A stretch of DNA of 64,000 bases from assembly GCA_020080175.1 (NCBI GenBank), contig JAGHQL010000120.1:19324-83323 (forward strand), read 5' to 3'. This stretch comes from Glutinoglossum americanum (Eukaryota > Ascomycota > Geoglossomycetes > Geoglossales > Geoglossaceae). Numbering within the stretch: position 1 is the first letter of the stretch; each line of letters starts with the position of its first letter. The notes below the pieces were generated by a model. The model did not search any database. It was not told where the DNA came from and saw only the letters and a program-made list of their open reading frames with translations. The translations under genes and the position numbers were made by a program. Positions 1 to 64,000 of this stretch are shown in pieces.

Positions 1-378
1 GAAGAGGTTGCGTGTTCTCTAATATATCCAACTTAAGTTGCTGTCTCTGGTTTGCCGGGACCTGTGTGGGGTGTTGCTTGGTATTCATTAGCTCGTTCTC
101 ATGTATGGATTTTCGCCAGTCCGGCTGAAACATCGGGTTCTAAGTGATAATAGTCCATCTGCGTAGGAAATAATAGACTTGCACATTCCGTTTTCACCAG
201 TTCGTTTGGTGGTTTGTTGTTGTCGGGGGCCGCTGGTGATGGAGGCTCAAGCGGTTCTTGGCACGGACCCTTCGAACATTTCTGTTCGCCGCGTCTTCAG
301 AGGTAAACATTGGGAGCTTTCTGTTCAGCACTATTGAGCCAACGAAGCTCCTGGCCCTAAACAAAACTACGTCATACT
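1..378. other. Upstream region of CCT2
   Basis: No coding sequence is supported here. The stretch is presumably promoter and 5' leader of the chaperonin gene that starts at 379. No TATA box or other motif is distinctive enough to call. Confidence 0.5.
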
Positions 379-2190
379 ATGGTGAGTAATAGCCGGACCG
401 TTCAGATTCGTACCATAGATCGAGTTTTAATACGAGAGAAGGCTGCCTTCAATCCAGTTCAGATATTTGCAGACGATGTTACCCAAGAAAAAGGCGAGAA
501 TGCGCGTCTTTCTGCCTTTGTGGGAGCGATCGCAGTCGGAGACCTTGTGAAGAGTACATTGGGGCCAAAGGGGATGGATAAAATCTTGCAATCAGCGTAT
601 GCTATACCTTCTTAGCTATGAAGGTCTTGGCCTGACGGGATTGTAGGTCGACTGGAGAAATCTTGGTCACAAACGACGGGGCCACGATACTGAAATCCAT
701 CGCCTTGGATAATGCAGCAGCAAAGGTCCTAGTTAATATCTCTAAAGTTCAAGATGATGAGGTTGGCGACGGAACAACATCTGTCGCCGTACTGGCGGCG
801 GAGCTACTTCGGGAAGCCGAGAGACTTGTCGATCAGAAAATTCATCCCCAGACTATCATCGAGGGGTATCGCCTAGGGAGTGCTGCTGCACTAGATGCAC
901 TTACAAAGACTGCTGTGGACAACAGCAAGGATAAAGCCGCCTTCCGGGAGGATTTGGTGGCGATTGCGCGAACGACGCTGAGCTCAAAGGTTTTAAGTCA
1001 GGACAGGACACATTTCGCGAAGTTGGCGGTGGATGCTGTATTGAGATTAAAGGGCTCGACGGACTTGAGTCATATTCAGATCATCAAAAAGGCAGGTGGA
1101 AAGCTAAATGATTCGTATCTGGATGAAGGCTTTATTTTGGACAAGCGGATAGGCGTTAATCAACCGAAGAGATTAGAGAATGCCAAAATCCTAGTGGCTA
1201 ATACCGGTGAGCTTGAGGGCTTCGTATACTACATAGAGGCTGAAGAACTGACTAGATTAGCAATGGACACGGACAAGATCAAAATATTTGGGGCGCGGGT
1301 AAAGGTCGAGTCGACAGGGAAGCTCGCTGAGCTGGAAAAAGCAGAGAAGGAGAAAATGAAGGCGAAAGTTGAGAAGATTAAAGCTCATGGCATTAATTGC
1401 TTCGTCAACCGACAGCTCATCTACAATTGGCCTGAGCAACTCTTCTCGGATGCAGGCATAATGTCTATTGAGCATGCAGATTTTGATGGAATCGAACGAC
1501 TGGCTTTGGTCACAGGAGGAGAAATTACGTCTACTTTTGATCACCCTGAGTCTGTCAAGCTTGGACACTGTGATACTATCGAGGAAGTGATTATCGGAGA
1601 GGATACTCTGATCAAGTTTTCTGGGGTAGCCGCGGGCGAGGCTTGCACCATAGTCCTGAGGGGAGCTACCGAGCAACTCCTGGATGAAGCCGAGCGATCC
1701 CTTCATGATGCTCTGGCCGTCCTGTCTCAAACCGTCAAAGAACCTAAGACAACTCTAGGCGGAGGTTGTGCTGAGATGGTGATGGCGAATGCTGTCGATC
1801 TGGCCGCACAGAACGTGGAAGGTAAGAAACGCCTTGCTGTCGACTCATTTGCCAAAGCTTTACGTCAACTCCCGACCATCCTTGCGGACAATGCAGGATT
1901 CGACTCGAGCGACTTGGTGTCGAGACTACGATCTGCGGTGTATTCTGGCATGACAAGCTCAGGCCTTGACCTACTCACCCCGGGAGGTGGTATCTCCAAT
2001 ATGAGGGAGTTGGGGGTGATTGAGAGCTATAAACTCAAAAAGGCGGTTGTCTCATCAGCTTCGGAGGCTGCAGAGGTGAGTTCGCGAAGTCTTGGTGGCA
2101 GAGAGCTGAGAACTGACGTTTTTTCCAAAGCTGCTCCTCCGTGTTGACAATATTATCCGAAGCGCGCCGAGAAAAAGAGATAGGATGTAG
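379..2190 (+). CDS. CCT2: T-complex protein 1 subunit beta (CCT2, group II chaperonin)
   Basis: Beta subunit of the cytosolic CCT/TRiC ring, which folds actin, tubulin and other proteins in an ATP-dependent way. Family hallmarks are plain: [10 protein letters not shown] near the N-terminus, [12 protein letters not shown] and the nucleotide motif VGDGTTSV, and [10 protein letters not shown] in the second half. Exons are read as 379-381, 442-596, 647-2075 and 2131-2190, giving 548 aa and ending in a basic tail after [11 protein letters not shown]. Introns 2 and 3 (597-646 and 2076-2130) have GT-AG ends and restore the strongly conserved joins [14 protein letters not shown] and SEAAELLLRVDN. Intron 1 (382-441) is 60 nt, directly after the ATG, and in frame. 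If it is retained, the protein gains 20 unusual N-terminal residues. The spliced form begins [10 protein letters not shown], like other fungal CCT2. Family call very sure; exon 1 less so. Confidence 0.96.
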
Positions 2191-2805
2191 TATCTATTTG
2201 TTCATCAACTCCGGGCATTTTAGGCCGAAATGTGTAATGGCCTCTCCAACATGCATTTTCTATAGCCTGTTTAGAGGATTCGTTTCGCCTGCTTTGTATT
2301 CTAATTGGGACGAAACGAAGTTCCCATAGTAGAGATGCACGCCTCAGAAACATTTATAGTCGGGCGAATTGCTCGACCTCCGTAAACAATTTTGGAACAC
2401 CAACTCTCGTGCATGCGTTTCAGGGTATGGGATGCAACGAACAATGCCCGCGAGCACGTAGGATCATGCATATTCAGTCCCTACCAGAAATCCGACGGCT
2501 GCGCACCGGGCAGTACGGCCATCAAATTACGCCCGCTCGGACCAGTTGCTGCGTAATATATATCATCAGCTCTCTGCTTTCATCGAAAGGGGTGTGGAGG
2601 CTTGTGTTGGAGTCACGTGCCACACACTTCGTCAGCATTCTATTTTAGACCACACAATCCACCCGTCTTCAGCCCTTCCGCCCTTCCCCTTGAATACGAA
2701 ATCAATCACCTTATAATCTGCAGGACAGCATTGCAGATATTCTTTTCTTTATCCACGGTTTCATCGCCTGTTGAAGGCTACCCGGCAACGTTGTGGTCCT
2801 CCAGC
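2191..2805. other. CCT2-IRE1 intergenic region
   Basis: This is the 3' flank of CCT2 and the promoter and leader of IRE1. It contains pyrimidine-rich stretches just before the IRE1 start. The open frame to the left of 2806 (from 2602) has no signal peptide or family similarity and is taken as leader sequence. Confidence 0.5.
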
Positions 2806-5800
2806 ATGTCGCGTGGGGCTCCCCGCGCAACAAGGGTCGTCAGCACGGCGGTACTAACAATATTGCTGCTCTTCCATCTGGTCGTTGCATCTCACCAGCA
2901 GCAGCGATACGAGAAATCGCTTCGTGAAGGCTCATTAGCAGATGTCGTTGCGCGAGATCCATCTCCAGAGCTGCATAAGGGCCGGGTCGACCCGCCTTAT
3001 AGGAATGGCAAAAGTACGTTGGTTTCCAACAGCGCGAGCGCTATCGCAACCTTGGCTCCGGCGACCCTAGAGAGCGCCGTCCGAGCACCTCCTGCAAGAC
3101 TTACTGGCAAGTCTGGGATATCTCCGCTGCTTCATGCGCGATCTCTGCAGGACTGGGAAGTTGAGGATTTTGTTCTTCTGGCGACAGTTGATGGAACGAT
3201 ACACGCGAGGGACCGGAAGACGGGGGCAGCGAGGTGGGCTTTGGAAGCGGACAAGCCCATGGTCGAGACTACGTACCATCGAGCAAACCGATCTATGGAT
3301 GGAGATATGAATGGAAACATGGATGGAGAACCCCTTCCAGAGGAGGATTTCTTGTGGATTGTGGAGCCAAGCCGAGATGGAAGTCTTTATATCTACCATT
3401 CGGGACCGAACCCGAGTATTCAAAAGCTTGGAATTACGGTGAAGAAGCTTGTAGAGGAGCTCTCGCCGTATGCTGGAGAGGACCCCGCAGTCGTGTACAC
3501 AGCCGAGAAGAAGAGTACGCTTTACAATGTGGATGCCCGCAGTGGTAAAGTGTTGAAGATGTTCAGCCCAGGAGGGTCTTCGGTCAATGGCGATAACAGC
3601 TGTCGGCGTGTCAGTGGGCTAGAAGCTCTAGACGACGATGAGTGTGGGTCGGGCGGCACACTGATCCTTGGTCGGACCGAATATACTGTGGGCATACAGA
3701 GCCAGGATACGGGGGATCTCATCTGCACACTCAAGTATTGGGAATGGGGGCCAAACAACCGAGACAGCGATCTACATGGGCAATATGTCAGTGCCATGGA
3801 CAATAAGTACGTGTACAGTCGGCACGACGGGCGCATTTTTGGTTTTAGTCATGAACGGATGGGTGAGCAAAAACAACTGTATACCCAAAAGTTCTCCTCG
3901 CCTGTAGTTCGGGTTTTCGACGTCGCTCGTTCTCTAGAAACCGAGACTCCGGACGCTCCCTTAGTGATTCTTCCTCAACCAATTGGACCGAGGGAAACCG
4001 AAGATCTATCAACGGGGTTTTCCGATCGCGACGGTCGGATCTTCATCAATTGCACCGAAAGTGGAGGCTGGTATGCGATGTCAGAGACTACGTATCCACT
4101 CGCGACTGGCGGAGCAGCTACAGCGCTGTGTTATGACGGACAACGGTTGGAGACACCCCCATCGTGGGAAGAGGTCAACCATGCCCAACGAAAAAACACG
4201 CTGGTCGGCGTTCATACCCTCAAGTACGAAAAGGGAAACAGAAAATTCCCGACCCTCCCGGGGCCTGGAGGCGAATCAAGAAACGATACACCACCGCAGC
4301 TAGTACCACCGCCATCGAACACACCCATCGGCAATAGCCGCCTGATTGGCTTTGCGGCAGCGAACATTGTCGACGTTGTTATTCTAATACCGTTGCTCAC
4401 CTTTATAATCTTCATCTACACCAACAAAAGAAAGCTAGGAAAGATACTAGCAAAGAAGCTTGACGTTGAAAAGCTCCCCGGAGTGAAAGAGGCGCTGAAG
4501 ACTCCTCCTGAGACTCCCGCTGTTACCTCCCAGAGTTTCCCGAAGGAAGTTCACGAAAGTATCGGCGAGGAAGTGAAGGACGCTAGCCCTCCTATAGCTC
4601 TGCTAGACATGCCGGCCGCTCCTGTCGAAAACGAGTCAGCTGATCCAAAGGCTGAAGGTGTTCGATTTGAGGAGCCGAAACCCGAGGAGATAGACGGCAC
4701 ACCAAGTCCGCCTATCAAGAAGAAGAAGACTCATAGAGGTAACAGAGGGGGCGTTGGCCGGAAGAAAGGGAAGAAGGAGGCTGGAAAGGACGGTGATAAC
4801 GGCGCTGACCGTGTTTCGGATGAAGCGAGGGAAAACGGGACGGAAATCCCTATTGTGGGGCCAGACGCGATAGTTAGATCGTCTACAAATGGGCTGAACA
4901 CTAACGATTCCGCCGATGTTTCGGGACCTTTCCAGATCAATAACCTTGTCGTGACGGACGCGGTTCTTGGGTACGGGAGTCACGGCACGATAGTGTATCG
5001 GGGGTCATTTGAGGGCAAAGATGTTGCTGTCAAGAGAATGCTGTTGGAATTTTTTGACGTAGCATCGCACGAAGTTAGCCTGCTACAAGAAAGCGATGAT
5101 CACCCCAACGTCATCCGTTACTACTGCAGGCAGCAGAGCGCTGGCTTCTTATATATTGCACTGGAGCTCTGTCCCGCTTCGCTTCAGGATGTCATCGAGA
5201 AGGCTCACGATTTCCAATCGCTTGTCAATCTCATGGATCCCCCAAACGTTCTCTATCAAATCACCGCTGGTGTTCGGCATCTCCATTCATTGAAGATTGT
5301 ACACCGTGATCTAAAGCCCCAGAACATCCTAGTCGCATCACCAAAGATTCCACGAGGACGGCCAGACGTGGTTCTTCCACCGCGACTGCTGATTTCCGAT
5401 TTTGGGCTTTGCAAAAAGCTAGACGGAGATCAAAGCTCCTTCCGTGCCACAACGGCGCATGCGGCTGGTACTTCAGGCTGGAGGGCCCCAGAACTGCTCG
5501 TCGACGACGATGCAAGCCCAGTAGTACCACCAGCTCAAGAAAGCGTTGGCTCCACGTCTGAGCCCGCCGTCATCGATACTTTGTCCAACCGCCGAGCCAC
5601 AAGAGCCATCGACATATTCTCACTGGGCTGTGTATTCTTCTACGTGCTCTCTGGTGGGAATCATCCTTTCGGCGATAGATATATGCGGGAAGCCAACATT
5701 GTCAAGGGACACTACGACCTTGACCAATTGCAGGTACTCGGGAATTACGGGCACGAGGCGACGGATCTAATATCACGAATGATTAACCGTAACCCGCGGC

Positions 5801-6411
5801 TCAGGTGAGTTTTTCTTGCGGCATTATGTTTTTCTCGAACGGCCCCGTTCTAACCTTTCCTGTAGACCAGATGCCACGACCGTCATGATCCATCCCTTCT
5901 TTTGGTCACCGGAGAAACGACTCAATTTCCTCGTGGACGTCTCGGACCAATTCGAGTTCGAGCCGCGAGACCCTCCATCCGCGAACCTCCAGATCCTCGA
6001 ATCCGACGCCCACGAGATACTAGGCGCCGACTTCCTCAAGAGGCTCGACAAGAGTTTCGTGGATACTCTCGGCAAACAGCGGAAATACACGGGAACTAGG
6101 ATACTGGATCTTCTTAGGGCCCTGCGGAATAAGGTATGGCTCTTTTTTTGGAGGGGTTTTCTTTTTTTTCTGGACGCCCCGTGACTTTCTTCAATGATGA
6201 CTAACGATTGCTTCTCCTTTCTTAGAAAAACCACTACGAAGACATGCCGGACAATGTCAAGGCGCACGTTGGGCCGCTGCCGGACGGCTACCTCAATTAC
6301 TGGGCCTCTCGCTTTCCTTATCTGTTGCTGCATGTGTATTACGTCGTCACGGCCTGCGCCATGCAGGATAATCCGCGATTTAAGGCGTATTTTGCCGCGC
6401 CGGTTATATAA
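2806..6411 (+). CDS. IRE1: IRE1 unfolded-protein-response kinase/endoribonuclease
   Basis: ER transmembrane sensor that, on ER stress, oligomerises and splices the HAC1-type mRNA. Exons 2806-5804, 5866-6133 and 6226-6411 give 1,150 aa. The start at 2806 is chosen because a signal peptide follows at once (MSRGAPRATRV, then a hydrophobic run). The lumenal beta-propeller-like part includes LLATVDGTIHARDRKTG. A membrane segment lies at about residues 512-535 (VVILIPLLTFIIFIY). The kinase domain begins near residue 720 (LGYGSHGTIVYRG), with HRDLKPQN at about 833 and DFG at about 865. The KEN RNase domain (FFWSPEKRLNFLVDVSD to the C-terminus) is complete, ending NYWASRFPYLLLHVYYVV and a short tail. 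Both introns are GT-AG with clear branch sites. The linker after the membrane segment is Lys/Glu-rich. All catalytic signatures are intact. Confidence 0.97.
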
Positions 6412-7294
6412 CGGCATTTCTCGAGCACGAGCCTTTTTTTTTTTACAAAAGATCTAAGGATTTTTTGAAGTTAGGTTTTTTTTTTAACATACGTTGGGTT
6501 TCTTCTCGGTTTCTCTTTTTTTTCACCTGGTTGCATGGGGCGTCGAAGGGAAGGGGGGCGAAGGTTCACATATCTAGGGCTGATGGGTCTTTTCATGGGG
6601 ATGGGAGGGTAGTTTTTTTTCATTTGTTTTGTCTTTCCTCGAGGGAGCTTAGGGAAAGCACCCCTAGATATCTATCCCTATTTGTGGGACGATAGACGGA
6701 TCGAGATTCATGTTATATACCATTCATCATCAAAGCCCATATTCCCCCCACGATCTCTGAAATTATATCTTATCCATTATATATCTAAGAGACCTTATTT
6801 TTTTTAGTGTTTCCCCCCTCCAGCCCCACCACCTATTCTAGATGAGAAAAATCTCCCCCGATTCTTTCGGGTCCACCGAAAAAAAAATTTCTCGAAGGAA
6901 TTAAGCCCGGGAAAAGGAAGAATAGACAAGGAGGGTGTGCGTGATGGGGAAGAATTTAAAAAAAAAAAAAAAAGGTCCCTTGTACTTTGAATGGAGAGAG
7001 AAAAAAAACGTTTTGTAAATGGGTAGCGTCCACCATCCCAGGAGGAAAGAGGAAAAAAAGCACTTAAATGGCGCCCGTTATGCAAAAAAAACAATCCTTG
7101 CCCCTCCCATTGAGCGCCAAAAAGTAAAAAGAGAGAAGAAAAAGGTGGTGTAAGAAGGTCGGAAGAGAGGGGATAAAAGGTTGGAAGGGAAAAAAAAGAT
7201 TGGGTATGCAAGTCGCCAAGCCGCACGTACCAAAAAAAGAGAAAAAAAAGCTGCGAAAGCAAAAAGACATAAAGGAGGATTTATTAATTTTTTT
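6412..7294. other. Convergent 3' region of IRE1 and the TBC gene
   Basis: Between two convergent genes, this stretch is full of T and A homopolymers (for example 6958-6973 and repeated T-runs of 8-9). No coding or RNA gene is seen. It probably holds the 3' untranslated ends of both genes. Confidence 0.5.
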
Positions 7295-9706
7295 TTACAA
7301 ATCCGGCGCCTTCCCTCTCTCCTGCTTCCCCGCCTCCCTCACCTTCAACATAAACTCATCCTCCCCGCCAACGTCCCAACGCCCGGCGGCGCCCCAGCCG
7401 AGGACCCTCAAGACGTCGTCGCGCTCGCCGTACAGGCTAGCCTCCAGCCTACCCAGCACGCCGACGGCGGTCCTGACCAGGAACGCGTCGCCCTCGAACG
7501 CGTAGACGTCCCAGACGCGACTCGCAACGTCGAGGGGCAGGTGCAGGGTGAAGAGGGTGCGGAGCATGGGGTCGAGGTAGGAGGAGGGCGGGAGGGCGAG
7601 AGTCTTGGCCAGGTGCGTGCGGAGGTGGGGGAACTTGTAGGCGAGGGCGCGGTCGAGGAGGTTGTGGGCTCGGGAGATGGCTGTGGGTTCTGAGGTGTAG
7701 AAGGCGAGGGGTAAAGGGCGGTTTAGGAGATTGGCGAGGGTGATGAAGGAGGAGGGGGGGGAGAGGTTGAGGATGAGGTGGGCGGCTATGAGCTAGAGGG
7801 TGGGTTAGCTTTTTTTTTATGATGTAGTTAGAGAGGGTGGAGGAGGGAGAGACGAACATGCGTGCCGTAGACGTAACCGATGTCGCTTCTGTACATAGCA
7901 TACGCCATGAGCACATCCACAAGCCCCTGATTCAACGGCCCTCCCTCCTGGAATATCCGTAACTCCGGATACGCCTCCTTGACGTCCCTCCGTATTGACC
8001 TGAACCATTCCACTTCCTTCCGCTCCTCTATCGAAGATGGGGATGATACATCGTCATTGGCGTGGCACTCCTCCCCGTTACTAGGGATAACCCCCTCCTT
8101 CTTCAGCTGTGTTTCGAGGTCCTTAGCCCGCTTTAGCGCTGCATGGTAGCTCGCCTCGGTGAGCTCGAGCTCATTGCCTATGGCCTTCTGCCAGACTGTG
8201 CCGCGACTTCGAGGAGCGACGCCTCGCCACCAGAGCTCGCGTGTGCGAGGCTCGCGGAGGACACGGTCCCAGTTGGGGAGGACGTGGTGGTCCCAGATAC
8301 GAAGGATGGAAGTCTTGGTAATGTCGCGACACTCCTGTTCTTGGTGCAGTCGTTCTTGTCTTTTGCGCTCTGTAGCATGGCTTGTCAGTGGGTCTGTACT
8401 AGTAAGGATAGGAGATTCTATCGCAGGGGGTCGAGCTACCAGTTTCTATCGATAACGCCATGATCTTCTGATACTCCTTCAAGTGTCTTTTCTCTTCCTT
8501 CTGGCTCTTCGGCGGCAACCAACTCGGCCTCGTCCGCGTTAGCACAGCCTCCTTCTCCTTGCTGATTGGAAGCGGATCGATCATGACGTTCGACTTGCGT
8601 AGGGGAGGCAGTTCAACCGTCCTTGCCTTTACAGGTTTCCGCGGTTCTGGCGGTGCCACCACTCCGTTCTTTCCGCCATTCTGCACTTTCGCTTCATGTG
8701 ATCTGCCCTCTTCTATGGCAAAAGCGTGAAGAGCTTCAGTGAGGATTTTGGCCTCCTCACTCAATTCTTCCAGCGCGGCAGTCCACGACTTGGCACGTGT
8801 CTTGTGTACGCGACCGGGATCTGAGCCGTCCTTTGGGATTGCGCCTACGGAAACGCCGCGAGATGAGTTGGATTTTGAGGGCGATGGTGAATTTGACCTG
8901 TTCCCCGGTAGCGAATTCTGTATGGCTTCCGGTAGAGGCATAGGGGTATGGCCGTTCGCGATTGAAGGTGCTCTTCCGTCTGAGGACTCGGATGATGATG
9001 TTCCCGTCGAAATAGCGTCTCGTCCTGGGCGCGGGGACACTGGGACATTCCAGAAGACAGTCTCATCTGGCACATCTTCATCTGAGTCGTGATATTCCTC
9101 CTCCAGCTCCTGCACCGTCTTCCTACTTGGCTGCCATGACCCTCGCCGTGGCATGAGCGAGGGAGACGTTGAGCGACGGATATGCTGGTGGATTCCATTT
9201 TGATTCGGTAGTGACGCAGGAGATATAGAATACGAGCTCGAGGCATCTGGTGACGGAGTTCGAGATCGCTGTTGCTTGCTCACCGAAGATATCCCTAGAG
9301 AAGGCGCCGATGGCGAAATAAAGCCCCTCCTCGCCCCATTCGGCAAGCTTAGATGATTTTCGATGATCGAGTGCACATGGGTCTTGAGGCTCGGATACCG
9401 CGGTCTTTTCGAGTTGGTCAGCTCCCTCTGAGCGTTTGGATTCGGCGCGCTATGTCTCGCGCCCCCCGATAATGAAATCGGGAGTCTTGGGGCCGGTCGT
9501 TTAGGCACACTGTATCTCTCCGTGCCTGTCGGCGGAGAAGGGCAATAGGACTCGTCGATCTCGCCCAATCCGATATCCTCAAAGTTCGAGATGTCGGTAA
9601 GGACGCCATCCTGCTCGAATTGGGAGAACGAGTGAAAGGACGACGACTTCGACGACTTGGAGCCGGTAAGGTCCGGTGGGGACCCGGGCGCCGTTGCGAC
9701 CATCAT
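7295..9706 (-). CDS. TBC-domain (Rab-GAP-like) protein, TBC1D12/14 type
   Basis: Exons on the minus strand are 9706-8440, 8369-7858 and 7792-7295 (758 aa). Two GT-AG introns (70 and 65 nt) keep the frame. The first 400 residues are Ser/Pro-rich and probably disordered, with short motifs such as QELEEEYHDSDEDVPDE. After a charged helix (KSQKEEKRHLKEYQKIM) comes the TBC domain: WWRGVAPRSRGTVWQKAIGN, then ELRIFQEGGPLNQGLVDVLM, MYRSDIGYVYGTHLIAAHLI, and a C-terminal part with RVWDVYAFEGDAFLVR. The domain resembles the TBC1D12/TBC1D14 branch and is expected to act on a Rab GTPase in membrane traffic. The usual arginine finger (IxxDxxR) reads IRRDVKE, and the glutamine finger (YxQ) reads YVY, so canonical catalysis is doubtful. 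Start at 9706 is the first Met of a long open frame. Confidence 0.9.
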
Positions 9707-10756
9707 GATTCCCTTCTCATAGCCCGTCTATACAGGCCAGCGACTGGCAGTAAGAATCAAGTATCCGAGAGAGTGATGATTTCGCCGCGGGTTGTAAACG
9801 AGAGCGGGAGAAGCAGCGGCGCTACGGAGCAGTGGAGCGAAAAAAACCCCTAACTGCCGCGAGTAGGTTGGGCGAAAACTGCAACGAGCGGATGGCGGAT
9901 CACTGAGCTTGCAGATGAAAAAGAAAGACCGATCAATCAAAGAGGGTAATACGATCGAAAAGCCCTGCCGCCGTCGCTGGAATATCTGGTCATGAAAGTT
10001 GGTGGAGGAGCGACCCAAACGGGGCTGAAATGAGGTCGCCCAAAGACGGGCGTCTCAGGGGTCTTGGCCCTCTAATGTCAATGCTTGTTTTAGCGATGAC
10101 AAGAAACGGGGATGACGTGAGGATGGAGGCCGCCGAACAAGGAAATAAAAAACACCCGCGATGAGAATCTGCCCGGGACCGGGGGGAGACGGAACAGAGG
10201 ACAGGACGGCCGTCTATTGAGAAAATCTTAGAGAGTGTCCGCCCTGCAACGCTTTGCGGGTGTTGACCCCAGGTAGTTCATGGTCCGGGCACTTCAGATA
10301 AACAAACGGACACCGCGGCAAATGAAATTTCGTCGACCCGACGGCTTACGAAGGGACAGCAGCTTATCCTATGCTCGTACCCGTCAAGAGAATTCTGGGG
10401 ATGTGCTTCCCAATTTAACGTCTGGGGGTTTCTGAGGGTTCTCGCCGCGGACAAGGTACAAATCAGGTACTTAGTTGCACCGGCAATGATGTTTCAGACA
10501 CATCATCATCAAGGCATAATGGGCATGGCAGGCGTGCACATACATTATCCGTACATGAAGAAAAACGTGCATGTGGCAGCGCGCACTAGCATCTACGCAG
10601 CAATCTTCATCGGTCGCTCAATCAGGGCGACACACCCACCCTACTTCGGACAATCAACAAGCCAACCCACCAACCAGCGCGCGCGATGCGCGATCCACAC
10701 TCTCCAATCGATAGGCCCGGTTTCGCATTCCAAGCTGCAACGAATCCCAGCAACTT
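9707..10756. other. Intergenic, TBC promoter to TERT 3' end
   Basis: This is the upstream region of the minus-strand TBC gene and the downstream region of minus-strand TERT. Small open frames on both strands show no family features. I see nothing else. Confidence 0.5.
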
Positions 10757-13700
10757 TCAATACCTAAAGTCTCGGAATGCCTTTGATCCCCTTCGGACGA
10801 CTCGATGTAATGTTCTCATCGGCTGCCACCGAAGAGGCATATCAGCAGCGAGCGTCTCATCCAGCCACGCCAGAACTTCGCGATACTTGCTCTGTTTGCG
10901 AGCCAACACATCACGGAAAGCTATCGACGCCAACCTGCAAAGTGGCGAAATGATTAGCTAGCTTCAACCCGAAATCGGCATCGAACGAATGAAGCACGCG
11001 GGAAATGAAAACCGACGATCACGCTTATCCCACCTCTAGTTGAGGCAAGGGCTCGCGGACATGAGTATCGTTCAATAGCGCATCGCGGAACGAGGCCCGC
11101 CTTGCCAGGCGAGATTCTGCTTACCATTTGACCTGCGCTTTCGTGACGGCGCATTTGTAGCTAGTAAATTTCTCGTTTTTGTTTTTGCTCTTGAGAAGCA
11201 CAAATGCGAGCTCTACTAGGTCTTCAATGGTCCCTTTAACTCATATATATTAGTATCTTTTTCGCCAAACACTCCGGCGCAACGCAGGGTCTCCGCTGCT
11301 CGGGGATCGTAGGGTTTTCTAGCATGCGAAGTCAAGGAAAAAGACTTACTAATTAATATCGCCGACCGAGGCTGCTTATTGGAAGGAAGTGATTTAGTGT
11401 AGGAATGAAACTTCATAGCAGACTCGATAAAGTTCTGATATACGTTGGTGAGTACTGTAGGGATTGAATTGAAATTCGTATCGAGGAACATGGCATGCGT
11501 TTGAATTTTGAAGGCACTGAATGAATAAACATCAGCGTTTTGGTAGTATGGAGAAAGCGGCACGCAGCATGCCCCAAGCCGCTAGAGAAGAAAAAAAAGA
11601 AAGAGAGTTGGTCGTACTTGAGAGATTTCCGGTGAAAAGTTCTTCCGGGGAGTTTTGAATATTCGACGGTGAGGGAGTCGGCAACGACTGCTACAGCGTT
11701 AGCTTTAACCCCAGGATCGACAGGCATGACGTCGTACCACCATCCTTTGCCCTGCGTCTCTCCTTGCAGATGTCCAAGGTCCTAGTATCCACCAGGGTAG
11801 CGCAATATGGGAACTGGGTGGTGCCCACCAACCGTGGTACCTTTTTGTCGTTCACCACAACTTCAAAATTGACCAAACTCTTAGCAGGGTTGACGGAAAC
11901 TCCGTACTCGGGCCTACCGTCATGCATAACCTGTAAGAACTGCTTTGCGTGGTCTCGATTAAGAGTGATTAGCAGAAAATCGTCGATTAGTCTTAGCAAG
12001 ATGCTGTCCTCGGCACCGAGAAAACCAAGGACCTTCTGCTCCAGGTCCCCGTAGAAAAAGTTGCACAAAAGGCTGGACAGGACGGAGCCTTGTGGGATCC
12101 CAGCCTTCTGCCGGTAGAACTTTTTGCCAATTTTGACCAGGTTACGCTGGACATGCTCTCCCAAGAGGTCCAGGAGAGTATCCCTATCTTGGAATGTCCG
12201 AACCACTTGATCCACGAAAATTGTATTCTTCTTCCCGCGCGCGAGGTCTTCCTCGACCGCCTGACCGAAGGCTGAATAGTCATCGGACGCCCTTGCCGTG
12301 GCTTTGAACTGCCGTGAGGGCTTTCCAGGCTTTACCTCGTGAGCGCTATATCCGTGGCCATCAGGAGGCCTAATTTCTACATGACGTTCGATCCGGTATT
12401 CCTGCTGGGTTACCAGACGTTCCACGAGTTGGACCAATTGACGTTGGGGGATAGTGTCGAAGCAAGATTGCACATCTACTTTGGCGAAATAAAGCCTGTG
12501 GTCCGCCAAGCCACGCTGTTCCAACTTTGCCTTGTAGGACTTCAGTTTAAGGTACATATCCCCGACCGAAAAGAGGGCGGACCCGAGTTTGCTGGGTTGC
12601 GTTTTCTAGGAAGCTTGATTTAGTGAAAAACAGACAGCCGTTTAAATAAGAGTTCGGCACCTTTTCATAGCCCAGCACGTTAAATACCGGGGTCATGACC
12701 GAGTTGATACTCCTTCCAAGTAAAACCCTCCCGTTATGTTTCTTCATTACTCTCCTCCTTAGATTGACGATTGGTCGCACTCCGACTTCTTTGGGCAAGA
12801 TTCTCACTTGACTAAATCCTAGAGATCGCTTATCCAACAGCCTTTTTGCTGTTGCAGTTTTGACCTCTTCAAACATCGACAGCTTCAGGGTTGTCAGAGC
12901 TGGCTCGGATAATGACCGCCAGACATTATGGCGAAAGAAGAGGAGCCGGTTTCGGTGGACATTAGTCTCTGTAACATGAAAATTACTGCGAATAAGCGGG
13001 ATGAGGAGCGAGTCGAAGACATAATATACAAATTCAGAGAATATGCTCAAGCGCTTGTTTTGGTCAGAGAGAGATATCTTCGCCGTAGGCCTGAGATTTG
13101 GTGGTGTAAGCCATGGAATGCCGATGATCTGTCGGCGTTAGAGACAAATGATAAGTAGTGGTGTTGTGTGGCTGATAAGTATACCTTCAGGCCTTGAAGT
13201 ACCTCGTGTAAGGTCAAACTTTCAAATCTACGCAAACGTATGAACCGGTCCACATTTCGCATCATGATATTCTTGTTCCATTCTCCGATTTCTCCAGTTC
13301 CCCAGAATTCTTCTGGTATAATGGTGCAAAGTACCGCTCGGCAAAATGCTGATACCCTCGCAGGAGGCGTGGCAAAGTCTGCAAAGGATTGTTTTTGCGG
13401 GTATAGTTCATTATTCCCTGCGTTAGTCTCCTCATTGTCCGGGGACGGTATAGTCCGACCAGATCTGTTGGTAAGATTCTGGGTATCCAACATAGTTGAT
13501 CCATCGCTACTGGGGATTTTGGGTTGGCTTTTCGCTTCCTTCGGCGCAAGCGGTGCATCTAGATCCTTAGCCCCCCAGGAGTCAGTATCAAACTCCCTTG
13601 TAGGAACGCGGGCAATGGCGGTATGAACCTACGCAATAATGTCTTAGGACCTCGGCGTACGAGCACCGTCCGTGCAGCTTCTGGAATCTGCTAACTAGCT

Positions 13701-15238
13701 CGACCAACCTCCCACGGAGTCTTTTAGGGACCCGTACTTTTGACACTCGCCCTTTGATCACTGAGCCTCCGTTTTTTAAAGATCGGGCATATTCAGAGCT
13801 CGTAATCTCCTGTTCTCGCATTGTATAGTCCTTAAAAGGCTGCACAGTTTCTCTACTGTTGGTAGTTGAATCAAATACATTGTGAAGTCCAAACACGCGT
13901 GGAAAAATATATTTCATTATGTGGACAGTATGTTCGGGATTCCCAGGGTCTGAGTATCGGTTCAAGACGTCTGTTTTCTGTTAGCTTTAGAAGCCAGAAA
14001 AGAAGGCCAGAAACTAACGAATATGTCTAAGTCCAAAGTGGGCCTCTCCCTTGGAGTTGAGAGCAGCCCGGGCATAGAGCATACGATTGCGGACAAACGT
14101 GATATTCCCAGGCGTATGCAGACCAAAAGCATTTGGTTTAGGTGAAGACTTTTCGGGCACGGCCTTATTGCCTAACAGTTCCGTGGGGCCACCAGTCTTC
14201 GAGTGAGATGCCTCCAAGGGCTTTTGCCCTGCTTGCAAGTCGATAAGAGGTATCCCTTAAAGATATAGTGAGTATGTGAAGCAATTTGTGAGATTCTCCC
14301 TACAATATTGAATCCACATACCGCTCAGCTGATAGTAGTTTCCTTGTCCAGTATTAACGGCAATGAATATCCCACAGTCGAGTACCAAGTCGATCATTGC
14401 GCACTCGCCCCCTCTGCCCAATAGCCGTAGTAGGCTAGCCCAGAGAGGACTTTTGAGCGTGTCAACGTGAACATTAGGAAAATGGGATACCAGGCCCGGG
14501 ATTCCGGCACCAGTGGCATGGTCTTGGTTGGCTAGCCGCGCTGCTGACGACCGTTGATACCCTTGACAAATGATATGCGGGGGCCTGTTGGCATGTCTGT
14601 ATATCCCGTTAAAAAGGAGATATATCACGAAGTCGATGACCTTGCATCGCGTAAGCGATTTTGTTCGGAATACCGAAACAGTTTCGTTTCGGGGCGGTTC
14701 TTGGGGTCTAGCAAGAGCGGTGCTAGGCTAAATAGATAGTGGTTACGAGATAAAGGGAAACGCGCCCACCAACCTCGGATTGAGAATGAGCACCCCCCTC
14801 AGTGTGATCTGCCGACGCTGAGTGATGCTGAGAGTATGTCTCCAGCTCCTTCAGGCGATTAGTACTATCGCTCCTCGCGTGAATTGGTACTCCAACGAGG
14901 GTTGAGTCCAGAAGCGTTGCGAGTGCCTTTCCAGTAATATCACGCCCCTCCTCATCCGCATCCGCACCTTCCTTCCCGATTGCTGGGCCATACGTTACTA
15001 TTCCCAGGGATGCAATCCTCCGCTGCCTTGTCTTCGAGGAAGATGGAAGTCTCGATATAAGGTAATCGCGCAAGGTGGCCACGCGAGGGTAATAGAGGGA
15101 GAGCAGAGGATGTGAGATCGTGGCACTGCTCTCACACCCCAGGCGACGACGTCCCGGCGAATGATTTGTTTTTGCTTTCTTCCGAGGCTCATCTTTTATC
15201 GATTTCTTAGAGCGGGTTCTCTTTCGCTTGCCTGTCAT
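10757..15238 (-). CDS. TERT: Telomerase reverse transcriptase catalytic subunit
   Basis: Protein component of telomerase, which adds telomeric repeats from an RNA template. I read 11 exons on the minus strand: 15238-14774, 14640-14322, 14255-14019, 13970-13633, 13565-13185, 13128-12661, 12605-11738, 11690-11618, 11516-11350, 11233-11125, 10934-10757. They keep one frame (1,200 aa). The TEN-type N-terminus has LLSLYYPRVATLRDYL and GNYYQLSG. Next come FGLRHIHVLNRY, the CP/T region (VPKRLRGRLVELVSRFQKLH, RCSYAEVLRHYC, FIRLRRFESLTLHEVLQG) and motifs 1/2 (RILPKEVGVRPIVNLRRR). Motif A is YFAKVDVQSCFDTI (Asp about 780), B' is GIPQGSVLSSLLCNFFYGDL, C is LLRLIDDFLLIT (Asp-Asp about 944-945). The C-terminal extension has AFKIQTHAMFLDT and VTKAQVKWLASIAFRDVL. 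Catalytic aspartates are intact. Least certain borders: the exon 1 donor (GTTGGT) with its acceptor at 14641, and the exon 7 donor (11737 or 11740). Confidence 0.95.
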
Positions 15239-16862
15239 CTTGAATTGATCAATGGTGGTCGGATGCTGTCAACCATCGACGCGTCTGTCTCGACCGGCTG
15301 CATGTGGAGAGACGTCGTATAGAACTACAGCGACGAAACGCAAGGGGCAGACAGACGTCACGGAACAAGCCAAATTGCTATACTTTATTCTAACGAGTCG
15401 ATGTGGTGTTGAGGCTGCATGCGAGATGTATATTTAGCCCAGATGCCAGAGGCCAACGCGGGTTTATCTGTCTCCCTCGACGCGATGGGACTCTCTGCAT
15501 AATTTATTTAGTGGCGTAGCACAGGTGTCCCCAGCCTTTTCCCTAGCAACGCGCCGTGTGATGTTCCCATATCTTTGCATTTGAAGATAAAAACCGTATC
15601 CTTCTATCCGCAACGGTATGGATGCTTTAAGATCAGACCTTGATGGCTTCTATTCTTTCTTCGGAAGTAATGATACTAACTATCCAACGTATGCTCGATA
15701 ACATGCGAACCTGTGAAAGCCTGCAGCCTACAAAGTACAGCCTACAGCCTACGGATTACATAACACCTCACGGATTGGTAGGATCGTCGATATCATCCCG
15801 TTCACGTACTATGTGCTGCTCGTGTCCTGCCTATTCCATCATCCCAGCACCCGAAGTTCTACAAGACATATTAACCAGCGTTCTGGAAATTGCGCAGCTC
15901 CATCGAAACTCTGCGCCGTATGGAGTGCACAGAATCCCACTGGCCACCCTCGCTTTCGCCTTAACCAACAGGTTATCCCTGCCCTGGCCTGGGCGTCCCT
16001 ACAATCCTTACATTCTCCCCGGCCTTAGCAAGAGAGGTCTCATCTGCCGCTCGCGTCGACCAATCGCACACCGACGCGAATTTTCGGAGCAAACACAGAC
16101 GTTGGACGTTGGAAACTCCATCTAGAATTACGAGCGCCGCCTGCCAGCCACTCTTGCACACTTCGCTCGGACTGCGGCGCCAATCTATTTGCTCCGTATC
16201 CACGCGCCGTTCGTCTTGAGCCTCGTTCAAACCCCGTTCGCTCGCTCGCTCGAAGCCCCAGTTTCGTTTTTGGGCCTTTTGGCCTCTCAAGTCTTGGATT
16301 GAGGCTTTGATAAATATAGCCTTCGACTCGATTTTTTCCGAACTCGATCCCTGGAACTTACCCTTGTCCCTTGTCCCTTCTCCCGCCCTCTCGTCTTGTA
16401 CAATATTTGCGTGAGTCTCGGCGCCGACCGCACATTGGTCCCCGGCGTCCTCAGCGTCCCCAGCATTGTCCCCCACTGCACCGTATCCAGCACCCCTCGC
16501 CGTCTCTCATCGGTAGTGTGGCCCTCCGTTCTTTTGGGCTTGTCTAACGAAACCGCATCCCCCCAAGTACAAGGTCTCTGACCAGGGCTGCACAACGTAA
16601 ACCAAGGACGAATTACATACCTCCAAAATAGTTATTCTGCGACAAGGGAACGAGCCTTGATTCGTCGAAGCGTTGGGTTTTCTCGCTTTTCTTGGGTCAC
16701 CAAGTTTATTGCTCCCTCGCGAATCGCGTTCTAGGCCAACTACCTTTCGTCCCTCCATCTCTGAGGTGTCTCTCTGCAACGCACTCACTGTTGGGTCGGA
16801 CAACTCATCATCTCCCCACGCTTCCTGGTCCTAAACCTGATACCTCATGTGCCTCAGTCAGG
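15239..16862. other. Divergent promoter region, TERT and RhoGEF
   Basis: This 1.6-kb stretch lies between the divergent starts of TERT (-) and the RhoGEF (+). The part from about 16,100 is C/T-rich on the plus strand, typical of a long fungal promoter and leader. A frame open from 16,692 into the RhoGEF has no conserved residues before 16,863. No separate gene is supported. Confidence 0.5.
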
Positions 16863-19800
16863 ATGCCGTCAGGCGATTCAGACCACAACTACTACACTTT
16901 ACACCACCACCGTCCTCACTCTCAACAGGCCGATTATCGACATCCTCCCCGTCGCTCTGTTGACAGCGACGAAGGCAATCGATATCGGCCGCCTCCAACC
17001 TCGTTCGGGAATCCTCATCCTACGTCAACTTATTCGACTTCGCGATCTGCTCAAGAGTCATCACCTAAGCTACCTACGATAACGACAAGCTTCGAGAACT
17101 TTGCCTCGAATGCACGTCTCAACGGAGTCGCGAACGGAGCACTTGCCGAGGACGACTCGCCAGACCCACACGAGTTCTACCGACAATTCCAAGATCCGTT
17201 TAGAAGAGCCGCTCCGGGGTTCCTTGATCAGCCCGATATTATCGTCGAGAGATTAGACGACGGGATGGCGAGGCCTGCTTACCAGCAGAAGTCCTCCACC
17301 TCGACTGCGCGTTTCAATGGAAGTGCCTCAAAGCATGCGCCCATAACCTCGCGAGATGGAGCTCGGCCATCTTACCGTTCGGCGTCAGTTTCTTCGGACG
17401 CTACTTCACCTTTAAATGCGACTCGATCCAATCCTAATCTGTCTAGCGTTTCTAGGTCTCAGCAATCTTCCTTGAAGGAGCTAGTCAATCGCTTCAACCA
17501 AAATACGAATGATAACCCGCCGATTCTTGCCCAGAGGGCAACCTCGGGGGGGGTAAGATCAGGTGTTTCTACGACGGCCGGATCCAGTCACTCAGGGTCG
17601 CGCAAACCTCCTGGCTGGAAGCCTGCTGGTAAAAGTGGCTCTAGCGGATCTACGAGAGAGCTAGGATACAACAGCCAACAACCCCATAAGGCGCCAAGGG
17701 CTACACAACGAAGCAAATATACTCGTGAAGATACCGCCTCCACTGTACCCGCCCCACGATCTCCAAAGGGCGAGCGGTCGAAACCTCCGCCACTAAGTCC
17801 TATCGTTCACCACGCGTCTCGTTCAATGACTCACCTCCCTCAAGTGGAGGACAAGACGACAAGACGACCACTATTTGGGGAAATACTGACGGTTGTATCA
17901 GGTTCCGATGATCTTGGTTATGGTATTCCTGGATACCAACGGAGGGGCTCAGAAGGGAATGCGCCCAGCCCAGACCCGGCAATTCACAAGCGGAGCCGAT
18001 CCGACGTTGAAATATCCCCTTCCTCTCCCACGGCCTGGTATCTCGGCCTTACGCCTTCTCTAGAGGGTATCAACGTAAACAAGAGAGAATCTCCGCGTGC
18101 AGGACACGGACACCGGCGGGCGAGGAGCGACGCAGCAGGCAATCCTTCTAACCTTCCGTCGACCGCTAGTGGGCTTGGGGTTCACATGAAGACAGTATCG
18201 CCTTCACCTGAGGCGAGCCCCACAACCAGTTCAAATGGAACCGCGACCCGAACTCAGTATTCTCGAATACCGCTCAGCACCAGACGTTTAAGCGATCCAC
18301 CGGATCCTGGAACCTCACCCCCTGCGACAAGGGCAGATTCTAGGACAGGAGGTCGCGTAACCACACCCCCAAAGGGACAGAGTGCGATACCGAAACCATA
18401 TCGGCGATCGCTTAGTCCAAGCGGGAACCCTCCGCCTGTGTCACCGAGGGGGACCTCGAGACAACAGACTATAAATGCTGGTCTACCTAGTCCAAGTCTT
18501 AAGGCATATATCACTGCGCCTATCCCGAAGGTGTCTCCTCCTCTGAGAAGTTCCAGACCAAGACAACCAATATCATCTGCAAATACAGCTTCCAGAGGTA
18601 AGGGTGTGGATCGATACGGTGTAACAAACAAGGTGGGGCCTTCCAGTAGGGATAACCGACCACCGAACGACGCAAGATCCAGAACGAAGAAGATCCCAGA
18701 GCTCGGTGGCGTGGATTTTGCTGCTCGCCGAGAGAGAATCCAAAGGGCGTTTACAAAGAGTTTGAGGGAGAGCCAGAAAAGGGATGAAGATGAGGCTGCT
18801 AAAACGCGCCTGGCTAGGGAAAAAGAGGAGAAATTGCAGAGGGAGAAGGATACGGAGAATGAAGGAGTACAAGATACGGAGAGGAGTACAGTAAGAGGAG
18901 GTGAAGAGATACAGGACCGTGACCGGGAAGTGGAAGGAGGGATGCACACCGACATTAGGAAGGAGGATGATAATGGTCAAGGGCAAGAGCAAGCGAAGGA
19001 ACTAGAGGTGCAGAGTGAAGCGGGGGAGGGAACAGATGCAGACGCGAGATGCAAACCCGTGGAGGAAACAGGATCCCAGACCTCACACGGCTTGAGACCA
19101 GAACAGGAGAAAATCTACGATGAAGAGCAGAGGTTATCGCTTGATACAAACGCGTTACCATTGCCCTCCCAAAATGGCAAAGCGAATCAGGAGAAAGGAA
19201 TTCAGGAGGACGACTCTCCAACGTTGAGTACACCGGTTGACGATAGGAGAATGCGAGCACCGAGTCCTCAAGGCCGAACGCCAATTTCTGCAGTTTCTGT
19301 ACTCACAGCCGCAAGTTCCAGTCTCCTTACCCCCATCGAGAACTCGCCTCAACAGGAACAAGCGCAAGCCAGCCAACTAGCTAATTTGGGCGCTCCACGG
19401 CAACGGACTGTACTCAGCCAGGTCATGCAAATGAGATATGCTAGCCCTTCAAGGACCGAGACTGAGATAGCAGATGACAATGCTTCTGAGAATGGGTCTA
19501 TCCAGATCATGCTCAGAGAAACCCCAATCGTTAACAACACAGAATTCCGGGATCCATCCAGTTTTGCGTGGAACTTAGATTCAAGGAGAACCAGCACCCG
19601 GTGGAGTAGGGATTCGCTAGACTCGGTATCCCACGACGAAGAAACTCTGGAAAAGGGTCGGGAGCACTTCATGGAGCCTATTGGAGATCCTTTGCAGAAT
19701 GCACAAGCTGAAGTTACGAGCCCATCCATCCCGCAAATAATTACCGATCAAAGTAGTATCCAGGATTGGAGTCCAATATCCCTCAAGACTACTGCGAGAT

Positions 19801-22800
19801 CTGGGCATACAACTCTGGATACCGAAGCGTACAATGCAATTTCTAGAGTACTGGAGCACTACCATAACCCAAGCTTCGTCAGCCCGGAGATGATGCATGA
19901 CTTCCAACAGCAAATTCTTACCGAGTCACCTGAGCTCGCCAGACAAGGCGGCTGGGACCCTAAACGCGTGACCCAATTGTATCTGCAGGAACTAGCCAGG
20001 ACAAGAGTCACAAATCATAGACCAACTCCAGAAGCACATAGGCTGGAACCAGCATTTAACCGTGCGCCTCAACTTCCGGATAGGGAATCTGATGGGGACG
20101 CAGTCACCCCAGCAACAGCAACGGACATAGAATGCACTGATATTGACGATAGTACGGGTGGGACTCAGCATGAATGTGCCTCTGAAACGGGATGGTCATC
20201 CAACCGACCCAGTTTTGACGCTGGTCTTGGCGCCGGTCTCGAAACTAGAGACGAGCCTCAATGGCGGTTAAGCAGTGCAAGCCTTCAGAATCGGGATGAC
20301 TGGACCGACGCATCCCCATCCGTAGCTGACTGGATCGCTCCACTAGCTGCGGATAATCGCATCGACGGAAACGACGATCGCGACTTTCCGCCCACCCCAC
20401 CCCCAAAAGACTGGGAGGCTTCACAGAAGCCCCCCATCCCGGCAAAAATTCCTATCCAACCTAAGCTGCAGGGCCTAAGTCGTGAAGACACTCAAACCCC
20501 TCGCAATCTCACGGATGACCGCCCTCAATTGCCGGAACTAGATTCCATAGGCGAAGGGCTAGGACTAGCAATTGATGTCGGGCCTCTAGATCATTCACCA
20601 ACAGTTCCCCCACCGCCGCTTCCAAACTATTCCCCCCCACCACCCCCAACCGCCACGACAGACCAGTCCATATACCCCGCGACAGCACATGGGCATGGAG
20701 CTTTTGCACCGCCCTCACCGAGTCTTTACACCAGGTATCCGCCCTCGAGTGTATTCCCAGATGAAAGCAGCCGCCGCGAGTCATCCACGCGAAAGAGTGA
20801 TGATAACTCCTTCCGATATACTGTATCGGGGCAATCCACCAAGCCCACATCATACGCTGAGTCTCAGGAGAACATCGCTCACTGCCAACAGATGGTCGAA
20901 TTAACCGTCAGACCCCCGACGCCAACCCCACTGCAACGCCGTCTCAACAAGCGAAAACATGTCCTCAAGGAGCTTGTCGACACTGAACTATCCTTCCACA
21001 GGGATATGACGGTCACGGAGGAAATTTACAAGGGCACATCAAATGCGTGTTCTGGCGTGACAGCGGAAGATATCAAAGTCTTGTTCGGTAATTCGGCAGA
21101 AATTGTCGCATTCTCCAAGTCCTTCCTTGACGCGCTAAAGCATGCTGTCTCAACCGTATATGTTTTGCCAAAGGGTAGCAATGGCAGTCCTAGCAAGCGG
21201 GGTAGCGTATCCTCCTCCTCGGGCAGCCCCAGCACTGAAGATAGATCATCCCTTGGTGGCCCGGACCTAACTGACGACGAGAAGGACAGGAGGACGTTTG
21301 TCGGTGAGGTGTTTGGTCAGCACATGGCTCAGATGGAGAAGGTATACGGCGACTATTTGAAGAATCACGACGCGGCCAACAAGCGATTACAAAAGCTACA
21401 AACGACTCAGAGCGTGGCCATCTGGTTACAAGAATGCCGGACCGTCGCGGAGGACCTCACTCACGCTTGGTCTCTAGACTCCTTGCTCGTTAAGCCTGTG
21501 CAGAGGGTTCTCAAGTATCCCCTCCTTCTAGCGCAGTTACTCGAGGAGACCCCCGATAACCATCCGGACTTCTCCGCCATAGAAGTTGCCGCCCGAGAGA
21601 TGACGGAGGTATCGCATCGGATCAACGAGCTGAAGAAGCGAGTGGATCTCGTCGAGAAGGTGATTAGCCGGAAACGAAAGGAGTCAGACGTCAGAGCTGG
21701 CATCTCGAAAGCCTTTGGACGGAGAACCGAGAAGCTTCGACGGCAAGTGGGGCTTTCCGAGACGAAGGAGGACCGGACGTATGACGACTTATCCACGAGG
21801 TTCGGGTCACATTTCATCCAGCTCCAGTTTGTAATGAGAGACGTTGAGATATACACCACCGAAGTGACGGAATTCGTCGAGAAGTTCAACGGGTACATTC
21901 AGTCAGTCGAAGAGTTCATCGACGTCAACCAGACCAGCTATCCTGAAGCGGAGAGCAAGTGGAGGAAATTCGCGCAGTCGATGAGAGAGATGGGTGCGAG
22001 GGCCCTCTCCGAACATGTGAGTTGACAGACTGAATTTTTGCTCTGGAGAGTAGATGCTGATATGGCGTAGAAAGCGATGGTACGGAAGAGCGTCATTGAG
22101 CCTATGACTACTCTATTAAAACTACATGACGGACCCCAAAAACTCATGGGTAAACGCAATAAGAGAGCTATCGATTACGCACGATACATGTCCGTCAAAG
22201 ATCGCGGCGAGAAACCGGATAAGAGGACGCAAGAGCAGGCAGAGCAATTTATGGCCCTCAATGATACCCTCAAAGACGAGTTACCCAAGCTCTTCGCGAA
22301 AACGGCAAAGCTAGTCGGAGTGTGTTTGGAGAATTTCGTCGAGATTCAGGTCCAATGGCAGACCATCTGGCAAGAGAAGTTGAAGTGCATACTGGATGAG
22401 CACCAGGTTCCGAAAAACATTTCAGAAGTTGTTGAGCAGTTCTCCGGCGACTTTACTTACACGGAGACCCAGGTATCTGCTCTCTGCATCTGCAATGGCT
22501 CAATTCTGGCCGACAGGTCCAGTTTGCTCTCCCACCAAACTACCAACTCTCAAGACAGTGCTTCTCTGCGACGTCTGCCGAACCTGGACAGTCGCTCGCG
22601 CGGCCTCTCTCTCAACAGCGAAATCTCCCCATGCATCCCCGCACCAGACTTCGAAAACAGATATAGCGGTAGCTTTACATTTTCTCCGCTCGGAGATCGG
22701 ATGCCAGAGCTACCTGGCGCAACCGCAGCACCAACCCGATTGCGTGCCAATTCAACGTCTAGCAGGCCGTCTCCAACCCCAGATCTGCCTTCTGGGCCTC

Positions 22801-23334
22801 CTGGGGGGCGCTCCTTTTCTGTAGTCACGCCGCCTACTATCACTACGCGACCGAGCACTGGTCGTAGCGCCACGGATTTACCCGTAGGCTCGAGGCCACC
22901 CTCCGGGTCAACCTACTTCTCCGCGAGTCAAGATCTACAGAGGTCGGGGGCTTCCCCCAGGCCACATTCGAGCATCTTCTCTTCTGCCATGCCTATGCCC
23001 GACAGTAAAGAAGGCTCGCCGAATCCCTCCAGACCGTCGTCTTCGCACAGCGTCAACATTCTATTCCTGGCTGCCAGCCTCTTCGAGTTCAATATTGATA
23101 AGGCGAGGAAGGAGGCTGGGCATCCGTATCTCACTTATGTTCCAGGAGAGGTCAGCGTTCCTTTTTCCCAGTACAGCTTGCGCTTTCTCTGATGCTGACC
23201 TATGGAAAATATAGATTTTCGACGTCATCGGTGAGAAGGGGGAGCTCTGGCTTGCCAAGAACCAAGACGATCCTTCAGAGCAGGTCGGCTGGATATGGTC
23301 CCGGCATTTCGCCCGCCTGGCCGATGATCCTTGA
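16863..23334 (+). CDS. DH-BAR-SH3 Rho guanine-nucleotide exchange factor (Tuba/DNMBP, Gef1 type)
   Basis: Large RhoGEF expected to activate Cdc42-class GTPases at sites of polarity or septation and to bind membrane through its BAR domain. Exons are 16863-22016, 22071-23150 and 23215-23334 (2,117 aa), joined by 54- and 64-nt GT-AG introns. Residues 1-1350 are low-complexity (Ser, Pro, Arg), with a coiled-coil charged block near residues 620-760 and proline runs near 1250-1270. The DH domain spans roughly residues 1360-1610: KRKHVLKELVDTELSFHRDM, then LLVKPVQRVLKYPLLLAQLL, the diagnostic helix. A BAR-like helical domain follows (about 1620-1860: FVEKFNGYIQSVEEFIDVNQ, NFVEIQVQWQTIWQEKL). A second low-complexity linker leads to a C-terminal SH3 (about 2045-2117: YLTYVPGEIFDVIGEKGELW, VGWIWSRHFARL). 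Start at 16863 is favoured because the sequence left of it is not conserved in character. The exact relationship to Gef1 or Tuba is inferred from domain order. Confidence 0.92.
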
Positions 23335-24822
23335 AACAGATCTCTCCCGAACCCACCCTGCTCCCCTGCCAGGCGCGCATGCACCCCACATACATACAAC
23401 CAAACACACATACCACCGTCTTACACTAAGAAAAGCCCTCTTCTTACGTACGCTACAAAAAATCCCACATCCCTTTTTTTCCCAAAACAACCTTGCATTC
23501 TCATAATGGACCAACAGTCAGCCATCAGGTGGAGGCGACGCTCCCGCACACTTCCTACACGGAAAAAAAAATGGGGTCTCTTAATGGTTTTTACAAGCAT
23601 AATCACGCCACGCAACGAAAGAAAAAGGATAAAGTTCTTTTGCAATGAATGTATTGGGTACAAAGCAAGCGAAGCGGCATGTCATTACATTCTGCGTAAA
23701 ATCTTTTTAATTCTCGTGTCTTTTTATTCCCTTTCTCTTCCGTGAGATCAAAAAAATTTTTCTTCTCGCATAAGCCTCGGGAACGGGTCGTTCCATCGTT
23801 TTCTAGGTATTGTTCCCCTTTCTCCACGCATGTTTTCGCCCTTACACCCCTGGGACGGGGTACATGGCATGGATGAAATGAAACGCAGCGCGCACGGATG
23901 GGGATTTCAGGGCGGAGCGGGGGATGGAATACGGGAAGTAGGAAAAATTAGGGGTACATTCCATACAGAAGCAATTCGCCACAAAGTTTCTTTTTGCGCG
24001 TTATTCCACTAGGGCTTCTTTTTTTTCTTCCTCACATTCCGTGATGATGTCGACCAGCGCCTTTTCATTTTGCTCAGTATGGTGGTGTAATTGATGCCCA
24101 CCGTGTATATTAGAGAGAGAGAGAGGATCTCCATCCACGCCTCAACGCTCCGCTCCCCTCGGGGGGTCTTTTCCTTTCCAATTTTTTTTTTCATGTTCGT
24201 AATCTGTCTCTCCGCCCGCCTTTGCGCCCTCTAATGAAAGGGGGACCAAGGCGAGAGGGCCAGGGGGCCGGAGGGCTTAACTAGAGTCTTAACTAGATTT
24301 TAGTGGGGTAAAGCCTAAGCGGGATTCCGAATGCTTTTGCCGCGAGCCTCCATTACTTTTTCGCCATAACTGTGAATCCGCTGGCGGGTTTGGACCTTGG
24401 GATTACACTTTAGAATCAGCGAAATAGCTTGTAACGGTAAGGGGCGGCATAGCTTGATAAATCTACCCTGACTAATGAAATATTGGTATGCAGAACGGAG
24501 ACAAGCAAGTTTTGGCCAGGCTGGCGGGTCGTCATTGGTGTTTTCTCTGACAAGGCTGACTTGATTCAAGCTGCCTACCCTGGGTATATGCTTGATTCGA
24601 CTTACAATTCTTGCCGCATGATATAAGAAAAGGTATTGAAACAGAACACACCTGCCCACAGCTAGCGGCCACCTCATTCGCGTGAGATGGTCCCTGTCAC
24701 ATAGTATATTATTACCATAGATAAACATTCTCTTCTCGTTTCCCGCTCCCACGCCCAGGCACCCGGCCCCAAACGAAAGAGAAATAAATCATCCCACACC
24801 AAACAAAACTCTAACCTATTCA
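23335..24822. other. Convergent 3' region, RhoGEF and PLAC8 gene
   Basis: No coding feature is supported. The stretch has scattered A and T homopolymers and a short GA-repeat (near 24,110-24,125). An open frame at 24,315-24,752 (-) shows no domain, signal or family resemblance. Confidence 0.45.
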
Positions 24823-25663
24823 CTACCGCTTCGGTGCATAAGACATGCCCTCAACGGCACTCTGATACCCCTGCTGCTGCGGAAGAGGCTGCTGCTGCTC
24901 AGTGAGAAGTATCAACTCCTTCTCCTCCTGCAGGAGCTCGCGCCATGAGCACCAGTACGAACGGCAACAATCGCCGAGGCCCGAGCCCCGAAGGTTGTAC
25001 TTGGCGCGGACCTCGGCGCGCTGGAGCATCTGAGGGACCCAGGCGAAGCCAAAGTGGAGAGCGATGCAATAGCTGACGCACTTTTTGTTTGGAAAGGAGA
25101 GGGTAAGATGTTAGTACAGTTTTGGGGGAAAGGGGGGAAGTAGGATGGAAAGAGAGAGAGGTTGGGGCTTACGGCAGTGTTGAAGGAACTGTAGTTTTCC
25201 ATGCTTTGCCCGCGGAGACGGTGGTGGGCTTTTCCGAAGACGAAGCACGGGCACCACTGTATTGATTATTCCGATCGTAAGTCAGCCCATATCTCAATCA
25301 GACAGCCCAAAGACGCTTAATTCCATATAGGGAATCCTATCGCCGAATGCTGGACAGACCCAGAAAACGGAGAGAAAAGAGAAGCGAGACAGAAAAAATA
25401 CAAGAACTTCTCCTTACGTAGGTCTTGCAGCACAACCCCATCGGGGAGTAAGAACGAAATTTACTCGTCCAGGGCCGTGGCGGTCCAATACCCGCCACAC
25501 CCTGCGGGTTGTACTGCGGGTTGTACTGCGGATTGTACTGCGGATTGTACTGCGTTGGCTGCGGAGACACATAGCCTTGTTGGGGTACAGGAGTCCCGCG
25601 GATCTCCTGCTCGGGCTGCTGTGGAAGCCCTTGGGCAGGATGGGTAGTGTACGTTTGAGACAT
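24823..25663 (-). CDS. PLAC8-family cysteine-rich protein
   Basis: Exons on the minus strand are 25663-25418, 25256-25173 and 25080-24823 (195 aa), with GT-AG introns of 161 and 92 nt in phase 0. The N-terminal third is Gln/Pro-rich and contains a tandem NPQY repeat. The rest is a PLAC8 domain: GLCCKTYWCPCFVFGKAHHR, then CVSYCIALHFGFAWVPQMLQ, and RAKYNLRGSGLGDCCRSYWC, followed by ELLQEEKEL. PLAC8 proteins are small, membrane-associated and Cys-rich; plant and fungal members affect cell size, cadmium or calcium handling, so the function here is not defined. Start at 25663 (MSQTYTT) is chosen over a Met 14 codons upstream because it opens the typical short tail. The C-terminus is Gln-rich. It is divergent from the small Cys-tailed gene at 26118. 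Confidence 0.85.
25506..25553. repeat. Four tandem 12-bp units inside the PLAC8 gene
   Basis: Unit RTTGTACTGCGG on the plus strand, repeated four times, encodes the NPQY repeat of the PLAC8 protein on the minus strand. The first two units and the last two differ by one G/A change. Copy number is likely to vary between strains. Confidence 0.85.
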
Positions 25664-26117
25664 TGCTGCAAGCTCTCCCGTCTTCTCGCGCTGGAGTCGG
25701 GGCAAGATAATAAGGGACCGGTGGGTAAATATGAGGCAGAGAACCAGAATCCTTAATGTAATCTGTGTTTACCCGACTTGCACACAGGCACCATCAGCCA
25801 TTAGAGCTTCTATTTGCGTTTCTGTATGAAAATACTGGCTAGAGAACTCGCCTCGACGCCTATCTAACAAAAATTCCGACTCTTTCCTGGTTTGACTTAT
25901 TGTCAAAAAATCTACCACGTACAGGTACAACGGACGAGTAGCAGCAAAAACATCCATCACGGAGGGCGGGTTGGTCCTGTATTAAGCAGCTATCCAAGGC
26001 TGAAGGGGTTTGCCATGCACCCTACCGACAGAGGTCTGGCCAGGAAGGTCTCAGGTTTTGGCGCTGTGACTGGGTCCTCTCCTCGGAGCAATCTCGATGG
26101 AATATATATTTGTGAAA
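25664..26117. other. Shared divergent promoter
   Basis: 454 bp lie between the divergent starts of the PLAC8 gene (-) and the Cys-tailed gene (+). No specific operator is called. Both neighbours are small Cys-rich Gln/Pro proteins, so joint control is possible (inference). Confidence 0.4.
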
Positions 26118-26536
26118 ATGGGCTCCAGCGATAAATATGTAAGTCTTGCTTCTCCTTCCCCTCAAGATTCTCTCAAGAATTGTCTCCATTAACGCCATCC
26201 CAGGCGTCGCAATACCCAGAAGTCGTATATCCTACAGACGGCGCCAGTTCAGTCGGCTCTCCACTTCCCGACTACAAACCCAAACCCGCACAAGTTGACG
26301 CCAACGTCAACTACAGCGGCCAGTCACAGATGCAACCCCGCCCTCAACAAGGGCCTCCGCCAGGCTCCTACGCACAGCCGCCAGGAGTCTACCAGCAGCA
26401 GCAGCAGTTCCACGGCTCGCCGGAACAATATGCAAAAGCGAGGGCTAGGACTGGTAAGAGCGAAGGGTTTTGCGCAGGGATATTGGGTTCGTTGGCGTGC
26501 TGTTGTTGTTTGGATTATTGTTGTCCTTGTTGCTAG
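26118..26536 (+). CDS. Small Pro/Gln-rich protein with Cys-rich C-terminal tail (CYSTM-like)
   Basis: Two exons, 26118-26138 and 26204-26536 (117 aa). The 21-nt first exon encodes MGSSDKY and the 65-nt intron is GT-AG (GTAAGT donor). This start is preferred to any Met inside the intron because it gives a clean donor, phase-0 join and a short leader. The middle is rich in Pro, Gln and Tyr (PGVYQQQQQF). The end is FCAGILGSLACCCCLDYCCP plus two Cys, the pattern of CYSTM-type tails that insert into or lie on membranes and are linked to stress tolerance in other fungi. No other domain is seen. The functional class is inferred from the tail only. Confidence 0.72.
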
Positions 26537-27780
26537 GAGCAGTGTGGTTTGAGTGCGGTGGAGATACGAGCACACCGGGTAGGGGGGTTTGTATGTCTGT
26601 TCGAGCGGATAACACCATTATGGACGGTAATGTTCTTCGGATGAAAACGAGGTGTACGGAGGACCTAGTTTTTGTAACTAGAACTTTTCAGCGTTTGTTA
26701 TCTGATGTATCTCGGTTTGAACTGGATTCGGCGTCTTCATTTCCATCTCACTCATGCAATTGAGAAACTTCGCCGATTGCGCCTGTATGCTGAAACGGAG
26801 ACAGAGACGATAGCAATGCTAGGAGTCGTTCGATGGCCTCCCCCGAAACAAATGTCCGCGGTTTCACTGCCTGCAATATAGGGTTAGCTCCATCTTTTAC
26901 GGCCCCACAAGAAAGCAATACATTTCTAAAGGTTTTCTTTAGACACAAATTATGTTATCGACAAGATCCAAAACTTTTTTTAAGGCTCTTTGAACGCGAG
27001 GCTTGGCATGTGCCGCTTTATACTTCTAAATCTCTTGCATACCCTATACAGAGGCACAATGCAAAAAGAACATAAGACTGTAAAAGTGATAGGTATTTCA
27101 ATGGCCTAAAGCCAATTAATTAAGTGGCTTTGCCTACAAACAAATATGAAGGCACTACAGATAGAATATTTGACTGAAGCTCAGCATGCTTATACGTGAT
27201 AATGAGTCAGTACCCGTTGCTTCAAACGGAGCAGCGAGCCCGCGCCCTCCCTAGTTAATCAATGAGAACGCCGTACCAATCGTTCCCAACTGTTCCCAAA
27301 ATCGACACAGCAAAGGAAGGAAGAAAGAGCCTCGCAGAAGGAGGTGAGGTCCTTTCTCGGTTTACCTTTACTTCAAGCTTACTATCTAAACCTTATCCCC
27401 AATAAGGTTGATGGAATAGTGCGACCCCAACATCCTAATTCCCCGCATTATTTCTATTTAGATTCTAGAACCAACATACCCCGGAGGGAGGGAGCCTTGC
27501 GGTGATTATATAATAGGTGGCAGTGACTTACAAATAGTGTTGCACGCGGCTGCATACCGCCACTCGGCGAGCGACGTAACTCGATGAGAGAGTACTTTTT
27601 CATCGAGTGGATAGAATCAAAAAATCTTCATCATAGCTCCAGTTCTTATATATAATCCGCTTTATGCATCTAAGTTACGGGTTACTCCACCTCTAGAAAA
27701 ATGATGACGATTCAAGCACCTTCTGCTCCTGGCATTACAGCTGCTATCCCCAGCATTTAGCATGAGGAAATAGCAGAGCG

Positions 27781-28107
27781 ATGAGAAACAATAGGGCGAC
27801 GAAAGAGAAGGAAAAGGAAAGAGTAAGTAGAGGCAGCAAGGAAGATATGAACAACGCCGAGAATGTCGAGGGCGACAAGCGCGCTGGGGGAATAGAGGCA
27901 GATACCGGTGAGGAATTAGAGAGGATGTATGCTGAGCTAGGGCTACAGCAGGAAGAAGAGAACCCAGACTGGGCCCACAGCGGGGCAGAACCTGTTACCT
28001 TTGTTAGAACACACTCCTTACCTTCCTTACTGACTTACCTTCTTCATCTACTCGTGAGAGGTCTGCCGGGACGCCAGGGTTGGGAGGGTGGCGGCTGTGG
28101 AGGGTAA
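27781..28107 (+). CDS. Doubtful small charged open frame
   Basis: I do not recognise this. The first 70 codons encode a strongly charged, helix-prone sequence (ATKEKEKERVSRGSKEDMNN, EELERMYAELGLQQEEENPD), unlike random translation. The last 35 codons look like noise and may follow a missed splice site. It could be the C-terminal tail of a decayed gene, since upstream codons are not conserved in character. Confidence 0.2.
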   Translation: MRNNRATKEKEKERVSRGSKEDMNNAENVEGDKRAGGIEADTGEELERMYAELGLQQEEENPDWAHSGAEPVTFVRTHSLPSLLTYLLHLLVRGLPGRQGWEGGGCGG

Positions 28108-28120
28108 ATCCGAGCCGGGA

Positions 28121-28237
28121 CCTGGATGCCTCTTCGCCGGCATCTATATTGATAGTAATAACGGTAATAACAATAGCGATGGATATACACACCGGACAAA
28201 CAACCGAAAACCAGCAGAGGAAAAGAATAGAACCGAT
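28121..28237. repeat. Dispersed repeat, copy 1
   Basis: About 115 bp that align by eye with 37,020-37,135. Shared blocks include ACAATAGCGATG, the AACAAMCGAAAACCAGCA-like run and AAAAGAATARAACCGA. A 30-bp piece also recurs at 32,232-32,261. Differences are mostly transitions. The parent element is not identified. Confidence 0.6.
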
Positions 28238-29345
28238 ATTTTTTTTAATCAAGTTCATCCCTCGTTCATGGGTTTTCTTGCCAACACCGATCGCTCTCTT
28301 TTGAGGGGGGGTGTCGGGGTTTGGGAAGGGGAAAGAAGCCTGCGCCTCTGCGCCTTGTGGGCGACGATGTTGATCGCATGGGCCGTGGTAGGAGTTGTAT
28401 AAAAAAAACCATCCATTACTCCCCACCGCATCGACGCAAACCCGCCGCGGCAAAACGTCCAATCTGGATGCCGGTGAATCCCCCGATCCGGTCTAGCCAC
28501 TCCTCTTCCGGTAAGGAATCTCGCTTGGCTCTTCTGCAGGGTTCGACTCTCAAAATAAATCTATTGCTACGTATTATTTGCTCTAAATTCAACTTGGAAA
28601 CGCCTCAAATAACAATCTGAAGGCTTCTACCGTATCGCTCGGGCCTTTCACCCTAGAAGCCTAAGTGGACGCGAGATGTATCTAGGATAGAGACTGCCTG
28701 CTCTATACAAGTGAGATGCTCATCGGATAAACATGCACAGAACAGCCTGCCATGCATGTCTGATTTCTCGTAACCCGGCTTTCTTCGTTCACTTGCCTGG
28801 CCAAGCATTTCCCCGAACTCTTGACCGATAAGCTCAAGGGCATAGGGCTGTGGCTCCCCAGAAGGACGCTTAATGCCTCGGGCGGGTGATTTGTATAGCG
28901 TGTTAGGTGGCTTGCTAGCAAACCTCCGCTGAAATAACCGTAACTGTGTTGTGTCTTTGAGACTTGGGGATGCTACCCCTTGCCACAATATAGGGACCCC
29001 TATCGTTCGCCACGCTGCACATACGTGAACCTGCTATAGTCCGAGATAGGGCCCGGTAATGAGGTCGTCTATCCTGATAGCTAGCTTGCTTGCCTTCCTT
29101 CAAACAGATGAATGCGTGTACGCAGTTAGCTCGTCCCTGTATTTACCTTTAGGAGTCAAGAAACGTATTGAATCAAACAAATCAGAGTTCCGCTTATAAA
29201 ATATTGGCATGCTAGTTTGGAAGTATTCTAGCTTTCTCTGTCTTGCTAGCTTACATGCCTCAATCAAGCTGCTTCATCACTACTTTCTCACCGATACGTA
29301 GGTGCGACAATAGCTCTCATAACTGGTAAAATTAATGCCATGAAA

Positions 29346-31826
29346 CTATTCGATCTGGACTATCTCGGGTAACCGGCAGCCACAAGCAGGTGCCCCATAG
29401 AGCATTCTTCCAACAATCCTTCTGTTTTGGAGGACGAGACCAACGCCATCCTTTACGCTCTCACAATATGTCAGCCCTGCAATCCGGTAGATCTTAGCTC
29501 CTAGAGTAGCCGTAGTTCTAAGATCAAGGCGTAACAGAGAGCACTTAGAACACCTGGGACACTTGACCCGACAGATAGGCTCGCCGCCTTCTGCGCCTTG
29601 ATCTCTCCGTCTCCGAGCAATGTGCCTCGATCTAGTGAGGCGCGTGACTGGAGTCGCAAACTGCATAATGATTCGCTCCAACTCCAAGATCCGAGCAATC
29701 TCCGCCACAGCAGCTTCTCGCTGACTCTTTCCAGGTTCCCCTCCTGGAGCATTGGCATAGTTGGCGACTTGTTCATCGATACTTTGTGCGAACTCCCCGT
29801 CTTGTTCTTGAAGTTCCTGAAATGAAAACACCATGCCGTGCAGCGCCTGGGCTGCTTTTGAGTGATTGAAATCAAACGGAAATACGCAGTTCAGGCCCTC
29901 CACAAGCCGCTTGGCAGACAAATCGGTGCCTTCGCCTCGGGCCATGCTGGCCAAAAGTCCAATCGTCCAATTAACGCCGGCTAGTTCTCCTGAGTCCTCC
30001 ACGTCAAGGTGCTGAATTTCTTCGACAACCCCGACCAGATCTAGTTCAGTCTCCACTATGTGCCCTTTGATAGTAAGTTGTGGACTTGGATAAGATTTTT
30101 CATCACCTAAGTCCCATACTGCGCTATCCAAACTATGGCAACCAACCAACCAAGACGGGGTTCCGGGCCTAGGATTGGAGTCGATGTGCCGTCCCCGCGG
30201 ATGTAGCAGAAGAGGGGAGAAGTCGCCTCGCTGCATTGCACTTTGCCAGACCCATGCACAGGTATCTATGCTGTGAGTTGGGATATGAGCCGAGTTGTCA
30301 GGTAAAGCCTCACGGTTCAAGATCGCATAGATTGCGATGAAGCGGTCACGGAAGTACTGGCATTGCTTTCTAGCAACCAGCTCGACCGCTTCTCCGAGAC
30401 ACATCTGGCGAAAGCGGACTTGCTTCTCGGCCAAGCCTCCTAAAAACTCGCCAGGTTTGGAGAGACTGCGGGAAAAAGTAGCAGCATGTTGAAACATGCC
30501 CAGCAGAACACCCTGACCACCGCTCAAGAGGCGTGAAAATGTGTCCCGGCTGAAATTGTCACCTCCCTCAACGGTTCGCCAGATGCGGTTCGATTGATCC
30601 ATGATGCAGGCGCTTTTGCTCAGAGAATACTCTAGGGTCACCCACATTCGTTGCATCCACTGTGATGTGCACAGTGCTCGTAATGGGGTAATCAGCTGCA
30701 GACATTGGTATAAGGACGGCCGCATCTGAATTGAAGATGCAGCGAGTATTTGCAGAGTATGGAGCTGCGGAATGTCGGACATCTGGATCAGAGTCTCGTC
30801 GGCAGTGTGGTAGATTGAGGGCAGGTACAATAACAACGATTGCTGGATTCGTTCGTCCCACTGAGGGACGCTGAAGTAGTCATGCCAGAATTCAACCTGC
30901 GGACTAAAGGCCCCCTCTGAAGAGTCCAGCAGTGTCTTGATAGTAGAGATCATTGCGGATGCGGCCTCAAATGTGGGCTGTTTCGACATATGAGCCTCGC
31001 GGATTGAGAGATCCCAGACATGCGATATGGGGACAAAAGAGGCACCGCTCGGTTCCAGACATGAAAAATGGCGATTGAAAATGCGTACATGGATATCGTG
31101 GGTAGAAGAGGTGGTCTCTTCGGCTGCAGCAATTGTCCGTATTGGCGGCTTGTCAGCGAAAGGTTGATGGCACCAGTGGCACTGTGTGTCGAGCCAGTCG
31201 GTCCAGAAACACGTCAACATGTCGCTGAGAGCCACGTCTATAGTGCGAGTGCCAATGGAAAGTACTATTCCAGAGGAAGAAGGTGAACTTGGTCGTACAG
31301 ACGGTGTGTTTGCTGTACCTTCACCCATCGAGTTTCTTTGTAAGAGATTTTCAAGAGTTGACTGTAGGAACGGCACTACTCTACCCGCACCAACACCCAA
31401 TGTTAAATCTACGCATCGCCGAAGGAACTCGCTAACCGCTTCGGGTTCTTCCTCAGGGAAATTGTCCTTTACTTCGATGGCTGCTTTGAGCAGGAGAGAC
31501 AGAACATGGTCATGATCTTGCTCTAAGGCACCGCCTATCACTGTCAAACAAAATGACCTGACTTCCGCATCCGGGTAAGCAAGTGTCGGGATCTGAACCA
31601 AATCCCTTTCCATGACAGCCCCCAAGTGTTCTCGTATGAGTTCTTGCATAAATCGTGAAGCGCCGTCGTTAGCCACTTCACCTTGGTTGGACTCGTTCTC
31701 CGTATCCGACTGGGAACTTGCTGAATACTCGTCTATTTCGGCAGGCGTGTCCATCTCCCGGGTCTTTATTGTAAGGCTATAGCAATGCTTGTGGGATGTT
31801 GAGGGGCTCGGTATGTATGACGTCAC
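29346..31826 (-). CDS. HET-like domain protein
   Basis: Intronless open frame of 826 codons; Met at 31,754 (codon 25) is an alternative start. The acidic N-terminus is followed by an alpha-helical region (codons 50-170), a Cys pair motif (CHWCHQPF), then motifs I associate with HET-related proteins: FVPISHVWDL and FWHDYFSVPQWDERIQQSLL. These correspond to the SYxWG and WxDxxCIxQ positions of classical HET domains. A later stretch with RMWVTLEYSLSKSACIM corresponds to the 'RxWxxxE' element. The C-terminus has four close Cys (VKCPRCSKCSLLRL) and CGC near the end. Such proteins are associated with non-self recognition and cell death in filamentous ascomycetes; that role is inferred. Family membership rests on short motifs, so another cysteine-rich HET-related family remains possible. 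Confidence 0.6.
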   Translation of the reverse strand: MTSYIPSPSTSHKHCYSLTIKTREMDTPAEIDEYSASSQSDTENESNQGEVANDGASRFMQELIREHLGAVMERDLVQIPTLAYPDAEVRSFCLTVIGGALEQDHDHVLSLLLKAAIEVKDNFPEEEPEAVSEFLRRCVDLTLGVGAGRVVPFLQSTLENLLQRNSMGEGTANTPSVRPSSPSSSGIVLSIGTRTIDVALSDMLTCFWTDWLDTQCHWCHQPFADKPPIRTIAAAEETTSSTHDIHVRIFNRHFSCLEPSGASFVPISHVWDLSIREAHMSKQPTFEAASAMISTIKTLLDSSEGAFSPQVEFWHDYFSVPQWDERIQQSLLLYLPSIYHTADETLIQMSDIPQLHTLQILAASSIQMRPSLYQCLQLITPLRALCTSQWMQRMWVTLEYSLSKSACIMDQSNRIWRTVEGGDNFSRDTFSRLLSGGQGVLLGMFQHAATFSRSLSKPGEFLGGLAEKQVRFRQMCLGEAVELVARKQCQYFRDRFIAIYAILNREALPDNSAHIPTHSIDTCAWVWQSAMQRGDFSPLLLHPRGRHIDSNPRPGTPSWLVGCHSLDSAVWDLGDEKSYPSPQLTIKGHIVETELDLVGVVEEIQHLDVEDSGELAGVNWTIGLLASMARGEGTDLSAKRLVEGLNCVFPFDFNHSKAAQALHGMVFSFQELQEQDGEFAQSIDEQVANYANAPGGEPGKSQREAAVAEIARILELERIIMQFATPVTRLTRSRHIARRRRDQGAEGGEPICRVKCPRCSKCSLLRLDLRTTATLGAKIYRIAGLTYCESVKDGVGLVLQNRRIVGRMLYGAPACGCRLPEIVQIE

Positions 31827-32761
31827 CGGACGTCGTTACGAGAGCACGAACGCAAAGACACAATTGTATGTAGAATCAATTCAATTGACTATAACGACTG
31901 GCTAGCTAGAAGAGAAGTTCTACGAGTGCAGGTGCTGCCAGGCACCTTATGTGTTGGTGGGTTCGCCCTGCGAACCGCAGAATAGGGGTCAGGGGTAATC
32001 CACGTGATTTACCCCTTTTCCGATTAGGAAGACTAATAACAAACTTTTCATGTGGCGGCGCCACAGCATATCCACAACAGTCTTGACTTCGAAGAAGCTC
32101 CCTGAGGTAAGGGTTGAGTAGTGTCGAGATTGGGGTTATATTACACTTACCTCCAGCTCGTTAAAAATACGCGACTGTTGCGCGGTGAGAACATGAAGCG
32201 GAAGAGCGTTCAAAAACAGCGGCCGGAGCGTCAAGATCTGGATGCCTTTCACTAGCATCTACGGAGGACAGCGTGAAAAGTCGTGGGGTCAAGTCGTTTA
32301 GGGGCCTACTGCTTAACTTTAGTTAAAGGTACCCCGAGTTCTAGTTAAAGGTGCCGCGTGATCCGGACTTCTGGCAACCAATTCCCGCATATATATGTCG
32401 ATCCAGACGCCACGGCCATATTCCTCATTCTACATCGGTGGCAGACACTCTGGCTAAACCTGGCTCGTCGCCTTGGAATCCTATCGTCATTGATGCACCT
32501 GGGGTTGATGCTCCGGCCTTCCAGCGGTTAGCTCCCCAAAACCTAAAGGGGAATGCAAGACCAGGACCCAACCGCGTCGGCGACGTCGCGACCGTCGACT
32601 CTCGGAGTACTATCCGTCACGGGCGTCTAAATAGGGTCCAGCACGGTACGCAGACCAGAGCGATACAGACTTGGGGTGGAATTAAGACAACGATGATGTG
32701 GCTGTGAATTAGCAACAATGTATAATTTTAGGTCACTAAGCTAATATATCCCTAAAAGACA
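31827..32761. other. Gene-poor region with repeat fragment
   Basis: Nothing coding is supported. A 30-bp piece of the dispersed repeat lies at 32,232-32,261. A 118-codon frame on the plus strand at 32,351-32,707 has no family features. Its opposite strand has the peptide TPGASMTIGFQGDEPGLARV, which looks more protein-like and may be part of a decayed minus-strand gene continuing from the relic at 33.1 kb. Confidence 0.4.
32232..32261. repeat. Dispersed repeat, short copy
   Basis: Thirty bases (TCAAGATCTGGATGC, then TTCACTAGCATCTAC) that match the 5' part of the repeat at 37,013-37,045 and, less well, 28,115-28,150. The rest of the repeat is absent here. Confidence 0.45.
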
Positions 32762-33113
32762 TCATGAGCCATACGTTACACCTGTTTCCAGCTTCTCCAC
32801 TGGCATAGCCGGAGAAAGACTATTGATGGGCACCTGAAAAGGCAATGACCTTGGAGGAAATTCAGCTCGCGTCTTCTTTCCCCGCATTTGCAATGTCATA
32901 AGGTCTTCCACCCATTCTGGCATGATGCCGAATTGAATCCCAGAAGGAATGACAACAGAGTAGCGCCGTCCGCCGTTCTATCTGGCGATGAAGTGTTTCG
33001 GATCTCTCCCGTGCATGCCCGTAATGGATCCTGCCGGCATGGGCACCCGGATACCAAGCTGCGGCATAGACGAGTCCACGTCGTTGAAATCTCCCAAAAC
33101 GCCGATCCATGCC
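32762..33113 (-). pseudogene. Relic of a beta-helix dioxygenase-like gene (C-terminal part)
   Basis: Reading the minus strand in one frame gives VLGDFNDVDSSMPQLGIRVP, then MPAGSITGMHGRDPKHFIAR, a TAG stop (32,978-32,980), and GGRRYSVVIPSGIQFG to a TGA at 32,762. The pattern 'small-residue G...H...R-Y-S-V-V' is what the C-terminal strands of 2-oxoglutarate/Fe(II) dioxygenase folds look like, but I cannot name the family. The stop may replace a Trp codon (TGG to TAG). No N-terminal half is visible to the right, so this is a fragment. Confidence 0.4.
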
Positions 33114-33342
33114 TATCCGTTCTCTTAGTCATTGTAGTTTATATGTGGGCGGATATGCAGATAAATAACAAGCTTGATACTGTGGGCGTTATAGTTCGCC
33201 TGGTAGGTAGAAGGACGATTGTATTAAGCAGGTCGTGGGCGCGGTAGGTAAGCTACCCCTGCCAAGAGAATGACTAATAACTAGCTAACAAACTACCACT
33301 TCCACGGCATAGAAATCACCTCCACAATACTCGTCTATCCTG

Positions 33343-35479
33343 TCAGTGTATCGTAATAACCTCCCATTCAAACGGCATAGAGATCGGCATTGACCAGTGA
33401 GGTCGTAAGGTTTCTAATCCATCTCTGCTCAATCGCGTAGCCGATTTGGGGTTTGGCCTCGACCTATGACCGTAGCGGCCTCCCTGGGCCGGTAGCTGGC
33501 TTGCTGTCATTTGGAGCCTGACCCCCGACGGAGGTGGTCTATATGGAACAGTCTGAGGGATGGGCGGGACCGCGAGAGGTTGGTATCGACTATTTGAAGC
33601 TCGGCATATGCCACATACATCAAACTCTCGCTCGGCGGCGTGCAAATAGCAACTGCCGATCAGAATGTAGTGATCTTCGACAGGTCGGAGTACCATAGGG
33701 ACTTCGGCACCCTCAAGCAGCCATACCGAATCCCCGGTCTGGATATCCGCTGGCCCAAGGCCAAGAGAATATCCCGTGGTGAAAGGACGCCTATGGATGC
33801 CATATCGCTGTATTTTGTTAAAGAATTCATCCAGCTCCTCCATAAAGAAATGCTTGCTTTGCTTGTCCCGACGAAAGGTGGCACAGATGCATCGCCGCTT
33901 GTGAGGCACCACCCAAGAGGGATAGCGCCAGTTCTCCCAGTATAGCCTATCTAGATTCTGGCAGGTATAGCAGAGGCCATGACCTCCAAAGGCTGGAGGT
34001 ACCTCGCCCATGGGCTCTGATGACCCAATTGCTGATGGCCAACCTCCATCATGGCAAGGTGATTGCTGGAGGCGACGTGAAAATTCTTCCCAAAAGTACG
34101 CCTTTAAAGGGCACTGAAAGGAGTCTCGCGCATTTTTCCATTCAACTATTTCCTGTTTCGGTTTAAAATCCACCCAGAGGGATCCGATTCTAAGGCCACC
34201 TACACTCAGAGTAGATTCCGGTATTTCAATTCGTCTCCTAGGCCATATCACCGCCGGGCTAAGGCAGTTCAAGTCTTTTGGGGTGAGATGAGATGAACTT
34301 TTTGAGATCGATGGTAACATAACTGTTGTGGATTTTATTGTCCAGTCAGGTACCCAAGATGGAATGTTTTGCAGTCGTGATTTCCCTGTTACGTAGGAGA
34401 GGATATTTAGAGATTTTTCCTCTTGAATAGACCATGCAGCGACTTGGTGAAAGACTGATCGGACCGACATTGAGTAGTCTACTTTGAAGGGTCTTTGAGA
34501 GCTGTCCTTAATGAGGTTAAAGAGAGCGAACACCTTGTCGCGTGGATCTGTGGCCGAACAGTGTCGAGCGGAGTGAAGAAGGCTTATCAACCGCCAATCT
34601 TTCCCATCGTTGGATGCCAACCCGGAGCGGAATATAAACGGCAAGTCGATCGGTATTTTGCTTGTTCTCAGGCGGTAGAAGAAGTTCTTACAGTCGGCGA
34701 AATTTTTCCACTTGTATGTCGTTCTGCCACAGCATATGATGGCGCGGCGAGCCATGACGACCTCTTGAAGGACCCAGACACGATGGAACCAACGTCTCGA
34801 AAATAGCTCCAATACACTTCTGCTACTGGGCAGTAAGCCAGGAGTCCTTGCCAAGGTACTCGAACAGCCTATCGCTGCTATCTGTTGACTCTCCAAGGTA
34901 AATTACTACTCGAAAGGCATTTTCGAAGATGGTCTTCATGTGATTGACCTGGTGGTTTCGTTCCTTGATGTCGTACTGGTCAATACGGATGGCATCGACC
35001 CAAAGGTGTCTCTTTGAATCCTCCTTTCGCACGCGTCGAAGAGCAGCCTCGCAATTTCCCGTTATGCGAATTAATTTACCACTCGGAAGACATCTTATTC
35101 TACCTGAGAAGCTGGAGTTGCCACAGTCACCGGCCCACGTATATGAGAGCGCTTCATAATGTGGAATGCTAGATAGTGCCGCGTATTCGATTTCGCACTG
35201 GAGCTCGTCTGTGTAGCTCCCCGGTTGAAGAACGAGTAGTCTGATCTCTTGTCTGTGGCTCAGCAAGTCCAACGGCTTGTAGACATAGTCACCAGCCTGC
35301 CTTGAATTGCCAAGTTGCTGGGAGGTAGAGCTTCCATCAGCCTTGCCGGAATTATCTCTCTCCGGTGGTAGATACGTTAAGGAGTTGATGAATGTCATGC
35401 CGCAGCTAAAGCAGCATAGAAATGTGTCAAAATTTCGTGTATCAATATGTCGGCAACGTCTGATAGATTGGTCAGCCAT
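33343..35479 (-). CDS. HET-domain protein (frame break near 34,830)
   Basis: Heterokaryon-incompatibility (HET) domain gene read on the minus strand. The N-terminal section (35479 to about 34,830) has the three HET signatures: HYEALSYTWAGDCGN, RHLWVDAIRIDQYDIKERNH and QVNHMKTIFENAFRVVIYLG. It then runs into TAG while the next frame continues SVLELFSRRWFHRVWVLQEV and 500 more residues to 33,343. The join is either a very short intron (for example GT at 34,848 to an AG near 34,810, 34-43 nt, or GTCAAC from about 34,890, about 64 nt) or a one-base frameshift. The C-terminal part contains a Cys-containing segment (GHGLCYTCQNLDRL) and DSVWLLEGAEVPMVLRPV, typical of the HET C-terminal region. HET proteins trigger programmed death after non-self fusion; activity here depends on whether the break is an intron. 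Total about 710 aa. Confidence 0.8.
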
Positions 35480-35829
35480 AACTTTGGTTAGTTACAGGAA
35501 ACAAAGGGATTCATGGTTAGATGGAGCTTTTAAGGTTGGGCTAGGAGGGTTGGACATTCACACTGCGCCTCAACGTTGACGGTGCTGCGCCTCAATGCTG
35601 TGATCGCCTGCTGAGCGAGCTAGCGAACAGTGCCTCGTCTGATACAGGACGGTTTGAAGTCCTCATAAAAGCCTGCGGACCGACCCGATCTTTTCATATA
35701 TGCATTCAAAGTGTTGTATAGTAAAGCCATGTTAGATGGTGTTCGGATGCCATTTGCAGGATGAACTGAACGATGGAACACTGGTATATCTAGTATGGAT
35801 TCTTTCTATCTCAGGTGCAGACTATTCCG
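35480..35829. other. Upstream of the HET gene
   Basis: Promoter side of the minus-strand HET gene. No coding feature or motif is called. Confidence 0.4.
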
Positions 35830-36480
35830 TGGGCAGCTAACTTTGATTCGATAAATGTGTTCCGGTGATTTCAACTCTGGTGCCTCGAAGGCACTGTCAT
35901 CGATGGCCAATGCAAGAAACTGCAGGATAGGGCAAAAGGCTAATGTGTCATCTCGTTCCTAACACACATATGTTTTTCTGGCTGTTCATAAGCTTTCAGA
36001 AACCACAAGAAGTGGAAATTGCAACTTACGCCTTTCACCCTCCCCTACATCCCTTCATATAGCAGGGTGAGACCGCCACGGCCAATTTATCGCGATATGC
36101 TCCATCTGGACTAGAGGATATATAGGCCATCATAAGTAATAGCAACAACAGCTGTACCCCTTGTCGCTCATGAGGGAAAGTTTCTGCATCAAAAGCCCAG
36201 TGGTTATAGAGAATTTGGAAGAGGTCGTTGAGCTCATCACCAGCAAAGATGTTTCCGAATCTTCTAGATTATGCTCTTCTTTCAATGGGCCGTAAATATA
36301 CTGTATTCTCCATCAGAAGGTTGCTTCCAAAAAGGCATAAGAATGCATCATACATTCGTTATCTCTCTACCAGCTGAGTCTTCTAACCCTCGACTAGTCT
36401 TATCCGTATATACCATTCTCAACTTTCTCCAATAAGTTGTGACACTTTCCAACTTTTTTATATTGAACATATCCATCTTC
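35830..36480 (-). pseudogene. Relic of a DUF3435 (crypton/Starship-captain type) tyrosine-recombinase gene
   Basis: No long frame is open, but the minus strand yields family-like segments in order and in different frames. They are LESVTTYWRKLRMVYTDKTS, then YGPLKEEHNLEDSE, then DELNDLFQILYNHWAFDAET followed by FPHERQGVQLLLLLLMMAYI, and, after a gap, FCPILQFLALAIDDSAFEAP with LKSPEHIYRIKV. This order (helix with TYW, 'GPLKEKHGL', 'HWxxDTxxFPHERxRxQ', 'CPxxHxLALAxxDxAF...SPE') is what I know from DUF3435 proteins, which include the captain recombinases of Starship elements. At least two frameshifts and several stops show that it is dead. The catalytic tyrosine region is not seen. No element ends were found. 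Confidence 0.65.
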
Positions 36481-37449
36481 CAATCGAGGTAATTCTTGAA
36501 ATTCTAAGGAGCGCATGCTTCAAGGAAGCTATCCGGGCCTTTGGAGACAAAGGCGCAATACCTGATACTTTGTCAACTACTGCTAGACAACTTACGGACA
36601 CAAGATCACAAATCTCACCTCCACCGGTCCCTCTCCTCTCTCTCGATCATATTGCTTGTAACATTGGCATGCTTCTTCTTGCAAGGAGCCGCTCCTGCTT
36701 GCTGCTTCAGTCGGGCAATATAGTATTCCGGCTTGCGGTCGCATTTGGGTTTTCGGCGGTAGCTGGACATGCTGCTAATTGCAAGGCCAATTTAGGACCG
36801 AGAACTGCTATTGAGTACGATGTCGAATTCATGAACAGCAAGAGGTGTCCGTTGAAGCCCAAAAGAGGGTGAAGGCAACAGTATTTAAGCTGCATTGTGT
36901 GATTCATGGAGGTCGTAGTGGGTGGGCTAAAAAAAATACTCATTACGTCGGTGCGCGGCTTCGGGCGGCAAGAGCGCGAAGTGGGCGAGCATCGGAAAAC
37001 GGCGGCAAAACCCTCAAGATCTGGATGCTTTATCACTGACATCTACATAACAATGACAATAACGACAACAATAGCGATGAATATATACACTGAACGAACA
37101 ACCAAAAACCAGCAAAAGAAAAGAATAAAACCGACCCGAAATCGATACGGGCTGCTACTACGGCTGACAGTTATGGCAAAAGGGCGAAGGGTAAAAAAAA
37201 AACTTTCTGTTTATCGATTTTTCCCCCGGTGCGGTGCTGCGGCATACTATTGCGTATGCTTTTCGTGGTTGGGAGGGGGAGGGGGAAGGAGGTTTTTTTG
37301 GCTTCTACCATACAAAAGATACCCTTACGGCGTCTGCGCAGGATTAGCGCGGTGGTAGGGACTTTCTGTCTACCGCCTAAGTCATGTATGTACGTACATA
37401 CAAGTAGTACATGTGACATGTGTATAGAGATGAACTGGGTAATACTCGT
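36481..37449. other. Gene-poor region with dispersed-repeat copy
   Basis: This is the 3' flank of the NF-X1 gene. It contains copy 2 of the dispersed repeat. Short open frames at 36,541-37,358 show no features. Confidence 0.4.
37020..37135. repeat. Dispersed repeat, copy 2
   Basis: About 115 bp aligned with 28,121-28,237 (shared ACAATAGCGATG, ACAACCRAAAACCAGCA and AAAAGAATARAACCGA). The short fragment at 32,232 matches its left end. The flanks differ, so this is a piece of a larger dispersed element. Confidence 0.6.
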
Positions 37450-40400
37450 TCAGCCTATTATCTCGCTCGCCGAACCCTGCTTATCTCCAATAGCAGCGTG
37501 GGTATAGTTTTCCTTCTCGCTCTCCGGGCCACTCTCCCTCCCTCCCTCCCGGCCAACACCTGCGAGGGCAACACCGCCACCCCTCTCCTTCTCCTCCTCC
37601 TTCTCCTCCTCCTCTTCCCAATCCTCTGCCACGGTCGCCTTCTCTTCCGCCTTCTTCTTTCCTTTTCCCGTGCCAAGGTTACCCCCCAACACCATAAACG
37701 CACTCTTGACCCCCATCGTGTGCTCGCCCGCAAGTCTCCGAGACCTCGGTGCTGCAGCCTTTGCTGCTACGCGGCTCCACCCTTCGCCGCCGCTCGCGTC
37801 AGCTTCGCGGCGGACGATGTTGAGTGATGAGTCGACGGTACATAGCTGGACGGATTTCGCAAGGGCGAGTGACGTGGCGATGGTCGCGAGGGCGGGCTTA
37901 AGCGCTGTGAGAGACGTAAGCGGTGGGGGTGTGTGCGTATTGAGTACTATTTCCTCAGATGGAAGAAATGTGATTGCGAAAGCTGTTCCTGGGGCATAAG
38001 CGTCGAAGGCAGGGCTGAACGCTTTCTGGAGCTCGGCCACTGTGAGGCCGAAGCGCGGGGATGTGAGTAGAAGGCTGTTGAAGGGTGTGTTGTCCGTGCC
38101 AGTACTGCTGGGGACTCTCTTACTGTCGTTGGCGGGATTTGAAGGCTCGGATTTGATCCTCACGCATTCCGCGAGTGTCTTCATGGGTAGAGCAACAAAG
38201 CGCGGGGTCTTGAAGACTGCGACGTGGCGGTGAGGCTCTGGATCCATACTTTCGCTATCAAGGCCAAAGTCGTCCGCCAGTGCGTGGATGAAGGCCCGCT
38301 GTCGAGGAGGCATTGGCTTAAATCTCAGCCGCTTCTCGTTTTCATCAACCGCAAATATGCGGAAGATGCGCTCTTGTGCCTGTGACCACTTAGGATGTTC
38401 CTGGAATATCTCTAGGGTGTCTGAAGAGTACGGTATGTGGTCATCCTTATGAGTTTCTAGGTCGATGTTCAGTGCGAGGGCGAGCCTGCGGTTTCGCTCG
38501 AGGCGGGCACATTCATCGTCGCATTTCAGGGATGCTGCGCTGCTGCCTCCTCCATTCTTTGAAGCATTGCATTTTAGTTCCTGCTTTAGGTGCTGGCATT
38601 TGCAAGTGATCATTACTTTATAAGTGCATGGCATAAGTTCGGTGCATGGATAAGGAGCATGGCACCGCTCCTCACAAGGATGAGCACAAGTCTTCTTTGT
38701 TTTCCCGCAGGCTTGCTGGCAAGCTCTATCAGTATCCTCGCAGTAGCCGGGCCTGTGGCATGGTTCCCCACAATAATGAGACCCACATCGAAGCTTCTTC
38801 CCGCAAGGCTCACCACAGCGAATGTTAGAAAGCCAACATTGTTGATTTTTCATATTCTTTTTTCCACACATGCAGGTCTTCGCCATCAAGAAAGGGCATT
38901 TCGGACAGGGTTCGTCATCATCGTGGCAGTTATGATCCACTTGAGGATGTCCACATCCCTTTCTTCTCTCACAACGGTAGCGGCAGGGCGGTTGTTTCGT
39001 CCCACATGGTAGGGGGGGGTGCAGAGTTGTGCGGCCGCAGTTACAGCTGATTTCGTCGAAAATAGCGTCGCGACAGCTACTGCAAGGCCCTTTATGGCAA
39101 AGCTCAGGGCAAGCGTGATTCCCACATTTGAGCATCCGACCGCAGGTGCGCATGCAGATATGCTCTGCTTCAAACCCTTCACCAGCAGCCAGAGGAGCAG
39201 AGCCTAATGGACGAGCCTTTTTCCTGACGGAGGCGCGCGATTTCTGCTCACAAGGACAGCACCTCTCGCCACACTCGTGGCGGCCACAGTTGAGGGTTAC
39301 TTTGCACACCCGCATGCACTGAGGAGGCTCCGTTGTTCCTTGGTGACATATAGTCGACGATGAAGTCCTGCCACACCGACAGGAGATTGAGACAACCTGC
39401 GTACATGGATTGCATTCGCCTGAGTGGCAGACTTGCTGGCAAGTGTGCCCACACGCAAGGGGTTTGAGGCATTCCTTCTTGCAGCTTGGAATAGGGTCTG
39501 AGCAGCATAGCCGGGGCACACCCGTTATCTCAATAAGCGGTGTTTTTCCACAGGGGCAGGTTGTGACGACATCAGGTGACCGGGAACAGTGCCCTAGGGG
39601 GATACTTAGAGGGTGGCATCGCTTCTCGCAAAGGTGCTTGCCACAGTCAAGCTCCCTCCCACAGATCTCACCACATAGAAGCTGGCCGGTCCAATTTTGG
39701 ACAACCTCCTCACCACCAACTCCGAGCATAATCACTTGGGAAATCTCACCTTCCCTAGTGAGCTCACAGCATTTCATCTTCTTCCTTAGCTTCCCACAGT
39801 AGCACCTGCCGGTTTCTACGGCCTCGCATGTGCCGCATGGCGCCTCGTGGCACCCCTGCTGGCAGAAATGCCACCTACATGGCATCTCCTTTCCGCAAAC
39901 CCGTCTACAGCGCCATCCCGATTCATAATCCGTATCGACGCAGCGTCTTGTGGCTGACCCTCTTTGGCACAAGCAAGGCTGCGCCGGACCCATTCGCGTA
40001 CATGGCGGACATGGCCCTGCGTGACACACCAAATCACAGGGATGCGGACATTTCCTTGGGAAAACGCGAGGCCTCCCGCATGTCTGGCCGCACGAATGCG
40101 GCGGAGCCCCAATTGAAGGGCGCGGGTCTATCTCCTTTCCGCACCAGCAAGTGTAATTCGTAGGCATAATTTCTTTGGGTAGGTTGCATCCCGGACACCT
40201 CCACTTCCTCCCGGGCGATTTCTCCCCGTCTTGGGGCTCTTGAGTATTTTGCTGTGTGGACCCCGCATTATTGGACCATCTCTTAATACAACTAAGGTGG
40301 AAAACTGTCCAGCACGTCCCGCACGACCAAATCTTAGAATTACGGCCCAGCTCACTTGTACATATAGGACACTCGTAAACACCGTTTGTGATATCTTCGT

Positions 40401-41139
40401 GAGTCCGGGTGGCTATATCGGTAGCGGATGATCTAGAGCCCTTCCGAGCTCGTGGCATACGAGTAGTCGAAGACTCTCCCATCTGAGCTTGCCTACTGCT
40501 GCCGCTTGTACTCCGCCCTCCCGTATGTGGCTGTCCTGGATGAAATTCCGGTGCATCCGCCTGCAATATAGTCCTGAGAGCCGAAGATGCGCCACCTGAA
40601 TCGCTTGTTGTAAGCTGGCCTCCAAACCTCCGAGCTGGCGTGATACTAGCAGCCGAGGCTCTAGCAGTCCTCCAACTGCTGGGCCGTGATCTGCCGCGCG
40701 ATGTTTGACTTGCATTTACTCCACCTTGCACCTGTCCTTCGCCATTGCCTTCCTGCCCTGTTTGCGGCCGTCGATTCAGAATCGCGCTGCCGCCATCTAC
40801 TCTCTGGCCTCTTAAGGCCCCACCTCTGCCTCTTTGATGTCTCGAACCTCTGCCGAATGCTGTATCCGGGGAGGCCGAAAACCCCGTGTCGATTGGCTGG
40901 TGGTGCTGCACCTGCGGGGGCGGCGCCGGTGCCACTAGGGAATCCGAACCATTTGTGAGAGCTTCGGATCCTTCGAATGCATTTCTAGATTGACTTGATA
41001 CCGTTGCTCCCATTCCTCTTTCCGCCCGAGGTCCCCTATGCCTATGCCTCCGCCTCCTCGATGGTTCCTCAGTCTGCGAAAGTGATGAGGCTGGTGCAGC
41101 GGCGACGATGGGTGTCGGTTGGGATGTGGAAGTTTCCAT
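37450..41139 (-). CDS. FAP1: NF-X1-type zinc-finger protein with RING-like and R3H domains (FAP1/NFX1)
   Basis: Intronless 1,229-codon gene. The Arg/Ser/Gly-rich N-terminus precedes a RING/PHD-like finger (YECPICTSELGRNSKIWSCG, then CWTVFHLSCIKRW). A long array of NF-X1 zinc fingers follows, each with the spacing C-x-H-x-C-x(3)-C-H-x-G-x-C (for example CGHTCQQVCHSGECNPC, CGNHACPELCHKGPCSSC, CGSHYCGEPCHRPGYC). Near the C-terminus is an R3H-type nucleic-acid-binding region (RQRAFIHALADDFGLDSESM, EPHRHVAVFKTPRF). The last 60 residues are acidic low-complexity. Yeast FAP1 binds the FKBP12-rapamycin target protein, and animal NFX1 is a transcriptional repressor and E3 ligase; the role here is inferred from family. 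The gene stands as a core gene between accessory segments. Start at 41139 is the first Met of the frame. Confidence 0.93.
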   Translation of the reverse strand: METSTSQPTPIVAAAPASSLSQTEEPSRRRRHRHRGPRAERGMGATVSSQSRNAFEGSEALTNGSDSLVAPAPPPQVQHHQPIDTGFSASPDTAFGRGSRHQRGRGGALRGQRVDGGSAILNRRPQTGQEGNGEGQVQGGVNASQTSRGRSRPSSWRTARASAASITPARRFGGQLTTSDSGGASSALRTILQADAPEFHPGQPHTGGRSTSGSSRQAQMGESSTTRMPRARKGSRSSATDIATRTHEDITNGVYECPICTSELGRNSKIWSCGTCWTVFHLSCIKRWSNNAGSTQQNTQEPQDGEKSPGRKWRCPGCNLPKEIMPTNYTCWCGKEIDPRPSIGAPPHSCGQTCGRPRVFPRKCPHPCDLVCHAGPCPPCTRMGPAQPCLCQRGSATRRCVDTDYESGWRCRRVCGKEMPCRWHFCQQGCHEAPCGTCEAVETGRCYCGKLRKKMKCCELTREGEISQVIMLGVGGEEVVQNWTGQLLCGEICGRELDCGKHLCEKRCHPLSIPLGHCSRSPDVVTTCPCGKTPLIEITGVPRLCCSDPIPSCKKECLKPLACGHTCQQVCHSGECNPCTQVVSISCRCGRTSSSTICHQGTTEPPQCMRVCKVTLNCGRHECGERCCPCEQKSRASVRKKARPLGSAPLAAGEGFEAEHICMRTCGRMLKCGNHACPELCHKGPCSSCRDAIFDEISCNCGRTTLHPPLPCGTKQPPCRYRCERRKGCGHPQVDHNCHDDDEPCPKCPFLMAKTCMCGKKNMKNQQCWLSNIRCGEPCGKKLRCGSHYCGEPCHRPGYCEDTDRACQQACGKTKKTCAHPCEERCHAPYPCTELMPCTYKVMITCKCQHLKQELKCNASKNGGGSSAASLKCDDECARLERNRRLALALNIDLETHKDDHIPYSSDTLEIFQEHPKWSQAQERIFRIFAVDENEKRLRFKPMPPRQRAFIHALADDFGLDSESMDPEPHRHVAVFKTPRFVALPMKTLAECVRIKSEPSNPANDSKRVPSSTGTDNTPFNSLLLTSPRFGLTVAELQKAFSPAFDAYAPGTAFAITFLPSEEIVLNTHTPPPLTSLTALKPALATIATSLALAKSVQLCTVDSSLNIVRREADASGGEGWSRVAAKAAAPRSRRLAGEHTMGVKSAFMVLGGNLGTGKGKKKAEEKATVAEDWEEEEEKEEEKERGGGVALAGVGREGGRESGPESEKENYTHAAIGDKQGSASEIIG

Positions 41140-41434
41140 TCGTTGACTCGACTTGGTTTACACCTCAAATCGATAGTTCTCGAAACCCTGTAGCTGTCAA
41201 AGAATTAATCCAGCTCCCAGATGACAGTTCGTGACGACCCTTATTACGATAAATAGGAACAAATCTAGCTGGAAGAAAGACAAAGCAGAAGCAATCAGAG
41301 ACAATCGGCAGTCAAGCAGATGGGCGACTCGAGGATTGAAGTTGGTCAGTGGGAATTAGTCACATAAGATTTGCTTGTGACTGTAAGTTAGCTATGACGA
41401 AGCGTGTGGGATGACTAATCCACCTGTAAAGCAA
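41140..41434. other. NF-X1 promoter region
   Basis: Short upstream region of the minus-strand NF-X1 gene that ends at the TA target site of the neighbouring transposon. Nothing else is seen. Confidence 0.4.
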
Positions 41435-41436
41435 TA

Positions 41437-41481
41437 ACGTAGTCGGTAGGCAAGCTGGCCATGCAAGCGACCGGGCCACTT
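41437..41481. repeat. Left terminal inverted repeat of the pogo-type element
   Basis: 45 bp starting ACGTAGTCGGTAGGCAAGCT and ending GGGCCACTT. It is an exact reverse complement of 43,620-43,664. Confidence 0.93.
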
Positions 41482-41549
41482 TTCGCGGTCCTGCGCGCAA
41501 TAGTGAGAAAAACTCAACCACGAATGATTATATTAGATGTAGCTATATA

Positions 41550-43553
41550 CTAAACACTAGTCTGACGTGTAGGGCATGTGCGAGCTGTGTGTTCTAATGA
41601 ACTGCACATGCTACACTTGCGAGGGGCTCTCTGCAACTTTTCCTTAAGTGGATCTGCAGGAGCCTCTTCTCGCTCTGCCCGTTCATTCTCAGCAGCACGC
41701 ATACGAGATATGCCTTCTGCTCCTGTTAATACTCCTTTCCTAGCTATATACTTGCGTGATTTTGACCTTTTTGCTTTTTAGCATTCATTTTCTGCCCGTA
41801 ACTTCACATTTTCATTTGCAAGTAAAACAGTACTTGACATTGCCATTTCACAACCCTTGACCAACTGATTAAGTGCTCGTGACATTGGACTTGGTGGACT
41901 ATGCGTATGTTGTGTAAGGTAGCGTCTCAATAATATAGCTTGTTGCTGTAATTCTGTGATGTTATGAGGTGTTTCAGCTGTCCAAGAGGAATTCGATATA
42001 GGACGTTCTGGGGATGGTGTTCAGTATTCCGTATGTAGTAGCGATAGTACACGATTTGGATTATATGGTACTAAACCAGTAGCTGCAAAACCTTGCTGTA
42101 TATTGTTCCGATGAAGTGCTATTGGTCTAGCTTGCTGATAGAGGGAGAGAAAATCCTGTTTATCGATGTGGTTGATACCATAACGCATTGACTGTTCCAC
42201 AAGATGTCCATAAGCCTGCTTAAGAACAGAAAAACAGCCTACATCAAGTGGTTGTAGTAGGTGTGATGAATGTGCTGGTATACAAATGTCACGGCACATA
42301 GGGTTACAAGAGACAGGGCTTGTAAGCTTAGATCAGCATAGGGTCTGTGCTTAAGCCAAGCCCTCAAGCTCCTTTTCTGACTGACAGAGTTGATCCTTCA
42401 ACTACTATCGGTCAACACACCTCTTGTATATAGTTCATCTAATAGAAGCTACCCGGTGGCCCCATACCCATCTTCCTACTCAGTCTATCTGCCTCTGACA
42501 TCCCGTCGGACCTCCTGTCACGTCATGACACCTATTCGAGCTTGAGAACTCATTCGCAAGTCCACGGACGACCTCCCGAACGACCCCCGCAAGCCTCGAG
42601 CGCCCGCGGCACCCCCCTAGGACCTGACAACAAAGAACAACAATCTGGTGATCCTGGCAAAACTGATCAAATTGAGGCGACACATGACTGTTATGGCCAT
42701 CCAGTATAAGTAGTCGATGTGTACCGATAGTACGATCCTTTGTATGCTTGTGAAAAACCTCTTCTACCCAAGTTAGACTAATTTCATTTGTAGTTCAACC
42801 ATTATCGCTAACACCAATTGACTAATCTTCCGGTATCAAGCTATACCAACTAGCTTGATGATATACAGCTTCAAAGATAACCAATGGTGGAATTGAGTAT
42901 CCTTAAGTGTTGATAGCTTCAATAATAGTAACCCATTCGCGATTACCAGGTTGTATCGTTCGAGGTCTGCTAGCGCGATCTGTTCCAGTAATAATCTTTG
43001 CAGTTGAGATTACCCCCATCTGGAAACTGGTTTCATCAAAGTTGTAAATATCTTCATTGAGGATACCATACTGTGAAATAATATTGTGAAATCGTTTGAA
43101 CCAGTTACGAATAAGTATAGGATCTTTGCATTTTGACCGTTGGTAATCGTAATGCTGGTTGTATTTGGATCGTAGGTCATCATGGCGGTTAATAAAGTTA
43201 TAAGCCCATCATTCTTCAATAGGTTGTAAGAGAGCAGATCCAGTATACTGAGTAGCTAAAAGACTAGCCATTTGTCGTACAGTAACAATCCTAGGTGGCA
43301 TGCCTCGTTGATCCATTGATAGGATCCATTCTTTGAGACTCTCTTCTTGTACAGGAGTAAGGCGGCGATTGAGTGCAATTGAGCCACGTTTCGGTTTGAT
43401 GCCTTTGACGCGTTGTTGAGCTGTGCTTCGAGGAACATCAAAAGTTGAGGTAGCAGCACGAAGACTTTTAAACTGGCCTTTCTTGTAGGCCTCAATAGCG
43501 AGATCGAGTCTACCCTCTCAAAAAAGAGCGTCTTGTTGCTGTGTTTTTGCCAT
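41550..43553 (-). pseudogene. Pogo/Fot1-type DDE transposase, inactivated
   Basis: From ATG at 43,553 the minus strand encodes an N-terminal helix-turn-helix (FKSLRAATSTFDVPRSTAQQ), an HTH_Tnp_Tc5-like stretch (LTPVQEESLKEWILSMDQRG, MPPRIVTVRQMASLL), and the DDE core with NFDETSFQMGV and LLILDGHNSHVSPQFDQFC. After the LTR insertion comes IPAHSSHLLQPLDVGCFSVL, and at the end a Cys/His tail (KCSMCSSLEHTARTC). The first acidic residues (NFDE, DGHNSH) are present. Damage: TGA, TAA, TAG and TGA stops between about 43,500 and 42,790, a probable T-run length change near 43,530, and the LTR. The stops fit CAA-to-TAA and TGG-to-TAG/TGA changes. Expected intact length about 550 aa. Confidence 0.9.
42287..42629. 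mobile_element. Solo LTR inserted in the transposase
   Basis: 343 bp starting TGTCACGGCACATAGGG and ending CCTAGGACCTGACA, so the termini are TGTCA...TGACA. It is flanked by the direct 5-bp duplication ACAAA (42,282-42,286 and 42,630-42,634). Removing the insert plus one ACAAA restores the transposase join ...HQIVVLC-IPAHSSH.... No internal retrotransposon sequence remains, so this is an LTR left after LTR-LTR recombination. Orientation is not known; TATATAG near 42,427 hints at plus. Confidence 0.9.
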
Positions 43554-43619
43554 TGAAGTGTCGCCGAGTCGTTGAGTCGCGCGTCGCTGTGTTGCGCGTC
43601 GCTGTGTCGCGCGCATGAG

Positions 43620-43664
43620 AAGTGGCCCGGTCGCTTGCATGGCCAGCTTGCCTACCGACTACGT
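43620..43664. repeat. Right terminal inverted repeat of the pogo-type element
   Basis: 45 bp starting AAGTGGCCCGGTCGC and ending CCGACTACGT. It matches the left repeat without a mismatch, although the transposase between them is full of stops. Confidence 0.93.
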
Positions 43665-43896
43665 TAACGTCGAGTAACGTCGAGTAACGTCGAGTAACAT
43701 CCAGTAAACATAGAGTAATGCCGAATAACGTCGAGTAACATCGAATAACATCCAGTAACATCCAGTAAACGTCGAGTAACATCTAGTAACATCTAGTAAC
43801 ATCTAGTAACATCCAATAACATCTAGTAACACCTAGTAACATCTAGTAACATCTAGTAACATCTAGTAACATCCAGTAACACCCAGTAACATCCAG
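43665..43896. repeat. Decamer minisatellite array
   Basis: About 23 units of a 10-bp motif, consensus TAACRTCKAG (commonest form TAACATCTAG), with occasional 11-bp units (TAAACGTCGAG). The left units carry CGTCGAG and the right units mostly CATCTAG, a C/T gradient. It starts exactly at the TA target site of the pogo-type element. Confidence 0.9.
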
Positions 43897-44540
43897 TCCA
43901 TATCCTTAGGACTTTCACATACCCGGAGAAAAGCGGCATGTAGTTCTTCCGCTTTGGTGCTCCGGTATTAAACATCCTTATTACGCCCAGGCCAGTGCTA
44001 TACACTGAGAATATTATTACGCATATATGGGACACCATGCTGATGGAAGAGGCGGCCCGAGGTTTCAAGCCAAAACAAGGGTTGGGTACTGGGTGCTCCC
44101 CAGATCCACAGGGGCCGATGCCTACACCTCCTATGAGTGTACAGCGTGCTTGTGAACAGTGGGAACGAACCGACGGCCAGCATTCCTTTTAAGCCTCGGT
44201 AACAACTCGAACATCTCACCCTGAACCATCGCAGGGTTTCTTGCAGGGTGAAACGGAAGACGAAGATCTCCCTTTTTCTTTTTTTTTAAATGCGAAACCG
44301 CCTCCAAAATTAGTTTCGGATCGGCGCACGATCCGAGGGTGGTATTAACTATTCGAAAAAAACTCCTATCCACTGCCAAACATCCTGTAATGCACGACAC
44401 CAGGCGAGAAGCGTCGTTAATCATCTCCAATGCCCCGAGTCATCGCAAATGGCCCCCCCAATCCACCACCTCCCCCCTACTATTCACCAATTAGAAATAA
44501 TATATGTTATGTACAGCAGTTCGTAATTCCCGAAACGATA
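43897..44540. other. Intergenic, no gene seen
   Basis: Between the decamer array and the BEM46 gene. Frames on both strands (43,995-44,430) show no family features. This is probably repeat-derived or 3' flanking DNA. Confidence 0.4.
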
Positions 44541-45742
44541 TCATCGATTCTTTAGGACGTCTTCCCTGATGAACTTAAACATCGCCTCAAAGTATCCAGG
44601 CTCCATCATCGTGTCGTTATGCGTCCCATTTGGGAGCTCCTTGAACGTCTGCTTCCTAGACCGGCAGATTCCGAACAATTGTTCCATGTGTGATGCTCTG
44701 GGAAATGCATATGTTAATAACACTCAAATACTTGTGGGTAAAGTTGGCAACGAAATGACGCAGCGAGGGCATGGGTCATAACAGGGTAGCAGGCAGTCAC
44801 TGTTTGAAAGCTGACCAGGGAGGGCTAACTTACGGGACTATCTCATCTTTAAGGCCACTAAGAAAGAGGATAGGGGTATCTTTTATCATCGGTAATGTCG
44901 TATCGCTGGGCCAGATCTGGTGACACAGCCTAGCCAAGTATTTTGCCGGTGGGAGGGCACTACATGGGTCAGTTCATACCCCGCGGCGTCTCTAGCAGCT
45001 GTGCAGTCACCTTGGAATCAACTTCCTCATGCTCATAAACGTATTTTCCAATACCAACCCTCCCACGTTCCCCCGTTTTTCGTTCTTCGCCACAAGTTGT
45101 ATACCCACTGCCCCACCCAAGCTCTGCCCATAAACCACAATCTTTGTGTTTCTAGTTTCGGCTCTCTTCGTTAAATAATCGAATCCGGTTTGTGCATCGA
45201 TGAGTATACCTCGCTCATTGGGCGATCCAGTCGAGAGTCCGTAGCCTCTGTATTCTAGCAAAAGAACATGGCAGCCCATATGCTCCTGAAGAACCTTGCC
45301 GATAGGGAGGCGATGCCCAATGTTTCCCGCATTACCATGGAACATGAGCACAGTGACGTTTTGTTCGAACCGCCTATTGGTGGGACGAAGGAAATACGCG
45401 TGCAGTGACTCTCCGTCTGGCGTCGGGATGCTAAGGTCTTCCCAGTCTGTCATGGAGAATATTGGAGGCTTGGGGACTTCGGTTCTGGCCCCAATAGGTA
45501 GATTTCGTTGGTATATGACCTCACTGAACCGGCGATACTCAGCAGACAGATTCTCCAGAAGGCTCCGGGTAGCAACAGATGCCAAAGAGGGCGACTTACT
45601 TCTGTTTGAAATATAGAAGCACGCTCAGTATCGCTGCGATCCCCGAAGAAGCCAGGACTGGTAATCTAACATATGAAATTGCGCTAGTCGCGGCGTTTGT
45701 AACCTGGTTCAAGAATGTGGTTGTCGAAGATGGCGAAGACAT
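44541..45742 (-). CDS. bem46: BEM46/ABHD13-type alpha/beta hydrolase
   Basis: Exons on the minus strand are 45742-45600, 45523-45011, 44959-44834 and 44697-44541 (312 aa). All introns are GT-AG and in phase. An N-terminal membrane anchor (LPVLASSGIAAILSVLLYF) is followed by the family join KQNEVIYQRNLPIGARTEVP. The hydrolase fold has the oxyanion HGNAGNIGHR, nucleophile elbow YGQSLGGAVGI (Ser), the acid in LKDEIVP and the catalytic His in PNGTHND. BEM46 proteins sit at the ER and plasma membrane and are linked to polarity and hyphal germination in Neurospora; the substrate is unknown. Length fits the family (about 300 aa). Nothing odd is seen. Confidence 0.92.
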
Positions 45743-46014
45743 TTGCGCTGCGAGAATATGTGGCAGGCTGAGAGCTTATATCGATATGCTGCAACCTAAT
45801 GCCTAAGGCAAGGCTTGTAGGCAGCGGCTTGCATCTTGGAAATCTTGGAAGTTTAATCAGCGTGAAACCTAACGCAGCGCGACCCCATGCTGTTACCCTG
45901 CAGCCAGGGACTGAGGCTCACGCGTCAACCCATGTGTTGCCTTGAGCTTCACCCCATATAACTCAATCTCCCATTCTGACTTTTCTCATCTTGCGATAAT
46001 TCGATCCCGCAATC

Positions 46015-47094
46015 ATGGACATGCGAAAAACAGGGATGCTAAATGAAGGTATGCAACTATCTTCTCAACTGAGATTCGGGTGTGGGCTGACGAGATTTTA
46101 GATGGAATCCACATTGATATGGATCATCTGAAGAAAGGCGAAGTAAAGTAAGTCCGGCCTATGCCGTTAAAGATCGGCAAGCAGCTAACGGAGTGGCTAA
46201 TAGTCTGGGAACATCAATGTAAGCTTCTTCGGTGCATTGCCTTTGAGCTATCCCCAAAGGTGGATCGAGCGTGGAGGTGGAGTCTGACCGTGAGATAGTA
46301 TGGCTATAAATTTCAAGGACGGGGTGATACTGGGTGCGTCTGGCATTCCTATTCTAAGTAGCAAATATACTTCCCATCTATAGTGCTGATAGAGAGCTGC
46401 GAATACAGGAGCGGACAGCAGAACGACCACTGGGGCCTACATTGCCAATCGAGTCACGGATAAGCTCACTCAGGTACACGACACGATATGGTGTTGTAGG
46501 TTAGTTCCCGACTGGGCTATTTTATCGGCTAGGAATACACCGCTAATGCCTTTCAACCCACGATGTAGATCAGGGTCAGCGGCAGACACACAAGCTGTGG
46601 CAGATATCGTACAGTACAATCTCGAACAATTCGGTGTTGAGTACGATATGCCTCCAACTACCCAAACGGCGGCAGCGATGTTCCAAGAGCTTTGCTACCA
46701 TAATAAAGACCGTCTGAGGTGGGGTCACTCCTTCACAGTTTAGCGGTGCATTGGGCTTACTTCCGCACACAGTGCTGGGATGATCATCGCCGGGTACGAT
46801 CCCCGCCACGGCGGTCAAGTTTACTCTATACCGCTAGGTGGTTCTCTACACAAGCAATCGTACGCTATTGGTGGATCTGGCTCGACGTATATTTATGGCT
46901 ATTGCGACGCGAACTGGCGAGAAGGCATGACGGAGGAAGAAGGGGTTAATTTCGTGAAGGGGGCGCTTCAAGAAGCCATTAAATGGGATGGAAGTTCCGG
47001 TGGCGTTATTAGAATGGTAGTTCTGACCGCCAAGGGAGCGGTGAGACACCTGTATCTCCCCGACAACGGGTACACCGGTCCGGGTACCAAGTAG
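46015..47094 (+). CDS. PRE3: 20S proteasome subunit beta-1 (PRE3/PSMB6)
   Basis: Catalytic beta-1 subunit with caspase-like activity. Seven exons: 46015-46048, 46102-46147, 46204-46218, 46299-46333, 46409-46499, 46569-46718, 46773-47094, giving 230 aa in one frame. A 29-residue propeptide ends LG before the mature N-terminal threonine (LGTSIMAINF; Thr30 becomes Thr1), which autocatalysis exposes. Asp17 and Arg19 of the mature chain ([20 protein letters not shown]) and the Lys33-equivalent are present, as is [18 protein letters not shown]. Exon 3 has only 15 nt and encodes the Thr1 region. All introns are GT-AG. Nothing is missing. The fused pair of small exons before the active site is unusual but reads cleanly. 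Confidence 0.95.
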
Positions 47095-47109
47095 GCCAAG
47101 TAGAATAGA

Positions 47110-47200
47110 CGAGGAGGCTGTGGAAGTGGAATGGAAGTGGAATGGAAGTGGAATGGAAGTGGAGTGGAAGCGGAGAGAGAGTGGAGAGAGGGTAGAGAGT
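47110..47200. repeat. Purine-rich simple repeat
   Basis: Repeated GTGGAATGGAA units (four near-perfect copies from about 47,125) that pass into GAGAGAGTGG repeats. The stretch lies just downstream of the proteasome gene, in its 3' untranslated region or beyond. Confidence 0.7.
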
Positions 47201-48349
47201 GGCTTGTCGGCAGTGTCCAGAGCACGTTAGAGAGAGGCTTTGACTCATCTGTAGCATTACCTATAGTAGACCACTAAACCCACGCACATCCCGCGCCGGA
47301 GCCCACTCTGATGAGCCTTGCTTGTCGGGACCGTTGGCGCAGGGATACCAGGGCTAAGCGTTCCCGGCAAGTTTGACGAAATTCCTGTGCAACAAGATCC
47401 CCAGCCAACCAACCAGAACGGTCTGATCTTAAAAAACCCCCACTCCACTTGAGGCTGCCGGTCCTGACTACTCAGCGCGGCGAACTCGGCCACGCACCCG
47501 ACTCATGGTTCTCGGGTAGAATACATCGTTCAGAATGCCTCCGCTGGTGTCCCGTGCTACCTGCTCCAAATCGCACCTTTCCTGTTGCCCGTTCCCTTCT
47601 CAGCTTTCAGATTGCTTTTTGTCTGTTGTCTCCCACGAGCCTGCTACTCTCTTCCTTTCCTAAGCTTTTTTTTTTCCCAGATGGGTTTTCACGGCTGGTG
47701 CGACGTTGATGAATTTGAGTGACGTTGGTGACGAACTTTTGGCCTTACTCTAGTAGCTTGCTGCCGCTGCTTGCCTGCCTGCTCTTTCCAACACGTCCCT
47801 GTTGTCCCCGCTAATATTGCACCCTCAAACAATCCTCCGCGCAGTTCTTTGGACCTGTAGATCTCCTTTCACAGCATCTTTCCAGCGTTAGATCAATCGT
47901 TACAGGAATGCTTCAGCAGGTGAGTGGACGGTTCACTTCTTACCCGATCGCGCTCGCGACCTAAAACTCGTCCGCTCCGTTCCCGGCATCGTTATCAGCT
48001 TTCCACCTTTCGCACGCATCTCCGTCTCTCCCTCCCCCATCGTTTGGCGTCGGCAGTGCGTTGAAAATCAGTTTCAATCGACTGTTTGGCCACGTCTCCT
48101 GCCTGTGCTTGTGGCGAGAATTCTCACCAGCCGATATCACCGTCCATCTAAGCCATTGCCACCCTCAGATAGCCAAAATTATGCCCAATGTTTCACGTTA
48201 AGTCCTTTTCCTACTAGCCAGCAGCTACTGAAGCTTTCTGCACCACGTCTCATCTGCTCTGCTCCGCGGTGAGGACAGCGTGGACATGGGAGGCTGACGT
48301 TACGATTGAAAAATCTCTGTTAAATCTCTAGGGGTCGCGATAAGCTGAC
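47201..48349. other. Upstream region and leader of the PHO80-type cyclin
   Basis: The plus strand is strongly C/T-rich from about 47,560, like a long fungal leader. GTGAGT at 47,919 could be the donor of a leader intron, but no acceptor is certain. No other gene is supported. Confidence 0.4.
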
Positions 48350-50008
48350 ATGGGGTCTTTGGTCATCAGCGACGTCGCATCGGACTCCACCTCTTCTCCG
48401 TGCAAGATGCTAGCTGGAAACGGGCACCAGACACAGCAGTCTGCAGCTGAAACGAACTATCGATCCTCTTCGCTATCTCACTCTTCCACTTCGACTCCGA
48501 CATACCCTCATCCACTTCCGCCATCAGCGACGGCGGGCACCCCCACATTAGCGACGGATCCTCGGGCGTCTAGTGGCTACGACCCGCAAAATTTCCCTCA
48601 ATACCCTATATCTTACACGCTACCGCCGCATCCGATACCAGTCCCACCCGTTCGGGCGAATACACACCCATTTACCTACCCCCAACCTTCCATAAGACAG
48701 CCGTTTCCTACGCAACAGCACTTGCCTCAGCATCCACATGGCATTGACCCTTATATTCAATCGACACCGCCTTACGAAGGCTCATCAGGCTATCCCCCAA
48801 GAGGAGTAATTTCATCCAACCCTACATCCGCCCATACGTCGCCCTCTCATTCAATACGCTCGCCCGTGGTCAATCCGATCCACTCGGATCCGAACTGCAT
48901 CCACGTTCGCGATCTTTCTCATATCCAAAGTTTTGCTAGCGAAGAATTCCTCCTCCAGTCACGCTCCCCCCCTAGGCGATCGCGGCGTGGAAACAGCGAA
49001 GCGGGACTCAAGTATGTGATCAGTGCCATGCCGGTCACCGATATCATCGAGATGGTCGCTGGTCTTTTAACCAAGATCACCACAACCAATGATCGACAAC
49101 ATGAGCATTTACACCGACACATACCCCCCCCCGACGGTACATCCGGGTTAAGTCAGCAGACGACAAGCGTTTTGGCCTTTCACGGGAAGAACGTGCCTAG
49201 CATCACAATTTTGAGCTACCTAAGCCGGATACACAAGTACTGCCCGACAACCTACGAAGTATTTCTGAGTTTGCTGGTGTACTTTGACAGGATGACGGAG
49301 AGGGTGAACTCTGGTCCGATGCAGAGCCTGCAACAAGCGACTCAGCAGCCTTCGATGGCTCCAGATGGAGGGCGGCAACGGGGCTCTACGGAACTAGCAA
49401 GTGACAGCAGATTTGCCCAGGCTCCTGCCGGCTGGGCAGATGCGTCTAGTCCGACGACGTCGACGCCCCCGCCGTCAGGATCCTTAGGTAATCAGCACGG
49501 TGCAACGATCCCATCTCCTATCGTCCCACCGCAGGCATCACCACAATCAGAGGCGGATTCGTACAATATCTCCCATTTCTTCGTCGTGGACAGTTTCAAT
49601 ATTCACCGGTTGGTCATTGCAGGCGTCACATGCGCGAGCAAGTTTTTTTCTGACGTATTTTATACGAATTCGAGATACGCAAAGGCACGCTTATACCTCA
49701 ACCCTCTTTTTCTTTTTTTTTTATGTTCCTTCTGATTGCCTTCCCACGCTACATTCTTGCTAACACCTTTTCAGGTTGGAGGCCTCCCACTTGTGGAACT
49801 CAACCACCTCGAATTACAATTTCTCCTCCTCAACGACTTCCGCCTCTCGGTTCCCGTAGAGGAACTCGAAGCCTACGGCACGATGCTCGTCGAATTCTAT
49901 GCGAGGGAGGTTATAGCGCAGCGTCAAGTCATAAGTTCCGGGCATCCAATGGAGGGCGTTATTGCACAGGGAGTGGGTGGAGGGATCCAGACGCCCACTC
50001 CCCCTTAA
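48350..50008 (+). CDS. PHO80-family (PHO85-type CDK) cyclin
   Basis: Exons 48350-49684 and 49775-50008 (522 aa). A Pro/Ser/His-rich N-terminal 215 residues precede the cyclin core: MPVTDIIEMVAGLLTKITTT, then FHGKNVPSITILSYLSRIHK, YCPTTYEVFLSLLVYFDRM, and after a low-complexity insert FNIHRLVIAGVTCASKFFSD, TNSRYAK and VGGLPLVELNHLELQFLLLN. It ends in Gly/Pro-rich sequence. This is the signature of PHO80/PREG-type cyclins, which pair with PHO85 to control phosphate and growth signalling. The intron 49685-49774 must start with GC (AAAG-GCACGC) and end CAG to keep the RYAK-VGGLPL join, with a good TGCTAAC branch site. About 100 residues of Ser/Pro/Gln are inserted in the middle of the cyclin fold. 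Confidence 0.9.
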
Positions 50009-51299
50009 GGGCTGCGCTAAAGAGTTGAGCGTTTTCTTCTTAGGGGAGGGGCCACTCGGAGGACTCTTTTTTGGATTAAGTTGCCGACGGACGGATGTCA
50101 CTAAGCAGACACCAATGATAGAAAGACAAGCTTCAAGAACGAGATCGCAGCGGGCTATGCACGATGACGCTTCCGTTTCCACAATTAATGTGTCCTATTC
50201 TGCGCCCCCTTATTAGACGTGAGCCATCAGCGAGCAATCGGCGAGCCCATACAATAGACTTCTTTTGTCAGATCTAATTTCCTACTGCTGTTTATGAGTT
50301 CTGCTGGCTTGATCTATACGAAATGGAATGATGACATTACTATACCCTGCTTTATCGTTTTTGAAGACTTTCCAGCAGAATTCATGTGTTTTTGGTTGCT
50401 GGCTGGCATTAATGATGGCTACTTATGAAGGGATCATAGGGGGGTAAATTCATGCAAATTTGTCCAACGTTTTTTGAATGGAGGCAAGGAACCGAGGGAG
50501 CTTATTATTCCTCGGAGAGAAGTAGACTGAGTTTTTTTTTTTTGGTCCTCATTCAAATATAACCAACTCAAGTAGGGGGAGCAGCTAGGAAAACTGTTCG
50601 AGGGGAGATAGATATCAAAGCCGGTGCGAAATATGAAAAGGGAGCGGACATTAATCTAGAAATGTTTTGGGAAATTATCGCTCATACTCTAGTGAATATC
50701 CCCCCCCGGAAAGAAACTGCTTTCTACTACTATAAGCCGACAATCGGTTCACCTCACCTCCATCTAACCATCACCCAGAGGATACAAGAAATTGGGGATT
50801 TCATCCTGAAACCGACATATCGCGGACCCCAACAACAACCGCTGCCCCATCCCGGGCCAGCTTCACCCCAGACTCGGGGGAAGGAACAAACGAACCTGTG
50901 GGAGCCACCACCCACCGAGGAGGAAAGTGCACTTGGAGCCCTAGGAATATGGGGAGCCGCAGCATAGTATACAGGCCCGCGATCACCGAATTGGGGAAAT
51001 TTGTTTTTTTTTTTCTAGTTTCTGTCCCTCCCCTCTCCTAGGAAGATTTCTTCACGGCGAGTATTGTGTCTGGATCAGGGATAAGGGGGGTATATGGTAT
51101 ATATAGAGAGGGATATATGTGTGCGTGCGTGTATGTTTTTCGGAGGTGAGTTTATTTTTTTTTTCGGTGGGGTTGCGGGGTGGGACTCGCCGCGCGGTGT
51201 CATCGTGTCTTCCGCCACCCAAACCAACCCACTAACGACCCGCGGGCCAACAGCCAACTTCTTACTCCAACCGCCTATCTGTTCTGGACTAGCAGCGAA
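50009..51299. other. Low-complexity intergenic region
   Basis: Scattered A/T runs (T-run at 50,533-50,543, TA-repeats near 51,093-51,118). A frame at 50,662-50,967 (+) is proline-rich without family features. No gene is supported. Confidence 0.4.
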
Positions 51300-51491
51300 A
51301 TGTGCATCCGCCACATCGCCTACTGCGCCACCTGCGCCTACCAGATCCCCAGCGGCTTCTACGTCTGCCAGCTGGGTTGCCTGGGGGGCTGTCCGTACGT
51401 CTGGCACATCAGGCTCGGGTTTAGGGTTTTGTGCGCGGTCTGTTACGCTAGGAGGGTTATGGCTATGCCTAGGGGGGTGGAGAGGCGGTAG
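51300..51491 (+). CDS. Possible small Cys-rich protein
   Basis: Frame of 63 codons beginning MCIRHIAYCATCAYQIPSGF, with nine Cys in the first 50 residues. I do not recognise it. The Met-Cys start and C-x(2)-C pattern resemble the frame at 52,440, which suggests a small local family. The sequence just before the ATG ends in CTAG and could be a splice acceptor, so an upstream exon is possible. Confidence 0.3.
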   Translation: MCIRHIAYCATCAYQIPSGFYVCQLGCLGGCPYVWHIRLGFRVLCAVCYARRVMAMPRGVERR

Positions 51492-52439
51492 TGTGGTGAG
51501 GGGGTGGGCGTTGGGCGTGGTTTGGAGGATGGTTCGAGCTGTACACTCTTTTTTTGTTTTTTTGTTTTGGGGGAGGAATTGGGAACGGTTTGTTGGGGTG
51601 GTGTGGGGGATATGGAGGAGACTCTCCGCACATTCTCTCTTCTTTCTCTGATGGTTTTGTTCGCCTGAGGCCCGTGGAGGATGATTCTCTTCGTCCGTTC
51701 TTTTCTTCTTTGTTCGGTCTGTGTTCCACCGAGGGTCGCACTCTCCGTCCGTTCTCTTCTCTTTCCTTTGTGTTTAAGCGTTTAGCCTGTGGCCCGTGGA
51801 GAGCGATTCTCACCGTCCATTCTCTTGCGCCCTCCTTATGTTTTAAGGCTAATGGTCGCTCCTTTTTTTTCTTTTGTGCCTCTGGATGAAAGTAGATGGA
51901 CGGGGTAGGCGAGTGGGAAACCCTTCCCCATCCCCTCCTATATTCATCACAGTTCTCACTCCTCCCTACCCCGCGCACGACCCACAAATATTATTTAACT
52001 TGGGTGGAAGGGAGATGGAAGGGGAGGAGAGAGTTTCCTTTCTATGTTTCGGGGGGTGGGACGGATTTGGTGACTACGCGGGTAGTGAATTGGTCCTCCA
52101 GGTAGATGGGTAGATCTGCCTAGTTCTACCAAGCTATCTAGGAAATTCTATCATTCGCCCCTTTTTCAGAACCTTGTAGATGACGCATGGAGCAATAGGT
52201 CCAAATACCGCCGCCACATAGCACGGTAGGAAAACAGATAACACAAGTATGCCTTTTCAATGTTCACCAATTGTTCGCCAACTGTTCACCAATTCTTCTC
52301 GATAGGTAGTGAATAACACCTACTACATATAAACCTCCTTCCGGACCATTTTCCCATCCGTCTTGCCTCAAACATAACGCCATAATACACACGCACACAT
52401 CAACTACCGATCCACAAGAAAAGCGAAACACAACCGACA
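51492..52439. other. Low-complexity region
   Basis: G- and T-rich on the plus strand, with partial repeats of TTCTCTTCTTT and of a segment around CCCGTGGAGAGNGATTCTC (51,673 and 51,801). Frames on both strands here are compositional artefacts. Short repeats of TTGTTCRCCAAYTGTTC lie at 52,267-52,292. Confidence 0.45.
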
Positions 52440-52634
52440 ATGTGCAATCTCTTCATATATGTCTGCGGCGTCTGCCGGGGAAACCTCGGAGGCTCCCGCC
52501 TCGAACAGTGCCCCCGCTCCAGGAATGGGCGGTGTGAGTGGCTAAGGGAGGTTAAGATTGAAGTTCCCGTATGTGATTCTTGCAGGAGGAGTGGAAGAGC
52601 TCCTACAGTGTATGGCAGCGGTGGTGGTAGGTGA
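52440..52634 (+). CDS. Possible small Cys-rich protein
   Basis: Frame of 64 codons, MCNLFIYVCGVCRGNLGGSR, with later CPRSRNGRCEWL and VCDSCRR. The ATG is preceded by an A/C-rich leader like that of expressed fungal genes. It shares the MC-x-C-x(2)-C opening with 51,300. I cannot name a family. Confidence 0.35.
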   Translation: MCNLFIYVCGVCRGNLGGSRLEQCPRSRNGRCEWLREVKIEVPVCDSCRRSGRAPTVYGSGGGR

Positions 52635-53114
52635 AGTTTCCTGTCATTTAGTGGTGGACATGCGGATGAGATGGTGGGAAGGGGGGTTGAAAGGCTCTCT
52701 TTGCGGTGGTTTAGTTGCCTATGATGGAACTGGGCCTGTTTAGACTGTTGGAAGTAATTGGAACGAACGAGGCACATGGGACCGTATGTAGAATTGATTG
52801 AATTCACTACCTGATGAGACCGAGCGAAGTGGAGAAACTGGCCAACTGCATAGAAGGAATGGAACGGCCCCATATACCGGCCGGCCGGAAAGCAAGAATA
52901 GAGGTTCTATTCTGGTAACTCGCATCTATGGATGGATGCGGGGTGCTGGCTGCTAACTAGGGCTGAGTAGAGGCCGGAGTGAACCCAACGGCAGGTTCCG
53001 AACTGCCCCGAGAACTGCCGTTTTCAACATAGACAGACAGCTGCTCTGAACAAGGGGGCGGAACTCCGGTGCATCCTCACTTTCACCAAGCCTCTTTTCC
53101 TTCCAGATCCTGAC
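52635..53114. other. Intergenic
   Basis: No feature is seen apart from weakly open frames without family character. Confidence 0.4.
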
Positions 53115-54094
53115 TTATGCCATCGCGGAGAAAGTCAGGATCATGTCGGTGGTGGCGAGTCCCTCTGGGCAAATCCTAGATCGGAGGCATAAATTTCGTG
53201 TCGCTGGAGGATGCTGTCTAGGTGGAGGAAGGAGACGACAGATTACGCGATGATGTTCGGTCAAGCGATGGTGTGGCATGTTGATAATACGTTCAAAGAT
53301 CTCTAGGTATTCTCGACCAATTCTAACCAGCTGGTAGTATTTAATTAAGTGGCTGTGCCACGTCGATGTAACAGCATCTTTAATGCGTTCGTTGTATAAA
53401 GTGAAATCGGTCAGAGTTTGTCTGAGCACAGAGGGAACATTCTCAATGGCCCGGTATCATATTACCACGATCATAAAAAGTTGTCGCTGGTACGTACATT
53501 ACCCACTGAAGTTTGGAGTTGCCCATCTTCTCACCTCCACTGACTGTCTCCTGTCCCTTTGGCCTTACTGTATCCTGTGTTTTCTTCCGTTCTCCGAAGA
53601 ACTGCGATAGCGGCACTCCCGCTCCTTCGCTCAACAGCAGCAACAGCCAATTATTTTACTTCGCCCAAGTGTATAGAATGTCAGTGTGCCGGCGAATCCG
53701 GGTAAGGAAATTCTCCTCTTCGTGGATGTTCCAGAACCGCTTGACATGTATCTTAATATGAGTAAGCCCCTCTAGAGGAGGGAATACTTAGCCCTTACAA
53801 CTCGCCCTGTTCGCGGCGGATACGGGAGATCTCGTGAGGCGGTTCCTGAAAGCCCGGATCGTCAAGCATGTCTTCCCTAGTATTGAGGGTAATGTGCCGT
53901 AGCTCGGGGTCTTGGAAGGGCTCGATATGGGTGTAGTGTTTGTTTTCTTCCAACTCACTAGTGGCGTCCCGCAAACGTGAGGTATGCCTTGATGACATCA
54001 TAATAGCCGGGGGGGACACGACCCTCGAATTCGTCCACTCGAAGCCGTAAAATCACACATTTTGACTGGCATTGGAGGCTTGACGAGGTTGACA
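53115..54094 (-). pseudogene. Decayed or intron-split unknown gene
   Basis: Three protein-like blocks on the minus strand lie in different frames. From ATG at 54,094 comes LRLRVDEFEGRVPPGYYDVI with KAYLTFAGRH then a stop. In a shifted frame follow ELEENKHYTHIEPFQDPELR and HITLNTREDMLDDPGF, ending at 53,795. Further down (53,429-53,115) comes FTLYNERIKDAVTSTWHSHL, then YQLVRIGREYLEIFERIINM. No usable splice pair joins the first two blocks, so a frameshift is likely. I recognise no family. It could be two separate remnants. Confidence 0.3.
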
Positions 54095-55552
54095 TGATGT
54101 AGAGTGTTAGGGGTTGAGTTCTGAGATAAAACTCAATGGATCGGCTGGTGATCCGCAGAATAGACTCCTGGGACTTGGTGGCTGTTGCCAGAGGAACCAC
54201 ATATATTGCTTTTGTTGTGTTTTACCGGCATCACAACCAATCAACGCGAGTCTCTATCTGCGATCACATTTCAAATTATCTTGTCAGTAGCTTGTCCAGC
54301 TCTCTTTTTACATATATAAGTGAATCACCAATTAGACTAAGAGAGTGCTAACTCAAGTCTACTTTGTAGGGCGTCGTTAATGAGACCATGGCCGACATTT
54401 TTATATACAGAATCAAGCTCTGGCATAACAGTTCGTCACTTATTTTCACGATTATCGCTCTCCAAGGGCTAGCCTTTATCCTTGATACTGTTGGTTGATC
54501 AGCTACAAGCCCTCACATACTACACTGATTCTTGGTCTGACTTACCGCGTCCCCGCATTGAGACGCGATTACCGGGAACCTCGATAGGCATGCCCACGCT
54601 AGGCGGGCACAACCTAGGCAGCAGATCCCGATCCCGCGCATCAAGAGCTCCTGTGGATCTTGGATATCGCCACTCCGAGGCACACAAACCGCCCCATCAA
54701 GGCGCGCAAGCGCTGCTGCGCATTTGGCATAATCATACGCGGAGATATGGATACACGGCTGGTAGTGGTGGCAACGTTGCTCGTACATGCTTGTAGAGTG
54801 CTGGCCTTCTCTGCACACCTAAAGCGGCATTCACTATGAAGTAGGTCCAGCAAATAAAAGTATGTACATGCATCGGTTGTTGTCGTATTAGATGATCAGA
54901 CCAGAAATCGCTAACCAGATCCGCTCACCGGACAAGTGTAAATAAGAGTTGATTTGTCTTTGGAAACCGATTGCAAACAGACCAGTAGCCCATTTCTTTT
55001 GACCACGATGGTCTTGATACGGTTGCCGATTCCTCCGCATGCAGAGGGATTGTGAGCCCTTGCTTTTCTATATCGTTTAAACGGTCAGCAATACTACACA
55101 TCCTGAATCTCGCTACTCCTGAAAGCGGATGATACAATAGGTATACTTGTAGTTCTTTAGTATTTTCTATAAAACTGATCACCAATGCAAGAGGCATTCA
55201 AGGATTCCCTGGAGGGTACTGGCTTCTGATCTTGGTTTCGCATTACCAGTGTCAGCGCAAGGGCGAGAATAATCTCATTATTCCTCGTACCAGCTGACCT
55301 CGTGTAGAGCATGGAAGACCCATATATGGTCTTGTGCAGGCTCTTCAACTGTGGTCTGTCAATTGGAGGAGTCATGATAGGGCGAATGGGACTGGATGGA
55401 TCTGCCAAATAGGATCCGCACACGACCTCGCCACCCCGCACCTCTTTAACCATTAACTCCCCTCTCTCCCCTCTCTCAACTGTCGACAATACATTCTTCT
55501 CATCTTACATATCCCTCTAGTTACTCAATTTTCAGTGCTAAGAACCCCTGCG
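54095..55552. other. Intergenic and dynamin-gene promoter
   Basis: Many short frames on both strands, none with family features. The last 150 bp before 55,553 are C/T-rich on the plus strand, fitting a leader. Confidence 0.4.
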
Positions 55553-58021
55553 ATGGCATTAAACGGAACTATCAGCCGCCTTGACTCGCTCCAAGCTTCT
55601 GAACAGCTCCACCTCCTCGATGAAATCGACAAGCTCCGTCTACAGGGCATCAGCGAATTCGTTTTCCTCCCCCAACTCATTGTCTGCGGTGACCAATCCT
55701 CAGGCAAAAGCTCTGTACTCGAAGCCATTTCCGGCATCCCTTTCCCCCGGAGAGACAGCCTTTGCACCCGCTTTGCCACTGAGCTGATCTTGCGGAAATC
55801 CCGAGTTTCCAGTACCTCCGTCTCAATCGTCCCCAGTGGTGGCCGGCCTGAGCCTGAGGGCCAGATACTCCGTGGCTTTGCGGGGAGACTGGAGAACCTG
55901 GATGACTTGCCCGCACTGATAGATAGAGCAAAGATAGCCATGGGGGTGTCTGACATAGGGAGTGCGTTTTCGAAGGACGTCCTTCGAGTCGAGCTCTCTG
56001 GTCCCACAAAACCACACCTAACTATCGTCGACCTCCCGGGACTTATTCACTCGGAGAACAGGCAGCAGAGCGCCGATGACGTCGAGCTCGTCTCCCAGCT
56101 TGTCTCCTCATACATGAAGAATCCCCGGACGATCATCCTTGCTGTTGTCTCTGCTATGAATGACATTGCGAATCAGGTCGTGCTAAAGCGGGCTAAAGAG
56201 GTCGATCATGAGGGTGTGAGGACTCTGGGGCTTATTACGAAACCAGACACCCTACCTCAAGGTTCAGAGAGGGAGATGGCATTTGTGAATCTTGCAAAGA
56301 ACGACGATGTCGAGTTTCGGCTCGGGTGGCATGTCCTCCGTAACAGGGACTACCATACACGAGAGAGCACCATGGAGGCCCGTGACGAGGCCGAGACGGA
56401 GTTCTTCTCGAGGGGAGCTTGGTCCGAGCTCCGGAGAGACATTGTGGGAATCTCCACACTGCGAAGCCGACTGAGCAGTGTGTTGTTCCACCAGATCAAG
56501 GCAGAGCTCCCCAGTCTCATTAGAGATGTGCAGCAGGAGATCGGGAATGCTCGGGCCAAGCTCTCCACCTTGGGTAAGAGCCGGAGCACGCTAGACGAGC
56601 AGCGGGTGTTCCTAGTCGATCTCAGCCAGACCTTCTCCCAGCTCTGCAAAGCCTCTTGTGATGGCGTGTACGATGACTCGTTTTTCGGCGACTCACTGAC
56701 AGACATCGGATACATTCGACGGCTGCGGGCTGTCGTACAGAATAACAATTTGGAGTTTGCAGAGACAATGAAGAAACGAGGACACTGCAGGGACATCCAG
56801 GACAGGGCTGATACGGAAGCTGAAAAAGAAAAGCGCTTACGAGGTGAACTACCAGAGAAAATCTCGAGAAAGGAAGCGCTTGACCGCGTCCGCCGCCGTT
56901 TGACAAGAAGTAGGGGTCGTGAATTGCCAGGGACCTTCAATCCACTGTTGATTGGAGAGTTGTTTCATGAGCAGGCCAGCCCATGGCGTGCCCTGGCTAC
57001 TGAACATCTGGAGCGAGTGTGGAAAGCAACGAAAGTGTTCTTGGAGGATGCCATTAAGTCCCTGACTGATCTGCGCACGTACGATGCACTCTTTCGGTAC
57101 CGGATCGATGGGATCTTGGAAGAGAAGCTGCAGCGTGGACGTAAGACACTGGACCGGCTGATGGAAGACTGTGATAAGCATCCAATCACATATAACCACT
57201 ATTTCATCGAGAATTTGCAGAAGTCAGTTCGGAAGCGTCGAGAGGAAGAAGTTAGCAAGCGGCTAAAGGTTTTTTTCCCGAAGAGTATCTACGGGGATCA
57301 AATCTTTGAGGCGTTCAGCTTCAGAGGCTTGTTGGACACACTTTTATCACAAACAGAGGCAGATATAGATACCCACGCATGCATAGAACTCTTGGACCTT
57401 ATGGAGGCTTATTATGAGGTACTCCATATCTTCAAGCCCTCGACCGCCCCCTGAGTCTCATGGGACAATCTTCTAACCACCCCTTAAATTGAAACCAGGT
57501 GGCGCTAAAAAAGTTCGTTGACGATGTTGCAGTCCAAGCTGTGGAAGACCTCATCGGCTCCCTATGGAGCATCTTCTACCCTCCTGCCGTCGCCACTATG
57601 GATGCAGACCTCATTGAAAAGATTGCTGCGGAGACGCCTGATGTCCAGGAACAACGCCTGCAGCTGAAGCGCAAGCTCGACACGCTTCAAAAAGGAATGG
57701 AGACATTGAAGCGGCATGTTGCTCGCGGCGAGACGGTCGTCGGTAAGGAATTTGGTACCCCACGACATGGGCTGAACTTCTCTATTGGAAACTAATTGCA
57801 TCATCTCAGATCAGGAAGCAGAATCGAAGGCTCAAGAGACTGAAATGCCCTTACATGGCCATGAAGAAGATGAGTCACATAGTGGGTGCGAGTCGGTAGC
57901 AGACCCAACTCCAGTAACCCCCGAAACACCTGTAGACCTTGCCCCAGCGAATTTCGAGGCAACAGAATGCCTACCTGGGGTCAGGCGAGCTCATGTGTTA
58001 GGTCGATACCCTTACCGGTGA
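55553..58021 (+). CDS. Dynamin-superfamily GTPase (Mx/DRP-like fungal type)
   Basis: Exons 55553-57418, 57499-57742 and 57810-58021 (773 aa), with GT-AG introns of 80 and 67 nt. The N-terminal GTPase domain has G1 GDQSSGKSSVLEA (about residue 46), the conserved RF-AT switch region (LCTRFATELILRK), G3 DLPG (about 160) and G4 TKPD (about 229). The middle/stalk region follows, with HEQASPWRALATEHLERVWK typical of the fungal branch. The GED-like C-terminus contains AYYEVALKKFVDDVAVQAVE and LKRKLDTLQKGMETLKR. The end is an acidic tail without PH or proline-rich domain. This large fungal group is of unclear role; membrane remodelling and organelle dynamics are known for relatives. Start at 55,553 is chosen over a Met six codons upstream by fit to the family. 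Confidence 0.9.
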
Positions 58022-58765
58022 GCATCTAGAGAAGCTAGCGAAATCGCTCGGAGAGCTCCGTACTAGCAATCCGCTGTCATGCATGTAGCTTAAAAAATAC
58101 ATCGTGTATTTCATTCAGGAATATCATAACTACATGTCTCCTAATAACGATCACCTTGAGCTACGTGGGCAGCTAGTGTTACTTTGAAGACCAGATTTGG
58201 GTGCTCGGGCATGCACGAGGAGACAGGAAAAAAAATATATATAACGGATGAGACTAAGATGTAGTGCAGGTTGCTTGACAAGGCGTCTTTTGTGTCGCGT
58301 AGGCTTCCTGCTCGTGCGTTCGCAACAACTCGGCAATATGTAGACCTCGCACCGACCCTGGCGATTGGGAAAGAGGTAGGGTTTGGATTAGTATATTTTG
58401 GCAAGTTCACGGTTCTCTGGTTATCTTTTCCTGGGAGGAAAACCCCTGGGGGGATTTGGCTCCTGGAAACCCGCCCACAAGTGCCCTTCTCTGCTGGGAG
58501 CCACTAATCCCTGGGTTGTTTTTTCAGTGCAAAATTTTTACATCTACCGCCTTCTTGGGCTTTGCCGTTATTTCGTCGTGATGCTGGCTTGCGTATAGCC
58601 TGTTCGAGGAGACTGGATTCGGGGTGCTAGAGCTTGTGGTTAAATTCACCTAGCAGTTGGTGAGACACGCGGAAGGAGAGCTCTTAAAATTGGCTAGGAA
58701 AGAAAGAAAGAAAGAAAGAAAGAAAGGTGTGGGGCATTATTTAGCTATTTGGTCATCAAGATGGG
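58022..58765. other. Intergenic with simple repeat
   Basis: No gene is supported. It contains a (GAAA)n run (about 58,694-58,724) and leads into a kinase relic. Confidence 0.4.
58694..58724. repeat. (GAAA)n microsatellite
   Basis: About seven units of AAAG/GAAA. Simple tandem repeat. Confidence 0.9.
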
Positions 58766-59155
58766 AAGATACTCCGTGGTGTTTCCAAGGACAATCTCAT
58801 CGTCATAAAAGCAGAGAATGAGAGGGGAATGATGAGTGGCCTTGGAAAGGCTAAGGGGTTAGGTGATGGCCCGAGTAGAGCAAGGCAAACAATCAGAACT
58901 ATAGAGTTCATAGTTATCGAGGTGCTGAAATACGTGGTGCACACCTACCGTCACGACCTGGAGTCCCTTTTCTACGCCTTTCCGTGGGTTGCTATCTGCC
59001 ACGGCCAGAAAAGGGATAAGGGTCTGCCAAAGACGAGTAGGCTTCGAGGCTAGTATATAGGAGACTTTGAAGGGGTGGCACGAAAGGAGAGCAAGGATAT
59101 GAATTCTCCAATAGAGCTCAACCCGCCTGTGACTTGCTGGGCCAGTAAGAAGTGA
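58766..59155 (+). pseudogene. FunK1 fungal kinase relic
   Basis: The plus strand in one frame gives ILRGVSKDNLIVIKAENERG, then RTIEFIVIEVLKYVVHTYRH and DLESLFYAFPWVAICHG, a TAG stop, then YIGDFEGVARKESKDMN. This matches the C-lobe of FunK1 kinases (R-D-I-S-x-N-N, 'TGTxxFMAIEVL', 'HTYRHDLESFFYVLLW'). The HRD aspartate is replaced (RGVSKDN), the DFG-equivalent region (LGKAKGLGDG) lacks its Asp, and the stop falls where the family has Trp (TGG to TAG). No N-lobe is seen upstream. It is dead. Confidence 0.7.
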
Positions 59156-59490
59156 GCTTTGAAATTGAACGACTTGTCAGTTACTGCTGCCAATCACATT
59201 TTCTCTTCAAAAATAAAATATGCAAACTAGAAATGTTGTATGCTCGAGGAAGTCCCGCACGGCCGTAAGATTTTCCCCATTTCAACACCAATAGTCATTT
59301 CAAGAAAAATCCACCCCGGAAAGGTTTTCCCAGTCGAGGGACCCTCTTTCTCCTTGACCGTTCCTCTCCTCAGAAGCCTACAGATACGTGATCCTCCATG
59401 ATGCATCGGGCGGGTCCTGAACGCCTCTGCCTACCTAAATGCGAACTACCGCGTCGCATAGCTGCACTAATCAAATATCAGAAGCGGTCG
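59156..59490. other. Intergenic
   Basis: Short stretch between the FunK1 relic and the end of the broken HET gene. Nothing is seen. Confidence 0.4.
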
Positions 59491-60568
59491 TCACGGCGTG
59501 CCAGGCAGGTTGACCGTGTCGAGAGACAAGCGAGTTAAGGTCAGGATGTCTATGGTTAGATCCGTGGCCCCCTTAGAGGTCTGGCTGAATGCGTCCCTGT
59601 CCATTGGCATGTCCCAATCAATAGCTTCTCCATCACCTACTATTCCCAGTCTGCCTATCACCCTGTAAGTCCCATCCGCACCTTGACGTAGCAATGCAGA
59701 AGCAGTCGAGTTCCAGAACTGGCAGAGGAAGTCGCCGGTTTTGGAGTTTGGTGGGACAAGACCAAGTGTGACATTTGAGCCGATGAACAGCCTGGGATTG
59801 TCTCGAGAAGGCAGCGAATTCTTTGCTGTACCTTTGCTAAATCCCTGGCTGGAGGGATCCTGGGAGGGCATGTTTGCTTCGAAAGATGCTATGTTCTGGA
59901 TTCTAAAATCTGCTGAGGGACCTAGCAGGCTCATTAGCCGGTCATTCCGACTTCTCGCCTTGTCCAATTCCTCTTTCTTGGGGAAGCGGTCAATGAGACT
60001 AGTTGCCCATTTTTTGGTCGCTTCGGCAGAAGCAAGGATTTCGGAGTATGAGGGCCCAATATGCTGAATTTGACCGATGATGACGCCTCGAATGACAATA
60101 TCTTCAGCCCACATTTCTGAGGACTTATTGAGCCACATTTCTGCAGATTCCGGCTCTGATGGGTACCAGATGCTTGTAAAATCCGCCTTGGGCTTGACGA
60201 AAAAAGAAAGAAGCCAGTTTTTGAAGCTGCTCAAAAGGTCCAAAAAAATGTAATAAACGGACATATTAGCGACATACTCCAACGAACAGTCGTTCTCACT
60301 ACAAAACTTATTTATCCAAGACCCGGCTTCCCAAAGTTTGCCGATCTGTATTACAGGCGTTTTTCTCAACCCAGACTTTCGAGAGAGGAGCCGCCGGACT
60401 AGTCCGCTCAAGTATACCATATCCACCCGCTTCTCAGTTGGCTCAAGTGCAGATATATTTTGAAATGCGATGATGTCTTGGTAGACGGCAAGGGGAAACT
60501 TTGCATAGTCTACCGGTAACTGTCCTTTCGACTGATCATTCGCTATCCCGATGAAAGCATATATTTTA
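59491..60568 (-). pseudogene. HET-domain gene, C-terminal part (3' of the MULE insertion)
   Basis: This continues the HET gene of 62,958-63,932 after the transposon. It begins in frame with KIYAFIGIANDQSKGQLPVD and runs to the stop at 59,491. It has a typical HET-protein C-terminus: GDFLCQFWNSTASALLRQGA and YRVIGRLGIVGDGEAIDWDM. The TATATTTTA at 60,560-60,568 is the left copy of the 9-bp target duplication. In this piece the frame is open, so loss of function comes from the insertion and from the frameshift in the other part. Confidence 0.85.
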
Positions 60569-60649
60569 GGGCGATTTACCCGGATACCATGGTTTTCGAA
60601 AGATATTACCGCGATACCACAAACTTCAATTTTTATTACTTTTCTACCA
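60569..60649. repeat. Left terminal inverted repeat of the MULE
   Basis: 81 bp; reverse complement of 62,510-62,590 with three mismatches. Confidence 0.9.
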
Positions 60650-60752
60650 CGATTTGACTTCAGACTGCATGTGCATTGCATATGCCCACAATCAAAAATT
60701 TTCGAAGTGAAATTTCTTTCTCTCTTAATATCTACTAGCGCTATATGTTGCG

Positions 60753-62502
60753 ATGCCTCCTACTGCTATTCCTGAGCCTCTAAATACAGAGTTTGAATCG
60801 CTGGATGCTGCTATTCAAGCTGTAAAGCTTTTTGTTATCTCAGAAAGAGAGTCTTACCTAGTTTCTTATGCTGATCGCACACGATATATTCTTACCTGTC
60901 GGGATTCCTCATGCAAATTTGGTATTAGAGCAGCTGTATTGAAAGGACCTAAGTTTCGTGTTACTCGCTATTCTCCTCATACCTGTAGTCCTCTTGTTCA
61001 TTAAAATTTTCGTCCAGCTCACTCTGTTAGTTTTTTAGCTGAACGGCATAGGCAAACGGTAGCAGAGAATCGGAATACCTTACCCGCTCAGATCTGAAGT
61101 ACAGAAAGAGTTCAATTTGGAAATAGAGGGGTTAGCTATCAGTAAGCGTGGCGGACACAGGAAGCTTTAAGAGCAGAGCTTGAAAGAGATGAAGCTTCTA
61201 GCTTCAGAAAAATGCCTGGATTAATAGATTCTTGGAAAGATGGAGACGAGAAAAACTGGGGAACAGTCGAAAACATGAATAGTCAATTCCATTACGCCTT
61301 TATTGCTCCTGCTGCAACTCGTGCTGCATTTGAAGCATGTCGCTCTCTAATTGCTCTGGACGCATGTCATACCAAATCCCGATACCGAATGACACTCTTC
61401 GTTGCTAGTATAGTCGATGGCAATAATGAAATCCTTCCATTAGTATGGGCTATAGCACCAATTGAAGATGTTGAAAATTGGATATGGTTTTTAGAAAACT
61501 TAAAGGATACTCTATATAAAATAGAGGAAGCTATCCTAGTGCTAATCAGTGATCGTGATAAAGGGTTACAGAAGGCTGTACAACAGGTTCTCCCTAAGTC
61601 ATTTCACTCGCACTGCTGTCAACATCTTGTCGACAATATCCAAACAAGATATGGATTGGTATGTCGAAACCTTTTCTGGAACGCTGCTAAAGCATTCACC
61701 GAAAATGAGTTTCAAACAGCAATAGACAAAATTAAAGATCGAAAGGATGCTGCATATCAGTATATTGAGAGTATATCTCACGATTCTTGGGCACAATATA
61801 CATTTCCAGCTCCTCGATTTGGGCATATCACCTCTAACATTGCCGAATCTCTCAATTTTTCTTGGAACGAATACCGTCATCTTCCTATTCTACGTTTGTT
61901 CATCTCGATCTGGTCAAAATTGATGACTACTTTTCACTATCGTCGGCATCAAACTCAAAAGAATAACCGCATTACCGATTATGCATATCAGCATATATCT
62001 CGAAGCTTTCAACATGCACGGAGGTTTAAAGTTGATCTAGCTGGTGATGAAATAGCTCAAGTATGTACTTCTAATTATATTTATAATATAGCTAATAACA
62101 AATTAGGTATATATTCCAAACGGAATCAGCCATGTCGTAAACCTCAGAAGGCGGACTTGTACCTGCGGTGAGTTTCAGGAATTTTTAATTCCTTGCTGTC
62201 ATGCTGTTGCTGCATGCCTTTGGTTAGTAGAAGATCCATATGAGTATGTTGATCGATTGTATTCACTAGAATACTATCGATTAACTTATTCACGAATGAT
62301 GTCCCCAATTTGTGAAGAAGATCTTATAGAAGAGCATGATGAATGCAATGCTCCCGAATTGGGTAAACAGCAGGGAAGGCCTAAGAAAAGTAGGCATCGT
62401 CGAGGAGAGAAGGTCAGAAAGCTGTTCTGCGGGCATTGTGGGCAACAGGGTCACAACCGGAGGAGTTGTCGAAATGTAACACAATCACAAGTGCAAGTAT
62501 GA
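60753..62502 (+). pseudogene. MULE transposase with SWIM zinc finger and zinc knuckle
   Basis: From ATG at 60,753 a FAR1-like N-terminal domain is seen (YLVSYADRTRYILTCRDSSC, RVTRYSPHTCSPLVH). Three stops then follow in the same frame (TAA at about 61,002, TGA near 61,096, TAA near 61,142), each explained by C-to-T in CAA or CGA. The frame then stays open for the MULE DDE domain: LIALDACHTKSRYRMTLFVA (Asp), LISDRDKGLQKAVQQVLP with HCCQHLVDNIQ (Asp, CxxH), and HITSNIAESLNFSWNEYRHL (Glu). A +1 frameshift near 62,150 leads to the SWIM finger (TCTCGEFQEFLIPCCHAVAA) and a zinc knuckle (CGHCGQQGHNRRSC) ending at 62,502. Catalytic residues are kept but the gene cannot make a full protein. About 580 aa expected. 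Confidence 0.9.
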
Positions 62503-62509
62503 AATATTA

Positions 62510-62590
62510 TGGTAGAGAAGTAATAAAAATTGAAGTTTGTGGTATCGCGGTAATATCTTTCAAAAACCATGGTATCCGGGTAAATCGTCC
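62510..62590. repeat. Right terminal inverted repeat of the inner complete MULE
   Basis: 81 bp matching 60,569-60,649 in inverted orientation with three mismatches. Confidence 0.9.
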
Positions 62591-62602
62591 TAATTTTATT
62601 TA

Positions 62603-62957
62603 GGGCAAATTACTTACATACCACTTTTTTCAAAAGATATTACAAGAATGTGTACTGAATTCTGTACACATTCTTGTATTGTAAGTCACATACACCCTTA
62701 ACCCAATTTGAATCTATGATAAATGCAATGCTCCTGAATTGAGTAGACAGTGGGAAAGGCCTAAAAAAAGTAGGCTTTGTCGAGGAGAGAAGGCTAGGAA
62801 GCTTCTTTGTGGACATTGTGAACAGCAAAGTCATAATCAGCGGAATTGTCGAAATGCAGCACAGGTATGAGAATTGTGGTATACGAGTAATTAAAATTGA
62901 AATTCGTGGTATTGCAGTAATATCTTTTGAAAAAGGTGGTATGCGAGTAATTTGCCC
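62603..62957. mobile_element. Deleted MULE derivative with own inverted repeats
   Basis: 355 bp with ends GGGCAAATTACTTACATACC and, as complement at the right, GGGCAAATTACTCGCATACC. The inside keeps a decayed copy of the transposase tail (around 62,720-62,870, similar to 62,345-62,500, including the zinc-knuckle codons) and a 15-bp-arm palindrome at 62,641-62,678. It has no 9-bp duplication of its own. Confidence 0.8.
62641..62678. repeat. Perfect palindrome in the MULE derivative
   Basis: Arms TACAAGAATGTGTAC (62,641-62,655) and GTACACATTCTTGTA (62,664-62,678) around an 8-nt centre. It could form a hairpin, and it sits where the left inverted repeat of the derivative ends. Confidence 0.85.
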
Positions 62958-63932
62958 TATATTTTATCAAGTGGGACCGTGCAGAAAGAATCGCGGAAGG
63001 TATCTAGGAAGCTACCCAGAGCATAACTCTCTCCATCTCGGACTTTCGACTCCCGTAAGTGGTCTAGTTTGAGAACATTTTCTACCGCCACGTCGGCAGT
63101 ATGTTCGTTATAGATTTTGGCGGCCGCGAGAAATACTTCCCAGTGGAGAGATTGCCGTCCAAAATGGACCTGGATGCGAGAAGCCACGCCGATCTCTTGT
63201 ATGATCCAGGCGTTTCCAATATTCTTCGCGTACTATCTGATAAAGCCAGAATTTTGTCGTCTTCCAGGCTATCTCATTCCCGGGAATGGGCCAGTCTTTG
63301 GTTCGATCTGAGGCCTTGCCGTGCTCGATCCAGTATAGAGGTTGGCAATATTGTAGCCAGACAAGTACCTCTCGCGCTCGGCTATAGGTAAATGACATGA
63401 GTGGAACTTGCTGGTTTTTCTCAGTTGTATTTCTCTGGTCAATACAGATTGCATCGACCCAGAGAAGTCGGGGTTCATCGGGATGGCGCAGGTCATGCAG
63501 GGCATTCCAGAGGTTTTCCGTTACCTCCATCTTTGCACCGTTGACCGCGATTATCTTAGTGGGCTTAGGGTCACCCCATGTATAGGAAAGCGCGCTGTAG
63601 TTCGGATTGTCAACGAACCGAGCGGACTCAAGTTTACATTGGATCGTCTGGGACCCTGTGCCGGGCAGGACGTGGAGTATTCGAAGGCTGTCCGTCGAGG
63701 GATCCAGAGGAGGATAGACCACCTTGGTACTTAAATGTAAAGGGTCTGAAAATAGGTATATGATAGTGGCAATGATAATCGCTAGGACGACACATAGCGA
63801 GAACCAGGCGACCGGTTTTCTAGCCTCAACCACCCGACTTCGCTGGACATGGGAACCCAGCAGAGGCGTGGTCTCCTGGGGTTCTCTCATAGCGTCGTTC
63901 ATGGAAGAAGCAGAATTGTAGATAGTCACCAA
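62958..63932 (-). pseudogene. HET-domain gene, N-terminal part, with membrane segment
   Basis: Minus-strand frame from Met at 63,932 (other Mets follow soon after). A membrane segment (VAWFSLCVVLAIIIATIIYL) precedes the HET domain: NYSALSYTWGDPKPTKI, then LLWVDAICIDQRNTTEKNQQ and FTYSRAREVLVWL. After REEYWKRL the frame is lost and continues shifted by one base as WIIQEIGVASRIQVHFGRQS, up to SFCTVPLDK, where the MULE begins. The right target duplication (62,958-62,966) lies at this join. With the C-terminal part the intact protein would have been about 680 aa. Confidence 0.85.
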
Positions 63933-64000
63933 GCTAGCTAATGGGATAACGTATTTGACGGCGAAGTTGCCGGACCCCGCGAAGTTGCCGCTAAGCGAAC
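63933..64000. other. Window end upstream of the HET gene
   Basis: Short upstream region. The sequence CGAAGTTGCCG occurs twice near the window end. Confidence 0.4.

Follow-up and report, generated by a model that had tools for sequence, protein, structure and literature searches.

The Ac and Ds elements of maize belong to the hAT superfamily, and the elements of an Ac/Ds macrotransposon are reportedly in direct orientation, as Huang and Dooner are said to have described in 2008. When such a macrotransposon moves, one end of each of two linked elements act together and everything between them is carried along (PMC9910405, PMC3260210). Other arrangements with more than one pair of ends are found among the Mutator-like elements (MULEs) of plants, where the external and internal TIRs of multi-TIR elements resemble each other for 100 bp or more (Ferguson and Jiang 2012, PMC3310237), and where elements with one additional TIR are described as having hardly amplified (PMC3310237). 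For AgaP2-P12MITE of Anopheles, tandem macrotransposition is suggested by the authors as a possible origin (PMC1562414). The principle of macrotransposition is already known, from Ac/Ds in maize and, in part, from the multi-TIR MULEs of plants. Here, we describe a composite of two fungal MULEs which is very probably a MULE macrotransposon, that is, a pair of elements that moved as one unit.

Results

The stretch of DNA analysed, hereafter the window, is 64 kb long (C25:19324-83323) and reaches the end of its contig, in a genome of 25.8 Mb assembled in 317 contigs; match counts across this genome are lower bounds throughout. A composite of two MULEs, E1 and E2, located at 60560-62966 including its duplications, interrupts a HET-domain gene encoded on the minus strand. 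The features of the locus, in window coordinates, are as follows.

59494-63902, minus strand: interrupted HET-domain gene, in open pieces 63902-63210, 63208-62960 and 60567-59494
60560-60568, no strand: left 9-bp target site duplication, TATATTTTA
60569-62590, plus strand: E1, a 2022-bp MULE supplying the left outer end of the composite, with a broken transposase frame; identified by its TIRs (78/81) and by Pfam
60569-60649, plus strand: left TIR of E1, the outer left end of the composite
60729-61001, plus strand: open E1 transposase piece carrying the MuDR DNA-binding domain (DBD_Tnp_Mut, PF03108; E 7.9e-07)
61146-62168, plus strand: open E1 transposase piece carrying the MULE catalytic domain (PF10551; E 4.2e-17)
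62107-62499, plus strand: open piece with a SWIM zinc finger (PF04434; E 2.6e-07)
62510-62590, minus strand: right TIR of E1, now internal
62591-62602, no strand: 12-bp spacer, TAATTTTATTTA, unchanged (0/12 differ) in a second copy of the pair, on contig C168
62603-62957, plus strand: E2, a MULE from a sister subfamily, internally deleted, 355 bp long and oriented like E1
62603-62643, plus strand: left TIR of E2, 41 bp, internal
62642-62677, no strand: 36-bp near-palindrome inside E2, symmetric at 34/36 positions in both copies
62917-62957, minus strand: right TIR of E2, the outer right end of the composite
62958-62966, no strand: right 9-bp target site duplication, TATATTTTA

The two TIRs of E1 match at 78 of 81 positions in an ungapped alignment. 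Its open pieces also matched PF00872 (E 6.3e-11), and a Cys/His knuckle-like C-terminal stretch can be recognized by eye on the piece with the SWIM finger (62107-62499). The frame of E1 is now broken in both copies of the pair: a stop at 61002-61004 is common to the two, unless it lies inside an intron, and the catalytic piece of the C168 copy has five further stops. In E2 the two TIRs agree at 38 of 41 positions. The element has kept a stretch akin to the E1 3' end (75% identity over about 250 bp, in the same orientation), and no Mutator-type transposase domain is left in it. The near-palindrome at 62642-62677 lies beside its left TIR and is possibly the scar of the internal deletion. The earlier note had seen here two sub-elements 12 bp apart, one complete and the other deleted; the spacing stands, and so does the completeness of E1 as a structure, yet with its transposase frame broken E1 cannot be equated with an autonomous element.

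E1 and E2 are in direct orientation, and the outer ends of the composite form an inverted pair. Of 81 positions compared, the outer ends (E1 left and E2 right) share 65 and the inner ends (E1 right and E2 left) 40, against 78 for the two ends of E1 itself. Over 41 positions, the left TIR of E2 matches the right TIR of E1 at 29, and its right TIR matches the left TIR of E1 at 33. When the right TIRs of E2 and E1 are compared, about 100 bp can be aligned, with many mismatches and a score of 126 (165 for E1's own ends). These figures bear on the possibility that the composite is a single MULE that acquired additional terminal sequence on its right side through slippage, capture or aberrant repair, in which case it would still move as a unit. 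Such elements are described in tomato, rice, maize and Arabidopsis, and in tomato the duplication lies outside with none at the internal TIR (PMC3310237); moreover, E2 resembles the 3' end of E1, and no solo E2 was found in our genome searches. However, E2 owns both a left and a right TIR, which resemble one another far more closely (38/41) than they resemble those of E1 (29/41 and 33/41), and the 12 AT-rich bp between the elements agree with an insertion into or next to a duplication. We thus consider the gain of an extra end unlikely, and prefer to regard the composite as two elements that joined.

Evidence for movement of the pair comes from the target site. TATATTTTA directly abuts the left terminus of E1 and the right terminus of E2, with no gap, and it is found in the 64-kb window twice on the plus strand and not at all on the minus strand. 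This is the exact 9-bp duplication on both sides that the earlier note had reported, at 60560-60568 and 62958-62966, and it is confirmed at the outer termini. The flanking 9-mers match at 9 of 9 positions around the pair, at 5 of 9 around E1 alone and at 6 of 9 around E2 alone; with the outer pair excluded, five pairs of 9-mers beside the elements are alike at 4 to 6 of 9 positions. All of these 9-mers are AT-rich, which raises the level of similarity expected by chance and which we count against macrotransposition. Any two 9-mers of the window are identical with a chance of 5e-6, and two random ones with at least eight A/T with a chance of 7.7e-4. The composite combines a Mutator-type transposase domain, TIRs and a duplication inside the 8-11 bp range, by which the MULE superfamily is recognized, and at the HET copy, where both outer ends are visible, it bears the mark of a macrotransposon, a single duplication outside the pair and none for each element.

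The start and the end of the HET gene were picked by eye from the translations. Pfam identified the HET domain on the upstream piece (E 2.3e-24) and gave no match, at E 0.1, on the 83-aa middle piece or on the 358-aa downstream piece. The earlier note had read VPLDK on one side of the insertion and KIYAFIG on the other, and on the minus strand these lie upstream and downstream, respectively; the two sides were translated apart, and the frame running from VPLDK into IYAFIG follows when one copy of the duplication is counted. By eye, the frame seems to change also upstream of the insertion, around 63.2 kb. This second frame change, near 63200, may make the HET gene a pseudogene for a second reason, or may be a sequencing error. 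The upstream piece has at least 30 matching stretches in the genome, itself included, of which the best other is 38% identical; a HET paralogue was considered as an empty site and rejected, because these relatives are too distant. The downstream piece matches itself alone in this genome (at least one match). A second HET-domain stretch lies in the window at 34895-35287 (C25:54218-54610, minus strand; 40% identical over the match), and the genome is rich in HET genes, which suggests that it is that of a filamentous fungus.

Whole-genome searches with E1 and with E2 revealed a second copy of the pair, reversed, at C168:166-2508. The order and orientation of the elements and the 12-bp spacer are all the same as at the HET site, and an ungapped alignment of the two copies gives 96.3% identity over 2348 bp, with 79/2022 differences in E1, 0/12 in the spacer and 7/309 in E2, that is, with similar divergence of E1 and E2. 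A stretch of 85 bp across the join is matched over its full length in at least two places, both accounted for by C25 and C168. The left flank on C168, which alone can be compared, departs from the HET flank at the terminus of E1. It is a run of T, through which the ungapped alignment extends 5 bp beyond the terminus with 4 of the 5 positions matching. Within 40 bp of the terminus the left flanks also share a 13-bp near match with two differences and a 5-bp offset, a similarity equalled by 8 of 300 shuffles; over longer distances the observed similarity was reached by 145/300 (100 bp), 299/300 (300 bp) and 245/300 (1000 bp) shuffles, so that we read the near match as chance or as target taste. 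The T-run overlap and the 13-bp near match are counted as small points against macrotransposition. Among the matches to the HET gene, at least 30 for the upstream piece and at least one for the downstream piece, no homologue on C168 was found.

At its right end the C168 copy is without the last 46 bp of E2, because another element inserted there: at a TA, E2 gives way to the terminal part of an inverted-repeat element, and C168 ends 165 bp past the cut, so that only the left boundary of the copy is visible. The cutting sequence (C168 1-165) is the end of a TA-inserting inverted-repeat element with at least 36 matching stretches in the genome, a relative of which, of about 2.1 kb (C266:60542-62698), has by eye TA on both sides. 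A search with the right TIR of E2 found no further piece of the remaining part of this right end. Contig C233 was examined by eye as a candidate for the missing part and rejected, since after an initial 92 bp similar to the inserted element's end it runs on into other sequence.

These comparisons show that the pair has been copied as a block at least once, and that at the HET site a single duplication encloses the whole composite. Since the join is shared by C25 and C168, the pair was copied after the join had formed, so that the joining predates one insertion or both. The earlier note had proposed a genome-wide search for the same arrangement and its flanks, and had held that two sub-elements never found together elsewhere, along with a strain carrying just one of them here with the same duplication, would speak for later insertion or recombination; the pair is found together on C168 as well, beside a different left flank that begins at the terminus of E1. 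It could be argued that the C168 copy derives from segmental duplication or ectopic recombination rather than from transposition of the pair, as its right end is incomplete and, with the contig stopping 165 bp on, one boundary is out of view. However, its left boundary coincides with the terminus of the E1 TIR, save for a few T, the flank shared with the HET site does not exceed chance over 100 bp or more, and the HET copy has the exact duplication at both outer ends, making this explanation very improbable. The left boundary on C168 and the exact duplication at the HET site fit transposition of the pair by its outer ends, the left one from E1 and the right one from E2.

Inside the element the two copies differ at 86 positions, in all cases by transitions, and the sole transversion is located in the flank. 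Relative to its frequency, C before G is the most often changed. The decay resembles RIP or the loss of methylated cytosine, and with decay of this kind the divergence between the copies is no clock. The differences are sparse and then dense along E1, with 7 in the first 640 bp (60569-61208) and 72/1382 thereafter (61209-62590), suggestive of patchy RIP-like decay or of gene conversion.

Genome searches with the whole elements and with one TIR of each found no close solo E1 or E2, although solo copies may be hidden by the 317-contig assembly. For the E1 end there are at least four matches, of which 4/4 come from the two pairs; for the right TIR of E2 there are at least six, located at the pairs and on C9 (81%) and C91 (78%). 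Only two copies of the pair were found in the genome, one of them with a single boundary visible, and we count this too against macrotransposition. MULEs more distant from E1 match parts of it at about 64-68% identity. The catalytic piece of E1 gave at least 25 matching stretches in this genome, itself included. Inverted arms were present in 19 of 29 scanned loci, several of which overlap. Ten loci, picked by hand, were tested for duplications with the ends allowed to shift by up to 10 bp; an exact 9-bp repeat was found at GGG- or GAG-...-CCC ends in five (C274, C101, C257, C307 and C88), four of these five repeats being AT-rich, whereas C263 has a duplication of 9 or 10 bp, depending on where the ends are placed, C136 has one of 8 bp, and three loci (C74 and two on C302) have none. 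Because five of the ten loci carry exact 9-bp repeats, a 9-bp duplication is a habit of this MULE group, and the unit bounded at the HET site is therefore the pair.

A related 4.3-kb MULE on C274 (L033 90-4361) has 141-bp arms that are 98% identical and an exact 9-bp duplication, TATATAGAA. Another MULE, on C101, has a duplication of its own, ATAAAATTA, and at its left edge (C101:142950-142965) 16 bp, TAAATAAAATTAGGGC, that equal the spacer/E1 join of C168. Beyond this 16-mer and an AT-rich flank no similarity between the two places was found, and the match is probably due to chance or to a shared target preference. A near match on C156 was set aside, as no MULE end is visible there. An initial pattern search gave two AT-rich places and was uninformative, and when relatives were sought in viral contigs, six pattern matches came up, of which none was confirmed.

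Discussion

The pair occurs on C168 in the same order and orientation, with the same 12-bp spacer and beside another left flank, in support of the first of the two readings offered by the earlier note, movement as one unit, over recombination that joined two elements after a single insertion. That E1 and E2 instead entered the HET gene independently, next to one another, the outer 9-mer being shared by coincidence or belonging to one element, draws on the AT-rich and partly alike 9-mers beside the elements (4 to 6 of 9), but is scarcely credible given the same join and spacer beside a different left flank on C168, since the block would then have had to be copied later to C168, again a movement of the pair.

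How might the macrotransposon have arisen? At its founding, E1 and E2, a short deletion derivative of a sister subfamily, would have ended up pointing the same way with 12 bp between them, a length that could be made up of the 9 bp duplicated by one founding insertion and 3 further bp. A MULE transposase, supplied in trans or encoded by E1 before its decay, would then have brought together the left terminus of E1 and the right terminus of E2, carrying everything between these outer ends to a new site and making one 9-bp duplication there. With 65/81 identity between the outer ends, against 78/81 for those of E1, the transposase would have accepted a hybrid pair. Either of the two copies may have been the donor. 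Afterwards, both copies decayed by transitions. More tentatively, the dimer could be a mobile family of its own, a fungal MULE transposase accepting the hybrid ends of two subfamilies and the fused pair, not its parts, having spread and persisted here; we regard this as doubtful.

The locus is a fungal case, still readable, in which two DNA transposons have fused to form a single mobile unit whose ends come from different subfamilies, and in which a HET gene, of the kind involved in self/non-self recognition, was disrupted by the fused unit. A fusion of this type has been put forward as a step in the origin of a MITE with hybrid ends (PMC1562414). As the mechanism is known elsewhere, the interest of the case is moderate. 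For the same reason, the view of the earlier note that a tandem pair acting as a single unit is unusual holds in part only, plant MULEs with additional TIRs (PMC3310237) and maize macrotransposons (PMC9910405) being on record.

E1 is like the fungal Hop and related MULEs in its Mutator transposase with zinc fingers, and the duplication falls within the 8-11 bp of MULEs (PMC6446971). In the main text of the account of the Hop group the words "composite" and "tandem" occur 0 times (PMC6446971). A targeted literature search, with most subscription papers outside its scope, found no composite or tandem MULE in fungi, which is weak evidence. Like the multi-TIR MULEs of plants, some of which are multicopy, the composite has extra internal terminal sequence and a duplication around the outside (PMC3310237). 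Unlike them, it consists of a complete element and, behind it, a short one from a different subfamily; it comes from a fungus and is present in two copies, and at its right end the external and internal TIRs are not alike over 100 bp or more. With the Ac/Ds macrotransposons it shares two linked elements and the single target duplication left by them (PMC9910405, PMC3260210); there, however, the duplication is of 8 bp (PMC9910405), whereas here a MULE unit has one of 9 bp and the ends of two subfamilies. Finally, as in AgaP2-P12MITE, the ends of two related subfamilies are found in one mobile unit (PMC1562414). That case involves P elements, a MITE and an 8-bp duplication (PMC1562414), whereas in the fungal composite both elements and the join between them can still be read.
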